Assembly: GCA_014376435.1 (NCBI GenBank)
Contig: JACMRL010000003.1
Span: 62,001-126,000, forward strand
Direction: 5' to 3'
Length of the DNA: 64,000 nt
DNA from: Bdellovibrio sp.
GTDB lineage: Bacteria > Bdellovibrionota > Bdellovibrionia > Bdellovibrionales > Bdellovibrionaceae
In this document: positions 1-64,000 of the stretch, piece by piece
How positions within the stretch are numbered: the first letter of the stretch is position 1
How the letters are laid out: the number at the start of each line of letters is the position of its first letter
The notes under the pieces: generated by a model
What the model was told of the DNA's origin: nothing
The model's database searches: none
Seen by the model: only the letters and a program-made list of their open reading frames with translations
Program-made: the position numbers and the translations under genes

Positions 1-1155
1 TTGAAAAATAAGCCCAATCGAAAAATTTGCTACTAAAGACAAAATAACGTAGTAAAAAAACCTGGATACCTTTTCTCTGAAGTTAGTTCTTTCCAAAAAC
101 TCGATTGAATTAATTTTTTCGCATCCCGTATCAATAATTTGTTGAATCTGCTGATTGATTTTTTGAGTTAATTCGGACGAATTAATATTTACGTTCATTT
201 CAAGATTTTGCTGGTAGCTTGTGTAGTTCAAATTGAATGAACCAACGGTTGACCACTGACCATCAATACTAGCCAACTTTCCGTGGAGAATTGATTTTTT
301 CCATTCATAAATCTCGATACCGTTTTTTAAGAAGTACGCATAAAGATATTGAGAAGCTTTAATGTAAGTAGGCCAATCTGAAACTTTCGGCAAAATTAAT
401 CTAACTTTTACCCCGCGTTTAGCGGCTTTAGCTAATTGCTTCATAAATTTTCTGCGCGGGAAAAAATATGAATTTACGATGGTAATTTCTTTTTTCGCGA
501 CCTTAGTTAAACGTGAATATTGGCGGGTAATTTGCCAGCGTCGGTAAACCCAATCGTTAATTGAAATTTTAAGTTCGTGTCCATTAGGATAAACAATACA
601 GTTTTTTAAAACAACGGGGTGAAATTCTATTTTATGCGCGCACGCTTTTTTAAATATCGCCTGGCAATAGTTGGCTAATCCGAATGTAACTGGACCCTCT
701 AGGTAAACTGCAAAATCTAGCTGAGGCAGTAATAATTTTTGATCATAACAAGCTGATGTTACATTGATGCCGCCCACAAATGCCTTTTGATGATCAATGA
801 CTAATACTTTATGATGCAGTCTGCGGCCCCACTGGTAAAGCCATTTAAATTGAACTCCGTTAAAGCGACAAAAATGAATTCCGGCATCAAGCATTTGTTG
901 CCCAGATTCTTGTGAAAGTTTTCTTGAGCCTACGCTATCGGCCAACACAAAAACCTGCAAGCCTCTTTGAGCTGCGCGAATCAGTTCTTCGTGCACGCGC
1001 CGACCGAAGCTATCCGTTTCAAAAATATACGTTTGTAGGTGAATATTTTTCTGAGCACTTTTGATTAAATTCAAAAATTTTTCGTAATACGCTTCGCTTT
1101 CTAAAAAAAAATCTAAATGGTTATCTGAGGTCGTATGAAAGAAATTAGTTCGCAT
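1..1155 (-). CDS. Phospholipase D / cardiolipin synthase (ClsB-like), 3' end outside window
   Basis: The frame is open from the ATG at 1155 to the left edge, giving about 385 residues with no stop, so the C-terminus is missing. Two HKD phospholipase D signatures are visible: LHHKVLVID followed by GG and N in the N-terminal half, and LHGKLASID followed by GSFN in the C-terminal half. This is the arrangement of bacterial cardiolipin synthases that condense phosphatidyl lipids at the inner membrane. No N-terminal membrane helix is seen, which fits ClsB (YbhO) better than ClsA. The start overlaps the stop of the upstream gene by one base (TAATG), so translation is probably coupled. The neighbour is an EEP-family protein, as in the E. 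coli ybhP-ybhO pair. Substrate is inferred; another phosphodiesterase activity is possible. Confidence 0.85.
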   Translation of the reverse strand, partial: MRTNFFHTTSDNHLDFFLESEAYYEKFLNLIKSAQKNIHLQTYIFETDSFGRRVHEELIRAAQRGLQVFVLADSVGSRKLSQESGQQMLDAGIHFCRFNGVQFKWLYQWGRRLHHKVLVIDHQKAFVGGINVTSACYDQKLLLPQLDFAVYLEGPVTFGLANYCQAIFKKACAHKIEFHPVVLKNCIVYPNGHELKISINDWVYRRWQITRQYSRLTKVAKKEITIVNSYFFPRRKFMKQLAKAAKRGVKVRLILPKVSDWPTYIKASQYLYAYFLKNGIEIYEWKKSILHGKLASIDGQWSTVGSFNLNYTSYQQNLEMNVNINSSELTQKINQQIQQIIDTGCEKINSIEFLERTNFREKVSRFFYYVILSLVANFSIGLIFQ

Positions 1156-1895
1156 TAAAATTCAAGCTCGCAGTACAAAGGTAAATGATCAGAGTAGTGT
1201 TTTTTAGTTTTTTGTTTAAATATTTGCGATTTAACTATTTTCATATTCTTCACGTAGATCCGGTCTAATGTTAAAACTGGAAAACTCGCGGGGAACGTTT
1301 TTGCAAAACGACCATGGGCCGTTTTGTGGGCTTCAATCATTCCTAATTCATCTTCAAATGTAGTCGTACACTTTTTATTCCAATCGTTGAAATCTCCCGC
1401 TATAATTAACGGTTCATGGTCAGCCACATCAAGTGAACGAATTTTATTTTTAATTGTTTCGTATTGAATTTTACGGCCCCGATGTAATAAGTCTAAATGC
1501 GCACAAGCTACATAAATATGTTTATTATTTTTGTGCGGAATATTTATTTTACACACTAAAAAACCACGTTTTTCTAACGAATTTGTCGTGATGTTCACAT
1601 TTTCCCAACTTTCGATTGGGTATTTACTTAAAATTAAATTTCCGTGATGGCCGTGGTCGTACAAGGCATTTTTAGCGTACGAAAAGTGATTCCAAATAGA
1701 ATCTGCTAAAAATTCAAATTGTGAATCTATTAAACCTTTTTTCTTATACTTTTCATTTTTTCCTACTACTTCTTGTAAGAAAACAATGTCGGCATGCGAG
1801 TTTTTAATTAAGTCTTTAATCTCTTCCAGAAAATAGTTTTTATTTCCCCGATCAAAGCCTTTATGAATATTGTAAGATAATATTTTTAGTTTCAT
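1155..1895 (-). CDS. Endonuclease/exonuclease/phosphatase family protein (YbhP-like)
   Basis: A 246-residue protein opening with LSYNIHKG and FLQEV, the metal-binding N and E motifs of the EEP fold. The catalytic core continues with AHLDLLHRGR (His and Asp), AGDFNDW (the GDFN motif) and a C-terminal LDRIYV and SDHLPL (Asp-His pair). All key residues of the superfamily are present, so an active Mg-dependent phosphoesterase is expected. No signal peptide is evident, so it is probably cytoplasmic. It is the first gene of a two-gene operon with the phospholipase D gene, overlapping it by one base; the E. coli counterparts ybhP and clsB are also adjacent. The physiological substrate of this branch is unknown to me. 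Confidence 0.85.
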   Translation of the reverse strand: MKLKILSYNIHKGFDRGNKNYFLEEIKDLIKNSHADIVFLQEVVGKNEKYKKKGLIDSQFEFLADSIWNHFSYAKNALYDHGHHGNLILSKYPIESWENVNITTNSLEKRGFLVCKINIPHKNNKHIYVACAHLDLLHRGRKIQYETIKNKIRSLDVADHEPLIIAGDFNDWNKKCTTTFEDELGMIEAHKTAHGRFAKTFPASFPVLTLDRIYVKNMKIVKSQIFKQKTKKHYSDHLPLYCELEF

Positions 1896-2049
1896 AGATC
1901 TTGTAATTTCTCATAGAAAACACCGTTGAGGAAGTAAACTAAAGATTTAAAAATATGGAATTTTAAGAACAAGGCCTGTTTTTTTACCATTCATTTTTTG
2001 GGTATGGGTCTTGCTCTTTGTAATGTTTTACAACCTTAGGAGGTTCGTT

Positions 2050-2508
2050 ATGTCGGCTAAATTACAACCTAAAGCTAAAAGAGTCTTGAAGTCTCAGTTG
2101 AAAACAAAGGCAAAAATCAGTGCTAAGTCGAAGGTACCAGTTAAGAAAGCTAAAATGGCGGCAAAGCCAACTAAACTTATGATTGAAGCTAAAACTAAGA
2201 CGACGAAGAGTAAAAAAGCTACATCTACACGGGCAAAAATGAACGCTCAGTTAGATGCAGAGCAAAACGAAAAATCAGCGTTTTTTAAAAAAACTGAACA
2301 AGATCCCGCGCACAGTCCGGGACACCGCAAAATGAATTTAAAAGATAAATTTAATCTACCGACCGAAAACAAAAATCACGCACAAAACTTGTCTGCATTA
2401 AATAATATGTCAGCGGCTAACCGTATTCAGCGTACTTCGGCTACGAATCGCCGCATTATCACTGGTGCGGCTCTTGGTAAAACAGGTCGTATAACGATCA
2501 AGGATTAA
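2050..2508 (+). CDS. Lys/Ala-rich histone H1-like basic protein
   Basis: The start is the ATG at 2050 because a perfect AGGAGG lies at 2038-2043; an in-frame upstream ATG at 2011 lacks such a site. The roughly 152-residue product has an N-terminal half of repeated K-A-K, K-S-K and T-K-T patterns without acidic residues, like eukaryotic H1 tails and bacterial HctB/AlgP-type proteins. The C-terminal half is different: mixed composition, Asn and Arg rich, ending in a GAALGKTGR segment. DNA or RNA binding is inferred from charge only. It is first in a tight forward cluster (2 bases to the next gene) with a Cys-rich protein, a Tat-exported protein and a BON protein. Confidence 0.7.
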   Translation: MSAKLQPKAKRVLKSQLKTKAKISAKSKVPVKKAKMAAKPTKLMIEAKTKTTKSKKATSTRAKMNAQLDAEQNEKSAFFKKTEQDPAHSPGHRKMNLKDKFNLPTENKNHAQNLSALNNMSAANRIQRTSATNRRIITGAALGKTGRITIKD

Positions 2509-2510
2509 TA

Positions 2511-2786
2511 ATGGAATTAAAAACGTGTGAAAGCTGCGGCAATCAATATGATAAAACATTTAGCGTTATCATGGATGGCAAAGAGCACATTTTCGACAGT
2601 TTTGAATGTGCCATTAACAAAATGGCGCCACATTGTTCACGCTGTGATTCTTTAATGATAGGACATGGTACAGAAGCAAATGGAAAATTTTATTGTTGTG
2701 CCCATTGTGCAAAAGCGGATGGGCACTTTGTTATAGACCGCCCGACTCAAGAAAAATTTGATTTAGAAAATAAAAAGGAGCACTAG
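2511..2786 (+). CDS. Small Cys-rich probable zinc-binding protein
   Basis: 91 residues with CESCGNQYD near the N-terminus, DSFECAI, CSRC, and YCCAHCAK further on, giving four Cys pairs likely to hold one or two zinc ions. The spacing resembles a small family in actinobacteria and proteobacteria that is sometimes annotated as prokaryotic metallothionein; I cannot confirm this. There is no signal peptide or membrane segment, so it is cytoplasmic. It starts 2 bases after the histone-like gene and ends 2 bases before the Tat-substrate gene, so all three are probably co-transcribed and translationally coupled. Function is not known; metal buffering or RNA/protein binding are both possible. Confidence 0.75.
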   Translation: MELKTCESCGNQYDKTFSVIMDGKEHIFDSFECAINKMAPHCSRCDSLMIGHGTEANGKFYCCAHCAKADGHFVIDRPTQEKFDLENKKEH

Positions 2787-2788
2787 CC

Positions 2789-3232
2789 ATGGCAAACGAA
2801 AATCCGCGTCGTTTATTTTTGCGAAACGCTGGTTTATTTTTCGGAGGAATTATTGTTGCAGTCCCTTTGCGAGGTATCGCACAGCAAATGGGTAGCGGAC
2901 CAACTGGTAGCGGTTGGGTTCCGCCGCAGCCTCAGTCTCCGCAAACTTCTGCACCCGAAAGTGGAATGGCTCAGGTACCGAACCGTAACGGAAGTTATAC
3001 GAATGTGCCGACCACGCAGATGAACACATCGGGTTCAATGAGTAATGCACCTCCTGCTTCGGCTAATCCTGCGGGAACAATGACTAATATACCTTCCAGT
3101 TTAAATAATCCTACAAATACAACTAATACAAATCCTTACAATGGCCCAATCTCAAATTCTTCTCCGGGATATGTCGGTGGTAATTCGTTTTATGGCAGTG
3201 GTTTTTTTAGCAATGGATATTTTTACAAATAA
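2789..3232 (+). CDS. Tat-exported Asn/Pro/Ser/Gly-rich protein
   Basis: 147 residues. The N-terminus has PRRLFLRNAG followed by a hydrophobic stretch and GIAQ, a good twin-arginine (RRxFLR) signal peptide, so the mature protein should reach the periplasm folded or with a cofactor. The rest is low complexity: Pro/Gln-rich, then Asn/Thr/Ser-rich with repeated NAPPASANP-like and TNTNP patterns, ending with Gly/Phe/Tyr-rich NSFYGSGFF. No catalytic domain is seen. A ribosome site AAGGAG precedes the ATG. A Tat signal on such a short unstructured protein is odd; it might act as a partner for the BON protein encoded just downstream. Function unknown. Confidence 0.65.
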   Translation: MANENPRRLFLRNAGLFFGGIIVAVPLRGIAQQMGSGPTGSGWVPPQPQSPQTSAPESGMAQVPNRNGSYTNVPTTQMNTSGSMSNAPPASANPAGTMTNIPSSLNNPTNTTNTNPYNGPISNSSPGYVGGNSFYGSGFFSNGYFYK

Positions 3233-3248
3233 TAAACAAGGATGGTTT

Positions 3249-3686
3249 ATGAGAAAAAATAAAACAGCACCTGTAAATAATGAAGTTCATGTGGCACGCG
3301 CTTCGTACAAATATGATGATAACTATTCTGACTATGAATCTAATGATAACTATCGCGCTTACCAAGATTTTTCTGAATCAGGATTTCGTACTGATGATCG
3401 TTCAGAACCAAATCAAGACACAGAAGACCTTCGTTCAGACGGAAAAATTGACGAAGAGGCTCGCAAGGCATTAGCCAATAACCTTGAAATTGATGTGTCT
3501 AATATCGAGGTTTCCGTTGAAGCTGGAGTTATCACTTTAACTGGTACAGTTAAATCTAGACATATAAAACGTTTAGCGGAAAATATCATTGATGAATTAC
3601 CTGAAGTTTTTGATATCAATAATAATTTGCGTATTGATACAACTTTAGCTTCACGTGGAGTAACCCACGGAACTCCAAAATTTTAA
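3249..3686 (+). CDS. BON-domain protein
   Basis: The ATG at 3249 is chosen because AAGGA lies at 3238-3242 and it follows the preceding stop by 16 bases. The roughly 145-residue protein has an acidic, Tyr/Asp/Asn-rich N-terminal half and a C-terminal BON domain (about residues 68-135) with the typical LEIDVSNIEVSVEAGVITL and GTVKSR pattern. BON domains bind phospholipid or peptidoglycan-associated partners; examples are OsmY and Kbp. No signal peptide is visible, so if it acts at the envelope it does so from the cytoplasm. It is last in the cluster that starts at 2050 and converges with the outer-membrane gene on the other strand. Confidence 0.75.
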   Translation: MRKNKTAPVNNEVHVARASYKYDDNYSDYESNDNYRAYQDFSESGFRTDDRSEPNQDTEDLRSDGKIDEEARKALANNLEIDVSNIEVSVEAGVITLTGTVKSRHIKRLAENIIDELPEVFDINNNLRIDTTLASRGVTHGTPKF

Positions 3687-4643
3687 TTAAAGAAAATTTA
3701 AATTAAAAGTAATTGCTAGGCCAGCGCTACCTTTAAATCGACTTGCAAGTATAAAATCTAAATGCGGTACAATTGCGTAATCAATCATTCCTGAATAAAT
3801 TGATTCACTCCACGCTACAGAAAAGGTGTAACCATCCAAATGATACTTGGGTTGATTATTTGAAAGAAATAAAACTGTATAGGCAAAAGAAGATGTATCT
3901 GTGACCGCTTCTCCCAAAGATACCCCGTTAGTGACTGCAAATGCATGAGACTTTTCTTGGTAATCACTCTCATTAATAAATGTTAGCGCATAACTTTTAG
4001 TTAAATCAAAATTGATGTTAATACCCTGGTAAGTTCCGACACCTTTAGTTGGACTAGCGTAAAGCTCTAACTTTGGGTTGATGCGATAAAAGTTTTTTGT
4101 TTCGGCGATACTTTCAAAACTAAGTGAGTGCGATACTTTTAAAGGATCTTGCAGTTCAATACGCGGCTGAAACGCCGTTCTGATATTACCTAATTTTCGA
4201 AATAACCCGATTGTAGCCCCGTAATTTTTTTCTCGCGGAGTCTGACGTAAATAACCATTCTGAATACCGCGGCTTTGCTCTCGTTCATCATAAGACGTAA
4301 ACTTCAGATGCAAATACTCTTCTAGGTTTACGAAGCGTGGGTTGATACTGATACTGGTCACATTATCTACGGGCTTACCTTCAGAAGAATACGTCGAGTT
4401 CTCAATACGAATACTACTATTGTTAGCACGGTCCGTTAAACGCTTACCGACTAAAAATAAATCAACACCTTCAACAACGCCATCAAACCACTCGGCAATC
4501 GCGTGATTACTACTTTTGAACGTGGCTTCCCAGCCAACATCCGATGCGGGCGCGTCTTCGAGTGCGGCTTCTTCAACCGCTTGCACAAAGGGCGTGATCA
4601 GCAAAATTGTCCACATTAAAATAATGACTTTTAATTTGCGCAC
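3687..4643 (-). CDS. Predicted outer-membrane beta-barrel protein
   Basis: 318 residues starting with a signal peptide (MRKLKVII, hydrophobic core, FVQA cleavage site). The mature part is rich in alternating polar/aromatic strands and ends with AITFNLNFL, a C-terminal Phe-containing strand typical of proteins inserted by the Bam complex. Many mid-region segments have the alternation expected for 12 or more strands. I do not recognise the family. It is divergent from the next outer-membrane gene at 4700, with a 56-base gap that probably holds both promoters. Confidence 0.6.
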   Translation of the reverse strand: MRKLKVIILMWTILLITPFVQAVEEAALEDAPASDVGWEATFKSSNHAIAEWFDGVVEGVDLFLVGKRLTDRANNSSIRIENSTYSSEGKPVDNVTSISINPRFVNLEEYLHLKFTSYDEREQSRGIQNGYLRQTPREKNYGATIGLFRKLGNIRTAFQPRIELQDPLKVSHSLSFESIAETKNFYRINPKLELYASPTKGVGTYQGININFDLTKSYALTFINESDYQEKSHAFAVTNGVSLGEAVTDTSSFAYTVLFLSNNQPKYHLDGYTFSVAWSESIYSGMIDYAIVPHLDFILASRFKGSAGLAITFNLNFL

Positions 4644-4699
4644 GATAATCTCTGAGAATTTAATTGAATTATCACCATCATTGAACTTAATCTTCCCGT

Positions 4700-5347
4700 A
4701 TGAACCAAGTTAACAGTAGCCTGTTCTTTTTAGCAATCCTGATCTCTTACCAGACTTTTGCTTATACTCCGTCAGAAGGCAAGGTCAGCGCAATCATTGG
4801 CCCATATTTGTACAAAACAAATTTTAGTGATTCTGCAGCCGGTGCCCATTCTCCATATTTTGGCGACATTGGTCTTATTGCGCAGGGCGATTTAAATTCT
4901 AATGGTGGCTTAGAAATTGGTATCTTCCATATGAATAAACTTTTTTTTCGAGAATCCGGCGGAAATTACATTGCTGAAAAAACTGAACTTATATCTGTAA
5001 CCTTGGGATATCGTTACTGGATGAACCCATATTTAGCTGCGGGACTTTCTTTCTATTCATCTTATTCAATTGGTAATCCTGTTGTAGAACATAGCGATTT
5101 TCCCTTGGGCGGGAACATTGATACTTCAGCACGCGATACAACTGAATACGGTTTTGATTTGTCATTGCAAAGTGAAGTATGGAGTCGTAATCACCAAGCA
5201 ATTATTTTAGATGCCCGCTACTCCATTTCAGTTACCAATAAAGAAAATGAACAGGCTAATCATTACGCCTTGTTGATTGGCTATAAGTACATGATCCAAG
5301 AAAAGTATCCGGAAAAACCCGTTCGCCGCGCTAAGCCCAAGCCTTGA
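4700..5347 (+). CDS. Predicted small outer-membrane protein
   Basis: 215 residues with an N-terminal signal peptide (hydrophobic run ending near TFAYTP) and a barrel-like mature part with repeated Gly/aromatic strands such as SVTLGYRYWMNPYLAAGLSF. The final strand (YALLIGYKYMI) is followed by a short basic Pro/Lys/Arg tail. The size would suit an eight-stranded barrel such as OmpW or OmpX, but I see no diagnostic motif. Its stop TGA overlaps the TTG start candidate of the following phospholipase D gene (TTGA), suggesting an operon. Confidence 0.6.
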   Translation: MNQVNSSLFFLAILISYQTFAYTPSEGKVSAIIGPYLYKTNFSDSAAGAHSPYFGDIGLIAQGDLNSNGGLEIGIFHMNKLFFRESGGNYIAEKTELISVTLGYRYWMNPYLAAGLSFYSSYSIGNPVVEHSDFPLGGNIDTSARDTTEYGFDLSLQSEVWSRNHQAIILDARYSISVTNKENEQANHYALLIGYKYMIQEKYPEKPVRRAKPKP

Positions 5348-6627
5348 AAATCATGACTAAAAAAGTGAAAATTGTTTTAAGCACTTTCGCTTTAACGGTC
5401 GTCATTATTTTTTTAGTCGTAAATTTTAAAAGTCCGCAAAAAGAACTATCCTTTAAAGTTAAAATTACTGAGCCGATCAACAGCCCACATTTTGCACGCG
5501 TGTTAGGTAATTTGATGGGGCCACAGTTTATTGGCGGTAATAAAGTAGTTAGTCTTTACAACGGCGAACAAATTTTTCCGGCAATGTTAAACGCGATCGC
5601 TGCTGCAAAAAAAAGTATTACTTTTGAATCTTATATATATTGGTCTGGAGATATCGGCCAAAAATTCGCCGACGCTTTAAGCGCAAAAGCTAAAAAAGGC
5701 GTAAAAGTTCATTTACTATTAGACTGGGTTGGTAGCAGTCGAATTAAAGACGCTTATTTAAATGAAATGGAAACCGCTGGCGTTGAAATTGAACGCTATC
5801 ATGCCTTAGAGTGGTACAATATTTCTAAACTCAATAATCGTACCCATAGAAAAATTTTAGTTATTGATGGCGAGGTTGGTTTTACTGGCGGAGTTGGTAT
5901 CGCAGACGAATGGAATGGCAATGGTTTAGATTCTAAAAAATGGCGTGACACACACTATGAAGTTCGCGGACCCGTCGTCGCACAAATGCAGGCCGCTTTC
6001 ATGGATAACTGGCTAAAAACTCGTCCGGATGTTCATCACTCAGAAAATTATTTTCCTGATTTAAAAAATGAAGGTAAATCCTTTGCACAGATGTCTAAAA
6101 GCTCAAACACCGAAGGTGGCTCAAGCGTGCGCTTAATGTATTTATTAGCGATTGCCGCTGCAAGAAAATCAATTTATCTGGAAAGTGCATATTTTATACC
6201 TGATGAAAGAACGATTGAAGATTTAGTCCGCGCAAGAAATCTTGGCGTTGATGTGCAAATTATTGTTCCCGGAAAATTTACGGATTCACAAGTTTTAAGA
6301 CACGCTTCGCGTTCAAAATGGGGTGAATTACTCGATGCCGGTGTAAAAATATTTGAATATCAACCAGCCATGTTTCACAGCAAAGTTTTGATTATTGATA
6401 ACTATTTTTTAAGCGTAGGTTCGACTAACTTCGATGAAAGATCTTTTCGTCTAAATGATGAGGCTAACCTGAATATTTTAGATGAAGATTTAGCCAATCA
6501 AGAATTAAAAGCTTTTAAAGTAGATTTAACTTATTCAAAAGAAGTAACTTTAGATGAATGGAAAAATCGACCCGTCTACGAAAAATTAATCGAGCAAGTT
6601 ACCACTTTATTTCATTCACAACTTTAA
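5344..6627 (+). CDS. Cardiolipin synthase-like phospholipase D protein
   Basis: About 425 residues with one N-terminal membrane segment (VKIVLSTFALTVVIIFLVV) and two HKD motifs: HRKILVIDG in the first half and HSKVLIIDN followed by GSTNFDERSF in the second. The second is the standard Cls signature. It is therefore an inner-membrane-anchored PLD enzyme, most likely cardiolipin synthase. Two starts are possible: TTG at 5344 overlapping the upstream stop, or ATG at 5353; the overlap favours coupling. This is the second PLD gene in the window, different from the one at the left edge in having a membrane anchor. Confidence 0.85.
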   Translation: MKIMTKKVKIVLSTFALTVVIIFLVVNFKSPQKELSFKVKITEPINSPHFARVLGNLMGPQFIGGNKVVSLYNGEQIFPAMLNAIAAAKKSITFESYIYWSGDIGQKFADALSAKAKKGVKVHLLLDWVGSSRIKDAYLNEMETAGVEIERYHALEWYNISKLNNRTHRKILVIDGEVGFTGGVGIADEWNGNGLDSKKWRDTHYEVRGPVVAQMQAAFMDNWLKTRPDVHHSENYFPDLKNEGKSFAQMSKSSNTEGGSSVRLMYLLAIAAARKSIYLESAYFIPDERTIEDLVRARNLGVDVQIIVPGKFTDSQVLRHASRSKWGELLDAGVKIFEYQPAMFHSKVLIIDNYFLSVGSTNFDERSFRLNDEANLNILDEDLANQELKAFKVDLTYSKEVTLDEWKNRPVYEKLIEQVTTLFHSQL

Positions 6628-6632
6628 ATTAA

Positions 6633-7319
6633 TTAGCGCCCAAATATGTGATGAGCAGAGCGCATCAGTGCATGATACTTGTTTTTTTCAAATCCCAGTT
6701 GTTTTAACCAAGCATAAAATTTTTCGCTATGGTTCATTTCTTTCAAATGACAAACTTCATGAGCCACAACGTAATTAATTAATTCAGTTTTAAAACTAAT
6801 GATCTGCCAATTAAAAACTAAATCACCTTGAGCTGAGCAACAACCCCAGCGAGATTTATAATTTTTTAGTGAGATTGATTTATATTTAGCACCAAGCAAA
6901 TATGAATAATGTTCAGATTGAATTTGCACATATTTCATCGCCTCTGCTTGATACCATTTAATTAATTTTCGCTGAATGTATTTTGCGCGGTCTAAAATTT
7001 TATTCGATACCGGTAAACAAATTAAATTATCCTGTAACTTGATTGCGCCCGCACCTTCAAGCACTTTTAAAGTGTATTCGTATCCCATAAATAAAAATAT
7101 TTCACCATCTACAAATCTAAATTTTTTAGGTGCGGGCGTTGATTCGATGATTTCATAACGCTTTAAAATCCACTCTTTATTTTTAAGCACAAAATCTTCA
7201 ATTTCGCGCTCCGGTGCACGATAGGGCGCTGTGACCCGAATAATCTTTCCAGGTAATACGCGCAAAGTCGCGCGGCGGGTTTTCTTTCGATAACGTATTT
7301 GGATCGTAAATTCATTCAT
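6633..7319 (-). CDS. YgjP-like metallopeptidase (M48/SprT-like fold)
   Basis: 228 residues. The C-terminal region has HEVCHLKEMNHSEKFY, an HExxH zinc-protease motif with a downstream His/Glu pattern, preceded by KSRWGCCS, a strongly conserved motif of the DUF45/YgjP family. The N-terminal part (RYRKKTRRATLRV) is the usual beta-rich segment. The protein is cytoplasmic, of normal length for the family, and its natural substrate is unknown. It converges with the PLD gene, with five bases between the stops. Confidence 0.85.
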   Translation of the reverse strand: MNEFTIQIRYRKKTRRATLRVLPGKIIRVTAPYRAPEREIEDFVLKNKEWILKRYEIIESTPAPKKFRFVDGEIFLFMGYEYTLKVLEGAGAIKLQDNLICLPVSNKILDRAKYIQRKLIKWYQAEAMKYVQIQSEHYSYLLGAKYKSISLKNYKSRWGCCSAQGDLVFNWQIISFKTELINYVVAHEVCHLKEMNHSEKFYAWLKQLGFEKNKYHALMRSAHHIFGR

Positions 7320-7387
7320 GCCGAATTCTATGGTTGCCGCGGAAAATCAATTAGTCAAAGCCCTTAGCAAATAGTACGCTGCTGGAC

Positions 7388-8611
7388 ATGGGATCTGACT
7401 TTAAGAAGCTTTTGAGCGCAAGATTTTTGTTTACCTTCGCTGTTCAAATGCAGGCCGTCGTATTGGGATGGCGAATTTATGATCTTTTAAAAGATCCATT
7501 ATCTTTAGGCTTCATCGGATTAACGGAAGCAGTACCTGCAATTGGGCTAGCGCTTTACGCAGGTTTTTTAGTAGATCGAATGAAGCCTTTGCTAGTTTAT
7601 CGGCGCGTGATGTATGTCAGTTTTCTTTCGGGAGTTCTAGTTTTGTCTGAACATATATTCGATGCTCAACTTTCTTTGTATTCTAAAGCAGGATTACTTT
7701 ATTTTGCGGCATTCCTAACGGGCGCAGCGCGCTCTTTTTCACAACCCGCGATTTTTGCATCTTTACCAAGATTAGTGGAAAGATCAAATCTGCTTCAAGC
7801 CACCGCACGCATGAGTTCAGCTATGCAGATCGCAAGAATTGCCGGACCCGCCTTCGGAGGCTTTGTCTTTGGATTTTTCGGCGCGACAGCTTCTTCATCA
7901 ATTGTTTGTCTTTTATTAGGCACCGGAATTATTTTTATGCTGTTAATTAAAAAAGAAATTTTACCGCCGATCTTATCAAATCACCACAACTCAATTAAAG
8001 ATGAATTATTGTCGGGAGCTAAATTTGTATTTAAGCATCCAATTTTATTTCCAGCTTTGTCGTTGGATATGATTTCAGTTTTATTCGGCGGAGTAACTGC
8101 GTTATTACCAATCTTTGCGACTGACATTTTGATGGTGGGACCCAAAGGCCTAGGCGCCTTGCGCGCGGCACCCGCTGTTGGAGCGACGATCATGAGTTTA
8201 TACTTAGGCCGCAACGGCTTCAAAGGAAAATCGGGAACATGGTTATTCTCGGCTGTTACTGGCTTTGGCGTTTGTATTTTATTATTTGGTTTAAGCACGA
8301 ATTTTTACTTATCACTATTTGCTTTAGCCTGCAGCGGAATTTTTGACAGCATCAGCATGGTGATTCGCTCGGCCAGCGTGCAGCTTTCTTCACCAGATCA
8401 TATGCGTGGTAAAATATCAGCCGTGAATTCAATTTTCATTGGTTCTTCAAACGAAATTGGCGAGTTCGAATCTGGAATCGCGGCAAAAATTCTTGGAACA
8501 GTTCCTGCAGTTTATTTTGGCGGAATTATTTGTCTAGCGACGGTAGCGATTGTTGCTTACTTATCGCCTGCTTTGAGAAATTTAGACTTAAAAAAACTGG
8601 AGAATGCTTGA
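7388..8611 (+). CDS. MFS transporter (EntS-like / MFS_3 type)
   Basis: 407 residues with about twelve hydrophobic helices. The pattern FTFAVQMQAVVLGWRIYDL and the region around ARSFSQPAIFASLPRLV resemble the EntS/enterobactin-exporter branch of the major facilitator superfamily (MFS_3, DUF894). It is an inner-membrane efflux permease; the substrate cannot be told from sequence. The stop codon overlaps the TTG start of the ExoD gene, so the two are translationally linked. Confidence 0.8.
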   Translation: MGSDFKKLLSARFLFTFAVQMQAVVLGWRIYDLLKDPLSLGFIGLTEAVPAIGLALYAGFLVDRMKPLLVYRRVMYVSFLSGVLVLSEHIFDAQLSLYSKAGLLYFAAFLTGAARSFSQPAIFASLPRLVERSNLLQATARMSSAMQIARIAGPAFGGFVFGFFGATASSSIVCLLLGTGIIFMLLIKKEILPPILSNHHNSIKDELLSGAKFVFKHPILFPALSLDMISVLFGGVTALLPIFATDILMVGPKGLGALRAAPAVGATIMSLYLGRNGFKGKSGTWLFSAVTGFGVCILLFGLSTNFYLSLFALACSGIFDSISMVIRSASVQLSSPDHMRGKISAVNSIFIGSSNEIGEFESGIAAKILGTVPAVYFGGIICLATVAIVAYLSPALRNLDLKKLENA

Positions 8612-9237
8612 TCGAACCCGTTATAGAATTTTCTCTCAAACAAGCCGTAATTACGGTTCAGCATAAAGCGGATCCAGACGGACTTTACGTGGAAGATTTA
8701 ATTGCAACATTTGGATCACGCAGTCATGGCTTATTAATTATTTTCTTTAGCGCGCCATTTTTACAACCAATTCCTTTATTAGGTTTATCCACTCCACTGG
8801 GCCTCATTATTGCCGTGCTTGGCGTGCTACTGATGTTAGACCGTAAACCTTGGTTGCCAAAAAAACTTCTGCGCAAACATTTGACGGCAAAATTAATTTT
8901 TAGCTGCTGTCATTTTTTAGTAAAACTTTTAGAAAAAACAGAAAAATTTATTAAGCCTCGCTTTGGAAACTTTTCTAGTCTTAAAATTGTGACTGTTATT
9001 AATGGCTTATTGATTATGATTTACGCTTTATTACTTGCATTGCCCCTGCCTATTCCATTTTCAAATTCAGTACCAGCGTATTTTCTATTTTTCAATGCGA
9101 TTGGCTGGCTTGAGAAAGATGGCCTGATTCTAATTCTTAGTTATTTAATAGCCATTGCCGGATTTGTATTTTTTGCGGGAATAGGGGTGGGCTCCGTTGA
9201 ATTACTAAAATCATTAGATCTTAGCCGGTTTTTTTAA
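8608..9237 (+). CDS. ExoD-family membrane protein
   Basis: The start is TTG at 8608, overlapping the MFS stop (TTGA) with GGAG at 8599-8602 just upstream. A longer open frame to 8530 would overlap the transporter in another frame and has no ribosome site. About 209 residues with four or more membrane helices and the ExoD signature GSRSHGLLIIFFSAPF followed by PIPLLGLSTP. ExoD proteins influence exopolysaccharide production in rhizobia, but their molecular role is unclear. Pairing with an exporter suggests a joint envelope function; this is an inference. Confidence 0.85.
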   Translation: MIEPVIEFSLKQAVITVQHKADPDGLYVEDLIATFGSRSHGLLIIFFSAPFLQPIPLLGLSTPLGLIIAVLGVLLMLDRKPWLPKKLLRKHLTAKLIFSCCHFLVKLLEKTEKFIKPRFGNFSSLKIVTVINGLLIMIYALLLALPLPIPFSNSVPAYFLFFNAIGWLEKDGLILILSYLIAIAGFVFFAGIGVGSVELLKSLDLSRFF

Positions 9238-9238
9238 A

Positions 9239-9472
9239 TCAGATTCGTATAGAATCATTTTTTGTTAATTTAATCATGCAATAATACTGAGGGCTGGTCG
9301 AGATTTCATCGGTGACTCGAACACAAGTTAAGCTTGAGAAAACTTTTTTGCATTTGATCCGAGTCAGCACTTCTTCTTTGACCTGTAATTTATTGTAAAG
9401 ATATTCGGCTTTAACCGAAGCCATCGAAAATACACTGGTAAATAGAATTGTTGTAAAAAGGGCTTTTTTCAT
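9239..9472 (-). CDS. Small secreted protein, family not recognised
   Basis: 77 residues with a clear signal peptide (MKKALFTTILFTSVFSMASVKA). The mature part of about 55 residues has four cysteines (IKCKKV, LTCVRV, YYCMIK pattern), suggesting a disulphide-stabilised periplasmic protein. An AAGGAGAG ribosome site precedes the ATG. It converges with the exoD-like gene, with one base between the stops. No function can be proposed. Confidence 0.6.
   Translation of the reverse strand: MKKALFTTILFTSVFSMASVKAEYLYNKLQVKEEVLTRIKCKKVFSSLTCVRVTDEISTSPQYYCMIKLTKNDSIRI
9242..9263 (+). terminator. Possible short intrinsic terminator after exoD-like gene
   Basis: A five-base stem GATTC-GTATA-GAATC is followed by ATTTTTT. 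The stem is short and lies within the C-terminal codons of the convergent small gene, so this is a weak call. Confidence 0.35.
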
Positions 9473-9654
9473 CAGACTCTCCTTGTCTTGAACTATTTAT
9501 GAAGTCTAGCTTAGAATCAGCGGGCTTCATTTGGTTTTCGCGTCTTGCATGATGTGTAAAGCAATTTCCGTTCTCTGTTTTTCAACCAGTACTAAAGCCA
9601 TGGTCCTGCGATTGCATTTTAGTATTTTAGTATGATTAACCCGAAAGGATATTT

Positions 9655-9840
9655 ATGAAATCAGTGGAAGAACAAAATCACGAAGACATACAAGTTCGTG
9701 AATCTGCCTAGCGTGACAGAATGTTAGAGTCAGAAAAGTATGCACAAACATATCAAGAAACTCATGCAGAAGATGAGACTCAAAAAACTGAAACTGGTCA
9801 TAAAAAAATGTCTGAAAAGAAAGAGATCGAGTCCCGTTAA
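9655..9840 (+). pseudogene. Small acidic/Lys-rich gene interrupted by an in-frame TAG
   Basis: A good AAAGGA site precedes an ATG at 9655. The frame is open for 18 codons, meets TAG at 9709-9711, then continues in the same frame for 42 more codons to TAA at 9838-9840. Composition is alike on both sides (Glu, Gln, Lys, Thr, His rich, hydrophilic), as in small stress-type proteins, so this looks like one 61-codon gene with a single nonsense change. The part downstream could still be made from an ATG at 9721. It sits alone in a 500-base gap between the secreted protein and the oxidoreductase. Confidence 0.45.
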
Positions 9841-9971
9841 TACCCGTCTAGAAGAAATTTTCCCCGAAACGTGACCTATGGATAGCTTTATTTTGTTCCC
9901 AAACGGAATGTTTGTTGCACTCTAAATCTAGAACAAGTCACTGTTCAATTACCTACTAAAGCGGAGAATTT

Positions 9972-11570
9972 ATGAATTCACTACATCCCGGAGAAACTTT
10001 ATCACTTTGGTTAGACACGGCAGATATGCCGAAGTTTTCTAAATTAACTGAAGATTTACATGTTGATATCTGCGTTATCGGTGGAGGTATCGGCGGTTTA
10101 ACCACTGCATACCTACTGATGAAGGAAGGAAAAAAAGTTGCCCTGTTAGAAAGTTTTGAATTAGCCAGCGGTCAAACCGGAAAAACCACGGCACATTTTT
10201 CTAATGCACTTGATGATCGTTACTACGAACTAGAAAAATATCATGGCCAAGAAGGCGCCCGTTTAGCGGCACAAAGTCATTCTGCAGCTATTGATGCTGT
10301 AGAAAAAATTGTAAGTGATTTGAAAGTTAATTGCGATTTTGAAAGAATCAACGGATATCTTTTTGCTAAAGATGATGATCGTAAAGATATTTTACAAAAA
10401 GAATTAGAAGCTGTTCACCGCGCTGGTTTAGAAGTACAGTTTTTGCAAAAAGCCCCGCTAAGTAGTTTTGATTCAGGTCCCTGTCTGCGATTTTCTAATC
10501 AAGTTCAACTTCATCCTTTAAAATATTTAAAAGCTATTACTGATGCGTTTACCCGAGGCGGCGGGGAAATTTATACTCACACACATGTTAGCGAAGTAAA
10601 AAGCGGAACAATTCCACAAGTCATCACACAAGATGGATTTACAGTTCGTTGTGATTCATTAGTGGTGGCAACAAATACTCCAATTAATGATCTATTTGCG
10701 ATTCACACAAAGCAAGCGGCTTACCGTAGCTATGTGATTGGTTTTAAAATTCTTAAAGACAGTGTTCCTAAAGCTTTGTACTGGGATACATTAGATCCGT
10801 ATCACTACGTGCGAGTTGAATCAGGTCAGACTGAAGATATATTAGTTGTCGGGGGTGAAGATCATAAAACCGGTCAAGAGGATCATCCTGAGTTATGTTT
10901 TACTCGTTTAGAAAAGTGGGCACGCGCGCACTTTACAAATATTTCGGGCACGGCTTATCAATGGTCCGGACAAGTGATGGAGCCTGTCGATGGCTTAGGA
11001 TTTTTAGGCCACAACCCACTTGATCGTGACAATGTTTACGTCATCACCGGTGATTCAGGAAATGGTATGACTCATTGTACGATTGGCGCTTTATTAATTA
11101 CTGATCAAATTATGAAAAGAAAAAACGCTTGGGAAGATTTGTACAATCCAGGACGAGTCAGCTTGCGCGCAACAGCTGAATATTTAAAAGAAAATAGAAA
11201 TGTAGCGGCCCAGTACGGTGATTGGTTTTCTGCTAAACCTAAACCTGATGTTCACAGCCTTCATCGTGATGAAGGCGTCGTTTTTAGAGATGGCTTTAAA
11301 ATGGTTGCGGCTTATAAAAATAAGGCTGGCACAGTTGAATTTATGTCAGCAGCTTGTACGCATTTAGGTGGAGTGGTGCATTGGAATAGCGTAGAGAAGT
11401 CTTGGGACTGCCCTTGTCATGGTGCACGTTACAGCTGTCATGGAAAAGTAATGGAAGGCCCGGCAACTCAAGATTTAAAACCATTAGATGATGTTGATTT
11501 AGAAATTCCAGCCGCCGCAACCGTGCAAGTTGGTCCTTCGAGCTTTACTGAACCGCTAAGTTTAACTTAG
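9972..11570 (+). CDS. FAD-dependent oxidoreductase with C-terminal Rieske domain
   Basis: 532 residues. The N-terminus carries a dinucleotide-binding motif (DICVIGGGIGGLTTAYLL) followed by the acidic end of strand 2 (ALLES), typical of DadA-type FAD oxidases. Residues from about 430 form a Rieske [2Fe-2S] domain with CTHLGG and CPCHGARY, the paired CxH and CxxH ligands. This fusion is widespread and predicted to oxidise an amino acid or amine, passing electrons through the Rieske centre; the substrate is unknown. AGCGGAGAAT lies before the ATG. The terminator stem overlaps its last codons. Confidence 0.9.
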   Translation: MNSLHPGETLSLWLDTADMPKFSKLTEDLHVDICVIGGGIGGLTTAYLLMKEGKKVALLESFELASGQTGKTTAHFSNALDDRYYELEKYHGQEGARLAAQSHSAAIDAVEKIVSDLKVNCDFERINGYLFAKDDDRKDILQKELEAVHRAGLEVQFLQKAPLSSFDSGPCLRFSNQVQLHPLKYLKAITDAFTRGGGEIYTHTHVSEVKSGTIPQVITQDGFTVRCDSLVVATNTPINDLFAIHTKQAAYRSYVIGFKILKDSVPKALYWDTLDPYHYVRVESGQTEDILVVGGEDHKTGQEDHPELCFTRLEKWARAHFTNISGTAYQWSGQVMEPVDGLGFLGHNPLDRDNVYVITGDSGNGMTHCTIGALLITDQIMKRKNAWEDLYNPGRVSLRATAEYLKENRNVAAQYGDWFSAKPKPDVHSLHRDEGVVFRDGFKMVAAYKNKAGTVEFMSAACTHLGGVVHWNSVEKSWDCPCHGARYSCHGKVMEGPATQDLKPLDDVDLEIPAAATVQVGPSSFTEPLSLT

Positions 11571-11580
11571 CGGTTTTTTT
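11551..11580 (+). terminator. Intrinsic terminator overlapping the oxidoreductase stop codon
   Basis: ACCGCTAAG-tttaa-CTTAGCGGT is a perfect nine-base stem followed by seven T. The stem includes the last codons and stop of the FAD-Rieske gene, so the terminator is embedded in coding sequence. In reverse it could also serve the convergent YchJ gene. Confidence 0.85.
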
Positions 11581-11583
11581 AGA

Positions 11584-12123
11584 CTAAGCAGAAGCATCAG
11601 CTCCGCAACATTTTTTATATTTTTTTCCACTGCCGCACGTGCAAGGATCATTACGCCCAACTTTAGGTGCTTCACGTACCACAGTTTCAACTTTTGCATG
11701 ATGATGTTGATGTGTTTCGCCCGCGCGATGCGTATGCGATTCACCATCTACGAATAGCCATTGGCCATCGTCACCTTTACGAAATTGCGCTACCTCATGA
11801 TGATCTAGGCCTTCGCCATTATAATCATAAGTTGCCACGAATTCGACGGTACCTTTTTTATCTTCAGCCGTACCTTTATCCGTAGATAAAATTTGTAAGC
11901 CTTTCCAATCTGCTTTTTGTGCCCACTCACGTGTACTTTTCATATCGAAATCAGTACGTGATTCAGGAGCGATTGTTTTTTTAATATATTCAATATCGGT
12001 TTCAACATAAGCCGAATATCTTGAACGCATTAATTTTTCAGCGGTCATAGGTTTTGCAGTGCCTTTTAGATAAGGCTCGCAGCACTCGCTAAATTCTTGA
12101 TTTGATTTACATGGACATTTCAT
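11584..12123 (-). CDS. YchJ-family SEC-C motif protein (UPF0225)
   Basis: 179 residues. An N-terminal [16 protein letters not shown] and a C-terminal [17 protein letters not shown] are both SEC-C zinc motifs like that of SecA. Between them lie the NTF2-like region and MRSRYSAYV, conserved in YchJ proteins. A His-rich linker ([14 protein letters not shown]) precedes the last motif. Function of YchJ is not established; zinc binding is expected. A short gene follows upstream at 12126, probably co-transcribed. Confidence 0.85.
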
Positions 12124-12125
12124 AT

Positions 12126-12374
12126 TTAAGATTCTTTTGTTTTTAATTTATCGTCGTTAGCCGCGATAAAACTTTTTAGCTCTTCAGTAATTCCTAATAA
12201 CTTTAACCATTGCTCTTTGTACAAAGTAACGGGAAAGCGGCCCATACCGTAAACTGACAATGCTCCCTTTTCGCTAACCTTCATTGATAAAGTTCCGCGA
12301 TCAGCTTTTTTGCTTTTTAAAGCTTCGTTTTCGGCGCGTAGTCGTTCTAATTCTGCTTTCATATCATCTGACAT
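12126..12374 (-). CDS. Small coiled-coil-start protein, conserved hypothetical
   Basis: The ATG at 12374 is preferred because AGAGG lies a few bases upstream; the longer frame starting at 12410 has no site. About 82 residues: an N-terminal coiled coil ([19 protein letters not shown]) and a compact beta-rich segment [19 protein letters not shown] followed by a helix. That second part resembles a small domain seen across bacteria with no known function. It stops 3 bases before the YchJ start and both are likely one transcript. Confidence 0.65.
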
Positions 12375-12452
12375 ATTAAACCTCTTTAAGTTAGCATCAG
12401 TATGGCTCAATTAGAATGACAGGTCAAAATGTGGAATGGCGCAGGCGCTTTG

Positions 12453-13274
12453 TTAAGGGATGGCCCATTTGGTTTTCAGGTAACTTTCAAGTTGGCCACG
12501 CTCGGTATCGTCGATTAGTTTGTTATAGATAATTAATTCGGCAAAATAGCCGTTCATAAAGTAATTACCGGCTACCCAGTTACCCATGTAAAAACGGGAT
12601 TCAGAAAAATCGTTGATTGAAGTATCACGGTAAATTGCATTTCCAACGTATTGTCCATCCACGTAAAGATCGGTTTGATTATGAGCCTGGTCGTTCTTAA
12701 CGGTAAAAATGTGTGCCGAGGTTGTTGAAGGAAAAATTGAATTACTAAATGGATTTTCCCCACTGTCGCCCGTGTTCCAATGAATTTTACTTCCTAAAAA
12801 ATAAATATCTGGGCCGTGGCCATAATGAACGGTATTAAATGTAAAAGGAATTGCTCCGTCGAATACATTTAACTGGATAACAAAAGTTATAGTTAAAGTG
12901 CTATTAATTGCATGATGAATATCTGCGGTCATCACATCATTCACTCCATCAAAGCGAACCGCAGTGTGTCCGTTGATTGCATTTGTTTGAAGGTTAGGTC
13001 ATTTATTCGCGGCAGCTTGTAGCATTGAAACGGCGGAATTATTTTTATCTTTCCAATCAGCAACGGCTCCATTGGCGATGGTCATAGTAGTTAAATCGGC
13101 CGCATCAAACCAAGTATGCAATGATGAAATTTATGGAGGCGTAAATACGATTGGTGTTGGAATTGGGTTCAGCGGTGGATCAGCCGTCAATGAAGGCGCG
13201 TGACCTTCACCTTTTCCGCAGCCAAAAAACAATGCGCTCGTAAAAAATAGTTATAAAAAAATGCCCAATTTCAT
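12453..13274 (-). pseudogene. LamG/concanavalin-like lipoprotein gene with three in-frame stops
   Basis: Read from the ATG at 13274, 274 codons stay in one frame to the stop at 12453. Three stops interrupt it: TAA at 13253-13251 inside the signal peptide, TAA at 13133-13131 and TGA at 13001-12999. There is no frameshift. The signal peptide ends in a lipobox (FFGC), then comes a Pro-rich linker, then a lectin-like fold: WFDAADL, VRFDGVND, HIFTVKND, DLYVDGQY and YFAELIIYN. This is the LamG/laminin-G-like arrangement of secreted surface lipoproteins. From the last stop on, 163 codons form an uninterrupted C-terminal part. Confidence 0.75.
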
Positions 13275-13487
13275 TACGTACTGATCGGAAATTACTGGCT
13301 TATTTTTCAGTTTCACGGCCAATTACTAGATCTTTTACCAGCCTAATCACAGTAATTATGCCCCCAATGCACAGACCAGCGGCGTAATTTACTATTATAT
13401 CGATTTTGGCTGTCTACAATCCAAAGTTTTGGTGGCTAAACGTTTGCAAACTAACTCTATGATTTTAACCAACACGAAGGGAATTTT

Positions 13488-13805
13488 ATGAAAAATTTGA
13501 TGATCGCTTTCGTAACCATTTTAGTTAGCGTAATCGGTTTAGCACAAACAACAAGCGCCGGTTCTGCAGGCGGTGCAACTTCTACTGGAGCTGTAGGTGG
13601 AACCGCGGGAAGCGCAGTTCCATCGACGACTGGTAATCCAAATGTAGGCACAACTGGTTCCGGTACAATCAACGACACAATGAATACGACGAATATGCCA
13701 AAGTCTGTGACTGCAAAACCGCGTGGAACACGTAAGATGGGAACGGACGGAACAGGTACAACAAATACCAATAGCCGCGGAGTAAGCGGAGATCGTTCAT
13801 ACTAA
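13488..13805 (+). CDS. Secreted Gly/Thr/Ser-rich small protein
   Basis: 105 residues with signal peptide MKNLMIAFVTILVSVIGLAQ. The mature part is low complexity, dominated by Gly, Thr, Ser and Ala (for example GGATSTGAVGGTAGS), then a basic patch (KPRGTRKMG) and NTNSRG. Such composition is expected in an unstructured extracytoplasmic protein. A GAAGGGAATTTT ribosome site lies before the ATG and a strong bidirectional terminator follows. Function unknown. Confidence 0.65.
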   Translation: MKNLMIAFVTILVSVIGLAQTTSAGSAGGATSTGAVGGTAGSAVPSTTGNPNVGTTGSGTINDTMNTTNMPKSVTAKPRGTRKMGTDGTGTTNTNSRGVSGDRSY

Positions 13806-13834
13806 TTTTTTTAGTTAGAACTTAATGAGCGCTA

Positions 13835-13863
13835 AAAAACGGAATCGAAAGATTCCGTTTTTA
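13835..13863. terminator. Bidirectional intrinsic terminator
   Basis: AAAAACGGAATC-gaaa-GATTCCGTTTTT is a near perfect 12-base stem with a tetraloop, A-rich on one side and T-rich on the other, between two convergent genes (secreted protein and DUF1993). Confidence 0.9.
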
Positions 13864-13870
13864 TTTACAA

Positions 13871-14377
13871 CTATTTTTTGTAAGGCATTTCACCTAAGAA
13901 ATCTTTTTTACCAACTTCGACACCATTGTGGCGTAAAATTGAATAAGCCGTCGTAACGTGAAAATAAACATTTGGAAGCGCGTGCTGTAAAGCATATTCA
14001 GTTCCGGTTAAGTACTTACCTTCCCAGCGTGGTTGAGAAATATGTTTTGTTTCCGCATCTTTAAAATCATTTGCATTAAATTTTCCTAAATATGCGATCA
14101 CTTCTTCGATGCGTTTTTTTAATTCAGGGTATTTAACTTCTGTATCGTCATGAACGGGCGCATCTTTTCCAGTTAGGCGAGCTACGCATAATTTTGCGCT
14201 ATCGCAGGCAATGTGAATTTGACGAGTTAAATTAAGTTGGTCTGGCGCCAGACGTGATTGTAACAAAATATCCATTTCGTATTTTTTAGCATCTGCATGG
14301 GCCGCCCCTTTAGCCAAGATCGAATTTAAGTTAGTTAACATTTTCATAAACTGAGGCACGGTGATTTCATAAAGCAT
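13871..14377 (-). CDS. DUF1993 family protein (DinB-like four-helix fold)
   Basis: 168 residues with the DUF1993 pattern: YEITVPQFMKMLTNL at the N-terminus, LAPDQLNLTRQI, RWEGKYLTGTEY, and the C-terminal NVYFHVTTAYSILRHNGVEVGKKDFLG. The family is related to DinB/YfiT putative metalloenzymes but has no proven reaction. The protein is cytoplasmic and of normal length. GGAGC precedes the ATG. A decayed paralogue lies near 49.4 kb. Confidence 0.85.
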   Translation of the reverse strand: MLYEITVPQFMKMLTNLNSILAKGAAHADAKKYEMDILLQSRLAPDQLNLTRQIHIACDSAKLCVARLTGKDAPVHDDTEVKYPELKKRIEEVIAYLGKFNANDFKDAETKHISQPRWEGKYLTGTEYALQHALPNVYFHVTTAYSILRHNGVEVGKKDFLGEMPYKK

Positions 14378-14469
14378 ATAAGCTCCTTTTTGTAAGATCC
14401 GATATTGTCACACATCAAACGGTCCAGCAATTGCTACTTAAGTAAACGCATGGCTGAAAGGAGAGCTTG

Positions 14470-14665
14470 ATGGAAAAGTTATTTGCACTGTATTTTGGTG
14501 GGCCTTGTGCGAAAGCCACCATCAAGCTACACGATAATTTTTTTTGTTGCGCCTATGATTGAGGCAGATTTTCTTGCCCTAAAAAAGAAATGGGCCGGCG
14601 ATAAAAAGCCATCCCACATTGATTGTTGGATCAAGCTTTTTAGTCAGTGTGATGCTGTAAAATAA
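14470..14665 (+). pseudogene. DUF1543-like gene with a frameshift in an eight-T tract
   Basis: From ATG 14470 the frame reads MEKLFALYFGG then HDNFF, and stops soon after. In the next frame, past the run of eight T, the sequence continues as FFVAPMIEADFLALKKKW and HIDCWIKLF to the stop at 14665. Joined, the two parts match the DUF1543 pattern (YLGG, HDxFFV, IHIDxW). The total of 196 bases is one more than a multiple of three, so one extra T explains the break. AAAGGAGAG lies upstream. It is either a recent pseudogene, a phase-variable tract or a sequence error. Confidence 0.6.
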
Positions 14666-14711
14666 GATAAGGCAATGAAATATATTTATCGCCTTATCTT
14701 TAAAATTTACT

Positions 14712-14993
14712 TTAGTGTAAACGATTACGTAATATTTCGTGCTCAACTTTTACTAATTTATTATAGACACCTAATAAAAGAATTGTTGGAGCCCATAGAC
14801 CCACAAAATTTCCTAAAGTTTTTTTCTCAGTGGTAAACGTTAAAGCTGCAGAGGCAGCAATCGAAACACCTGCTAAAGCGAAGAAAAATAAATTAGGGAT
14901 TTTTTTTGTTTGTTCTTCAATGATTTCGTTTGGAATTTCAGTTTTATATTGGCTTGACAATTTTTTTTCTTGATCTGAAATATTCATATTCAT
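14712..14993 (-). CDS. Small two-helix membrane protein
   Basis: 93 residues: a hydrophilic N-terminus, then two hydrophobic segments (LFFFALAGVSIAASAAL and FVGLWAPTILLLGVYNKL) and a short basic tail (EHEILRNRLH). An A-rich ribosome site with GGGAGG lies upstream of the ATG. Both ends are expected in the cytoplasm. No family is recognised. Confidence 0.6.
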   Translation of the reverse strand: MNMNISDQEKKLSSQYKTEIPNEIIEEQTKKIPNLFFFALAGVSIAASAALTFTTEKKTLGNFVGLWAPTILLLGVYNKLVKVEHEILRNRLH

Positions 14994-15117
14994 TTTTCCT
15001 CCCGGAAAGTGTTCGTTTTATCTTTTTACAAAGCAAACACGATGCCGCAAGAAAGCGACCAGAGACGATCACAGCTAAAATTGTCTCCGTTAAAGCCCTA
15101 GAGCCGGGCAAAATTCA

Positions 15118-15558
15118 TTAAAATAAAAATGCATCAACCGAATAAAAACCGGGACCCAGAAGAATGATCGCAAATAATATTGCCGATAAGTTAATGGTAT
15201 ATTCGTTTCATGGTGGCGTATTTGTGATGAGATAACCGCCACCTTTGTGACCAATTAATCCAGCTACGATCATCGTGACCAAGCAAAGGGTTGCACCCAC
15301 GCGAGTTAGTAACCCTAAGATAATTAAAATACCACCGACAACTTCGCAGAGCATGGCCATGCGGGCTTGCGCAGCCGCAAAAGGTAATCCTAAACTTTTT
15401 AACCAGCCTTCAAAGCCGGCCATTGATCCTTGCCCTACGATTCCTAATTTTCCTAAACCGTGGATGACAAAACAAACTCCAATAAAAATACGTACAACTA
15501 AAGTTGCGATATTAAATAATTCAGGCGTTGTTTCAAAAAATACTGCGTGTAAATTCAT
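15118..15558 (-). pseudogene. DoxX family membrane protein interrupted by in-frame TGA
   Basis: A 147-codon frame, the same length as the intact DoxX gene at 16019, but codon 117 is TGA (15210-15208). Upstream are three helices with VVRIFIGVCFVIHGLGKL, typical DoxX. The stop falls in the conserved TPP-stop-NEYTINL segment, where relatives have Gly (PPGNEY), so a GGA-to-TGA change is likely. After it the frame runs to LLGPG and a final TAA at 15120-15118. The truncated 116-residue product would lack the last helix. Confidence 0.7.
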
Positions 15559-15598
15559 GGTAAACTCCGTTAAGTTAATAACTAAGCCTACGCTTGAA

Positions 15599-15880
15599 TT
15601 ATGAATTTTTCATCCAAAAATTTTTTGGCGGCCGTGAATTATTTTTATATAGATCAAACCACTGCTTTCGGTAATCAGGATTACACGGATCAAAATAATT
15701 CATTAGCTGCTCAGCAAATTCTAATGTACTTGCCCCAGAAGAAGTTATTAAATTTCTATCCGTTAAAGCTAAGCGTAAACCATAACGCGCGAGTCTCAGT
15801 GTTGCTGCACAAATTGTCGCAACAAGTTTTCCTTCGAACAGAAGTTTTTCAGTTAAATCTTTTAGCCCAAATAAATCTTA
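15599..15880 (-). pseudogene. C-terminal remnant of a DJ-1/PfpI-type protein
   Basis: Read on the minus strand, the frame between TAA 15880-15878 and TAA 15601-15599 gives LLFEGKLVATICAATLRLARYGL, then TSSGASTLEFAEQLMNYFDP. The ICAAT Cys motif and the LARYGL helix are those of DJ-1/PfpI-family proteins after the nucleophile. The first half of the domain is missing and no start is seen, so this is a 5'-truncated remnant. The opposite-strand open frame is its shadow. It lies between the two DoxX genes, a combination often seen with PfpI and DoxX in one operon. Confidence 0.55.
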
Positions 15881-16018
15881 TCCAAATAAATTACAACGTT
15901 TACGCAGCATACAAAGCACAATTCGGTAAGCTAAAGGTCGAGGAAAACAATAAATTGATGGTTAATCAACTAGACCAAAGTTAGCATTAGAAAAACCAAT
16001 TAAAATCGAGGAGACAAA

Positions 16019-16462
16019 ATGAATTCAAAAGTAAAATGTTTAGTGCAGGTTCCTGCGCAAACAAAGTGGGCGTCGGTTGCTTTATTATTACTAAGATTAG
16101 TAGTTGGTATCGCTTTTATATTACATGGCTTCGGAAAAATTCAAAATCCATTTGGATGGATGCCACCCGGTTCCCCCGTTCCAGGATTTTTTCAGTTCTT
16201 AGCTGCTCTATCTGAATTTGGTGGCGGGATTGCTTTGGTACTTGGCTTATTAACTCGCCTTGGTTCATTAGGAATTGCGATCACGATGGCCGTTGCAACT
16301 TGTATGCATGCTTTTGTATTGCACGATCCATTTGTTAATCTAACTGGCGGTGGTGCATTCGAATTACCATTTGTATACATGATGATTGCAATTTTATTTA
16401 TTTCCATGGGTCCGGGCAAATTTTCAGCTGACGATAAAGTTTTCGGAAACAGTAGCTGCTAA
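16019..16462 (+). CDS. DoxX family membrane protein
   Basis: 147 residues, four membrane helices. LRLVVGIAFILHGFGKI and the middle segment GIALVLGLLTRLGSL are the DoxX signature; the C-terminal helix carries FELPFVYMMIAILFISMGPGKFS, with Gly-Pro-Gly at the usual place. DoxX proteins are small inner-membrane proteins of unclear biochemical role, some linked to thiol or oxidative stress. GAGGAGA precedes the ATG at a good distance. This is the intact counterpart of the broken DoxX at 15118. Confidence 0.85.
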   Translation: MNSKVKCLVQVPAQTKWASVALLLLRLVVGIAFILHGFGKIQNPFGWMPPGSPVPGFFQFLAALSEFGGGIALVLGLLTRLGSLGIAITMAVATCMHAFVLHDPFVNLTGGGAFELPFVYMMIAILFISMGPGKFSADDKVFGNSSC

Positions 16463-16640
16463 TAAGTACCTAATTCTACTTTTAAAAAAGTCGCGTTTAT
16501 TTTGAGTGCGGTTTTTTTATTTTTCTAATACTTTTTCGATACGGTAATCTAGATATTACCACATCATCGCAACGGCGCTGTAACAACAATAAGATCGTAT
16601 AAGGTGCAAAGAACGCCTTTAAACGACCTTTGTGCGTAAA

Positions 16641-17288
16641 CTAAACTTCAATATTTTTGAATTCACCCGAACGCTCATCGCATTCCATTAACTGACCTAG
16701 TTCAAGGTCAAAATAAATTCCCATCAAAGATAATTGATTATTTTTAACGGCCTCTTCTACAAATGGAAATGTATGTAAATTTTTGATTGAAGTAAGAATA
16801 GATTCTAATTCGCCGTGACGACATAAAGCTTCTTCATCTTTTTCATCTGGATATTTCGCTAGAACGCGCGCTTTCGCATCTTTGGCAATGCTAACCCACT
16901 GGTTTACGAAACCCTCCGTATGGCCCAAATGATTGATCATCAATGCACGAATACCCCCGCACTGGCGATGCCCTAAAATAATAATATTTTCGACTTTTAA
17001 ATTCACCACGGCAAATTCGATCGCGGCACTGACCCCGTGAAATTGACCGCCCGTTTCGTAAGGTGGAACCAAATTCGCAACGTTACGAACAATAAATAAC
17101 TCGCCCGGTGAGGCTGAAGTAATGATGGCAGGATCGACACGTGAGTCGCTGCAACCAATAATTAAAGTCTTTGGTGTTTGCGCTGTACCATTCGTTAAAC
17201 GTTGATACAGTGGATGTTCATTAGCGAAATACTTTTCGCGAAATTTGCGAAAACCTATCATCAGCCGGAAAATTTCTTTTTTGCTCAT
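16641..17288 (-). CDS. Beta-class carbonic anhydrase
   Basis: 215 residues with the zinc ligands and catalytic pair of beta carbonic anhydrases: CSDSRVDP (Cys, Asp, Arg) and GHRQCGG (His and Cys), plus GAAIEFAV-like GVSAAIEFAVVNL. The enzyme interconverts carbon dioxide and bicarbonate in the cytoplasm. It is monocistronic here; the sbtA/sbtB-like bicarbonate module lies 38 kb away. A weak A-rich ribosome site precedes the ATG. Confidence 0.92.
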   Translation of the reverse strand: MSKKEIFRLMIGFRKFREKYFANEHPLYQRLTNGTAQTPKTLIIGCSDSRVDPAIITSASPGELFIVRNVANLVPPYETGGQFHGVSAAIEFAVVNLKVENIIILGHRQCGGIRALMINHLGHTEGFVNQWVSIAKDAKARVLAKYPDEKDEEALCRHGELESILTSIKNLHTFPFVEEAVKNNQLSLMGIYFDLELGQLMECDERSGEFKNIEV

Positions 17289-17372
17289 ATGCTCTAGATA
17301 CCGCAGAATAAGAGCTTAGGTCTAGCACACTATTTCTTGCACTTTCGCGCATATGTAAGTAATATGTAAGTC

Positions 17373-18647
17373 ATGGCACTACCTGAAACACGTATTCTTC
17401 ATCAAAAACTTTCAATCCTAGCCGACGCGGCTAAATATGATGCCTCATGCTCAAGCAGTGGTTCTAAGCGAAAGCGCGAAGAAGGTGGCATGGGAAATGT
17501 CGAAGGCATGGGAATTTGCCACAGCTATTCACCCGACGGCCGTTGCATTAGTTTACTAAAAATCTTAATGACCAACTATTGCATCTTCGATTGTAAGTAT
17601 TGTGTAAACCGTGTTACCAGCGATGTTAAACGCGCGCGTTTTTCACCTGAAGAAGTTGTGGCCCTTACTTTAGAGTTTTATCGCCGCAATTATATCGAAG
17701 GTTTATTTTTAAGTTCTGGCATTGTGGAAAGTTCAGATTCGACGATGGAACAACTCATTCGCGTGGCAAAAACTTTACGAGTTGAACATAAATTTCAAGG
17801 TTATATTCATTTAAAAGTTGTTGCGGGTTCTTCACAAGAATTAATAAATGAAGCTGGCCTGTGGGCCGACCGCATCAGTGCCAATATTGAAATGCCAGTT
17901 CAAGCTGATTTAGATTTACTTGCTCCGGCTAAAACAATTCAGTCAGCTACAACATCTATGAGTCAAATAGCCGATAAAGTTTTAGAGACAAAAGAAGATC
18001 AAAAAAAATCTTTTTTGAAAACGCCAAAGTTTGCTCCGGCTGGACAAACAACCCAAATGATTGTGGGAGCAACTGAAAGTACCGACCAGCTTATTTTAAA
18101 TTCGTCTCAAGATTTATATAAAAAATATTCTTTGAAGCGAGTTTATTATTCTGCTTATAGCCCTATTCCTAATTCTGACGTGCTGCTACCGCGTGAACAA
18201 CCTCAGTTGATTCGCGAAAACCGTTTGTATCAAGCAGATTGGCTTTTACGTTTTTATAACTTTGAAGCTTCTGAATTAGTAAATAAAGAAACTCCTGATT
18301 TAGCTTTGGATATGGATCCGAAAACTTCTTGGGCTTTGCGCAATCGTAGTTTTTTTCCGGTGGATGTAAATTTAGCTTCACGCGAACAACTTCTACGCGT
18401 GCCTGGTTTAGGAGTTCGCAACGTCGAACGCATTATACAAATGCGCCCCTTCCGTAAAATTTCTTTACTCGATTTAGGTAAGTTACGGGTTCCTTTAAAG
18501 CGCACTAAATATTTTGTAACGACGTCTGATCATAATCCGGATGTATTTTTAATTGATTCGGCAAATTTGCGCGATCGTCTTAGCCCACCCGCAACTCAAC
18601 TTTCTTTATTTGATACCGTTATCACCGCAAAAACGGGTGAGCTTTAA
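17373..18647 (+). CDS. Radical SAM DNA modification/repair protein (TIGR03916-like)
   Basis: 424 residues. The radical SAM cluster motif is NYCIFDCKYCVNR (CxxxCxxC), preceded by CHSYSPDGRCISLLKILMTN, both diagnostic of the TIGR03916 putative DNA modification/repair family. The C-terminal part (about 330-400) has two helix-hairpin-helix-like turns (LLRVPGLGVRNVERII), expected for DNA binding. The stop overlaps the start of the next gene by one base, and that gene is the UdgX/DUF4130 partner usually found beside it. The reaction is not proven; a role in repair of damaged DNA is inferred from the pairing. Confidence 0.88.
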   Translation: MALPETRILHQKLSILADAAKYDASCSSSGSKRKREEGGMGNVEGMGICHSYSPDGRCISLLKILMTNYCIFDCKYCVNRVTSDVKRARFSPEEVVALTLEFYRRNYIEGLFLSSGIVESSDSTMEQLIRVAKTLRVEHKFQGYIHLKVVAGSSQELINEAGLWADRISANIEMPVQADLDLLAPAKTIQSATTSMSQIADKVLETKEDQKKSFLKTPKFAPAGQTTQMIVGATESTDQLILNSSQDLYKKYSLKRVYYSAYSPIPNSDVLLPREQPQLIRENRLYQADWLLRFYNFEASELVNKETPDLALDMDPKTSWALRNRSFFPVDVNLASREQLLRVPGLGVRNVERIIQMRPFRKISLLDLGKLRVPLKRTKYFVTTSDHNPDVFLIDSANLRDRLSPPATQLSLFDTVITAKTGEL

Positions 18648-20008
18648 TGACAGATACTCATTTTGAAAATTGGCGGATTGAGGCGCGGCAACTTTTGCAA
18701 AAAGGGATTGCACCCTCAGACACTTATTGGGAGAACAATCCTACTTTTTTAGAAAGTGATGAGTCTAATTTAAAACCGCTTTTGTCTCCGCAAGTTCCGC
18801 CTGAATTTTTTGAATTAGCTCAATTTGTAGCTTGCGCTCGTGATGAAAACCGCTGGTCTTTACTTTACCGAATTATTTATCGACTGAATCATGAAAATAA
18901 AAATTTACTAAAAGTTTCAGTTGATCCCGATGTTCATCGGGCCAACGAATTAGCAAAATCAGTTCGTCGTGACATCCATAAAATGCACGCTTTCGTCAGA
19001 TTTAAAAAAATCGATATTGAAGGTGTTGAAACATACATCGCTTGGCACAAAGCTGAACATTTGATTGTTGAGCTAGGCACGCCGTTTTTTATGCGCAGAT
19101 TCGGCGACAAACCTTGGTCAATTTTTACACCCGATGCTTCCGCCCACTGGGATTTAAAAACTCTTACTTTTGCTGAAGGAATACCCCAACATGAATTTCA
19201 ACATCGCGATCAGTTCGATGAGGTATGGAAAACTTATTACAAATCTATATTCAATCCAGCTCGCTTAAAAATTAAAATGATGAAAGCCGAAATGTCTCCG
19301 AAATATTGGTCAAGTATGCCGGAAGCAGAAATTATTCACGACTTAATTCGTAATACGCCACTACGCCTCCAAAACATGGCTAATGCTCCGAAGTTTAAGG
19401 CGGAAGTTCCTGAAAATGTTTCGTGGCAGGATTTAAAAAAAGCTGCGCTGAAGTGCAAAGCATGTCCGTTAGCCGCACACGCAACTCAGACAGTTTTTGG
19501 CGAAGGAAACTTAGAAGCTGAATTAATGATTATCGGCGAACAACCTGGTGATGAAGAAGATTTAAACGGACAAGTCTTCGTTGGACCAGCCGGAAAAATT
19601 TTAGCCGATGCATTGCAAAAAGCGAATGTGTCCCGTGAATCAATTTATATTACGAATGCCGTTAAGCATTTTAAATTTACGCAAACTGACAACCGACGCG
19701 TTCATCAAAAAGCTAAGGGTTCAGAAATGCAAGCTTGCAAACCTTGGCTTGAGGCTGAAATCGCGCGTGTTAAACCAAAAGTGATTATTGCTTTAGGTAC
19801 AACGGCCGCGACAGCTATTTATGGTCGTCTGCTAAAAATTAAAGATGAGCGCGGTAAAGCTTATGTGGATAGCCGCTTAGCAAAATCTTTGTTCGTTTCA
19901 TGGCATCCGGCTGCAATTTTACGTGCCTCTTCAATCGAAGAACAAATTTCGCGACAAAATGAATTAGCGATAGATATTGCTCAAGCTATGAACGCGACTA
20001 AAGTTTAA
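18647..20008 (+). CDS. DUF4130-UdgX fusion, uracil-DNA-binding repair protein
   Basis: 453 residues, two parts. Residues about 1-240 are the DUF4130/TIGR03915 domain (RWSLLYRIIYRL, WHKAEHLIVELGTPFFMRRF). Residues about 260-450 are a UdgX-like uracil-DNA glycosylase fold: CKACPLAAHATQTVFG (Fe-S cysteines), GEQPGDEEDL, NAVKHFKF, then the R-loop NRRVHQK, and WHPAAILR. UdgX in mycobacteria uses KRRIH to link covalently to uracil-DNA through the His; here Lys is replaced by Asn but His is kept. It overlaps the radical SAM gene by one base. Confidence 0.85.
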   Translation: MTDTHFENWRIEARQLLQKGIAPSDTYWENNPTFLESDESNLKPLLSPQVPPEFFELAQFVACARDENRWSLLYRIIYRLNHENKNLLKVSVDPDVHRANELAKSVRRDIHKMHAFVRFKKIDIEGVETYIAWHKAEHLIVELGTPFFMRRFGDKPWSIFTPDASAHWDLKTLTFAEGIPQHEFQHRDQFDEVWKTYYKSIFNPARLKIKMMKAEMSPKYWSSMPEAEIIHDLIRNTPLRLQNMANAPKFKAEVPENVSWQDLKKAALKCKACPLAAHATQTVFGEGNLEAELMIIGEQPGDEEDLNGQVFVGPAGKILADALQKANVSRESIYITNAVKHFKFTQTDNRRVHQKAKGSEMQACKPWLEAEIARVKPKVIIALGTTAATAIYGRLLKIKDERGKAYVDSRLAKSLFVSWHPAAILRASSIEEQISRQNELAIDIAQAMNATKV

Positions 20009-20093
20009 AACAGCAACGCAGCTAGTAGTGGTTTGGCATTTGCTTGGCGCACCCTAGTATCCAGTTTAATCTTTTTACTCACGAAGGAAGCTT

Positions 20094-21230
20094 ATGCAAT
20101 TACTTACTTTTGTTATTTCGTTATTCATCGGTTTAAATTCTTTCGCGCAGGAAAAACCCGCAGACCCATCTTTTGCAAATGGCGCTTGCGGCGTACATAT
20201 TACAAATTATTGTTCGGAGGTTCGCGAACCTAAAGAAAGTTTCATGTGTTTAAAACAACATGAGGCTGATTTATCGGTCGAGTGTAAACAAGAAATCGAA
20301 CGATGGGTTCAAGTTAACCGTCAGTCTTTACGACGTGGTGGTGGTTCGCTTAATTCTTTCGGCGGAATGAATGCTTTAGGTCCCACAAGCCGCGGAGCCA
20401 GTTACGAAAGTCGCTTTGGTAACAGCACTACATTTTTAAATCAACAAAGATTAAATTTATCTACACCCATTGGCAGCATCAGTGGCGGATTATTAGGTGT
20501 TTCCCTGGCCGGCGGAAATTTACATATTGGTGAAAGTGTTTTTTTAGATTCGGGTATTCAGATTCCTAAAGAATTATATCGTGCAGAAATCGGATTGCAG
20601 TATTTCAAAATTCTTTCTGATAAAGATAACTGGGGCATTCGTGCATCGATTGGTTATAACGGCGATGAAGTTTTCAAACGTTCTAGTGATACCAGCTTTA
20701 GCGTAAATGCATATTTCTCGTTTCCACCATCAGGCAGTGGTTTTTGGATTGCGACCATTTTTTTAGCAAATAATTCATTTTTAGGAAATTATATTCCAAT
20801 TCCGGGAGTTTTATATTTTTACAAAACACCAACGTTTACTGGCATATTTGGTTTTCCAATCGTTTCTGCCCAGTGGACGCCAGTTAATCCTTGGGCTTTC
20901 GGAATTTCTATTTTTGGCCCGACAATTACGATGGAAGCAAATTACGGAAGCGTTGATACTTATCAGTTTTTTACTAATCTTGGTTATGCCCAGCAGAATT
21001 TTATTTTGCGTGATCGTGTGAATGACAAGGATCGGTTAACGATTGAAGAAAAGAAGTTAGCTTTTGGAGTTCGTACACCTGTATTGGGGTTTATCGGTGC
21101 CGAAATTCAAATCGCAAATGCTTTTGACCGCCAGATTTATATTGGCGAGGGGCTTTTTAAAAAGCAGGGCGGATCAGCTAAGTTTGATAGTGACTGGCTA
21201 GGATCAATCGCACTAAGAGCGGCTTTTTAA
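20094..21230 (+). CDS. Secreted Cys-rich N-terminus plus outer-membrane barrel-like protein
   Basis: 378 residues. A signal peptide (MQLLTFVISLFIGLNSFAQ) is followed by a short segment with regularly placed cysteines (GACGVHITNYC, FMCLKQH, VECKQEI) that resembles the Cys-rich repeat of Golgi apparatus protein 1, and then a Gly/Ser linker. From about residue 110 the sequence has barrel-like alternation and ends in GSIALRAAF, a C-terminal aromatic strand. The combination of one Cys-rich repeat with a barrel is unusual. GAAGGAAG precedes the ATG. It ends one base before the TTG start of the CoA-transferase-like gene. Confidence 0.6.
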   Translation: MQLLTFVISLFIGLNSFAQEKPADPSFANGACGVHITNYCSEVREPKESFMCLKQHEADLSVECKQEIERWVQVNRQSLRRGGGSLNSFGGMNALGPTSRGASYESRFGNSTTFLNQQRLNLSTPIGSISGGLLGVSLAGGNLHIGESVFLDSGIQIPKELYRAEIGLQYFKILSDKDNWGIRASIGYNGDEVFKRSSDTSFSVNAYFSFPPSGSGFWIATIFLANNSFLGNYIPIPGVLYFYKTPTFTGIFGFPIVSAQWTPVNPWAFGISIFGPTITMEANYGSVDTYQFFTNLGYAQQNFILRDRVNDKDRLTIEEKKLAFGVRTPVLGFIGAEIQIANAFDRQIYIGEGLFKKQGGSAKFDSDWLGSIALRAAF

Positions 21231-21231
21231 A

Positions 21232-23145
21232 TTGGCTCAATTAATTAGTAATGTCTCTACGGCCGTAGATCAAATCCTAGCCCGTCTGGGTCCAGATATT
21301 TCAATGGCTACTCCGCTAGGATTGGGAAAACCAAATCTTTTATTAAATGAACTTTATCGACGGATTAAAAATAATCCCTCATTAAGTTTAAAAATATTTA
21401 GTGCATTGGCACTAAATCCGCCTTCGCCAAAAGAAGATCTAGCTAAAAGATTTTTTGTTCCGTTTGCAAAACGTCACTGGGGCGTTGATTATCCTGAGCT
21501 TCAGTATGCCAAGGATGCCGAAGCTAATTTATTACCTAGCAATGTTCGTATTCATGAATTTTACTTCCGCGCAGGCGCCGCAATGAATTCTCCTAAGCTA
21601 CAGCAAGATTACCAAAGTATTAATTACACGCGCGTTGCCGAGTCAGTTTATAACGAAGGCGTGAATTTAGTGGTGCAAATGATTGCGAAAAATCCTAAAT
21701 CCGAAACTGCACGTTATAGTTTATCTTGCAATCCGGATGTAACTTTAGATTTAGTCGATTTGTACCGCGCAGGTAAAAAAAACGTTTTAATGGTGGGTAT
21801 GGTACACCCCGATTTGCCTTTCTTGGGTGGGGAAGCGGAAGTACCAGCAGATTTTTTTAATTTGATTATCGAAGATACAACGATTCAACACGAAATTTTT
21901 GCTTTACCTAAATTGCCAATTAGCGCAGCTGATCACGTAATTGGTTTCTACGCTAGTCAGCTTGTCGCCGATGATGGAACCTTACAAATCGGCATTGGTT
22001 CGCTTTCCGATGCGGTGATTGCTTCAATGCTAATGCGGCATCAAAATAATTTACTGTATAATGAACTTGTAGAACAAATTTGGAAAAATGGAAAAAAATC
22101 TTCAAGCCTACCTTACGAAAAATCTCCATTTAAAGAAGGTATTTACGGCCTTAGCGAAATGGTTACCGATGGTTATATGCACTTACGGGAAGCTGGCATT
22201 TTAAAGCGTGAAGTAATCGACGAAAAAAGTGGCGCTAAAACTTATTTGCACGGCGCTTTTTATTTGGGCTCGAAAAAATTCTATTCTTGGCTGCGTGAAC
22301 TAAACCCAGAAAATTTTAGCGGCATTCGCATGACTCGCGTTTCTAAAGTAAATGATTTGTACGATCCACATGAATTAGTACTTCGTATGCAACGTAGAAA
22401 TCCACGTTTTTTAAATACGTGCATGCAAGTTACTTTACTGGGTGGAGCCGCTTCAGAAACTTTAGAAAACGGTAGCGTCGTCAGCGGCGTTGGTGGCCAG
22501 TATAATTTTGTTGCGATGGCGCAAGAACTTAAAAATTCACGTTCAATCCTGATGTTACGTAGCGTGCGTGAAAGCAAAGGAAAACGTTTTTCTAATATTG
22601 TTTGGTCGCACGGCCATCTAACAATTCCCCGTCACTTACGTGATATTGTTATTACAGAATACGGTGTCGCTGATTTAAAAAATAAATCAGATGAAGAGTG
22701 CGTTAAAGCGATGATTGAAATTGCGGATGCGGAGTTTCAAGAAGCTTTAGTAAAAAAGGCGAAGCAACATAGAAAACTTTCGCTAGATTATCAAATTACC
22801 GAAACTGCCAAACAAAATACTTCTGAAAATGTTAAAAAATTTATCGCTCGTGGCCGTCAAAGTGAAGTCTTTAAAGCTTTTGCGCTTGGCAGTGACTTCA
22901 CTGAGGTTGAACAAAATCTAGTTGCGGCACTTGAGCCAATTCAGAATCTAGCATCGACTCCAGGGGTATCTGCTAAGTTAAAACTTTTCGCTTGGGCATT
23001 GAATGGCTTAGTGATCGATGCAAATCCGTTTGCGGCAGAACTTGAACGGATGGATTTAATCAAGCCTCAAGGTTTGATGGCAAAAATCTACCGCGGACTT
23101 TTACTTAAGGTTTTAAACGAACAGAAAATTTATGAATTCAACTGA
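21232..23145 (+). CDS. Acetyl-CoA hydrolase/transferase family protein
   Basis: 637 residues, TTG start directly after the preceding stop. The C-terminal half has the family marks GVGGQYNFVAMA, the ITEYGVADLKNKS block and the preceding NIVWSHGHLTIPRHL, as in 4-hydroxybutyrate/acetyl-CoA transferases. An internal VADDGTLQIGIGSLSDAV is the usual CoA-binding segment. It is longer than the roughly 430-residue transferases, like a longer branch with a N-terminal extension and a C-terminal helical region of about 100 residues. Acyl-CoA substrate unknown. The next gene overlaps by 14 bases. Confidence 0.85.
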   Translation: MAQLISNVSTAVDQILARLGPDISMATPLGLGKPNLLLNELYRRIKNNPSLSLKIFSALALNPPSPKEDLAKRFFVPFAKRHWGVDYPELQYAKDAEANLLPSNVRIHEFYFRAGAAMNSPKLQQDYQSINYTRVAESVYNEGVNLVVQMIAKNPKSETARYSLSCNPDVTLDLVDLYRAGKKNVLMVGMVHPDLPFLGGEAEVPADFFNLIIEDTTIQHEIFALPKLPISAADHVIGFYASQLVADDGTLQIGIGSLSDAVIASMLMRHQNNLLYNELVEQIWKNGKKSSSLPYEKSPFKEGIYGLSEMVTDGYMHLREAGILKREVIDEKSGAKTYLHGAFYLGSKKFYSWLRELNPENFSGIRMTRVSKVNDLYDPHELVLRMQRRNPRFLNTCMQVTLLGGAASETLENGSVVSGVGGQYNFVAMAQELKNSRSILMLRSVRESKGKRFSNIVWSHGHLTIPRHLRDIVITEYGVADLKNKSDEECVKAMIEIADAEFQEALVKKAKQHRKLSLDYQITETAKQNTSENVKKFIARGRQSEVFKAFALGSDFTEVEQNLVAALEPIQNLASTPGVSAKLKLFAWALNGLVIDANPFAAELERMDLIKPQGLMAKIYRGLLLKVLNEQKIYEFN

Positions 23146-24331
23146 ACAAAGTGGGCTTTCAAAAGGCCTGATATTTTTATTAGCAACGGCCGTAGGAATT
23201 ATTGCGGCTAATTTATATTATGCTCAGCCGTTAACGGGAATGATTAGTCGCGCCCTGGGTCTTGCGCCGGGCGCGGCTGGCCTAGTCGTGACCTTGACTC
23301 AAATGGGTTACGGACTTGGGGTTTTGTTAGTCGTTCCGCTAGGTGATATTTTAGAAAATCGTCGTCTCGTTTTAACTATGATGTCTGTAGCGGTTATTGG
23401 TTTATTGGGATTGGCTTTTTCTACCCAACTAATTCCCTATTTTATTGCGGCCTTCGCGACTGGTATTGGCGCTTCAACCGTGCAAATTATTATGCCTTAC
23501 GCGGCTCATTTTTCGTCTCACGAAAAACGCGGCGAAGTAGTTGGCAGGTTAACAAGCGGTTTGATGATGGGAATTATGTTGTCTAGGCCCATCGCAAGTT
23601 TATTAACGGATTTATATTCATGGCATGCAGTTTTTGTGCTTTCTGCTTTTTTGATGATCGTCTTAGGCTTTGTTCTGCACCGTCTACTACCCGAGCGTAA
23701 ACCGACTAATTTAAATCTTCATTACACTAAACTTTTAAGCTCGATGATTTATCTTTTTATAAATACTCCGATACTTCGCCGACGTGCGATTTACCAAGCA
23801 TTTTTATTTGGAGCATTCTGTTTATTTTGGACAGCTAGTCCACTGTTACTTGCTGGTTCTGAATTTCATTTTTCACAAACGGCAATCGCAATTTTTGCAT
23901 TAGTTGGAGTAACGGGTGCCGTGTCCGCCCCTTTCGCGGGAAAAGCCGCCGATCGTGGCTGGACTAAAATAGCCACAGTCAGTTCAATCGCCGCCTGCGC
24001 ACTTTCATTTTTGCTGAGTCATATTTTTCCGAGTGGTTCAGTTAGTTCATTATTTGCTTTAGTTATCGCTGCCATCTTGTTGGATGCTGGTGTGACGGCA
24101 AATCTAATCTTAGGTCAGCGCGAAATTTTTTCTTTGCCGGCCGAATTACGCGGCCGCTTGAATGGTCTTTACATTGCGACTATTTTTGTAGGTGGGGCTG
24201 CGGGTTCTGCTTTGGGTGGCTGGGCTTACGCAAATGGCGGCTGGTCTTTGACTTCATGGGTAGGATTTTTATTACCCGCAACAGCGCTACTTTATTTTTT
24301 TACCGATCGAAAAAATTTTAAGGAGAATTAG
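23132..24331 (+). CDS. MFS transporter (YybF/arabinose-efflux-like)
   Basis: 399 residues, twelve predicted helices. ANLYYAQPLTGMISRALGL at the N-terminus and GYGLGVLLVVPLGDILENRR (the MFS motif A in loop 2-3) are typical of a branch of putative drug or sugar efflux MFS proteins. It overlaps the end of the CoA-transferase-like gene by 14 bases and is 3 bases before the aldo/keto reductase, giving a likely four-gene transcript from 20094. Substrate unknown. Confidence 0.8.
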   Translation: MNSTEQSGLSKGLIFLLATAVGIIAANLYYAQPLTGMISRALGLAPGAAGLVVTLTQMGYGLGVLLVVPLGDILENRRLVLTMMSVAVIGLLGLAFSTQLIPYFIAAFATGIGASTVQIIMPYAAHFSSHEKRGEVVGRLTSGLMMGIMLSRPIASLLTDLYSWHAVFVLSAFLMIVLGFVLHRLLPERKPTNLNLHYTKLLSSMIYLFINTPILRRRAIYQAFLFGAFCLFWTASPLLLAGSEFHFSQTAIAIFALVGVTGAVSAPFAGKAADRGWTKIATVSSIAACALSFLLSHIFPSGSVSSLFALVIAAILLDAGVTANLILGQREIFSLPAELRGRLNGLYIATIFVGGAAGSALGGWAYANGGWSLTSWVGFLLPATALLYFFTDRKNFKEN

Positions 24332-24334
24332 AAA

Positions 24335-25366
24335 ATGGAATACCGAAGATTGGGCAAATCTGGATTAATGGTCCCCGTACTTAGCTTTGGCACAGCTACT
24401 TTTGGCGGTACAGGAGAATTTTTTAAAGCGTGGGGTTCAACCGATGTTAAAGAAGCGAAGCGACTGATCGATTTATGTATGGAAGCCGAACTTAATTTTT
24501 TTGATACAGCTAATGGCTATTCTCGGGGTGCGGCCGAAGAAATTTTAGGTGAAGCTATTTTAGGTAAAAGACAAAATATGATTTTATCAACTAAATCAAC
24601 TTTTCCAACCGGAGCTGGCGCAAATGATTACGGTTCATCTAGGAAACACGTCATTGAACAATGCGAAGCTAGCTTACGTAGACTGAAAACAGATTATATC
24701 GACGTTTACCATATGCACGGGATGGATAGCCACACCCCGGTAGAAGAAACTTTAATGACCTTGGAGACTTTGATTCAAAGCGGAAAAGTTCGCTACATCG
24801 CTTGTTCTAATTTTTCTGCGTGGCACTTGATGAAATCTCTTTCGACATCAGAAAAACTAGGCTTAAACCGCTACGTCGCACATCAAATTTATTATTCATT
24901 AGTAGGACGTGATGCCGAATGGGAATTGTTACCTTTAGGTACTGATCAAGGCGTGGGTTCAATTATTTGGAGTCCTTTAGCGGGTGGTGCACTCAGTGGA
25001 AAAATTACGCGCAAACAAGCTCCGTCTAAAGAAAGCCGCTTAGGACAAATCAAATTTGTTCATTATAATGACGAGATTTTATTTTCAGTTGTGGATGTCT
25101 TAGAACAAATCGCCAGAGAGCGTGAGAAAACAATTCCGCAAGTGGCGTTAAATTGGATCTTACGAAAACCAACGGTGGCTAATATTATTGTGGGTGCCAG
25201 AAATGAAGAGCAGCTAAAACAAAACTTAGGAGCGATCGGCTGGAAATTAAGCGAAGAAGAAGTGATACGTTTGGATAAAGCTGGAAAATCTTCAGCTCCC
25301 TATCCTTACTGGCATCAGCAAAGTTTTCCACAACTTGTGCCAAGCTTTGCCCCCATAACTCAATAG
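24335..25366 (+). CDS. Aldo/keto reductase
   Basis: 343 residues with the AKR barrel signs: LSFGTATFGG, FDTANGYSRGAAEEILG (Asp and Tyr of the tetrad), STKSTF (Lys), YHMHGMDSHTPVEETL (His) and IACSNFSAWHL. All four catalytic residues are present, so NADPH-dependent reduction of a carbonyl is expected. A ribosome site AAGGAG is inside the stop region of the MFS gene. The substrate cannot be told. It is probably the last gene of the run that starts at 20094. Confidence 0.9.
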   Translation: MEYRRLGKSGLMVPVLSFGTATFGGTGEFFKAWGSTDVKEAKRLIDLCMEAELNFFDTANGYSRGAAEEILGEAILGKRQNMILSTKSTFPTGAGANDYGSSRKHVIEQCEASLRRLKTDYIDVYHMHGMDSHTPVEETLMTLETLIQSGKVRYIACSNFSAWHLMKSLSTSEKLGLNRYVAHQIYYSLVGRDAEWELLPLGTDQGVGSIIWSPLAGGALSGKITRKQAPSKESRLGQIKFVHYNDEILFSVVDVLEQIAREREKTIPQVALNWILRKPTVANIIVGARNEEQLKQNLGAIGWKLSEEEVIRLDKAGKSSAPYPYWHQQSFPQLVPSFAPITQ

Positions 25367-25474
25367 CGATGAAGGTTTTAAAATAACTTTAAAATGAGAG
25401 TCAGTCTCAGTTCAATTTCAATTAGTCTAAAGATTTCATTGATATTCTTATTTGCCTATCGTTAAAATAGTTTC

Positions 25475-26062
25475 ATGAGAATATCAGATGGAACTGCTAT
25501 AAATTTTTTTTCTGCTTACTCGCAAGCTGTTGCCGCGCTTGTAGGTTTATCTGCCACTTTCGGGATCTTTCATTATCAAAATTTAAAATCTAATTTTACT
25601 CGTAGAGTTGAAAAAATTTACGGAGTTTTTAATTCGCACTTTCGCGTTTTTATGAACGAACAACAACAAATTAAATTTGATGATTTTGTAAATCACGAGC
25701 AGCGCGCTAGTTTTATTGAACCAATTTATTTTAATTGGATTACGACGGATTTGAATAGGCAAATTTCTAAAACGCTAGATGATAACCGATCTCGCATTCA
25801 TGAATTTGAAATGCTAAGCGATGAGTTCAATGACTATCAGCAAAGTAAAAATAAAATGAAATCTTTCCGTAGTAGTTTTTTAGTGGCTACAATGCTGGGT
25901 CTTTTTTCGATCGTACTTGGCTTAATCGGAATTGTAAGCGTTGATGTGGAGATCTGGAAAGATGAACGTTTATTTTTGTTAGTCGTAGGTATGACGGTAC
26001 TGATTATTTATTTAATCGCGTTGTACCGTTTATTAGATCGCTCTTTTCAAAAACCTGAGTAA
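25475..26062 (+). CDS. Three-helix membrane protein of unknown function
   Basis: 195 residues: a hydrophobic segment near residues 12-30, a long charged cytoplasmic-type stretch rich in Phe, Asn and Glu (about 35-130), then two closely spaced helices (FLVATMLGLFSIVLGLIGIV and LFLLVVGMTVLIIYLIALY). No known domain was recognised. It follows the aldo/keto reductase by 108 bases, so it may have its own promoter. Confidence 0.6.
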   Translation: MRISDGTAINFFSAYSQAVAALVGLSATFGIFHYQNLKSNFTRRVEKIYGVFNSHFRVFMNEQQQIKFDDFVNHEQRASFIEPIYFNWITTDLNRQISKTLDDNRSRIHEFEMLSDEFNDYQQSKNKMKSFRSSFLVATMLGLFSIVLGLIGIVSVDVEIWKDERLFLLVVGMTVLIIYLIALYRLLDRSFQKPE

Positions 26063-26279
26063 TTACGTACCGATAAAAATTGCAGCTAATTTAGTTTTCA
26101 TTTTGGTCTCGTTCCGTAGTCGATGATTGCATTGATAATGAAAGCGTATTGATATTAACGCAAACTAGGCAGCCTCTCCAGTTTGAAAAAAAACAGCCTA
26201 TTCGTATTTAATTTTCATTTACGAACGTAAAAACCTTTGTGAATAGCAATGAATTATCTAAAGTTAATGCTTTAAAAAA

Positions 26280-26505
26280 CTATTTCGCGTGAAATTCGAT
26301 GTGATCTTTAATAAAAGACGCGATAAAATAATAGCTGTGATCACAGCCGTCTTGCATTCTTAGAATTAATTCTTGTTTGCCGCTGGTTTCACAAACTTCA
26401 CGAAAATTTACTGGCAATTACTGGTTTTCTAAAAACTCGTCGGACTTACCCTGATCAATTAAGATCGGGTTGGCATGAATTTTATGACTGGTAATCAACT
26501 CGCAC
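26280..26505 (-). pseudogene. C-terminal remnant of S-formylglutathione hydrolase
   Basis: On the minus strand the frame reads ANPILIDQGKSDEFLENQ, then TAA at 26420-26418, then [15 protein letters not shown] and [16 protein letters not shown] followed by HAK and TAG at 26282-26280. LIDQG and GCDHSYYFI (with the catalytic Asp and His) are specific to the C-terminus of S-formylglutathione hydrolase/esterase D. No N-terminal half or nucleophile Ser region is found upstream, so the gene is 5' truncated and also carries an in-frame stop with the frame intact. No formaldehyde dehydrogenase partner is present. Rest of the gap (26063-26280) shows nothing recognisable. Confidence 0.7.
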
Positions 26506-26593
26506 GATACAAGCCTATTACGTTCGTTAGTAATTCGCAAATATTTTGGACAGTTTTTATTGCCCCTGTTATAAAGCTGTGTTCAGTTAGCCC

Positions 26594-27226
26594 GTGGACG
26601 AATTTACTGAAAAAACACGTAAACCGAAGGGAAAACGCAAAACGCAAGATCCTTGCGAAGTTTGCTTTTTACACAAAAATTTGTGCATTTGTGAATTCAT
26701 TCCCACTTTAAATTTGCGTAGTAAATTAAGTTTAGTCGTTCACGTAAAAGAATTAAAGCGCACAACTAATACAGGAACTTTAGCGACGAAAGCTTTATTA
26801 AATAGCGAAATTTTTATTCGTGGAAAAATGAATGAACCCTTAGATCTAACTTCCCAATTAACCGAAAATTACCACCACGTTTTATTTTACCCGTCAGACG
26901 GCGCGATCGCATTAGACGAAGCCTTTGTTAAGCAAAGTTCATTACCGATCAACTTGATTGTGCCAGATGGTAATTGGCGCCAGGCCAGTAAAGTTCATTA
27001 TCGTCATCAAGAACTAAAAAATTTACCGCGTGTGATGATCAAAACTGCAAATTCAGAAAGTCATCATCTTCGGGCAGAAACGACTGAGTTTGGGATGGCT
27101 ACTTTACAAGCTATTGCACACGCCTTTGGATTTATGGAGGGTGAAGCCGTTAAAGATGAGTTACTCAAGCTTTACAAATTAAAGCTTTCACGCACGTTAA
27201 AAGGCCGTGGAGTTGTTCAAATATGA
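26594..27226 (+). CDS. DTW-domain tRNA-uridine aminocarboxypropyltransferase
   Basis: 210 residues with GTG start. The N-terminus has CEVCFLHKNLCICE, a CxxC...CxC zinc-type cluster, and the domain signature DGNWRQASK replaces the canonical DTW with D-G-N-W. The SESHHLRAETTEFGMATL block is the conserved C-terminal motif. Proteins of this family (TapT/YfiP, TDD) attach the acp group of SAM to uridine 47 or 20 in tRNA. The next gene overlaps it by four bases (ATGA). Confidence 0.85.
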   Translation: MDEFTEKTRKPKGKRKTQDPCEVCFLHKNLCICEFIPTLNLRSKLSLVVHVKELKRTTNTGTLATKALLNSEIFIRGKMNEPLDLTSQLTENYHHVLFYPSDGAIALDEAFVKQSSLPINLIVPDGNWRQASKVHYRHQELKNLPRVMIKTANSESHHLRAETTEFGMATLQAIAHAFGFMEGEAVKDELLKLYKLKLSRTLKGRGVVQI

Positions 27227-27795
27227 AAACGACTTTACTAAAAAAAGATGACTACAAGAGAATGCCCTGGAAAAATGGATTAGGTACTACGACGCAAATT
27301 TTAATTGATCCACCACAAAGTTCGATAGCGGAAAATTTTAACTGGCGCCTAAGCAGTGCAGATGTTGCTACGAATGGACTTTTTTCAACTTACCTTGGCT
27401 ACGACCGATTTTTAACGGTTCTTGATGGCCAGGGCTTCAATTTAAAAATTCAAGACAAAGTTCTGGAAATTAAAAAGCACGAAGTTATTAAATTTTCTGG
27501 TGATGCAATTGTAAACTGCGAATTAATTGACGGTAAAATTACTGATTTAAATTTTATTTTCAAAAGTGATTTTAAAAATGTTCATTTTAAAATCTTCAAA
27601 TCAAGTCAAAATTTCAACCTAACCAAGGGCAATTTTATAATTACGTCTTTAACAGGAAGTTTGCAGATTTCTATCGATGATAAATCTACTCAGTTTGTGG
27701 ACATTTTTGAAACCTTCGTTTTAAATAGTGATGAAAATTTTCTAATCAAAATTAGTACAGATTCTGAATTTGCGTTAATCAAGATTATTTCTTAG
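27223..27795 (+). CDS. HutD/Ves family protein
   Basis: 190 residues, beginning YKRMPWKNGLGTTTQI, the strongest motif of HutD/Ves cupin-like proteins; NWRLSSADVATNGLFS and FLTVLDGQG follow. In Pseudomonas HutD governs histidine utilisation, possibly by binding urocanate, but no hut genes are nearby, so only the fold is assigned. The ATG overlaps the DTW stop by four bases. Its C-terminal third is AT-rich and Asn/Phe/Lys-rich. Confidence 0.85.
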   Translation: MKTTLLKKDDYKRMPWKNGLGTTTQILIDPPQSSIAENFNWRLSSADVATNGLFSTYLGYDRFLTVLDGQGFNLKIQDKVLEIKKHEVIKFSGDAIVNCELIDGKITDLNFIFKSDFKNVHFKIFKSSQNFNLTKGNFIITSLTGSLQISIDDKSTQFVDIFETFVLNSDENFLIKISTDSEFALIKIIS

Positions 27796-27802
27796 TGCCT
27801 TT

Positions 27803-28447
27803 TCAAACGATCAATTGATAAATTACGATAAAGTGCAGAAGCGCTCCGATAACCGTGAAGAGATGAAATAACTCATGGTAGCCAAATGTATTTGGAAATA
27901 ACTTTGGTCTACGAGTTGCGTAAAATACTGCGCCGATTGTGAATACGACTCCGCCGGCGACTAATAAAATAAGTTGATTTGTACCTAGAGACCTATTCAT
28001 CTCAGATAAATACGGAAGCGCAATCCAGCCCATAATTACGTATAAGGTAGCGGTTACATACTTAGGGGCTTTAACCCAGAATACCGATTGCAGTACTCCG
28101 ACAAATGCGAAAGACCAAATAACAATTAATAACTTATGACCTGACTCTTCCGGCAGCGCCAGCAGACAGATTGGGGTGAATGTGCCCGCGATTTGGATGA
28201 AAATTCCTGAGTGATCTAGGCGTTTCATGATTGCACGCTGCGCGGGTTGCCAGTGTGGTCGGTGGTAATAGGCGCTAACCCCAAAAAGAATTAATAAGCC
28301 AAATGAATAAATTAAACTAGCAACAAAGGCTACAGAAGTTGTGCTTTTTGCCATCAATAAAATACATGCGCCTAAAGAAATAAAAAATGCTTCTTGGTGT
28401 AAATAGCCACGCAACGTTGGTTTTTGTAAAGGCTTCATTTGTGTCAC
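27803..28447 (-). CDS. Hemolysin III / TrhA family membrane protein
   Basis: 214 residues, seven predicted helices. The conserved GVSAYYHR, RLDHSGIFIQIAGTFTP and FGYHELFHLFTVIGALLHF segments supply the invariant Ser, His and Asp residues of the PAQR-like hemolysin III family. These inner-membrane proteins influence membrane fluidity and lipid homeostasis in E. coli. Two starts are possible: GTG at 28447 or ATG at 28438. Confidence 0.9.
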   Translation of the reverse strand: MTQMKPLQKPTLRGYLHQEAFFISLGACILLMAKSTTSVAFVASLIYSFGLLILFGVSAYYHRPHWQPAQRAIMKRLDHSGIFIQIAGTFTPICLLALPEESGHKLLIVIWSFAFVGVLQSVFWVKAPKYVTATLYVIMGWIALPYLSEMNRSLGTNQLILLVAGGVVFTIGAVFYATRRPKLFPNTFGYHELFHLFTVIGALLHFIVIYQLIV

Positions 28448-28473
28448 ACTTTCTTTTCGTTGTGTGACTAGCG

Positions 28474-28917
28474 CTATTGGTACATGAAGCTAGTACGTTG
28501 GCCTTCAAGATGACATGAATCTTTAGTAACCCATTGATCAACCGAAATTTTCATTTCCGATGCAATTGCCTCGCCGTAGTTATCTAAGCGACCAGAAACA
28601 AATAATTCTAAAGTTTCACTTTTGCCGCAAGTCATCTCTTCATTAAAATAGTATACGCCGTAAGAGTGAAATGTGTAAGCGTCTTCATTATGGCGCGCTA
28701 AATAGGAAACTTTTAGACCTTGATAAAGATTGGGCTGAGTCGATTGCACTGTAATTTTATTTGTCGACAAATCAACGCTAAAAGATTTTAAACAGATTTG
28801 TTTTGGTACATTTGTCGGGCGAAATTTTACGTAAGCGGGTAAAAGATTGAAACAAACTTTATCGGCAGCAAAAGTTTGAAGGCTTAACAGCGATAATGCT
28901 AACACAATTATTTTCAT
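28474..28917 (-). CDS. Secreted protein, family not recognised
   Basis: The ATG at 28917 is chosen because GGAG lies just upstream and a signal peptide (MKIIVLALSLLSLQTFAADK) follows. The mature part of about 128 residues is beta-rich with five cysteines (KVCFNL, QICLKS, MTCGKS, KDSCHLEG) and no known motif. It is likely periplasmic and disulphide-bonded. It lies upstream of the hemolysin III gene on the same strand. Confidence 0.6.
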   Translation of the reverse strand: MKIIVLALSLLSLQTFAADKVCFNLLPAYVKFRPTNVPKQICLKSFSVDLSTNKITVQSTQPNLYQGLKVSYLARHNEDAYTFHSYGVYYFNEEMTCGKSETLELFVSGRLDNYGEAIASEMKISVDQWVTKDSCHLEGQRTSFMYQ

Positions 28918-29035
28918 AAAAACTCCAGTTTGTATAGGATTGGTGTACCACAAGATGATGAAAGTTCACATCCGGCTTTGCTACAGCGGGGTGTAGCGTC
29001 GAATTTACAGGGTATTATTGCTTATTTTTGTTGAA

Positions 29036-29148
29036 CTAATACAAGCCACGTTTCATCGCTTTACGCGTGGCTTCGGTTTGGTTTGCAACTTGAAGCTTTT
29101 GATAAATAATTTTAAAGTTTTCTTGGCTTCCAACGAAAGCGAGGGCAA
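29036..29148 (-). pseudogene. LuxR-type HTH C-terminal remnant
   Basis: On the minus strand the frame ending at TAG 29038-29036 gives IIYQKLQVANQTEATRKAMKRGLY, which matches the recognition helix and last helix of LuxR/GerE DNA-binding domains (KLxVxNRxEAVxxAxxRGL). The preceding helices and any receiver domain are gone; the start of the PhnA gene on the other strand abuts it. A decayed response-regulator end. Confidence 0.55.
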
Positions 29149-29505
29149 ATGAAAAACGAACCTGATTGCCCAAAATGTAACTCTGAACACACTTACACAG
29201 ACGGTAATTTATGGATTTGTCCTGAGTGCGCTAATGAATGGAGTCGGCACGTGGGCGCCGAAGCTGAAGCTCAAGAAGAAATTCAGACTAGCGTGCGAGA
29301 CGCACACGGAAATGTTTTAGCCGATGGCGATTCGGTGACCGTTATTAAAGATTTAAAAATTAAAGGTTCGTCAACTTCCGTAAAAGTTGGAACCAAAGTT
29401 AAAAATATACGTTTAGTTGAAGGCAATGATGGTCATAACATTACCTGTAAAATTGAAGGTTTTGGCGCGATGAATTTGAAATCTGAATTTGTTAAAAAAG
29501 CTTGA
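29149..29505 (+). CDS. PhnA/YjdM family zinc-ribbon protein
   Basis: 118 residues with an N-terminal zinc ribbon [25 protein letters not shown] and the C-terminal PhnA domain: [20 protein letters not shown] then [12 protein letters not shown]. This is the YjdM (formerly PhnA) family, whose function is unproven and which is not required for phosphonate breakdown in E. coli. GCGAGGG precedes the ATG. Its end overlaps the convergent peptidase gene by 14 bases. Confidence 0.92.
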
Positions 29506-30421
29506 TTGCGGAAAAATCTAAAATATAGGCTTTACGCTCTTCGCTAGATACTAATTCTAAAGCTTTCTTTGCGCTTACGCGCGCTTTATTTTTTAAACCC
29601 GATTTATATGTAGCGATCGCTAAATTGTGCCACCCTGCCGCTGACTCTGGATGATTTTGAACCGCAGCACGAAGATAGTCGGCTGATTTTTTATATTCTT
29701 TTTTAGCAAACGAAATATTTCCCATGCCAATTAAAGCGCCCAAACTTTTTGGCCAACGTTTTAAAATGGCTAAATAAGATTTTTCAGCCTCATCATTTTT
29801 TGCAATTTGTTCCAAGCCAGCGGCCGCGATCACATGCGAAAGTTCAGATCCCGCAGCTGCAAGTTGACCCGGGGGTAAAATTACTAAACCCCAGTAATCG
29901 CCTAGTACCCACGAGCGTTCGAACTTGCGCAAACCCCAGCGCTTAGCTTTTTCGGGCCCCGAATGCATGATGATTTCCTGTCGGTCTAAATCATATCCGT
30001 ACACGACAGCATAGTGGTATTGCGGCGCCCATTTTAAAGCTAAGTTTTCAAAAATAATTACGGGATGGCCAGCAGAAACTTCGTGCAGCAATTCGTTAAG
30101 GCCTTCAATTTGGACTGCCATCATTGCATTTCTACGGCTCGCACTAATCATATCGGCTTGAAAGCTTCCCTTCATGCCTGGCGTGTAAACTTGTTTCGCT
30201 AAATCATCGACTGAAATATTTTTGCCATTCCAATTCATCACCATCGTTAAAGTAGCTGGCCCGCAATAACCAACGCTTTGTTCAACAAATGGAACATTCG
30301 GAATAACGCTTGCTCGGGGTAATTCCGTGGGCGGCGTATTTAATAACTCATCAGTTTGTTTGGTCGCCGTCGCGCAACCCATTAAGGCTAGCGCGACTAG
30401 GCTTATAAAAAAATATTTCAA
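29492..30421 (-). CDS. PA2778-like C39-fold cysteine peptidase lipoprotein with TPR
   Basis: 309 residues. A lipobox (LVALALMGC) gives a lipid-anchored protein. The next domain has [16 protein letters not shown], the Cys motif of C39-like peptidases, and [15 protein letters not shown] with the His. Residues about 200-300 are tetratricopeptide-like ([37 protein letters not shown]). TTG start directly after the stop of the upstream gene (TAATTG). The gene pair, with the small protein upstream, matches the PA2778/PA2779 pair of Pseudomonas. Role unknown. Confidence 0.8.
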
Positions 30422-30778
30422 TTAGATACGTTTGATTAAGAAAATAATTAATATAATAACTAAAATCGTAATGAGGATATCACCACCTGCCCGTGCTTGA
30501 TCCATTTGAACCGAAAGCTCACGCATTTCTGCGGCTGATAAGCTAGCCAAGCGAGATGAAATTTCATCCGGAGCCACGCCACGCTTTAATAACTCTTCGC
30601 GCACATCTGTACGCTGTAACATTGTTTCGATGTTAGTTTGCGCTTGTGTACGGCTTAACTCAGCCGCGACGACACTGCTCGAAATCATTCCTTCTGCAAG
30701 CGCCGTCGAACAAATATTTGACATAAAAAAAGCCATAAAAATCGCGACAAATTTACTTAAAGATTTTGAAATTCTCAT
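30422..30778 (-). CDS. PA2779-like small membrane protein
   Basis: 118 residues: an N-terminal signal or anchor (FVAIFMAFFMSNICSTALA), a polar helical middle (LSRTQAQTNIETMLQRTDV, LLKRGVAPDEISSRLASLS), and a C-terminal helix ILITILVIILIIFLIKRI. This is the PA2779 family signature and it is adjacent to its PA2778-like partner. GGAGATATAACT precedes the ATG. It is likely an envelope protein with both termini in membrane. Confidence 0.8.
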   Translation of the reverse strand: MRISKSLSKFVAIFMAFFMSNICSTALAEGMISSSVVAAELSRTQAQTNIETMLQRTDVREELLKRGVAPDEISSRLASLSAAEMRELSVQMDQARAGGDILITILVIILIIFLIKRI

Positions 30779-30884
30779 AGTTATATCTCCTAACTACAAG
30801 CTTGATTCTTATTCATAAATCTCGCAAATAATTTAGATGAATGGTGAATTAATGGAGTGTTGTCAAAATATTACGGGAAATATG

Positions 30885-31202
30885 CTACACAGTGCTTTCA
30901 ACTTCTTCAGTTATACGTATCGTTTTATGATTCGTAACATCGTATTGAATCTTTAAAAAATTTCCGCGAAAGAAAATACATTGATAGCCTTCAGACTCAT
31001 CTAAAATAATGTACGGAATTTTTTCTAGCATGTAGGGAAGAGCTGCTTCTTTAACTGTACCTGACTTACAAATATGATTTTGCAAATTCATTTCCGGTGA
31101 AAGAAATTCATTTACACTGATGACCAAACCTTTTCCGTTTAAATTTGGAAAATTGATCTTTAGAATTTCAAATAGACCAAGTTCTTCATCTTTATTTAAC
31201 AT
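30885..31202 (-). CDS. Hypothetical cytoplasmic protein
   Basis: The ATG at 31202 is preferred because AGAGG lies 7 bases upstream; the open frame to 31247 has no such site. About 105 residues, mixed alpha/beta, one Cys-containing loop (HICKSG), no membrane segment, no recognised motif. It stands alone between two opposite or unlinked genes. Confidence 0.5.
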   Translation of the reverse strand: MLNKDEELGLFEILKINFPNLNGKGLVISVNEFLSPEMNLQNHICKSGTVKEAALPYMLEKIPYIILDESEGYQCIFFRGNFLKIQYDVTNHKTIRITEEVESTV

Positions 31203-31303
31203 ATCAACCTCTGTTAGCGGGCATTTCAGAATACAATACCCGCGCAAAATAGGCTTTAAGTATCAATATCGTTAGACTTTAGTCGAAGTTATTTACATCT
31301 ATT

Positions 31304-31840
31304 TTAAAGCTTAGGATCGAAAGTAACGAAAGTGTATTCAGCTACAGGCTCGTCGGTTCGCATTTGAACACCATTAATTGAACTAATAATGCTTGATGAA
31401 TAGCTTTCTCTGGTTTCAGCAACTGTTTCGCCCTGCGGACCAACGCACATTCCCGATAGCGGTTTTACGGTGCCGGCTAGTTGGATGGCGCGATGATCAG
31501 ATGTTGGAGACGCTTTATTAGTTAAAACAATTTCGCAAATATCGCCACTCATTAGGCGAACTCCGTAAGTAGATTCTTGCGTATAATCGTTGTAAATAGT
31601 GTCTTCGTTATGAGCGCTTTTCATGGGGCTTGCCTGAATTAATTCAAGAGCTAAGACTCCGCTGTTAGTTAACTTTGATGCCATAGCCGCAGCTAGATCG
31701 GATAATCGACCTGAAACTTCGAAGGCACGATCAGCGGCGGCTTGATTTACGATCGCGATACGCTCTTTGGTTTCTTCGTCGATCGTTTTTGCAAACACGA
31801 ACTGCGATAACATCAGTGACAGAACTAAAATACTTTTCAT
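31304..31840 (-). CDS. Secreted protein, family not recognised
   Basis: The ATG at 31840 follows AAAGGGGAT and starts a signal peptide (MKSILVLSLMLSQFVFAK). The mature part of about 160 residues contains helical segments (AAADRAFEVSGRLSDLAAAMAS) and ends without a membrane helix, so it is periplasmic. Two cysteines (DICEIV, SGMCVG) may form a disulphide. No known domain. Confidence 0.6.
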   Translation of the reverse strand: MKSILVLSLMLSQFVFAKTIDEETKERIAIVNQAAADRAFEVSGRLSDLAAAMASKLTNSGVLALELIQASPMKSAHNEDTIYNDYTQESTYGVRLMSGDICEIVLTNKASPTSDHRAIQLAGTVKPLSGMCVGPQGETVAETRESYSSSIISSINGVQMRTDEPVAEYTFVTFDPKL

Positions 31841-31960
31841 AATTGATCCCCTTTTCAATTTAAAAAACTACTTCATAAATAGGCCGATCCGCCTTCAAAT
31901 AATGTCACGGAAGCCTGCTATAAGTATGCTCGATCATTTTAGCCCCTGTCATGTGCTTAT

Positions 31961-34102
31961 TTAATTTCGACTGGCTAGCTGAGCACTGACTTTTATTAAC
32001 TGAACGCGATCGATGGGTTTTGTTAAATAAGCAGCAAACCCAAGCTTGAGAGCTTTTTCACGTTCGTCTTTTAAAGCATGAGCCGTTAAAGCAATGACCG
32101 GAACTTTATAATTTTTTAGTTTTAATTCCTCAAACGCTCCGTAACCATCTAATATCGGCATTTGAATATCCATCAATACCAGGTCGTACGTTTTAGCTAA
32201 TGCCGCGTCTACACCTTCTCGACCGTTGTTGGCGATCGACAAGATAACTCCGTATTTTTTTAAAATTAGTTCAATTAATACTTGGTTATCTTCCGAATCT
32301 TCAACTAATAAAATTCTTTTCTCCCGAAGAACTGCTTCTTCGTAATTAGCCGGGGCTTTTTTGCTTTCTAAACCTTGCGCCGTCACTAAAGGTATTTTAA
32401 AAATAAAACGGCTACCACGGCCTAAAGGATTTGCTTCAACTGAAATATCGCCACCCATCGCTTGAGCCAATTCTTTTGAGATGGCTAGGCCTAAACCACT
32501 ACCGCCAAACTTTCTAGTAATCGAGCTATCTTCTTGTGAAAAGGCTTTAAAAAGTTTTTCACGGCTTTCTTCGCGGATTCCGATGCCTGTGTCGTCAATT
32601 ATGTAAGTTAAAAAATCTTTGGTAACGGATATATTAATATTGATTGATCCATCGCTCGTAAATTTAAAAGCATTGGATAACAAATTAATTAAAATTTGCT
32701 TAACTCTAGTCTCATCAGATTCTATATATTCTGGTAAAAATTCTGATGTTTCTAAATGAAATTGTAAACCTTTAGCTTTTGCCTGAGCTAGCCAAGTTTC
32801 TTTAATTTCTTCATTCATTTTCGTCAGCGAGAACGCAGTCGGGTCAATTAGCAATGTTTTCGCTTCGATTTTAGAAATGTCTAAAACGTCTCCGATAATA
32901 CGGTTTAATTCATTCCCATTGCGCGCGATGATCTGTAAATAAGAATCACGTTTATCTTTTTGCTCTTCGGTAATAGCTGATTCGGCAAAACCAATGATCA
33001 CTCCTAACGGAGTACGAATTTCATGACTGATGTTAGCTAAAAATAACGATTTTGCTTTATTGGCTTTTTCTGCTTCTTCACGCGCTACTTTTAGCCGGGC
33101 TGCTAATAAATCACTTTTTAGCAATGATGCCATAACGGCCAAACTCATCATTGTCCCAAGCGCTAAAACAAAAAATGGTGACCAGCGCAAATAAGTCAGT
33201 CCAAAGTTTTTTGGTGCCGCTACTTCAACGGTCCACACGTGACTGGCCGCTTGAAAGTTAATAATTTTTGTAAATGATGTGTCGGCTTTTTCGAAATTTC
33301 TTTCACTATACATCAGACGATTTGCATCTATGCCTTCACCATCATAAATACGAAGAGCTAAATCATTATTTTGCACGCGCACATCATCGGAGACACGACT
33401 AAAAAGATTTGAAGCACTAAATCCAGCGTAGACAAAACCCAATAAATTTTTACGACGTTTTTCAACCGTTGAAAGATCAACGCCAACTTTGTATCGAGGT
33501 AAAAAAACTAAAAATGCGTAGATTACACCTGTTGTAGGACTTAATGGAGTCACGCGATCGGTGGCGACTGCAACTCCCAAATCGCGAGCCTTATCCATTG
33601 CGAGCTTGCGCTCAGGGCTAGCTCCTAAGTCCTTTCCTAAAACTTGAGCGCTTTGACCCGTTATTTGTTCATAGTAAATAACTAGATCAATTTCTTTTGA
33701 ATTTGAATTGGCCCCAGAGTCGGCAAAACTTTTACCCATCTGCGATAAAATTACTTTTGCCTGTTTGGCATTCAAGCGTTCTACATACCCCACGGTTTGA
33801 ATGCCCGGAAATGTTTCTTCTAAATGCATTCCACTAACGAAGCTGCTGAATTCTTTTCCGGTTAAATCCGATTTAATATCGAATAAGTTGCGCGTGTATA
33901 ATAGCGCATTGATATAAACGGTCATTCGACTTCGTAGAGTGTTAGAAATTGTTGTTAAGGTACGTTCGAAATGCCCAACATTTTCAACTTTTAAACTGCG
34001 ATATGCAAAATAGGTCGCGCCAAATGTAAGCGCCATACATAAACAAAACGCATAAGAGGCATTGAGGTATTTATCGACTAATTTTTTAAAAAAATTAAGC
34101 AT
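31961..34102 (-). CDS. Hybrid sensor histidine kinase with CHASE domain and receiver
   Basis: About 713 residues, ATG at 34102 with GGGGAG upstream. TM1 is near residue 15-33, then a CHASE extracytoplasmic domain (TFPGIQTVGYVERL, then TGVIYAFLVFLPRY), TM2 near 320, a HisKA domain with the phospho-His in LANISHEIRTPLG, a HATPase with NLLSNAFKF and GSGLGLAIS, and a C-terminal receiver (LLVEDSEDNQ and LVLMDIQMPILDGYG, Asp for phosphorylation). CHASE domains sense small ligands outside the cell. No cognate output gene lies adjacent, so its target is unknown. Domains are complete. Confidence 0.92.
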   Translation of the reverse strand: MLNFFKKLVDKYLNASYAFCLCMALTFGATYFAYRSLKVENVGHFERTLTTISNTLRSRMTVYINALLYTRNLFDIKSDLTGKEFSSFVSGMHLEETFPGIQTVGYVERLNAKQAKVILSQMGKSFADSGANSNSKEIDLVIYYEQITGQSAQVLGKDLGASPERKLAMDKARDLGVAVATDRVTPLSPTTGVIYAFLVFLPRYKVGVDLSTVEKRRKNLLGFVYAGFSASNLFSRVSDDVRVQNNDLALRIYDGEGIDANRLMYSERNFEKADTSFTKIINFQAASHVWTVEVAAPKNFGLTYLRWSPFFVLALGTMMSLAVMASLLKSDLLAARLKVAREEAEKANKAKSLFLANISHEIRTPLGVIIGFAESAITEEQKDKRDSYLQIIARNGNELNRIIGDVLDISKIEAKTLLIDPTAFSLTKMNEEIKETWLAQAKAKGLQFHLETSEFLPEYIESDETRVKQILINLLSNAFKFTSDGSININISVTKDFLTYIIDDTGIGIREESREKLFKAFSQEDSSITRKFGGSGLGLAISKELAQAMGGDISVEANPLGRGSRFIFKIPLVTAQGLESKKAPANYEEAVLREKRILLVEDSEDNQVLIELILKKYGVILSIANNGREGVDAALAKTYDLVLMDIQMPILDGYGAFEELKLKNYKVPVIALTAHALKDEREKALKLGFAAYLTKPIDRVQLIKVSAQLASRN

Positions 34103-34169
34103 TTTCTCCCCGCACACAGCTTCTTAACAATAAGCCATCGTGTGGAAAGGTCAAAGGCTTTATGAATAA

Positions 34170-34310
34170 CTATTTACCTCTAAAGAAAAACAACCAGATC
34201 AAAATAACTAGACCGCCCGGCACTCCTAAAAAATAAAGTAATATTGGTACGCCTACTTTACCATTCACGTTGTCGACAACTTGATTAAGATTTTGAATTG
34301 CAGATTTCAT
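34170..34310 (-). CDS. Small single-helix membrane protein
   Basis: The 46-residue protein starts at ATG 34310, with GAGGAAT upstream; the open frame to 34376 begins without a site. It has a short polar N-terminus (MKSAIQNLNQVVDNVNGKVG) and a C-terminal membrane segment with Gly/Pro (LLYFLGVPGGLVILIWLFFFRGK). Function unknown. Confidence 0.5.
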   Translation of the reverse strand: MKSAIQNLNQVVDNVNGKVGVPILLYFLGVPGGLVILIWLFFFRGK

Positions 34311-34418
34311 AGATTCCTCTTTCTTTGTTAATGAGTTCCAAAAAAGCAAAATGTTAGCCAGTCTCAAATACAACAATTTGAATTTGAGCCAAGACAGTGT
34401 GGTATTTTGACCCTTTTT

Positions 34419-35093
34419 TTAGACCAAACTAATTTTATAGATCTCATAAGATCGTATTTGTTTTTTATTTTTATAAAAATAAAATAACGCCATCAATATC
34501 CCAAAACCGAAACCGATCGCATGCGTGCGGTAACTAGTGCTTGGTACAAATGTTGACGGTAGAAAAATAACTAAACTAATTCCGATAACCCTCATGAGTC
34601 GATTAACGACCGAATATTGGCGTTGAATCAGTGGATAAAGCGTTAGCCAAAAGCCTCCTAAGATATAAACTAGGCCTGATGCCCCGATTAATTCTACTTC
34701 GGGCGCGTAAGTCAAAATCGCCAGTACGTTTACAATTCCCGCGATAAAAAAACTAAGTAATGGAAATACTCCAAAACCAAAATAGCCAAATACAAAAAAA
34801 CTAAAAATCCAAAGCATGTAAGCATTCGATAGCAAGTGAGCAATATCGGCGTGGATAAATACTGCAGTAAAAGCTCGCCAAATTTGTGCATGTTGAAAAA
34901 TTTGCTGATGAACGGCCGGCAATAAGTCAGTTAATCTTTGCGGACCCTGCCAGTAAAATAAAGTCATCATCGTAATAAATAAAATTGTCATACTGGCGAC
35001 TATGAATGCATTAACGGAAGGCTTTTTGGTAATCATCGTTCCGACTAAGCGTTTCTCTTCAATTAAAATTGGCTCAACAAATTCTTGTTCCAT
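34419..35093 (-). CDS. Rhomboid family intramembrane protease
   Basis: 224 residues, six or seven helices. HADIAHLLSNAYMLWIF gives the conserved HxxxxHLxxN of helix 2, GASGLVYILGG the catalytic Ser in GxSG, and THAIGFGFG the catalytic His. All active residues are present. Rhomboids cleave within the membrane; the substrate is not known. Two starts (MEQEF at 35093 or MITKK at 35039) are possible. Confidence 0.85.
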   Translation of the reverse strand: MEQEFVEPILIEEKRLVGTMITKKPSVNAFIVASMTILFITMMTLFYWQGPQRLTDLLPAVHQQIFQHAQIWRAFTAVFIHADIAHLLSNAYMLWIFSFFVFGYFGFGVFPLLSFFIAGIVNVLAILTYAPEVELIGASGLVYILGGFWLTLYPLIQRQYSVVNRLMRVIGISLVIFLPSTFVPSTSYRTHAIGFGFGILMALFYFYKNKKQIRSYEIYKISLV

Positions 35094-35238
35094 TAATTTA
35101 AGTTTGAGGTTGAATGGCGGCGTGTCAAGGCAGGTGGTTCAGTTAGTTTATTCCCTAAGCTTCTGTTTTCTGGAAATTCATTTTGTACATAGATTTAATA
35201 GATAATGACCCATACAAATTCTTACGAAAGGAGATTTT

Positions 35239-35391
35239 ATCATTACCACAACACAGACCACGATGGGAAATCCGGCAGTAAAAAGAACAGAATCAACCAG
35301 GAATAGATTTTATTGGGCGATTGCTGTCGCTGCATTAGCTTTGATTGCGATTGCGCTGACAATCGAGCGGCCGCTACTAGATAGTTTTTAA
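35239..35391 (+). pseudogene. Small one-helix protein gene with ATC where a start codon is expected
   Basis: A paralogue of the gene at 36124. It has AAAGGAGAT and then ATC ATT ACC ACA ACA, aligned in length with the ATG GCA of its relative: both have eight codons before MG. The protein reads IITTTQTTMG, then a basic stretch and a helix WAIAVAALALIAIAL, and ends after LLDSF at TAA 35389-35391. The ATC at 35239-35241 sits exactly where ATG stands in the other copy. Translation from ATG 35263 would have no Shine-Dalgarno site. It is either a lost start codon or a non-AUG start. Confidence 0.5.
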
Positions 35392-35407
35392 ATAAAAATC
35401 TGAAAAT

Positions 35408-35441
35408 GCAGAGTGAAGAAATTTTCTTCCTCTGCGTTTTT
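35408..35441 (+). terminator. Intrinsic terminator of the small paralogue
   Basis: GCAGAGTGAAGA-aattt-TCTTCCTCTGC forms an 11-pair stem with one bulge, followed by GTTTTTG. It follows the 35.3 kb small gene. Confidence 0.75.
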
Positions 35442-35546
35442 GTTAGTAAATTGAATAATTATGCTTTTTTTGCATATTAAAATTTCATCTTCAAATTGGC
35501 CAAAAACCCATAACTTTACTAAGTATAAGCCTTCCAAGGAGACAAA

Positions 35547-35969
35547 ATGAAATTTCTACTATTAACTATGTTATTGATTGCGGCCCAAACTTCTCATGCG
35601 CTAAATACGATTTGCCGCGTGAATACAATTCGCGATGAGGGCACTTATGAAAGAATCAATAATTTTACGTTCGATCGTGAACCCTTTTTAGTCATTCATC
35701 TTAGCCAGTGTGATTCTAAAAACTTAATTGGCCTAAGTATCGGTAAAACAACTTTTGCAGATAAAGATTGCGGCAATACAGAAGGCGATACCGGACGAGT
35801 AACTGCAAATATTTTAACTAACGGCACTCAAATTTTTTCTGCATTTCACGATATTGAATCACCGGATCAAACCCCAGATTTAACGGTAGAGATTAAAGGC
35901 AAAGTAGCAACCGTGCACTATTTAGACAGCGGCCACGAATATATGCTAGGGAATTTTATCTGCGAATAA
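35547..35969 (+). CDS. Secreted protein, family not recognised
   Basis: 140 residues with signal peptide MKFLLLTMLLIAAQTSHA. The mature 120 residues have four cysteines (TICRVN, SQCDSK, KDCGNT, NFICE) and a beta-rich pattern, probably periplasmic and disulphide bonded. AAGGAGAC precedes the ATG. No known motif. Confidence 0.6.
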   Translation: MKFLLLTMLLIAAQTSHALNTICRVNTIRDEGTYERINNFTFDREPFLVIHLSQCDSKNLIGLSIGKTTFADKDCGNTEGDTGRVTANILTNGTQIFSAFHDIESPDQTPDLTVEIKGKVATVHYLDSGHEYMLGNFICE

Positions 35970-36123
35970 ATCTGTAAAAAAATTAAATGTCCTTTTTTTC
36001 CCCTTTATTCCTTTAGTATATTCTCTTCTGCAGTAGATCTGGATACAGCTCTACCAGTCACGGCATAGGGGTTGCTTAAAATAGGTTGAAAACATTTATA
36101 TAACTCTTGAAAGGAGATTATTT

Positions 36124-36546
36124 ATGGCAACAACCACAACAACGACCATGGGACAAACTCGTGCGTCGAATGAAGCAGCAAACCGTAAAATGTACTGGGG
36201 TATTGCAATTGCGATCATCGCAGCTTTAGCAATTATTTTTGCAACTCGCGCATCACGTAATGACGTAGTGACTGAAAGCACAACAACAACGGCTCCAGCT
36301 ACGGTTACTGATACAGCTCGTACGACAACAACGGCTCCAGCTACGATTACTAATACAGCTCGTACGACAACAACTGATTCAACAATTCCAACAACAGATG
36401 GCGCAGCCGCTGGTGGAGTAAATGCTGGCGCAGCTAGAAATGAATCAAATGGTTACAACGTTGATAACGGAACTATGGATTTGAAAAATCAGCCGAATGA
36501 TCGTTTAACAACGCCAAACGCTGCTAATCCAAACCCAAGCAAATAA
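36124..36546 (+). CDS. Thr-rich one-helix protein with tandem 14-residue repeats
   Basis: 140 residues. The N-terminus is MATTTTTTMG, then a helix (MYWGIAIAIIAALAIIFATRA), then an Ala/Thr-rich outer part with TTTTAPATVTDTAR repeated twice in near-identical form and a third partial copy. The tail is Asn/Gly/Pro-rich. It looks like an anchored, unstructured extracytoplasmic protein. AAAGGAGAT is a good ribosome site. A smaller relative with a broken start lies at 35239. Confidence 0.65.
   Translation: MATTTTTTMGQTRASNEAANRKMYWGIAIAIIAALAIIFATRASRNDVVTESTTTTAPATVTDTARTTTTAPATITNTARTTTTDSTIPTTDGAAAGGVNAGAARNESNGYNVDNGTMDLKNQPNDRLTTPNAANPNPSK
36283..36366 (+). repeat. Two tandem 42-base repeats inside the Thr-rich protein gene
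   Basis: Bases 36283-36324 and 36325-36366 are nearly identical 42-base units (14 codons), differing at two positions (GGTTACTG versus GATTACTA). A third partial copy follows. This is a likely site of repeat expansion and contraction. Confidence 0.85.
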
Positions 36547-36570
36547 TTTTTTAGTAAATTTTTTGTTATT

Positions 36571-36597
36571 AAAGCCCACCAACAGGTGGGCTTTTTA
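36571..36597. terminator. Bidirectional intrinsic terminator
   Basis: AAAGCCCACC-aacag-GGTGGGCTTT is a perfect ten-pair stem with T-rich flanks on both strands, between the Thr-rich protein and the broken glutathione peroxidase gene. Confidence 0.9.
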
Positions 36598-36603
36598 CTT
36601 TAT

Positions 36604-37007
36604 TTAATCTTTAAGAGCTAATTCGATCGCTTGAGTAATGATTGGATCATCCGGAGTAACATCTGGTCCAAAGCATGCCACAACTTCACCTTTTTTATTA
36701 ATTAAAAATTTTCCAACTTCCACAAAATATCATTTTTTTGTGTACGATTAATACCATAGCCTTTCAGCTTTTCTTCGAACGCGATGGCGTTAACTTGTTG
36801 AGCTTCTGTTTTTTCATTTGTTAAATGTTTGTATAGCGGATGCTGACTTTCGCCTTTGACCACGATTTTTTCAAGTGCTTCGTATTGCGGAGTTAAACCA
36901 CAAGCAAAAGCAACGTTTACAACTAATAAGGCTTTACCCCGATAGTCAGCCAGGTTAATTGCAGAGCCATTAATTTTATCAACAGGAAGGTGAAAGATTG
37001 AACTCAT
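36604..37007 (-). pseudogene. Glutathione peroxidase gene with internal deletion and frameshift
   Basis: The ATG at 37007 opens with YRGKALLVVNVAFACGLTPQYEALE, the N-terminus of GPx. The next residues jump to GESQHPLYKHLT, so about 45 residues between the two (the GFPCNQFGGQEPGTN region) are missing in frame. Near 36715 the frame breaks after NDILW; the continuation GKFLINKKGEVVACFGPDVTPDD to TAA 36606-36604 is in another frame. The catalytic Cys is retained but the Gln/Trp sites are gone. The intact gene is at 59067. Confidence 0.75.
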
Positions 37008-37103
37008 ATTTACCTGAGTTCTTGTAAAGAATTAGTTCTTTCGCTTTAGTAACATATAACCTGCATTGGTTTTAGATTTCGCTAAAGCTTGGGGATTAAT
37101 TAT

Positions 37104-37424
37104 TTAAAAAAATATAGTGAACCAAGGAACGGGAATTTTACGCCCGTACTTTTTAGCAACTTCGCTCGCATCGCGAATTTCTTGGGGGGAGCCAGCCTAG
37201 CTTTTCGAAAAAACCCAACCAATCTGTAAGGCAAAACTGAAACAGAGCATTCTTCATTTTTAAAGTTCTTTTGCGGTTTTTTAAAAATTTTTAAAATGCC
37301 GAATCGAAGTATTCCACGATCCAAAATTTATTGCATACGTGCGTTCTGTTTCTTGTGCACGGCAATAGACGACGCAAAATGCAGTGTCCGATACATCATT
37401 GATCAGGATATTTGCTGAATTCAT
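37104..37424 (-). pseudogene. SAM-dependent methyltransferase remnant (TIGR00027-like)
   Basis: From ATG 37424 the frame reads NILINDVSDTAFCVVYCRAQETERT, the start of the LCM/TIGR00027 methyltransferase family (DVSDTAxWVAxYRAxETER). A large middle part is missing. Near the end, DWLGFFEKLGWLPP and then, in another frame past a run of six C, QEIRDASEVAKKYGRKIPVP to TAA 37106-37104 is the family C-terminus. It starts four bases after the MBL gene ends. A dead gene with deletion and frameshift. Confidence 0.65.
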
Positions 37425-37427
37425 ATA

Positions 37428-38765
37428 CTAACCGTATTGAATTCGTTTCAGTTGCGCAATCTGATAGGCCCCGAATACTCCGTTGAATAAACATCGTATC
37501 AAAGGATCTTCAACAATATCAGCATTTGATATCTCAAGTTCAATTTCCGGATCAAAAACGATATCGTTAATGCGCATGTACATAGAGCTTAGCGATTCTC
37601 CTAGCTCAAGCGCTGCATATAACTTTGAAATCGGCACTTCGGTAGACCAAGATAATTTATCTGAGCCGACCGCTGATATTTCAATTTGATTCTTATGCAA
37701 TTTGTAATAAAAATCTTGCGGTGTTCCCAGATGATCGAATATTGATAATTTCCAAAATCTGGGTTTAGAAAAATAATTGTCTAGCGGGTCTTCCATTGAA
37801 TTAAATTTATCGATTAATGCGTGATGGCAGTAATCGTAAACTTTCTCAGTTTCAGCAGAAGTTAAAGCAGCAAAGTAAGTTGAAATTTCAGAAGTTGGCG
37901 GAGGCTCAAGCTGTGGTTGGTAATGATAGTCTACATTTTGCTCGCCTAAAGTTTTAATCCAAGAAATAGGTGGTGCTAAATGGAGTGAATCTTTTGAAAG
38001 TAAAAAAGAAACTGATGGGTTCATGCGAATCACTTTTGTGGTGGGAATTATTTTTTCAACCTCAGTCGTAAACTGCTGATAAGAAATCGGAAAAAATGCA
38101 TGATTATACCACGACCATTTTTCTAAACTAAACTGGCAAGAACTTGGCACTATATATTTTGGACTTAAAATTTTTAATTGTTCGACCCACTCGCCAGGAA
38201 GTTCTTCGGGTGCGGGCGCCGCGCGCGAAGGCGCAATCACTTCAATTTCCCGCATCGTTTGAAAAGGCCAAAGCACCATATCCCAAGCCGTTTTGGCTAT
38301 TAATTGTAAAGTATCTTGATCGATCCATGAATCAACCACGTTAAGTATGTTCAAATCTGCGGCCTTAATGTGAAAAATTGAATCCACATCAGCATCTAGT
38401 GCGCGTCTAGGAATAATTTCTATTTCACCGATCTTTACCGACTTGTCGATTTCTAAGCTGATTAAGTTTGAAAAACCAAGTTGGCTTAGCAATACAAACA
38501 TTTCTGGAAATGGGCAGTAGATATAAATAGGAGTTGTGCGATTTAACAGATTTAAGCTTTCAAAAGAACAATGATCATCGTGAAAATGCGAAATAAAAAC
38601 GGCATCAAACTTTTGTTTGCGAATCTGAGCTTGGTCAAATTCAACGTTAGGAAATGCATGACAGTTTCGGCTAAATGGATTTTCAAATAGTGGGTCAAAT
38701 GCAATCTTGGTTTCGCCACATTCAAAAATATAACCTGCATGAAGTATTCGCGATATTTTTATCAT
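37428..38765 (-). CDS. MBL-fold metallo-hydrolase
   Basis: 445 residues. The N-terminal 250 residues are a metallo-beta-lactamase fold with the metal site SHFHDDHCS (HxHxDH), preceded by GETKIAFDPLFENPF. The C-terminal 200 residues are an unrecognised domain. The family may include sugar- or phosphodiester-processing enzymes; the substrate is unknown. The ATG overlaps the stop of the ATL gene by one base (TAATG), so the two are translationally coupled. Confidence 0.8.
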   Translation of the reverse strand: MIKISRILHAGYIFECGETKIAFDPLFENPFSRNCHAFPNVEFDQAQIRKQKFDAVFISHFHDDHCSFESLNLLNRTTPIYIYCPFPEMFVLLSQLGFSNLISLEIDKSVKIGEIEIIPRRALDADVDSIFHIKAADLNILNVVDSWIDQDTLQLIAKTAWDMVLWPFQTMREIEVIAPSRAAPAPEELPGEWVEQLKILSPKYIVPSSCQFSLEKWSWYNHAFFPISYQQFTTEVEKIIPTTKVIRMNPSVSFLLSKDSLHLAPPISWIKTLGEQNVDYHYQPQLEPPPTSEISTYFAALTSAETEKVYDYCHHALIDKFNSMEDPLDNYFSKPRFWKLSIFDHLGTPQDFYYKLHKNQIEISAVGSDKLSWSTEVPISKLYAALELGESLSSMYMRINDIVFDPEIELEISNADIVEDPLIRCLFNGVFGAYQIAQLKRIQYG

Positions 38766-39139
38766 TACTTTTGAAATATTTTCGGTTTACGGACTGACGA
38801 CTTCTTTTTTCTAACTTTTTTATTCCATTGAAATTTGGCTAAACTTAGTTGCCCATCGCTACTTAGTTGAACGCCTTCAGCGGTTAATTTATTTTTTTGC
38901 TGTTTGAAATTATGCGTACGCGGTTCGAATGAAATACGGCCTTGCGAATTTAAAACTCGGTGCCACGGAAGTTTGTACGAAGTCGAGCAAGTATGCAAAA
39001 TCCAGGAGACCCCGCGCGGTGCTTGGGGCTTTCCAGTTAGTTCGGCGATTTGTTTGTAAGTAGCCACCCGACCCGCAGGGATTAGACTGATCTGTTTAAT
39101 AACGGCCGCTGTGAATTCAGAAATCTGAATAATTCCCAT
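38765..39139 (-). CDS. Alkyltransferase-like protein (ATL, MGMT fold without active Cys)
   Basis: 124 residues with the MGMT C-terminal DNA-binding domain: IPAGRVATYKQIAELTG, APRGVSWILHTC, then PWHRVLNSQGRISF. The catalytic PCHR of O6-alkylguanine transferases is PWHR here, the hallmark of ATL proteins that bind alkylated guanine without repairing it and hand it to nucleotide excision repair. It ends in a basic Lys-rich tail. It overlaps the MBL gene by one base; coupling of an ATL with an MBL enzyme is not one I know. Confidence 0.88.
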   Translation of the reverse strand: MGIIQISEFTAAVIKQISLIPAGRVATYKQIAELTGKPQAPRGVSWILHTCSTSYKLPWHRVLNSQGRISFEPRTHNFKQQKNKLTAEGVQLSSDGQLSLAKFQWNKKVRKKKSSVRKPKIFQK

Positions 39140-39198
39140 CGCTTAAGTTATCCCAGAATAAAGAAAACGTCTACGTGGCTTTTCGATCAACTAGATGA

Positions 39199-40197
39199 TT
39201 ACTTCGTCGCTAATAAATAATAAGCGTAACCAAAAATTCCACCGATTATTACGAAGTTGACCGCCGCAAAAACCGCCCGCTTCCAAAGTGCGTGGTGAAA
39301 CTGAATCGGTGTCGGGTAATACTGGCCCGGACCAATTATGACAAATACTAATAATGCCCCGTGCAAGATCGTATGCCCAATCACTTCTGTTTTTCCAAAT
39401 ATAGCCGAGGTTGAAAAGAACACTAAAGTAATTGTTAACGCCAACGGTCTTTGTAATAAACCAATAATTAGTAAATATCCTAAACACAGTTCAACAAATG
39501 CACTGGCCATCAAAAAGAAATCGGCCGGGAGACCCATGGTTAATTCGGGTTGCTGTCTTAAAACATCCAAGCCCCAATGCGGAAAAAATAATTTCTCAAG
39601 CGCTGCCCAACAAAGCGAAAAACCTAAACCAATATATAATACCGGCACACGTGTTTGCGAAATTTTACGATTAGAAATATCGGCAACTAATAAAAAGTAA
39701 CCGATCGCTGGATAAACTAAATAATCCAACATATGAAAAGATCCAAATTGGTTTATTCCGTAAAAATAAAGAGCAACCATCGCCATACCGGTGATCGCAG
39801 TTGTTTTTTTGGTTAGTAATAATAACACCATTACAAATTGCACCCACCCAACAAAACTTGACGCTTTCAGCTCGGGCGCGATCATCGAATCGGCCTCCCA
39901 CGAAAGCAGTAAGGCTGCCCCCGTAAATACTCTCAATATTAAAGTTACGCGGTCTGCATAGCCTTCAAGGTACGAATTAAATTTTTGATACGGTCGCCAT
40001 TTATCTAAAGCTCGGTCTACGTACACCATTAGTGCCAAAGTCACGGTACTTAAACCTAATAATAACCAAAAAGTTGGTTGATTCAGTTCAGAGATCTTTA
40101 AAACCGAGAGATCCGTATTTTTCGTAAACCATTTAACATGTGCCAAGGCACTTAAAGGTAATAACAAAATCAATATACATTTTATTAAGTTTTTCAT
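39199..40197 (-). CDS. DoxX-like multi-pass membrane protein
   Basis: The ATG at 40197 begins a signal-like helix (MKNLIKCILILLLPLSALAH). About 332 residues with eight or so membrane helices; the middle VTLILRVFTGAALLLSWEAD, GINQFGSFHMLDYLVYPAIGYFLLV and FVELCLGYLLIIGLLQRPL resemble DoxX-domain proteins. Function unknown. The open frame to 40218 has no ribosome site. Confidence 0.6.
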   Translation of the reverse strand: MKNLIKCILILLLPLSALAHVKWFTKNTDLSVLKISELNQPTFWLLLGLSTVTLALMVYVDRALDKWRPYQKFNSYLEGYADRVTLILRVFTGAALLLSWEADSMIAPELKASSFVGWVQFVMVLLLLTKKTTAITGMAMVALYFYGINQFGSFHMLDYLVYPAIGYFLLVADISNRKISQTRVPVLYIGLGFSLCWAALEKLFFPHWGLDVLRQQPELTMGLPADFFLMASAFVELCLGYLLIIGLLQRPLALTITLVFFSTSAIFGKTEVIGHTILHGALLVFVIIGPGQYYPTPIQFHHALWKRAVFAAVNFVIIGGIFGYAYYLLATK

Positions 40198-40255
40198 AGG
40201 TGTAGTTTCCGCCCGCACCTGCTTAGGTGCAACAGATGAAGTCGCGGTCGCTCTC

Positions 40256-41530
40256 CTAGGTCGTTTTTGTTACTTCGCTAGCGGGTTGTGTTTTTGTTAA
40301 AAACTCTGACAAAAACAACGCAAGTATTGTGTAACCTAAAAATAAATAAAATCCAGGCTGCAGCGAAGTTCCGTTCGTGGTTAACAATACAATTTCTTCT
40401 TCGCCCGAGTGTAATTTTCCAAACTGGCTTGAAATAATTCCATTAAAACCGATGTAAGCCATAAAAATGGCAATGATCATTACATCCGTCATCGACCATT
40501 TACCCGATTTTAAGACGAAAAACTGCACCCATTTGTTTTTGCGCGCATTCCAGTGATTGTAATAATATCCGACCGACGAAAGCAGTTTTAATATGGGGAA
40601 TACAACGCTGAACAAAACCATCAAAATTCCAACGGCTTTCATTTGAATGTCTGCATGAGTAATCATAATCCAAAAAACATCTAAAACACTTTTAGTTTGA
40701 AAGTATAAAATTTGATTTAAGAATTTTACGGGGTGGTCAAATAAAACGAAGCTCATCTCGGAAATTTTTGCTTCTAAATCGATCATCGGCGTCATCACAC
40801 CACAAATAAGTAATACGAACAGAATCGCCACTAAAACAATGTACTGGCCGCTTGGTAAGTTATCTTTAGAAAAGCCCGCAACCACAAATATGAAAGTCGC
40901 TAATCCTAACAGTATCCAGGTTAGTAAAAAAATATGTTTTTGTGCTTCGGCGATCTCTTGATCAATTTTAACTTTAGTACTTCCAAGATCAGTCGTGCCC
41001 ATTTTCTGCATGATCAGGTTAACTTGAGTCATATCTTGTTTTTCAAAGGTTTTATCGAAATATTCTTCAACTTTATCTAACAGAATACCTTTAAGATTTT
41101 TTTTGCTTTTCGGCTTCTCCATTAACTTAATGATAGCGTCTGCATATTGAGGAATACCTTCTTTAATATCTTTCATATCGACGAAAGTATTTACAAACGC
41201 CTGTTTAAATTTCCCTTTAAAAGTTTTCTTGTTTTTCTCGCGCATTTTTTGATCTACGCCATCAATCAATTGATTTAATTGTGCCTCAAGTAATGGTTTC
41301 AGCTTTTTTTCACTACCGCGAACATCTAATTCAGTGATTTCAGAATTGATAATATTTGAAAGTTGCTCTTTCCACTGATTAATACTGAATAGGCCATATT
41401 TAATATTATTAATTTCAGAGTAGTCTTGCTTACGAACCTGATTCGCCATCGAAAGCGAAATAATCTGTTGGCCAAGAAACATTGAAATTAGAAGAACGAC
41501 CGCGAACAGGATAAATTTTGGTTTTCTCAT
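40256..41530 (-). CDS. PqiA-domain membrane protein
   Basis: 424 residues. An N-terminal helix is followed by a long extracytoplasmic polar domain (residues about 30-210), then helices and the conserved PqiA motif VFPILKLLSSVGYYY and KSGKWSMTDVMIIAIFMAYIGFNG. PqiA proteins are inner-membrane parts of paraquat-inducible lipid-transport systems. This one has a single PqiA domain after a large N-terminal domain and has no PqiB/MCE gene beside it, so the link to lipid transport is only inferred. Confidence 0.75.
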   Translation of the reverse strand: MRKPKFILFAVVLLISMFLGQQIISLSMANQVRKQDYSEINNIKYGLFSINQWKEQLSNIINSEITELDVRGSEKKLKPLLEAQLNQLIDGVDQKMREKNKKTFKGKFKQAFVNTFVDMKDIKEGIPQYADAIIKLMEKPKSKKNLKGILLDKVEEYFDKTFEKQDMTQVNLIMQKMGTTDLGSTKVKIDQEIAEAQKHIFLLTWILLGLATFIFVVAGFSKDNLPSGQYIVLVAILFVLLICGVMTPMIDLEAKISEMSFVLFDHPVKFLNQILYFQTKSVLDVFWIMITHADIQMKAVGILMVLFSVVFPILKLLSSVGYYYNHWNARKNKWVQFFVLKSGKWSMTDVMIIAIFMAYIGFNGIISSQFGKLHSGEEEIVLLTTNGTSLQPGFYLFLGYTILALFLSEFLTKTQPASEVTKTT

Positions 41531-41630
41531 ACCGTTGGTATAACGATTTTGTCTTTAATACACAATAACGGCTGTAAATTAATTTTGCCTTGTACCAGAA
41601 TTGGTACGGTTTTTGGGGCAAATTTACAGG

Positions 41631-41858
41631 CTACTGCGTCTTGATCTGATCTTGAACCGGCAAAGGCGCCGAGCCTGTGGATGATTCGGTCGCTTTATTC
41701 TCAGTTGGCTGAATTTTCATATCTTTACGCTGACCAACGATTAAGAAAATAACGACGGCCGCGACCACGCCTAGAATAAGCCCAATAAATAACTTATTTG
41801 AAAATTTACGTTCTTGGGGGCGATTGTGTCCGGTCGTACTTGAATTAATTATGCTCAT
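41631..41858 (-). CDS. Small one-helix membrane protein
   Basis: 75 residues: short polar N-terminus, one helix (LFIGLILGVVAAVVIFLIVG) and a polar C-terminal tail. No motif recognised. It lies upstream of the PqiA-like gene on the same strand, with about 100 bases between them. Confidence 0.5.
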   Translation of the reverse strand: MSIINSSTTGHNRPQERKFSNKLFIGLILGVVAAVVIFLIVGQRKDMKIQPTENKATESSTGSAPLPVQDQIKTQ

Positions 41859-41926
41859 GTCGAAACGTTAGATCAGGCAATAAATGGGGTCAACAAAATC
41901 CCCATTTATCAAAAAGGTGTACCAAA

Positions 41927-42394
41927 TTAGTCGTGCATACTAACGATAAAATCAAAGTTGCGATCCTTTGACCAACTATGAGCTAATATACCGTCGTCAA
42001 TAGTTCCGTAACCTGCGTTACCCCATGAAAGGCCCCACGAGTTTTTAAAAGTGAAAATTGTTTGAGATCCCGAGGTGGTAAAACCAACTAGTTGAATGGC
42101 ATGCCCACCTATTAAATTAGATCGTTTATCAACTCTAGAGTCATAACGCCAATCGCTCGTAGCTCGATAAGAGTTATAAACAAATATCCCAACTTCCACC
42201 GGAATATCACGCACTAATAAAGCCTTCACCGCTTCGATTGTTGGACTACCATTTACTTCAAATGCGAAGCCTTTGCCAATTGTAGGAACTTGCACATTGG
42301 TGAATATTTTTTGATCTGATGAACTCGAGCTACCGTCGTATGTGCAAACAAAGCAGTTTTCTGAAAATGTACCTTGTGAGCAGACAATCCCTCA
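41927..42394 (-). pseudogene. C-terminal half of a papain-like (C1) peptidase, 5' part missing
   Basis: The sequence carries GGHAIQLVGF (catalytic His) and FKNSWGLSWGNAGYG (Asn in NSWG, typical of family C1). In the same frame upstream, the reading passes through VCSQGTFSENCFVCTYDG up to TGA at 42394-42392. No catalytic Cys domain (CGSCW type) is found, so the enzyme cannot be active. The GTG at 42295 could start a 122-residue remnant. The region upstream belongs to another gene. Confidence 0.65.
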
Positions 42395-42402
42395 AGATAA
42401 GT

Positions 42403-42903
42403 CTATTCAGGTTGATACTGACTAATGAGTTCGAAGAAAACTCCTATGCGATGATACAACTTGTGGATTGAATCTTCAGGATGCTTTCCGGCCAAAGTAG
42501 AAGCTTCTTCGATTTTTTCAATGCAGCGTAAATCTTTGCAAAGTATATAGCCGGCACTTACCGTAGCACTTGCCGCCACCGAAAGCATACCAATGTCTTC
42601 TGATGATCCGTATGAATTACACCAGCAGCATAATCTGCCCGTTGGCGCATCGACGCCTTGATACGCGCGCTTAAGAACGATTCCTCTGGGTAAATCCCAA
42701 TTAGGTTTTTTAAATACCAAGTATGTATAAACGCCCGAAGATTCTTTCCAGGTAAAATAGGAGCTAATACGTAACGGAAATTGTAATTCCGCAGGAAATA
42801 ATAACTTTTTCTGATCAATCGGTCGAAAAGACTGAATCAGTTCTTTTTCCGACTCGATTGAAAATAAGTTTTCTGTTTGAAAGTTATTTGCCGAGGTTAG
42901 CAT
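42403..42903 (-). CDS. Hypothetical protein upstream of the C1 peptidase remnant
   Basis: 166 residues, no signal peptide. A cluster LCCWCNSYGSSED in the middle and CKDLRC near residue 125 give several cysteines, perhaps a metal site. The rest is mixed alpha/beta and not recognised. It ends eight bases before the open reading of the peptidase remnant begins, so they may once have been one operon. Moderate coding potential only. Confidence 0.45.
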   Translation of the reverse strand: MLTSANNFQTENLFSIESEKELIQSFRPIDQKKLLFPAELQFPLRISSYFTWKESSGVYTYLVFKKPNWDLPRGIVLKRAYQGVDAPTGRLCCWCNSYGSSEDIGMLSVAASATVSAGYILCKDLRCIEKIEEASTLAGKHPEDSIHKLYHRIGVFFELISQYQPE

Positions 42904-42909
42904 CTTTGA

Positions 42910-43029
42910 TTACTTTGCACGAAAAAGCTGTTTAATCGTCGAACTGTATTCTTCAGAGAAAAAAGCGATAACGGAACCTAAAAAAACTAAACCCAATACA
43001 ACTTGAACGATGATCGTTAAAATTTTCAT
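42910..43029 (-). CDS. 39-residue one-helix membrane protein
   Basis: A short gene below the usual length cut-off. GAGGAGA lies before ATG 43029, and the product has a single hydrophobic helix (ILTIIVQVVLGLVFLGSVIAFF) and a short polar tail ending in RAK. The stop is TAA at 42912-42910, just upstream of the 42403 gene. The remaining gap 43030-43194 shows nothing else. Confidence 0.55.
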   Translation of the reverse strand: MKILTIIVQVVLGLVFLGSVIAFFSEEYSSTIKQLFRAK

Positions 43030-43194
43030 ATTATCTCCTCAGGTTAATGTTGACGATGACCAGGGTAAAAGTAAAGCACGTTTTAATTAATTGAAGTCGC
43101 GGACGAAAAGTCGTTAATCACATTAACTAAACAGACATGGCTTGTAAAAATATTTTATCTGTTCAAGACCTTAAAAAAAACGTATTGTAATTCG

Positions 43195-44931
43195 ATGTAC
43201 AAGCTGCGGGATTATCAACTAGAAGCGGTTAACAATACCGTTAAATACTTTCAGAAAACTCGCGAACCCGCGATGATTGTACTGCCTACGGGTGCGGGCA
43301 AAAGCTTAGTGATCTCCGAACTAGCTCGCATCGCGCGCGGCCGCGTTTTAGTTTTAGCTCATGTAAAAGAACTGGTTGAACAAAACTACGAAAAATATAA
43401 AAGCTACGATCTAGAGGCTGGAATATTTTCAGCCAGTTTAGGAAAAAAAGATTGGGATCAAAAAGCGATTTTCGGCAGCGTGCAATCCGTAGCACGTGCA
43501 GCGGATGATTTTTTTAATAACTTTAGCTTATTAGTCATTGATGAATGTCACCGCGTTGCCGAAGAAGGAACGACGCAGTACCAAGACGTGATTAGAAAAT
43601 TACGCGAACGCAACCCTGAGCTTTGTATTTTAGGCCTAACCGCTACCCCTTACCGCTTGGGTTTAGGCTGGATTTATGAGTACGCACAATCTGGTGAGAT
43701 GAAAACCGATAAAAAAAGATTTTTTAAGCAATGCGTTTACGATTTACCGCTTTCGTACATGATTAAACATGGCTACCTTACAATTCCAGTAAAAATTGAC
43801 ATACCAGTCACTTGCTATGATTTTTCTGAACTATCTGACCAAAATAGAGCTTTTACCACGGTCGAAGTGGAAGAGATTTTAAAAAGCCAACAGCGCCTAA
43901 CGCCATTTATTATCAAAAATATTATTGATATCGCCGAGCACTTTCATCGGAAAGGCGTGATGATTTTTAGTAGTTCAGTGAAGCATGCTGAAGAAATTAT
44001 GACGTACCTACCAGCTGCAGATGCAAGAATCGTTCTGGGCGATACCGAAATGGATGAACGAAACCAAATTGTAAGCGATTTTAAAAAACGTAAATTTAAA
44101 TACTTAGTGAATGTGTCTGTATTAACAACCGGCTTTGATGCTCCGCATGTGGATGTGATTGCGATTTTGCGCCCGACAGAATCAAATAGTCTTTACCAAC
44201 AAATTGTTGGCCGCGGCTTGCGCTTATCCGAAGAAAAAAGTGATTGTTATATTCTTGATTACACCGGAATGAAGCACGATATCTATGCGCCTGAAATTGG
44301 AGACAAGAAACCAGCGAAAGATACGGTTCCAGTTAAAGTAAGCTGCCCTAAATGCGATTTCGAAAATGATTTTTGGGGTCGTGTTGATGAAGACGGAATT
44401 ATGTACGAGCACTTCGGGCGCAAATGTAAAGGCGCTACCCAAGATCCAGAAACTTTGCGTATAACTCCGTGTAGTTTTCGCTTTCGCCTGAAACTGTGTC
44501 ACGCTTGTGGTGCCGAGAATGATATTACTGCAAAATCTTGCGATCAGTGCCGGGCTGAGCTAATTGATGCCGATGCAAAATTGAAACAAGCTAAGCTATC
44601 GAAAAATTCACACGTATTAACACCCGACAGAATTACTTTTGATGAGCGTAAAGATAAAAATGCAAAATCTTTCTTAGAAATTCGTTATTATGATTTTAAC
44701 GCTGAATATGTAAGTGAAGCTCATTTTTTTAATAACCCTTCTTCAATCAAAAAATTTAATATTAATTTTTTACGTTCGCATTTAAAACGTCCGGAACTTG
44801 CGGTGGAATTAACAACGCCGCAAGAAGTTATTAAATACCAACGTCTTTTCCGCTTGCCTTCGTTTGTCATTGCTCGCAAACAAGATAAATTTTGGCGCAT
44901 TACGGAGAAAGTTTTCGCGGAAGAGCTGTAA
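43195..44931 (+). CDS. radD: RadD-like DEAD/DEAH-box helicase
   Basis: 578 residues. Walker A PTGAGKSLVISELA, DEAH-type IDECHR, motif III GLTATPYRLG, and the C-terminal helicase half with TTGFDAPHVDVI and QIVGRGLRLSEE. The C-terminal region has two zinc-type motifs (CPKCDFEN, CHACGAENDITAKSCDQC). Length, motif spacing and zinc cysteines fit E. coli RadD (YejH), which acts in double-strand-break repair and stalled fork handling. It stands alone, with no recA or ssb partner close. Confidence 0.9.
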   Translation: MYKLRDYQLEAVNNTVKYFQKTREPAMIVLPTGAGKSLVISELARIARGRVLVLAHVKELVEQNYEKYKSYDLEAGIFSASLGKKDWDQKAIFGSVQSVARAADDFFNNFSLLVIDECHRVAEEGTTQYQDVIRKLRERNPELCILGLTATPYRLGLGWIYEYAQSGEMKTDKKRFFKQCVYDLPLSYMIKHGYLTIPVKIDIPVTCYDFSELSDQNRAFTTVEVEEILKSQQRLTPFIIKNIIDIAEHFHRKGVMIFSSSVKHAEEIMTYLPAADARIVLGDTEMDERNQIVSDFKKRKFKYLVNVSVLTTGFDAPHVDVIAILRPTESNSLYQQIVGRGLRLSEEKSDCYILDYTGMKHDIYAPEIGDKKPAKDTVPVKVSCPKCDFENDFWGRVDEDGIMYEHFGRKCKGATQDPETLRITPCSFRFRLKLCHACGAENDITAKSCDQCRAELIDADAKLKQAKLSKNSHVLTPDRITFDERKDKNAKSFLEIRYYDFNAEYVSEAHFFNNPSSIKKFNINFLRSHLKRPELAVELTTPQEVIKYQRLFRLPSFVIARKQDKFWRITEKVFAEEL

Positions 44932-44992
44932 ATACTTTTATGATAAATCTATTAAATGAACAGAGCGTTTTATCAAAAAAGTTCCTTACAGC

Positions 44993-45151
44993 CTAAAGCC
45001 GTCCGGTAAGAACTAATATAATCAGAATAATAACCAGTAAACCTAAACCACCACTCGGTCCGTATCCCCAGTTTTTGCTATGACCCCAACTAGGAAATGC
45101 ACCCACTAGCATCAGTATTAAGATCACTAATAATATTGTTCCGAGATTCAT
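44993..45151 (-). CDS. DUF3309 small membrane protein
   Basis: 52 residues from ATG 45151 to TAG 44995-44993. It reads MNLGTILLVILILMLVGAFP, then SWGHSKNWGYGPSGG and a second helix LLVIILIILVLTGR. This is the two-helix layout with Gly/Trp-rich loop of DUF3309. It is too short for most gene finders but well defined. Confidence 0.75.
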   Translation of the reverse strand: MNLGTILLVILILMLVGAFPSWGHSKNWGYGPSGGLGLLVIILIILVLTGRL

Positions 45152-45303
45152 TATAATTTCCGATCGTTAAGGTTTCAAGGATACCTGCAACCCGACATTA
45201 GCACGTCAAATTCTCTGGCGCTAAGACAAACAAATTTTTGGGTATTTTTACCCCAAGATTTAAAAAATTTCATTATAATTAATATGCAGCTAAGAGGTGG
45301 CGC

Positions 45304-45593
45304 ATGACTAATTAAGACATCACTCCCCAATTTTATCTTTCATTTACATGAATTCTGTTTCCGATAGACAAAACTTTTGACTAGAGCAAAGAAGACCAAA
45401 CGTTGGTTAAAAAAATTTTAGAAGAAAATGGCGCGGGTACTTTATAAAAATAAAAAACGGCCACGAAAGTTTATACGAACTTGATCGAAAACCACTTGAG
45501 TCACTGCAAGAATACTTAGCAGTGATTGCGGTTCAAGGGGACACGGCTTTGCACAGTTTGAATCATTTCGCGACCCGTTCCTCATGGACTTAA
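45304..45593 (+). pseudogene. Decayed ArsR-type regulator remnant
   Basis: Readable pieces: KKILEENGAGTL, then, one frame over, KNGHESLYELDRKPLESLQ and LHSLNHF, ending at TAA 45591-45593. These match the wing and dimer helix of ArsR-type regulators (GRERLYxLDPxPLxxLxxWL). The N-terminal part has several stops (TAA, TGA, TAG) after an ATG at 45304. Extensively decayed. The rest of this gap, 45152-45303 and 45594-45700, shows no gene. Confidence 0.5.
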
Positions 45594-45700
45594 ATAACTT
45601 TTACACTCATCTTTAAAATTTTTGCTTACTCCCAAATTGATTTGCCTAAGTCAAATCTGCAAGCCGACCGTGTGAAATACACGATCGACTTTTCGAATCA

Positions 45701-47941
<2,241 letters not shown>

Positions 47942-48092
47942 TCAAATTATTGGGTGGTTGAAAAGTATTTTTTTGATTTGACGATACGGTCATTCATAAA
48001 AACTATTGTATTTAAGAGTATGATCATAAATACCTATGATGAGGACACTTATTTATTGACTCTGAAAAATGTAGGTTTTCAAGAATAAAATT

Positions 48093-48221
48093 TTATCGAC
48101 GTGTGCCAAAGATAAAAGCGATGCTGATTGTAATGAGGATAGGAATAGCTGCATAGATGATAAATGGTAGCATTTCTTTAACGGCTTCTTCTAAATTACG
48201 TGCTTTTGGTTCTTGTTCCAT
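48093..48221 (-). CDS. 42-residue one-helix membrane protein
   Basis: Starts at ATG 48221 with AAAAGGAATT upstream and stops at TAA 48095-48093. A charged N-terminus (MEQEPKARNLEEAVKEMLP) leads into one helix (FIIYAAIPILITISIAFIFG) and TRR. No known family. The rest of 47900-48294 shows nothing recognisable. Confidence 0.55.
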   Translation of the reverse strand: MEQEPKARNLEEAVKEMLPFIIYAAIPILITISIAFIFGTRR

Positions 48222-48294
48222 GCAAATTCCTTTTTTATAAGATCAAACTTATTTCACATTTTTGTCAAGAAATGAGTCCAGCTTGAAAGGCCAT

Positions 48295-49008
48295 ATGAAA
48301 ACTTTAAAGACCTCAACAAATAAACAGGCCCTGGTAACAGGTGCCAGCGGATTAATCGGAACAGAACTTTGCCGTCGTTACATCGCCGCAGGTTTCAAAG
48401 TTTATGGTCTGGATAAAACCGCAGGTAAATTAAAAGATCCAAATTATAAATTTTTAAAATGCGATTTAGGCAAAGCGTCTTCAATTCAAAAAGCTTTATC
48501 TAAATTGAGATCAATCGACGTCGTCATCAACAATGCGGCCGATACCGATTTGACTTTTAAATCTTTTAGCTCACTAACGCTGAAAAATTGGCAGCGCGGC
48601 CTAGCGGTCAATTTAACCAGTCACTTTATCATCGCAAAGCTAACTTACGCTTGGCTAAAAAAAGCTAAGGGTTCGATGGTCAATATCGCCTCAACGCGCG
48701 CGCTAATGAGTGAACCCGACACGCTTATCTATTCGGCCAGTAAAGGTGGCATCGTTGCGTTAACCCATTCTTTAGCGATCACTTGGGGGCCTGATGTACG
48801 CGTAAACTGCATTAGTCCTGGTTGGATCGCTGGTCCCGAGGAAAAATTAAAACCTGAAGACCATGCACAACACCCGGCTGGCCGCGTAGGAAAAGCCAGC
48901 GACATTGCCGAACAAGCTTTCTTTTTAACCTCAGAGCATGCAGGTTTTATAACGGGGCAAAATATAATTGTAGACGGCGGTATGACCCGAAAAATGATTT
49001 ACATTTAA
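48295..49008 (+). CDS. Short-chain dehydrogenase/reductase
   Basis: The ATG at 48295 follows GAAAGG; a TTG-started longer frame has no site. About 237 residues with the Rossmann TGASGLIGTELC (atypical GASGLIG), NNAAD, the catalytic Ser in NIAST and YSASKGG with Tyr and Lys, and IIVDGGMTRK near the end. All SDR residues are present, so an NAD(P)-dependent oxidoreductase. Substrate unknown. Confidence 0.9.
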   Translation: MKTLKTSTNKQALVTGASGLIGTELCRRYIAAGFKVYGLDKTAGKLKDPNYKFLKCDLGKASSIQKALSKLRSIDVVINNAADTDLTFKSFSSLTLKNWQRGLAVNLTSHFIIAKLTYAWLKKAKGSMVNIASTRALMSEPDTLIYSASKGGIVALTHSLAITWGPDVRVNCISPGWIAGPEEKLKPEDHAQHPAGRVGKASDIAEQAFFLTSEHAGFITGQNIIVDGGMTRKMIYI

Positions 49009-49051
49009 ATGCATTTTGCATTTAAGAAAAATTAGGATACACCTTACAAAT

Positions 49052-49345
49052 ATGAAGAAAACTTTTAATATCACCGGCACCACCCACAAACCTGATCGTC
49101 AGGTTGAACTTGTAAAACACGAAATTAATAAATACCTAGCGCGCGAACGCCGAAAAGCGGTTCCGGCCGGCGCAGACTTCTGGGATTTCGCTTGTAAATG
49201 TGGGGCTAATTCTAATTCGGCCACTGCTATTTTAGTAACAGAATTCAGTAAAAAAGTCGACGAAGTCGCGGCGAATAAACCTGATACAATCTACGTCGAA
49301 ATTATTGCTAAGCCTGGCACTCGAGAAAAGAAAAGTTCTGACTAA
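49052..49345 (+). CDS. DUF6172 family protein
   Basis: The ATG at 49052 starts MKKTFNITGTTHKPDRQVELVKHEI; a longer start at 49016 has no site. About 97 residues with KYLARERRKAVPAGADFWDFACK, the family core. A small cytoplasmic protein of unknown role. Its stop overlaps by two bases the stop of the DUF1993 remnant on the other strand. Confidence 0.8.
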   Translation: MKKTFNITGTTHKPDRQVELVKHEINKYLARERRKAVPAGADFWDFACKCGANSNSATAILVTEFSKKVDEVAANKPDTIYVEIIAKPGTREKKSSD

Positions 49346-49526
49346 TCTTGCATTCTCACTTTGCCAAGAAAATACATCTTACCTAGATCAACACCCGCGT
49401 GACGAAGAATCGCATTTGCAACCATCGCATAAAATAAAAATTCGGAATCGCTACTTCGTTAAAATATTCATCGGCCGGTAGCCGTTTACCTTTAGTCCAG
49501 TTATTTTGGTGTCTGATGATTTCCAT
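49342..49526 (-). pseudogene. DUF1993 paralogue remnant
   Basis: From about 49526, RHQNNWTKGKRL and EVAIPNFYF, then after a one-base shift YAMVANAILRHAGVDLGKMYFLG to TAG 49344-49342. The second piece closely resembles the C-terminus of the intact DUF1993 at 13871 (ILRHNGVEVGKKDFLG). The N-terminal two thirds are missing. The frameshift falls within ATTTTTATTTTATG, an A/T run. Confidence 0.65.
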
Positions 49527-49626
49527 GCAAAGACTAGACTACACTAGACTAATTAATCTTATGTGTATTTCTCTGCATCGTTTAATCTGTGAACGCTCGC
49601 TTAACCATTTTTTAGTAAAGGTATTT

Positions 49627-50592
49627 ATGAAATACGTATTAGGCCCAGTTAGTTTGTTACTTATGTTGTCTCTTGCTGCTTGCCAAGCAAAAGTTGAAGG
49701 AGATGCACCTTCAACCGCTCCCGCGATACCGGTTGCAAACACTAGTATTGTTGTTTCAAGTAAAACAGCAACCGCTTTTACACTGACTTGGCCAGCGGCT
49801 ACGGATGATACAACTCCGGTTGCAAGTCTTCTATATAAAGCTGTGTATTCAACTTTAAATAATTTAACGGATGCGGCCAGCGCTCAAGCCAACGGAACGA
49901 TTATTTTAAATTGGACAGCCAATACTTTAACGACGCCGGTTTCATCACTTACAAATTCTACAACTTATTACATCGCTATCTTAGTAAAAGATGCCGAAGG
50001 TAACGTCGGACTTGCTAGTACCAGCACCGCTACTTTATGTGCCGGAAAAAGAATTTTTTTAGCAACGGTTGCTAACGGAAACTTAGGTGGAAAAACCGGT
50101 GCCGATGCTACTTGTACCGCGCAAAAACCTGGCGGAGTCGGAACCGTAAAAGCCATGCTAGGTGACAGTAACGGCATCAATACGGGTACTGGTTTACCTT
50201 CAAACTCAAATGGTCGCCAAGCTTGTTACGGAAATTGTAACTCATCAACTTTATATACACTTGATTGGGTTATTACATCTGGCCAGCGTTATTGCACTTC
50301 TGATTTTTCAAAACGCATGGGTGATGGTCAAGCTTCTTATCCGGTGCTAGTTGTGCTGACGGCGAATGTTCTTTCTTCAGCTTCATCACCACTTGTAACT
50401 TTCACCGCACTTAATATTCAAGCAGCCAATGCATACGGAAATAGTTGTTCAAATTGGACATCAACATCAGGAACCGCAGTTGCGGGTCTTACAACGGGTA
50501 TCTATGATGCCGGCAGCAATACTGGTTTTTTAACCGCTGGATCTTTTGCAAGTTGCGCATCTGCGGCTACGATTATTTGCGTAGAGCAATAA
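49627..50592 (+). CDS. Fibronectin III-like plus DUF1554 lipoprotein
   Basis: The ATG at 49627 follows AAAGG and starts a lipoprotein signal (LLLMLSLAAC). Residues about 40-130 are fibronectin-type-III-like (SKTATAFTLTWPAATDDTTP, TTYYIAILVKDAEGNVG). From about 145, KRIFLATVANGNLGGKTGADATC opens a DUF1554 domain that ends with SCASAATIICVEQ; it has several cysteines. DUF1554 occurs in surface lipoproteins of Leptospira and delta-type bacteria. Lipid-anchored, probably at the outer membrane. Confidence 0.8.
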   Translation: MKYVLGPVSLLLMLSLAACQAKVEGDAPSTAPAIPVANTSIVVSSKTATAFTLTWPAATDDTTPVASLLYKAVYSTLNNLTDAASAQANGTIILNWTANTLTTPVSSLTNSTTYYIAILVKDAEGNVGLASTSTATLCAGKRIFLATVANGNLGGKTGADATCTAQKPGGVGTVKAMLGDSNGINTGTGLPSNSNGRQACYGNCNSSTLYTLDWVITSGQRYCTSDFSKRMGDGQASYPVLVVLTANVLSSASSPLVTFTALNIQAANAYGNSCSNWTSTSGTAVAGLTTGIYDAGSNTGFLTAGSFASCASAATIICVEQ

Positions 50593-50787
50593 TTCTGTTA
50601 CAAAGATGTTTGCGAAATGAAGAAAAATTAACACAAGCACAAAAAATTATTATTTTAAATAAATCGAAAATTTAACAGTTTTCAATAGGTTAACTATTCT
50701 CGAGTTGAGAAAGATTTAAATTCTCAATTTAGCTAATTTAGTCTTTCGAATTTCCTCCGAATAGTATTACACCAAACAGGAGGACGT

Positions 50788-50859
50788 GTGCTGAAAATGA
50801 TTCGAAGACACTATGTAAGATTGGAATTAAATAACCTTCCGGGTACAGCACCACCATAA
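50788..50859 (+). CDS. 23-codon peptide with strong ribosome site, own terminator
   Basis: AGGAGG at 50778-50783 is followed by GTG at 50788 (or ATG at 50797) and a 23-residue frame to TAA 50857-50859. The peptide is basic and Pro-ended (MIRRHYVRLELNN, then LPGTAPP). A strong terminator follows at 50891. The unit stands alone between two genes. It could be a real tiny protein, a leader peptide, or part of a small RNA. The rest of the gap 50593-50960 is AT-rich with nothing else. Confidence 0.45.
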   Translation: MLKMIRRHYVRLELNNLPGTAPP

Positions 50860-50890
50860 TGACCAAGGTTTAACAAACTTCAAAACTAAA

Positions 50891-50920
50891 AAATGCTCGG
50901 ATAGGTGCCGGGCATTTTTT
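50891..50920 (+). terminator. Intrinsic terminator after the 23-codon peptide
   Basis: AAATGCTCGG-ataggtg-CCGGGCATTT, a ten-pair stem with one G-T pair, followed by a T run to 50920. Confidence 0.85.
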
Positions 50921-50960
50921 ATTTCAGCTGTTACAAAGCTTGTGCTAGAATTTTTCCATT

Positions 50961-52253
50961 ATGGAAAACAACCCTTATATTGCCATGCTTTACGGAGCTC
51001 ACAAAACTCTGGCCATTAAAAAAATGATGTCGGTTAACGCCCAATGGGCAAGCCTGGTTAGTAACCACGCTTTCAGTGATCGCTACTGGGGCAAGATGTG
51101 GTATAAAGATAATTACGCGATGACAGATAAAGAAGTTATCACGTTAAGCGCATTGATCTCATCAGGTCTTACGAATCAAACGGCCTTACACATTCATGGA
51201 TTTTTAGGCAGCGGTGGAACTTTAAAAGAGTTAGCCGCATTGATTCATGCAGCTTGGAGACCGCGCGCCTCTAAAATTGATTTAGGATTTATAAAGCGTG
51301 TTCGTACAGAACTTTCTTCGGAACCAGGCATCGAAAAATTTATTGAAGACTTACATAATAAAGATCTACCGTTAAATGGATTAGATGTAAAATCTCCTTT
51401 AGAGGGTTTTACCCGACTACAACTTTCCGAACTGGTTTCGGCTGCAGCAGCCGGAAAAGCAGAGTGGTCAAGACTAACAAATTTGATGAAAGAAGCGCAA
51501 GGCCGTGGCACCACGATTCAAGAAATTGAATTGATTCTACGTCACGTTGAAATTTACCTAGGCGAATCAGCGGCAATCGAAGCGGCGCAAGCGTGGAATG
51601 AAATTACCGTCAGCAATGATGGGGATTTAAAAAGAATGTATTTAGATAACGTACATACATATTATGCAGAAACACAATTTTACGAATGGATGCCTTCTGC
51701 GGAAGAAGACCCGGCGTTTAAACCACTTTTCGACATGACGTTAGCCTTGGCTTCTGAGCGAGTTGAAAAATTTGAAAACTATATAGAAGACTATATCAGT
51801 TTAAACAGAGGCTTTTATGTTCAGGATTATGATAAAATCGCTTTCGTCGTAACGAAAGCTACGCAATATCGCCAAGGCTCTGTCACAGTTGTAAAAGATT
51901 TTTTACGAAAAATTTCTGGTGATACAAATAAGTCGGTCACCTTAAGAACTGCCGCCAGTAATATTTTAGCTTCAACCGAAACGATTAGTGAAAACCCTAT
52001 TCGTCATACGTACGGCCACGTGGATCGGTTTTCTTTGGGAGAACTTGTCGCTCTGGCATCAGCTTTCGCGAACGGGCACATTTATCCAGACGATTTTCAA
52101 GCAGAGTTAAAACGTTCGCTTGAACGCGGAATGGATGATGCAACTTTTCAACGTCTAGCGAATCGGGCCACGCGGATCGTTGGGTATCCCGTTGCCATGA
52201 ATGCGTACTTAGCTTACGCGCAGGCTAAACTAAGTATGGGTACTTCAAATTAG
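50961..52253 (+). CDS. 430-residue protein with a carboxymuconolactone-decarboxylase-like region
   Basis: Residues about 50-95 (MTDKEVITLSALISSGLTNQ, then LHIHGFLGSGGTLKEL) resemble carboxymuconolactone decarboxylase/AhpD-like helices, without the CxxC pair of AhpD. The remaining 330 residues are mostly helical, with no recognised family. It is cytoplasmic. An unusual length for a CMD-type protein. Function unknown. Confidence 0.55.
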   Translation: MENNPYIAMLYGAHKTLAIKKMMSVNAQWASLVSNHAFSDRYWGKMWYKDNYAMTDKEVITLSALISSGLTNQTALHIHGFLGSGGTLKELAALIHAAWRPRASKIDLGFIKRVRTELSSEPGIEKFIEDLHNKDLPLNGLDVKSPLEGFTRLQLSELVSAAAAGKAEWSRLTNLMKEAQGRGTTIQEIELILRHVEIYLGESAAIEAAQAWNEITVSNDGDLKRMYLDNVHTYYAETQFYEWMPSAEEDPAFKPLFDMTLALASERVEKFENYIEDYISLNRGFYVQDYDKIAFVVTKATQYRQGSVTVVKDFLRKISGDTNKSVTLRTAASNILASTETISENPIRHTYGHVDRFSLGELVALASAFANGHIYPDDFQAELKRSLERGMDDATFQRLANRATRIVGYPVAMNAYLAYAQAKLSMGTSN

Positions 52254-52339
52254 TGATTTAACTTAGTTTGAATTAAATATAGCAGGGCTTACTTGTTAGA
52301 ATAAACCCTGTCGGAATTCTCGAAGCAAAGGTTTTTTCT

Positions 52340-52717
52340 CTACGTCGATTTAATTCGCAAACGAATTGGCCCGCGAAAATTTTCGGGGTCTACACGCTGG
52401 CCTTTTTGCACAATCTCAATTTTGCCTTCGGCTGCTAGCAAACGCGCGCTTCGGCGAACGTGCTCCATCATGACCGAGTCTTGTTTTTGTTCAGAAGGAA
52501 GTAGTTCACTCGGGCAAATCGTTTTATTGGCGTCACGTTGTTTCAATAAATCAAGAATGGCCTGACGATAATCGAACTTGTTTTTATTGCGACGACACTC
52601 ATCGCTACAATATTTTACGTTGTCCCAATTACGAGCCCACTTTTTTCTATAAGTGATTTCGCGACCACAACTTTCACAAACTTTACTTTCGGGAGTTTTT
52701 TCATTCTTTGCTGCCAT
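52340..52717 (-). CDS. DUF2256-DUF3253 fusion protein
   Basis: 125 residues. The N-terminal part has [33 protein letters not shown], a zinc-type treble-clef like DUF2256. The C-terminal part ([46 protein letters not shown]) is DUF3253, a winged-helix-like region. DNA/RNA binding is possible. It lies alone between unrelated genes. Confidence 0.8.
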
Positions 52718-52884
52718 TCGATAAGTATCTCAGGTATTTTTTCGAGTCGCAACTAGCCGATCATTCATTTGCTTATAAAATAAACCGCACTTTTCTTGCC
52801 CACCATCCGAAGAAAACACCGTTTGGTGGCATTGGTTAGATTAAATAAAACGTAAGCTGTGAGAATTTTTACTACTTTGAGTAT

Positions 52885-53925
52885 CTAAAAAGTTTTCGCA
52901 TCGATCACGAAACGATACTTTACGTCACCTTTAACGGTGCGATCGTAGGCTTCGTTGATTTGCTTAGCTTTAATTAATTCAATATCGGCAAAAATTTTCT
53001 TTTCCGCGCAGAAGTCCAACATTTTTTGAGTTTCTTTAATTCCGCCGATTAAGGTTCCGGTTAGAACGCGACGTCCTTGAATTAAAGGGCCGCCTCTGAA
53101 CTCGGTAGGAGTTGCGGGAACACCGATCAACACATGAGTTCCGCCAATTTTTAAAGTATTTAAATACGGAGCATAGTCATGTGCAGCCGAAGCCGTATCG
53201 ATAATAAGATCTAACTTTTTAGCAAGCGCTCGGAAATTTTTTGGCTCTTTAGTGAAAATAAAATTTTTAGCGCCAAGTTTTTTAGCGTCGGCTTCTTTAT
53301 CGGGTGAAGTACTAAATACCGTCACCTCGGCCCCCATCGCCTTCGCAAGTTTGATCGCCATGTGACCCAAGCCGCCTAAGCCGATGACGCCAACCTTAGA
53401 ACCTTTTTTTACACCGTATCTTTTTAGAGGAGAATAGGTCGTAATCCCGGCGCAAAGTAATGGAGCAACGCGATCAAGTGGTAAACCTTTTTTTACTTTT
53501 AGAACAAATTTATCTTTGACTACGATATGCGTGGCGTATCCACCTTTGGTATAACTTTTACCGTCGTATTCATTACTTTGATAAGTGTAAACCGCGCCTT
53601 TGGTACAATACTGTTCTTCGTTCGCTTTACAGTTTTCGCATTTACCACACGAATCAACCATACAACCAACGCCAACCTGATCACCCACTTTGAATTTTTT
53701 TACTTTTTTGCCAACACCGATCACCTGTCCGACGATTTCGTGACCAGGCACACACGGATGATTTACCGGGCCCCAATCACCGCGTGCCGTGTGAATATCC
53801 GAATGGCAAATTCCGCAAAAGTGAATTTGAATGACTACGTCATCGGCTTTGGCTTCGCGCCTTTCGAATTCGTAAGGTTCTAATAAAGAGGTTGGTGAAT
53901 AAGCTGCGTAGGATTTAACTTTCAT
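52885..53925 (-). CDS. Zinc-dependent alcohol dehydrogenase (YahK/CAD type)
   Basis: 346 residues. CGICHSDIHTARGDWG and GHEIVGQV supply the catalytic zinc site, CGKCENCKANEEQYC the structural four-Cys zinc, and GLGGLGHMAIKLAKAMGAEV the NADP-binding Rossmann motif. The branch is that of YahK and cinnamyl-alcohol dehydrogenases, which reduce broad aldehydes. GGAG lies before the ATG. The gene lies 30 bases from the LysR gene on the same strand. Confidence 0.92.
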   Translation of the reverse strand: MKVKSYAAYSPTSLLEPYEFERREAKADDVVIQIHFCGICHSDIHTARGDWGPVNHPCVPGHEIVGQVIGVGKKVKKFKVGDQVGVGCMVDSCGKCENCKANEEQYCTKGAVYTYQSNEYDGKSYTKGGYATHIVVKDKFVLKVKKGLPLDRVAPLLCAGITTYSPLKRYGVKKGSKVGVIGLGGLGHMAIKLAKAMGAEVTVFSTSPDKEADAKKLGAKNFIFTKEPKNFRALAKKLDLIIDTASAAHDYAPYLNTLKIGGTHVLIGVPATPTEFRGGPLIQGRRVLTGTLIGGIKETQKMLDFCAEKKIFADIELIKAKQINEAYDRTVKGDVKYRFVIDAKTF

Positions 53926-53955
53926 GATGAAACTCCTGTTGGGTTTAATATTTAT

Positions 53956-54828
53956 TTACGACTGATTTAGCAAAGCCATTATCTTTTCCGAACGATTACT
54001 GTGTTGGCGCATGACTACATAAAACTTTTGATACAAAGCTCTGAACTCATGAACAACAACAAGTGTTTTTAATTTAAGCTCTCTTTCGGCTCCAACCCTT
54101 GGAATTGCAACCAAAGCATCAGTCTCAAGACTTAGTAATCGGAGTAGTGCAATATCGTCGATATAACCTTTAACACGAATTTTAATTTTTTGCTTCTTGA
54201 AAAAGGTTTCAATTTCCGAAGTAGCTGGATTACTTTTCGCGGGTAAATAGACGCCATATTTTTCAATTAGTTCGCTTAAAGAGTTAGCGCCTTTTTTTTT
54301 TCTAGCTACAAGACAATAGGGCTCTTTTGCTATTTCCTTTTGAATCAATGGCTCTTCTTCCGAATGTGGATAGGGAACATCACAAAGTATCACATCCAAA
54401 TGAAATCCTTTCAGCCTTGATAGAAGAGTATTTGCGTCACCCACGTCTACGCTTAATTCAAAATCTGAATTTTGCAAAAGTGGCATAAGTAGTTTGATTT
54501 GCAAATTTTTCGAAAGACTGCCAAGCGCCCCAAAGCGCACGGACGAATGTAAACCGCCGTCTCTGATACTATCTACAAGCTCTTTGCCTTGACGAAAAAT
54601 TTCTTCCGCCTGATTAAACACAATGCGGCCAGCTTCGGTAAGGTTTAATTTTTTTGAAGTAGAACGATCGATTAGCTTTTTTCCCAGACGATCTTCAAGC
54701 TGGGCCACCTGGAGACTTACCGCCGACTGAGCAATTCTTAGCTTGGTTGCAGCTTTGGTAAAGCTTTCTTCTTTTGCTACCGTCCAAAAATAATAAAGAT
54801 GATGATAATTAAGCCATTCCATGTGCAC
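53956..54828 (-). CDS. LysR-family regulator (NhaR-like)
   Basis: 290 residues. The N-terminus HHLYYFWTVAKEESFTKAATKL, then RIAQSAVSLQVAQLEDRLGKKLIDRS is a LysR HTH, in a form close to NhaR (NYHHLYYFW). The rest is a substrate-binding effector domain. It is divergent from the SbtA-like gene, 105 bases away, the classic layout for a LysR controlling its neighbour. The effector may be sodium or inorganic carbon; this is inferred. Confidence 0.85.
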   Translation of the reverse strand: MHMEWLNYHHLYYFWTVAKEESFTKAATKLRIAQSAVSLQVAQLEDRLGKKLIDRSTSKKLNLTEAGRIVFNQAEEIFRQGKELVDSIRDGGLHSSVRFGALGSLSKNLQIKLLMPLLQNSDFELSVDVGDANTLLSRLKGFHLDVILCDVPYPHSEEEPLIQKEIAKEPYCLVARKKKGANSLSELIEKYGVYLPAKSNPATSEIETFFKKQKIKIRVKGYIDDIALLRLLSLETDALVAIPRVGAERELKLKTLVVVHEFRALYQKFYVVMRQHSNRSEKIMALLNQS

Positions 54829-54933
54829 TAATTTATCTATTAATTAGATAAATATCAAATAATTTATATATTTTACTACAAAATTGAATTTGGTGATACT
54901 GTAAAAAATATTTTTAAAAGAAAGGACTAAGTT

Positions 54934-55926
54934 TTGACAGCAATTGAAATTTTAAAAACGAATCTCTTGTCGCCACTTGTACTTGCATTTTTACTTGGAA
55001 TTTTCACAAAATTAGTAAAAAGCGAGCTTAGTTTACCAAAAGATCTCTACTCGACTTTATCAATTTATTTATTATTGGCTCTAGGATTAAAAGGGGGCGT
55101 CGAGCTTTCCGAAAGTACTTTTCAAGTGATCGCGTGGCCGGCCTTTGTAACGATACTTCTTGGCTGCATCACGCCCGTATCTGCTTACTTCATCATGAGA
55201 AAAATTGGCCGCTTTGGCCAGGTAGATGCCGCCGCACTCGCGGCCCATTACGGCTCAGTCTCTGCTGTAACGTTCATTGCCGCAAACCAATTCGTGCAGG
55301 AAATGGGAAAAACCGCTGAAGGCTTTATGCCCACACTGCTAACTCTGCTTGAAAGCCCCGGTATTCATATTGCGCTAGCGATCGGTGCAATGAAGAGAGC
55401 AAAATCTAATTCATCAGTCTTAAGTAATGAAACAAAAACAAATTCAAATATTTTTCACGAAATCTTGACGGCTCGCTCGATGATCCTACTTGTGGGTGGT
55501 TTGATTATCGGTTTTCTAATGGGTGCAAAATCATACGAACCTGTAAAGCCATTTTTTGAAACCGGTTTTAAAGGCGCATTGGTCTTATTTCTTTTAGAGA
55601 TGGGTATTGTCGCCGGTGCTCGACTTTCTGATCTTAAGAAAGTAGGACTTCCGTTGATTTCATTAGGAATTTTAATTCCTATTTTACACGGTACTTTAGG
55701 AGTTTTTCTTGGGCACTGGTCGGGCCTTTCTGTCGGAGGCGCAACGGTACTTGGCACGATGGCCGCGAGTGCTTCCTACATCGCCGCGCCGCCCGCCGTA
55801 CGCATGACTTTACCGGAAGCTAATCCAACTTATTATTTAACCGCCAGCTTGGCGGTTACTTTCCCATTTAACCTTGTCATCGGAATTCCGTTATTTTTTA
55901 AATTTGCCGAATGGTTGAACGCATAA
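54934..55926 (+). CDS. SbtA-like sodium-dependent bicarbonate transporter
   Basis: 330 residues, ten or so helices, TTG start with AAAGGA before it. LSPLVLAFLLGIFTKLVKSEL and the repeated YLLLALGLKGGVELS, AALAAHYGSVSAVTFIAA and TVLGTMAASASYIAAPPAVR are SbtA motifs. SbtA imports bicarbonate with sodium in cyanobacteria; relatives exist in non-photosynthetic bacteria. The P-II-like gene directly downstream supports this role. A LysR regulator is divergent. Confidence 0.85.
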   Translation: MTAIEILKTNLLSPLVLAFLLGIFTKLVKSELSLPKDLYSTLSIYLLLALGLKGGVELSESTFQVIAWPAFVTILLGCITPVSAYFIMRKIGRFGQVDAAALAAHYGSVSAVTFIAANQFVQEMGKTAEGFMPTLLTLLESPGIHIALAIGAMKRAKSNSSVLSNETKTNSNIFHEILTARSMILLVGGLIIGFLMGAKSYEPVKPFFETGFKGALVLFLLEMGIVAGARLSDLKKVGLPLISLGILIPILHGTLGVFLGHWSGLSVGGATVLGTMAASASYIAAPPAVRMTLPEANPTYYLTASLAVTFPFNLVIGIPLFFKFAEWLNA

Positions 55927-55933
55927 GGAGAAT

Positions 55934-56242
55934 ATGATGAAGCTAAATAATTTTAAACTTGTCAGCATCGTCTGTGAGCCCGTGCTAAGTTCAAGCGTAT
56001 TGAATATTAGTCAAGCTCTTGGGGCTACCGGTTTTACGGTCACAGAAGTTCGCGGTCAGGGTAACGGAGAAAAAAGTAGTGGAGAAATTCCTGATCTAAA
56101 GTCTAAAATAGAAGTCATCGTCGAGCCAGATTTAGCATTAAAAATAATGAACGCACTTGCAGAAAAATTTTTCGAAAACTATTCTCTCATTACTTATTCG
56201 ACTGATATTTTGATCCTGCGCCCGGAAAAATTTGAAAAATAA
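55934..56242 (+). CDS. SbtB-like P-II-type regulatory protein
   Basis: 102 residues, seven bases after SbtA, AAGGAGAAT before ATG. The fold signs are KLVSIVCEPVLSSSVLN, ALGATGFTVTEVRGQG and KIEVIVEPDLALKIMNAL, as in P-II/SbtB; the T-loop region is shortened (GNGEKSSGEIPD). In cyanobacteria SbtB binds SbtA and adenylyl nucleotides to block transport. It is a plausible partner here. Confidence 0.85.
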   Translation: MMKLNNFKLVSIVCEPVLSSSVLNISQALGATGFTVTEVRGQGNGEKSSGEIPDLKSKIEVIVEPDLALKIMNALAEKFFENYSLITYSTDILILRPEKFEK

Positions 56243-56252
56243 TTTTTATATT

Positions 56253-56287
56253 AAAAAAGCAGGAGATTGTTAAATCGCCTGCTTTTT
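56253..56287. terminator. Bidirectional intrinsic terminator
   Basis: AAAAAGCAGGAGAT-tgttaa-ATCGCCTGCTTTTT forms a long stem with one mismatch and A/T-rich ends, between convergent sbtB-like and the 56.3 kb gene. Confidence 0.85.
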
Positions 56288-56293
56288 AAAAAT

Positions 56294-56884
56294 CTACTTT
56301 GAATTTGGATTATACGGCAAAGATGAATGATGTAAAATGATGCGCAACTTGCCCTCGTGATCTTTTTTAAAGCCCCATGTTTTGTCAACCGTCGTTACTT
56401 TGCCGGTTTTATCAGTGAGAATAACCTTACCCATCGTTAACGCCATATCTCCGTTAATGTAAACAGCTGCGTTTTTATATTCGTACTTTCTCCAGCCTTT
56501 TAATGCAAAACCCGAGTCGTCAGGATACTGCTTATCGCCGCCAACAAAGTATGATAATGCACCCTGCTTGGTTGTTCTAAAAGTTTGTTCCCCGTGAGTC
56601 AGCGTGGGTTTGAATAAAACACTACCCATATTAAATCCATATGCAGAATCTAATACCGCATTTGCCGTGGCGGTGGCTTTTTTAATTCCTTTTGAGTCGT
56701 AGTCTTCACTAATTTGTATCAAAGCCTTACCCCAGGCTTCTTCGGCCGCTTGAACTTCAGCTTCATTAATGTTTGCGTTGACGACGGTTTTTCCAAAAGA
56801 TTCGGATCTTTGTGCAAAGGCAGCGGTTGAAGCAAATGTTATAGCCATCAAACACGCTAAAGTCATTTTTTTAGTATTCGTCAT
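56294..56884 (-). CDS. Secreted NTF2/SnoaL-like protein
   Basis: The ATG at 56884 follows GGAG; the frame from 56896 includes this site. A signal peptide (KMTLACLMAITFASTAAFAQ) is followed by a helical part (NEAEVQAAEEAWGKALIQIS) and a beta-rich part with GDMALTMGKV and KTWGFKKDHEGKLRIILHHSSLPY, as in SnoaL/DUF4440-like folds. Close relatives are sometimes labelled phosphoribosyl-AMP cyclohydrolase, without good support. Periplasmic, function unknown. Confidence 0.7.
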   Translation of the reverse strand: MTNTKKMTLACLMAITFASTAAFAQRSESFGKTVVNANINEAEVQAAEEAWGKALIQISEDYDSKGIKKATATANAVLDSAYGFNMGSVLFKPTLTHGEQTFRTTKQGALSYFVGGDKQYPDDSGFALKGWRKYEYKNAAVYINGDMALTMGKVILTDKTGKVTTVDKTWGFKKDHEGKLRIILHHSSLPYNPNSK

Positions 56885-57148
56885 TTTGTTCTCCATTCAG
56901 TTAAAGTAGTTAGTGCTAATCGTTAAATTCTTCTGTTTAACACTGTACGAAATACTTTGAAAGTTTAAAAATAGATAAAAGAGATTGCTAGCATATATAT
57001 TAACGATAACTGCTTCGCAAAAATTGAAACCACAAAGGGGCTAGTTCAACCAGAAAGAGATTGGCCCTTTCGTCTTTTGGCGTTATGTATTCGTGACAAA
57101 ATAAGTTAGGATAATGACAGCCGAAGTAATCATAGCGAGGAAGTTAAA

Positions 57149-59047
57149 TTGTCTCAATCAAAAGTAAAAACGCCCGGTTATAAATATGTCCTAGCACTGG
57201 CCGCATTAGGAGTGGTGTATGGAGATATCGGGACAAGCCCACTTTACGCACTTAAAGAAGCTTTTCATCACGGAAATCATATGTTGGCGAATCCGCAAAA
57301 TGTGATGGGGCTTATATCACTTATATTTTGGTCATTGATGTTAGTGATTTCGGTGAAGTACTTAGGATTTATCTTAAGGGCAGATGATAAAGGCGAGGGC
57401 GGAATTCTGGCGCTCACCTCCTTAATTACTCCATCAAACTCTGAAGATGAAACCGATCAGTATCCCAAAAAAAGAAAATTTTTGATTTTGCTTGGATTAT
57501 TCGGAACGGCTTTGCTTTACGGCGATGGAATGATAACCCCCGCGATTTCTATATTAAGTGCGGTCGAAGGTTTAAGTTTGATTACCCCGATGTTCAGTCC
57601 GTACGTGACTTGGATTACAGTTGGAATTCTTATTGGACTTTTTTCGATTCAGAAACACGGTACCAATTCAATTGGAAAAATTTTTGGGCCCGTTACATTA
57701 ACTTGGTTCATCGTTATCGCCATCTTAGGGGTGAACAGTATTTTTAAAACTCCAGAAATATTGAAAGCGATCAATCCCGTTTTTGCGATTTCCTTTTTTC
57801 AAAATAATATGTGGTACGGATTCGTTGCTTTGGGATCAGTATTTCTAGTCGTCACTGGCGGAGAGGCTTTATATTCAGATCTAGGACATTTCGGTAGAAA
57901 GCCCATTACGCAAGCTTGGTTTTTTGTCGCGTTACCGGCTTTGACTTTAAACTATTTTGGTCAGGGCGCACTTTTACTAAGAACTCCTGCAGCAATCGAT
58001 AATCCATTTTTTTTATTAGCCCCTAGTTGGGCACTGTATCCGTTAGTGATACTTGCGGCGCTAGCTACGACTATCGCGTCTCAAGCTTTAATCACCGGCG
58101 TTTTCTCAATCACGATGCAAGCCGTTCAGCATAAATATTCGCCTCGATTGCACATCGCACATACGTCTGAAAAAGAGTCGGGACAGATCTACGTAAAAAA
58201 CATGAGTCGCTTTTTAATGGTCGGCGCAATCGGTTTGGTTTTCGCATTTAAATCATCAAGTAATCTAGCGGCGGCTTACGGTTTGGCGGTTACAACTACA
58301 ATGGTCATTACGACGATTCTATTTTATGTTGTCGCCCGAGAGAAATGGGGCTGGAGTCGTTTAGTTGCGGGATCGTTGTGCGGATTTTTCTTAATTATAG
58401 ATTTAGGATTTTGGGGTGCAAATATCTTAAAAATAGTTGAAGGCGGCTGGTTTCCTCTCCTCGTCGGAATTGTTGGCTTTACTCTGATGACAACGTGGCA
58501 CGCGGGACGAAAGCTGATGGCTTTAAAATTAGCGGGAAAAGTAATTTCGCTAGATAGATTTTTAAAAGAGGTTGATGCAGAAAATCCAACTCGCATCGAC
58601 GGAACTGCAGTCTACTTCAACCGAAGTTTGACTCTTGCACCTTACGCCCTGGTGCATACGTATGAGCACTTCAAAACGGTTCATCGTAATTTAATTTTCT
58701 TATCTGTTGTGGTTAGTAAATTACCTATAGTACAAGATTCTGAGCGTTCAAAAGTTGAGAATCTTGGGGGGCGTAAATTTTACCTAACGTTAAACTACGG
58801 CTACTTAGAGCTTCCCGACATTCCACGCGATATAAAAGACCTAAAATTCGGAGATATCGAAGTCGATTATAATAAAATTAGCTACGTGATCGGACGACAA
58901 AGTGTCTACGCGACAGATCTTCCGGGAATGGCTATTTGGCGCGAAAAAATATTTAGCTTAATTGCAAAAAATGAAATTTCAGCTACGGATTATTTTCAGC
59001 TTCCAAAAGACAGGGTTGTTGAAATTGGCATTCAGATCGAGATTTAA
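57149..59047 (+). CDS. kup: Kup-type potassium uptake protein
   Basis: 632 residues, TTG start with AGGAAG upstream. VVYGDIGTSPLYALKEAF (helix 1), GEGGILALTSLI and YGDGMITPAISILSAVEGL are Kup motifs. Twelve helices precede a C-terminal cytoplasmic domain (YFNRSLTLAPYALVHTYEH and GYLELPDIP). An inner-membrane proton-coupled potassium importer. Monocistronic. The upstream leader 56885-57148 contains a weak hairpin but I could not identify a riboswitch. Confidence 0.95.
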   Translation: MSQSKVKTPGYKYVLALAALGVVYGDIGTSPLYALKEAFHHGNHMLANPQNVMGLISLIFWSLMLVISVKYLGFILRADDKGEGGILALTSLITPSNSEDETDQYPKKRKFLILLGLFGTALLYGDGMITPAISILSAVEGLSLITPMFSPYVTWITVGILIGLFSIQKHGTNSIGKIFGPVTLTWFIVIAILGVNSIFKTPEILKAINPVFAISFFQNNMWYGFVALGSVFLVVTGGEALYSDLGHFGRKPITQAWFFVALPALTLNYFGQGALLLRTPAAIDNPFFLLAPSWALYPLVILAALATTIASQALITGVFSITMQAVQHKYSPRLHIAHTSEKESGQIYVKNMSRFLMVGAIGLVFAFKSSSNLAAAYGLAVTTTMVITTILFYVVAREKWGWSRLVAGSLCGFFLIIDLGFWGANILKIVEGGWFPLLVGIVGFTLMTTWHAGRKLMALKLAGKVISLDRFLKEVDAENPTRIDGTAVYFNRSLTLAPYALVHTYEHFKTVHRNLIFLSVVVSKLPIVQDSERSKVENLGGRKFYLTLNYGYLELPDIPRDIKDLKFGDIEVDYNKISYVIGRQSVYATDLPGMAIWREKIFSLIAKNEISATDYFQLPKDRVVEIGIQIEI

Positions 59048-59066
59048 ATCTGAAAATGCCCATCCA

Positions 59067-59648
59067 TCATGGTTTAATTAAAGCCGGCGTACGCTTTAAT
59101 TCCATTTCGATGGCAGAAGTAACTTCTAAACTATCTGGTGATGTACCTGATCTATATCGCTTAATTAATTTTCCTTCTTTTGAAATTAAGAATTTTTCGA
59201 AATTCCAATTTACGGGTCCTGAAGTATCTTTAGGACTATTTTCAATCAGCCATTGAAAAACAGGTTGCATTTTTTGACCACTGACCGGCAATTTTGTAAA
59301 AAGTTGAAAATCGACTTTGTAATTTAGCTCACAAAATTTCTTAATTTCTTTATTTGTCCCTGGCTCTTGCCCACCAAAATCATTACTAGGAAAACCTAAC
59401 ACCACAAAATCTTTTGAAGCATACTTTGTACTAATCGCTTGTAGATTTTTATATTGAGGAGTGTAGCCGCAGCCCGATGCGGTATTAGTCACTAAGACAA
59501 CTTTACCTTTGTAATTTATAAAACTGATATTTTGACCATCAATCGTCGTAGCCGTAAGATCAAAAAAACTTTTACTATTTGCAGCTACACAAAACTGATT
59601 TTGCATAAATAAAATAATCAAAATAGGGAATAAGATTTTAAAAAACAT
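59067..59648 (-). CDS. Glutathione peroxidase (secreted)
   Basis: The ATG at 59648 follows GAGGAG and opens a signal peptide (MFFKILFPILIILFMQNQF, then CVAA). The fold shows KGKVVLVTNTASGCGYTPQY (peroxidatic Cys), FPSNDFGGQEPGTN (Gln) and VNWNFEKFLI (Trp and Asn), so all catalytic residues are present. Periplasmic or lipid-anchored because a Cys (QFCVAA) follows the helix. The second, broken GPx gene is at 36604. Confidence 0.92.
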   Translation of the reverse strand: MFFKILFPILIILFMQNQFCVAANSKSFFDLTATTIDGQNISFINYKGKVVLVTNTASGCGYTPQYKNLQAISTKYASKDFVVLGFPSNDFGGQEPGTNKEIKKFCELNYKVDFQLFTKLPVSGQKMQPVFQWLIENSPKDTSGPVNWNFEKFLISKEGKLIKRYRSGTSPDSLEVTSAIEMELKRTPALIKP

Positions 59649-59820
59649 GTGCAATCTCCTCAATATCTTAAGACTAGAATTGTCTGGCGATTAATGTTGC
59701 TTACTATTTTACAATCAGACCAGAGATTTGCGAACAGGTCAAATTTATGTCAAAATCCGTACTGAAAAAATTCCAATTAAAAAAAGCTAAAAATTCACAG
59801 CACATAAAGGTCGATAATAG

Positions 59821-60180
59821 ATGTGCGATGTCGGGGTGAACAAAAATAATAGTATTGAAAGTAAAAATGGACCTTACAATGGGGTTCTGAGTGTTGAACC
59901 CGTTGTCGAAGTTAAGACACCTTGCAAATTCGAAAAAGGCGTAAAAGGCCGCTTTGAATACAAAAAGCCAATCGACCACTGCTATAGCATTGAAGCTGAA
60001 AAAGTAAGTTTGGCTGCTCGAATTAAAATTATTAATGAAATGCCCAAAGATACTTCAGGATGTCCGGCAATGAGTTTTGCTTGTTCAGGTACGGCGATGA
60101 CCGAAGAAGCAAAACAGGCGCGTATTAAAAAAGAAAATGATGAATTTGCATTGGCTTTTCCAGAAAGTTCACTTAAAAAA
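59821..60180 (+). other. Uncertain reading frame running into an antisense gene fragment
   Basis: The frame from ATG 59821 reads as hydrophilic protein-like sequence (FEKGVKGRFEYKKPIDHCYS, EEAKQARIKKENDEF) with several cysteines for about 118 codons. Past about 60180 it becomes the antisense of the minus-strand gene fragment, so the fusion is artificial. In another frame a start at 59747 (MSKSVLKKFQLKK...) runs to a stop at 59831, with NRCAMSG just before; joining these would need a frameshift. Possibly a broken gene next to a recombination junction. Confidence 0.35.
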
Positions 60181-60422
60181 ATTGGGTGTTCAAGCCTAGG
60201 TCTGCCGCCTTTTGCAATAAACGCCTCACGCACTTCGGCTTCTGCTAAAACACGTTGCTTTAGATATTGGGGATCAGCGAATCTGTTCAATCCCCATGCG
60301 TTTACTGGATTAAGTTTTTCAACAATGTTTGCCCATTCACTTTTTGGAAAACTTGTGATTGAGCGAAATGGTTCACCACGACGGTAATGAACTATAAAAT
60401 TGGGCGGAATGAATTTAGGCAT
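60177..60422 (-). pseudogene. N-terminal fragment of a conserved hypothetical protein
   Basis: From ATG 60422, HYRRGEPFRSITSFPKSEW, then NAWGLNRFADPQYLKQRV and FIAKGGRPRLEHPIF resemble the start of a family of about 200 residues (RGEPFRSL, RFADPNYLxxR, GGRPRxEHPxY). After residue about 82 the similarity ends and the frame reads antisense to the other ORF, so the gene is 3' truncated. It lies 8 bases after the DUF2442 gene (its stop and start are on the same strand), within the accessory patch. Confidence 0.45.
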
Positions 60423-60430
60423 TTATATAT

Positions 60431-60724
60431 TTAAGCGCTCTCCTGCTCGAGAGGATCCACAGCAACATCAGATGAATTTAAATAAATAGATTCAGGGTCC
60501 ATATCGATACAATTTGTTGGATCAAACTTTCCACTTAAATCCCAAGCCAACGTTCCATTCATGACTGTGCATTTATTTAAAAAATTATCGATGTCAGAAA
60601 TTTGTACGAATACTCCTTTATTTAAAAAAGACTTCATATCATATAATTTTATTTTTCCATCGTTAAAATAAATATAAACTGTAAAGTCAGAATTCGGTTT
60701 AACTTGAATAATTTTTTTTAACAT
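60431..60724 (-). CDS. DUF2442-like protein
   Basis: 97 residues: KIIQVKPNSDFTVYIYFNDGKIKLYDMKSFL, then FLNKCTVMNGTLAWDLSGKFDPTNCIDMDPESIY. This is the DUF2442 pattern (a conserved WP/W near the end, here AWDLSG and CIDMDPE). These genes commonly follow a DUF4160 gene, as here, and the pair is often listed as toxin-antitoxin-like. Role unproven. Confidence 0.8.
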   Translation of the reverse strand: MLKKIIQVKPNSDFTVYIYFNDGKIKLYDMKSFLNKGVFVQISDIDNFLNKCTVMNGTLAWDLSGKFDPTNCIDMDPESIYLNSSDVAVDPLEQESA

Positions 60725-60734
60725 TTTTTAATCC

Positions 60735-60995
60735 TTATTTTAAAGGTCCAATTTTTGCGATCTCACCATGCTGCTGGGCTGAATTCCAGTTTTGAATAAG
60801 TTCTTCTTTATGAATTTCACACCAAGCCAAAACTAATTTTAATTGTTTTGCCGGCAGTACACCTTTTATGACAACAGATTCTTGAATAGAAATTAGCGCC
60901 TTTGATGATCCGTACTCCGCATGAAAGTGCTTTGGAAAGTGGTCCGCCCAGTACATATATATTTTTATTCCAAAAAACTCACTCACTAAAGGCAT
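60735..60995 (-). CDS. DUF4160-like protein
   Basis: 86 residues starting PLVSEFFGIKIYMYWADHFPKHFHAEYG, which contains the His-rich DUF4160 core (HxPxHxHxxY). The helix KQLKLVLAWCEIHKEELIQNW is also standard. It is ten bases upstream of the DUF2442 gene and downstream of an XRE gene, one transcript likely. Regarded as a putative toxin or partner; no proof. Confidence 0.8.
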   Translation of the reverse strand: MPLVSEFFGIKIYMYWADHFPKHFHAEYGSSKALISIQESVVIKGVLPAKQLKLVLAWCEIHKEELIQNWNSAQQHGEIAKIGPLK

Positions 60996-61016
60996 GTTAA
61001 GTTACTCCGTAATTTA

Positions 61017-61304
61017 TTAAGCTGCTTTTTTTAATTTAATTTCAGCCACTAAGCCTACTGCTTCGACAAGCTTTAAAACTCGATCGATCGTTATTTTTTG
61101 AAGACTTCCCGATAAAATACCGGTCACTGCTGTTCGCGGTAAACGAGATCGCTTCGCTAGTTCAACGTGTGTAATACCACTTTCTTCAACGGCGGCAATA
61201 ATCCCTGCTATCAGTTGCGCTTTAATTACAGCTTCCATACCGTGCGAAACAGACAGTCCTGATTGTTCGGCTAAGCTCTTACATGATGTTAAATTCTTTT
61301 TCAT
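61017..61304 (-). CDS. XRE-family HTH regulator
   Basis: 95 residues. The C-terminal half has VELAKRSRLPRTAVTGILSG, then LQKITIDRVLKLVEAVGLV, a Cro/CI-type HTH in the HigA/NadR-like spacing. It is the first gene of the run with DUF4160 and DUF2442 and has a palindrome in its leader, so it is probably an autoregulator/antitoxin-like protein. Confidence 0.8.
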   Translation of the reverse strand: MKKNLTSCKSLAEQSGLSVSHGMEAVIKAQLIAGIIAAVEESGITHVELAKRSRLPRTAVTGILSGSLQKITIDRVLKLVEAVGLVAEIKLKKAA

Positions 61305-61310
61305 AGACCA

Positions 61311-61332
61311 AATGTCTCACAAATAAGACATT
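61311..61332 (-). promoter_or_regulatory. Inverted repeat, likely operator of the XRE gene
   Basis: AATGTCT-cacaaata-AGACATT: a perfect seven-base inverted repeat with eight-base spacer, six bases upstream of the XRE start codon. Typical of an autoregulated HTH gene. Confidence 0.6.
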
Positions 61333-61390
61333 AGTGCAACATTGAATCTGAGCTGAAAAGTGTAAAGGGTAGATGCGATAGGTACTATTG

Positions 61391-61422
61391 AAAAAGAAAA
61401 AGCAGCTTTTTTCAAAACTGCT
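61391..61422 (-). terminator. Intrinsic terminator next to the duplicated tmRNA tail
   Basis: On the minus strand AGCAGTTTT-gaaa-AAAGCTGCT forms a nine-pair stem (one G-T) followed by TTTTTC. It lies ten bases after the second copy of the tmRNA 3' end sequence, the same order as at the real gene. Confidence 0.7.
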
Positions 61423-61431
61423 CTTCGAAAA

Positions 61432-61444
61432 ATGGTGGAGGCGG
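61432..61444 (-). repeat. 13-base copy of the tmRNA 3' end
   Basis: ATGGTGGAGGCGG here equals 62551-62563, which is the CCA end and acceptor stem of the tmRNA read backwards. After it the sequence differs from tmRNA. The two copies flank the HigB/HigA-like genes. This looks like an attachment-site remnant. Confidence 0.6.
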
Positions 61445-61572
61445 AACACCAACACCTAACCCATCGAAACTACACGCTTAGCTTAGGCTCGGGTCACAAA
61501 CAGGTCAAGAAACCTGTCTTCACTTCCATTCAATTCGAGTGAACTTCTGTGAAGAAAAATGAAGCCAGCAGA

Positions 61573-61881
61573 TTACTTTGCAAGCTTTCTTGGAATCAAA
61601 GCCACCTTCAGATCACACCCAAGCGCTGTTGCCGCACGAGCCATCGTGTCTAGCGATAACGAGATGTAATCTTCATCGAAGACTCGTGTCGTCGTTGTTG
61701 GACTGCCTAGAAGCTTTCTGATCTTGTTTTTATTTGATTTAGTCTTAGTCAGCTGTTTTTCAAGTTGATAAACGAAAGTTCTCTTTGCTGCTCGGGCTGA
61801 GACATCAGCATCAAGTCCCTCTGATTCAAGAAAGTCATTGAAGTCCGAACCCGTGTGTTGATTCTTTTTTAAAGCTTTCAT
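61573..61881 (-). CDS. HigA-like antitoxin (XRE-type HTH)
   Basis: 102 residues. The C-terminal region RKLLGSPTTTTRVFDEDYISLSLDTMARAATALGCDLKVALIP is the HTH and tail seen in small HigA/XRE antitoxins paired with Gp49-like toxins. Its ATG overlaps the corrected-frame stop of the toxin by four bases (ATGA), a classic toxin-first operon. Confidence 0.75.
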   Translation of the reverse strand: MKALKKNQHTGSDFNDFLESEGLDADVSARAAKRTFVYQLEKQLTKTKSNKNKIRKLLGSPTTTTRVFDEDYISLSLDTMARAATALGCDLKVALIPRKLAK

Positions 61882-62310
61882 TTTTTACTTCCTTTTTTAA
61901 GTGCTCGTTCAAAGTCTTTTTGTGTGCGAACCCATTTCTTCATTCGATCCCATGCCAAATCCAAATCCGACTTGGGCGTCTTCTGAGTTTTCTTCTTGAA
62001 GATGTGAACCAAGATCATCATTGAACCGTAAACAAAAAAATAGCGTTCTGAACTCATTCCTCATCACAGTATGCCTGACTTCGTAAATCGTTTCTTCAAG
62101 CTCACCACGTCCTGATCTTAATCTGTCAACGTAGGGCTTATCGACGCGCCAGTTAAGCTCAACGAACCGAATGTCTTCACCGACAACAGTTTTGATCGGT
62201 CGGCCTAATTCAAGCAACGATTCTTTTACGGGCTCATTGCCAGATTCTGTTGCGTAAAACTTCGCGTGAATACGTTTCTCATAAGGTAGTTCTTTTATCG
62301 GTTTAGTCAC
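61878..62310 (-). pseudogene. HigB/Gp49-like toxin gene with one extra base in an A7/T7 tract
   Basis: From GTG 62310 the frame encodes KFYATESGNEPVKESLLELG, then RGELEETIYEVRHTV and NEFRTLFF. It then leaves the family at a run of seven T (62040-62034) and stops at 61909. In the next frame it goes on as VYGSMMILVHIFKKKTQKTP, then DLDLAWDRM and TGA 61880-61878, exactly the Gp49 C-terminus. The span of 433 bases is one more than a multiple of three. So one T too many breaks the toxin, while the antitoxin stays intact. Confidence 0.8.
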
Positions 62311-62316
62311 TTAAAT

Positions 62317-62345
62317 ACTGTACTCTATAGCGTACTTAATTGCAA
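62317..62345 (-). promoter_or_regulatory. Predicted promoter of the toxin-antitoxin pair
   Basis: On the minus strand TTGCAA (62345-62340), 17 bases, then TACAGT (62322-62317): good -35 and -10 boxes. The -10 is only six bases from the GTG, so the message would be nearly leaderless or start inside the toxin gene. Confidence 0.5.
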
Positions 62346-62511
62346 GTGTATTGTTTTGAGCCACGCTAAGCCTAGGCCGAGCGCTTGGTCTTTCATAGAA
62401 TGCTGGAATCTGCTGTAAACTCAAAACCCAGTATTTAAATCACCGGCGTCAAGTACATACGTAGGTTAAGTTTTTCTATGTTGTTGTTTTGTTTAAACTA
62501 TCTCAAGAAAA

Positions 62512-62536
62512 TAAAAAACCCGCGTTGGATGCGGGT
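62512..62536 (-). terminator. tmRNA terminator
   Basis: On the minus strand ACCCGC-atccaac-GCGGGT followed by TTTTTTAT, 15 bases after the CCA end of tmRNA. Confidence 0.85.
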
Positions 62537-62550
62537 CGGACCCAGAACAG

Positions 62551-62563
62551 ATGGTGGAGGCGG
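62551..62563 (-). repeat. tmRNA copy of the 13-base direct repeat
   Basis: ATGGTGGAGGCGG, identical to 61432-61444. See the note at that copy. Confidence 0.6.
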
Positions 62564-62904
62564 GGGGAATCGAACCCCCGTCCGTAAGAAATCCACAGAA
62601 AGGCCCTACATACTTAGTTCTTGTTTTAATTTACCTACGCAGCCTCCAAGAACAAAATCAGCGTAGGCATATCCACAGAAACTCTTAATCTTTCAGTCTG
62701 CAGACAGCCCTGAAAAACGATTCGGCATTAATTACGAAACTTGAATCAACACCGACGACTCACCCAAGTTCCGAAAGCGGCAATTAAGCTGCTAAAGAGT
62801 AACTATCGTTAGATAGTAAAAGTTTGAATGTTTTTATCGAGGTCCTCATTCTCCCCGGTATGCTCCTCTTGCTTCATGTCCCACGTCGAAGCCAGGTCGC
62901 CCCC
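62552..62904 (-). ncRNA. ssrA: tmRNA (transfer-messenger RNA)
   Basis: The 5' end GGGGGCGACCTGGCTTCGAC (from 62904) and the 3' end GGTTCGATTCCCCCCGCCTCCACCA (to 62552, CCA encoded) pair as the alanine-tRNA-like domain of tmRNA. The tag reading frame ends AAC GAT AGT TAC TCT TTA GCA GCT TAA, that is NDSYSLAA, probably preceded by a resume codon TCT (Ser) after TACTA. It frees stalled ribosomes with SmpB. The last residues SLAA differ from the usual ALAA. About 353 bases, normal length. Confidence 0.95.
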
Positions 62905-63192
62905 ATAAAACGTATTGCCATGTTTTCGATTCAGCAAAAACAGAAGCCCAGCTTATGGTAAAATTGCTTAAAAAGATACACAACTTGAAGCCTTGTTTTA
63001 AGCATAAAAATCTCTGAGTTTTTACTCTAAAACTTTCACTCAATTTCACTTTTTTAAGTTTTTTTAATTTTCTTTGCGCTGGTGTCAGCGTAACTGTAAC
63101 TATTAACGCAATATATAATTTTGGGCGCTCAAGCACCTAACTTTATTGAAAAATCTGATTTTGAGAGGAAGTTATCAACCGAATCCCCAGGT

Positions 63193-63201
63193 TTATCCAC
63201 A
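63193..63201 (+). promoter_or_regulatory. Perfect DnaA-box-like 9-mer
   Basis: TTATCCACA equals the strongest E. coli DnaA box. It stands in the 380-base gap 62905-63284, which holds no gene. A single box is not an origin. The rest of the gap is AT-rich and presumably carries the tmRNA promoter. Confidence 0.3.
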
Positions 63202-63284
63202 AAATAAAAGTGCATCTGGGGCCAAAAAGGCCATTTGGGGCAGACTTCACTTTATAGGGAATTTAATAATTAGTCGGTTATTAA

Positions 63285-64000
63285 TTAAGCATCAAATTTT
63301 TTAGATGCATTACTAACAGGAAATAATTGTAGGTTAAGTTGGTACACTCTTTCGCCTTTTGCTGCCATTCGGGCAATCGAATTGTCTTTGTGCAAAGACT
63401 TACGAAGATGCCGGAGTTTGAATTTTAGATCTTCAAATTCTTTTTCGGTCATCGCTAAAGTTAGTGACCCGAATTCGCGCTCCGTCGGCGAGTCTTGGTA
63501 CAAAGATTCTAAACCTAAGTACATCAACTGCATTTGTAATTTACGTACTAATGCTGACGGAATTTCTTCTGGTGCTTCATTTGATTGGCCTTTTTTAATG
63601 TCGCCATTCTCATCGCGCACTAGTTCGCCTGATTTGATTAAACTTTCTAAAGCATGATTGATTTCGGTTTCAGAAGCTTTACCACGTAGAAGTTCTTTCA
63701 GTTGCGCAACTTTAAAATTTACTCCGGATTGATCAACCATCGCAAAAATAATCCAGCCAATCCAGTTCGGAACTTTTTCAAAAACTTTGCGATCAAGCTC
63801 GCCCAATTTTAATTTTGATTCAACTCTGTATTCAGAAAGTTTTTTTAAAGCATAGTTACGGTCAGCGGGGTCTTCCGCTTGGTTAAATAAAATCAAAAGC
63901 TTAAACTCTTCACCTTGCGCTTTATTCAAGCTGCAGGCTTTGCTGAATTTTGAGATCATATCATTCGATAAATTACGCTTACCTTCAATAATCATTTTTA
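63285..64000 (-). CDS. TIGR02147-type regulator, N-terminus outside window
   Basis: The frame is open to the right edge; the Met at 63995 (IIEGKRNLSND) is internal by comparison with the family, which has an N-terminal region before it. IIEGKRNLSNDMISKFSKAC, then EEFKLLILFNQAEDPADR, is the signature of TIGR02147 proteins, and the C-terminal part contains a second helical region and SLTLAMTEKEFEDLKFKLRHL. The family is common in Bdellovibrio and Fibrobacter and regarded as transcription regulators of unknown targets. About 238 residues seen. Confidence 0.85.
   Translation of the reverse strand, partial: KMIIEGKRNLSNDMISKFSKACSLNKAQGEEFKLLILFNQAEDPADRNYALKKLSEYRVESKLKLGELDRKVFEKVPNWIGWIIFAMVDQSGVNFKVAQLKELLRGKASETEINHALESLIKSGELVRDENGDIKKGQSNEAPEEIPSALVRKLQMQLMYLGLESLYQDSPTEREFGSLTLAMTEKEFEDLKFKLRHLRKSLHKDNSIARMAAKGERVYQLNLQLFPVSNASKKFDA

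Follow-up and report, generated by a model that had tools for sequence, protein, structure and literature searches.

Loss of a gene through nonsense changes alone is common in Salmonella. According to excerpts of the survey by Kuo and Ochman (2010; PMC2916853), 346 of 378 pseudogenes carry one inactivating mutation and 32 of 378 carry more, and nonsense changes account for 131 of the 346 single-hit cases. In-frame stops have also been reported in bacterial genes with dN/dS below 1, usually as evolutionarily short-lived states, as described in part of the study by Belinky et al. (2021; PMC7918605). The tightness of stop codons has been quantified with an E. coli reporter in rich medium at four temperatures, for which the portion of the source used here gives mean values of 0.01–0.05% of wild type for TAA, the tightest stop, and 0.21–7.23% for TGA (PMC11126739).

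The locus analyzed here lies in a 64,000-nt stretch of a Bdellovibrio sp. draft genome (GCA_014376435.1, contig JACMRL010000003.1, positions 62,001–126,000; hereafter the window). It resembles the Salmonella nonsense pseudogenes of those excerpts in having early stops, a recognizable gene and intact neighbors, although it carries three hits where most of them carry one (PMC2916853). Like the in-frame stop genes under selection, it has stops inside an otherwise conserved frame, but the stops in the available part of that study are common to several species, whereas we found no orthologue of this LamG gene among the genomes searched (PMC7918605). We consider it likely that the frame represents an accessory lipoprotein gene that became a pseudogene recently, with the following features:

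12453..13274, minus strand: LamG (Laminin_G_3) lipoprotein frame with internal stops, 273 codons followed by a terminal TAA
13218..13274, minus strand: putative signal peptide and lipobox, residues 1–19, Cys at residue 19 (read by eye from the translation)
13251..13253, minus strand: in-frame TAA, codon 8, inside the putative signal peptide
13131..13133, minus strand: in-frame TAA, codon 48, variable column at the domain start
12999..13001, minus strand: in-frame TGA, codon 92, variable column (relatives mostly Q, R, K, E)
12504..12938, minus strand: PF13385 Laminin_G_3 core match, residues 113–257 (Pfam)

The first-pass annotation had described a lipoprotein frame with three internal stops and no frameshift, without naming its strand. 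The frame stands as described and lies on the minus strand from 13274 to 12453, where it starts with ATG, continues for 272 more codons and ends at TAA; its three internal stops are inactivating mutations, as expected of a pseudogene. The other five frames of 12453–13274 contain 17 and 24 stops on the minus strand and 16, 18 and 17 on the plus strand, and if stops arose as often as in the wrong frames of 39 ORFs picked from the window, chance would give 21.6 per 273 codons versus the 3 seen (P for three or fewer, ~4e-7). The interrupted frame has a codon score of 0.276 per codon, within the range of the 39 window ORFs (0.175–0.441) on which the score was also trained, and its third-position G+C (0.35) is close to their mean (0.34); the composition of the gene is native. 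A family profile aligns residues 31 to 271 unbroken, which bears out the absence of a frameshift, with the qualification that seeding the profile from the window LamG protein partly builds in the missing gaps.

Translated across its stops, the gene agrees with the layout of the first-pass annotation in its linker and LamG domain and, as judged by eye, in its lipobox. The putative signal peptide, in which codon 8 is a stop, ends in ...SALFFGC, of which LFFGC is presumably the lipobox, read by eye; it is followed by a proline-rich linker and a domain that belongs to PF13385 Laminin_G_3, scoring 32.6 bits (E 1.1e-7) where the curated Pfam cut-off is 27.6. An AlphaFold2 model, built with only 6 sequences in the alignment, has a mean pLDDT of 37, too low to serve as evidence on a jelly-roll fold.

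To place the protein in its family, we used 62 distinct relative domains, picked by similarity to the window LamG protein, a choice that favors that protein; the matches listed from the two genome samples described below are 22–39% identical to the query. It keeps 15 of the 18 conserved columns (at least 75% of the others agreeing) and ranks 38 of 63, mid-set and tied with six others. The codon 48 column is most often occupied by S, D, T, A, Q or G in relatives, and the six commonest residues at the codon 92 column are Q, R, K, E, A and S. Both stops thus fall at variable columns, a pattern that fits random hits or errors and is unlike that of a specially decoded residue. Within the genus, G009 alone among 13 other genomes has a match to the LamG protein (E up to 0.001, 22–34% identity). 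In wider samples, 15 of 146 genomes besides the source have matches at E up to 0.001, and 38 of 367 do at E up to 1e-6, all of them distant; the two samples overlap and number 147 and 368 with the source genome itself. LamG lipoproteins elsewhere in the order or phylum (such as L004, L009, L014 and L084; 23–29% identical to the window protein) likewise have a signal peptide that ends in a lipobox-like Cys, judged by eye, followed by one LamG domain, but their frames, unlike that of the window gene, have no internal stop. The TAA listed in another relative, L085, is a normal gene end.

The genes around the frame are intact:

12126..12374, minus strand: downstream neighbor, a conserved and intact 82-aa protein of unknown function, syntenic in genus member G007
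11584..12123, minus strand: YchJ/SEC-C protein, intact, syntenic in G007
13488..13805, plus strand: intact glycine-rich protein that looks secreted by eye; a protein similar by eye adjoins the same locus in G007

At the syntenic locus, G007 has an opposite-strand DUF4142 gene where the LamG gene would be and no significant trace of LamG (best E 1.2), indicating that the LamG gene is accessory. From this comparison, the gene may have been gained in this lineage or lost in G007, which it fits equally. A mobile origin was considered and rejected: the plasmid collection gave no match to the gene (E up to 1e-5), repeats near the locus are short or weak, and the four relatives of the protein on viral contigs are distant. 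The locus has 3 promoter-like and 2 terminator-like sites, where shuffled sequence gives means of 5.4 and 1.7, so that neither kind exceeds chance.

Among the three explanations first offered for this frame, the evidence most favors a very young pseudogene, and stop readthrough and a silent copy repaired by recombination have both lost ground. The case for a young pseudogene draws on the coding signal within the range of the 39 ORFs, the 15 of 18 conserved columns kept, the position of the domain stops at variable columns, the patchiness of the gene in the genus, the other broken genes of the same genome, and the frequency of nonsense-only loss in Salmonella. On this reading, the gene would be accessory and specific to its lineage, would have encoded a LamG-domain protein that is exported and anchored by lipid, and would recently have lost its function. 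Selection would have been relaxed before the stops appeared, the stops would be real in the DNA of the cell, and the inactive gene would have gathered three nonsense substitutions and, so far, no indel. With only seven residues translated before the first stop, no protein would be exported.

The annotation had also argued that random decay normally brings frameshifts. This is partly right, in that the Salmonella excerpts put nonsense alone at 131 of 346 single-hit pseudogenes, a fraction that gives ~5% when cubed (PMC2916853). In a simple model, 3–4% of random substitutions in the LamG frame are nonsense, and three stops imply ~73–88 substitutions. With indel rates assumed at 0.03–0.2 per substitution, the probability of no frameshift by the third stop is 0.5–24%, varying with indel rate and mutation spectrum, and it becomes 0.3–5% when no missense change is allowed at 18 chosen columns; at these, the window protein departs from the family consensus in one. 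Homopolymer runs of 6–7 T in the gene, likely indel hot spots, are still in frame. Three nonsense changes with no frameshift under neutral decay are therefore mildly improbable, and somewhat lucky, but not strange. A reader who looks for legible frames meets stops-only cases first, since a frameshift makes a gene harder to follow by eye. A conserved frame of this kind could also belong to a reversible "off" allele, with nonsense changes kept or recurring in the population; expression could then return if the stops mutated back, or if an intact allele were acquired from another strain by exchange. We regard this as highly improbable.

Readthrough of the stops, whether low-level or regulated, would yield some full-length lipoprotein. 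The TGA of the LamG frame is followed by C, which we take to be a leaky context. In-frame stops under purifying selection are on record in bacteria, in the available part of Belinky et al. (PMC7918605), but two of the three stops here are TAA, and the E. coli rates, as given in the portion of the source used, fall below ~2e-8 when multiplied across all three (PMC11126739). The decoding machinery found in the same assembly points the same way. RF2, which reads both TAA and TGA, is present and has an SPF motif, and its gene prfB (L168, from 810) retains the programmed +1 frameshift site CTT-TGA-C; an ArfB-like protein is present as well. TAA and TGA are the normal terminators of 130 of 179 ORFs of at least 300 aa, the other 49 ending in TAG. 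Each of the 31 tRNAs read carries an ordinary anticodon, none of them complementary to a stop codon, in an incomplete list (150 of 213 candidates scored) that contains no tRNA-Ile, and all 18 tRNA-Sec matches are below the cut-off, most of them at the places of ordinary tRNAs (150 of 222 candidates scored). Judged by the genes found, stop decoding is ordinary: among the tRNA candidates scored we saw no suppressor or selenocysteine tRNA, and the release factor that the three stops call for is present. The release factor, the tRNAs, the stop usage and the multiplied inefficiency of three stops together contradict readthrough, which we consider very unlikely.

Two narrower forms of alternative decoding were rejected. 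Selenocysteine at the TGA is disfavored by the lack of a tRNA-Sec above the cut-off among the 150 candidates scored and by a codon 92 column that favors Q, R, K, E, A and S rather than Cys. Recoding of TAA or TGA is disfavored by the presence of RF2 with its frameshift site, by the tRNAs read and by terminal stop usage. RF1 (prfA) was not found in the assembly, which is 90.75% complete; since TAG ends 49 of the 179 long ORFs, its gene probably lies within the missing 9%, absent through an assembly gap. Elsewhere in the genus, three RF-1-domain genes occur in each of 11 genomes and one in each of the other 2.

A silent cassette repaired by recombination would need a near-identical donor, and a search of the genome for an intact close relative had been proposed as a check. 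That search returned no donor: within the assembly (90.75% complete), the protein search finds only the gene itself (E up to 10), and the next-best DNA match is 22 bases (E 0.025). The genome does have four other Laminin_G_3 genes, which would speak for a cassette, but they are beyond the reach of the LamG protein search and appear too distant for recombination. Repair of this kind is extremely unlikely.

The strongest competitor of the young pseudogene, although itself improbable, is a consensus error or strain mixture in the draft assembly, in which case the cell would carry an unbroken gene, with the stops being wrong or minority bases. The assembly is a draft of 42 contigs at 90.75% completeness with further single-stop interruptions, and stops alone with conserved columns intact are what substitution errors would produce; three nonsense errors in 819 nt, however, would require a local cluster of errors. 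We looked for comparable cases in 464 kb (the window and 20 further stretches, ~17% of the genome) containing 409 ORFs of at least 100 aa, counted as coding-like only. As an all-frame scan of codon score was too noisy, the scan was limited to gaps between solid ORFs, and among its 46 candidates, 45 of them judged by eye and 10 stretches read more closely, no other matches this frame in score and stop count within one recognized domain gene. Pfam searches with six pieces of five interrupted genes gave a match across the stop in three. These are a DoxX-family gene (window 15118–15558, minus strand), in which the frame goes on for 29 codons past a TGA at 15208–15210 and the DoxD profile spans the stop; an IS-type transposase with an internal TGA (L118, 174–1316); and a trypsin-like gene (L129, 14802–15332; profile positions 1–150 of 220) that is interrupted by a TGA and lacks its 3' end. 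An interrupted frame at L134, 9505–9981, has no Pfam match. A glutathione peroxidase remnant (window 36511–37007, minus strand) covers only profile positions 2–45 of 108, and a piece in another frame looks by eye like the end of the gene, with no Pfam match. Substitution errors would leave unexplained both this gene without its middle and the trypsin-like gene without its 3' end. Nonsense-only and structural breaks thus both occur in this genome, in a scan aimed at stop-interrupted frames, from which their ratio is not derivable.

As a probable young pseudogene, the LamG case matters little alone. It records that an accessory surface protein was probably lost not long ago, and illustrates that a gene broken only by stops need not imply recoding.

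Two further observations were made along the way. Genus member G005 has, near a contig end, a DUF1993 paralogue (L063, 1501–1980) with two in-frame TAA codons. In the window, ARAGORN assigns the tag AAFGTWVSRRC to a tmRNA at 62552–62904 on the minus strand; just upstream lies ...NDSYSLAA followed by TAA, a usual tag ending, and the program probably took the wrong tag frame.
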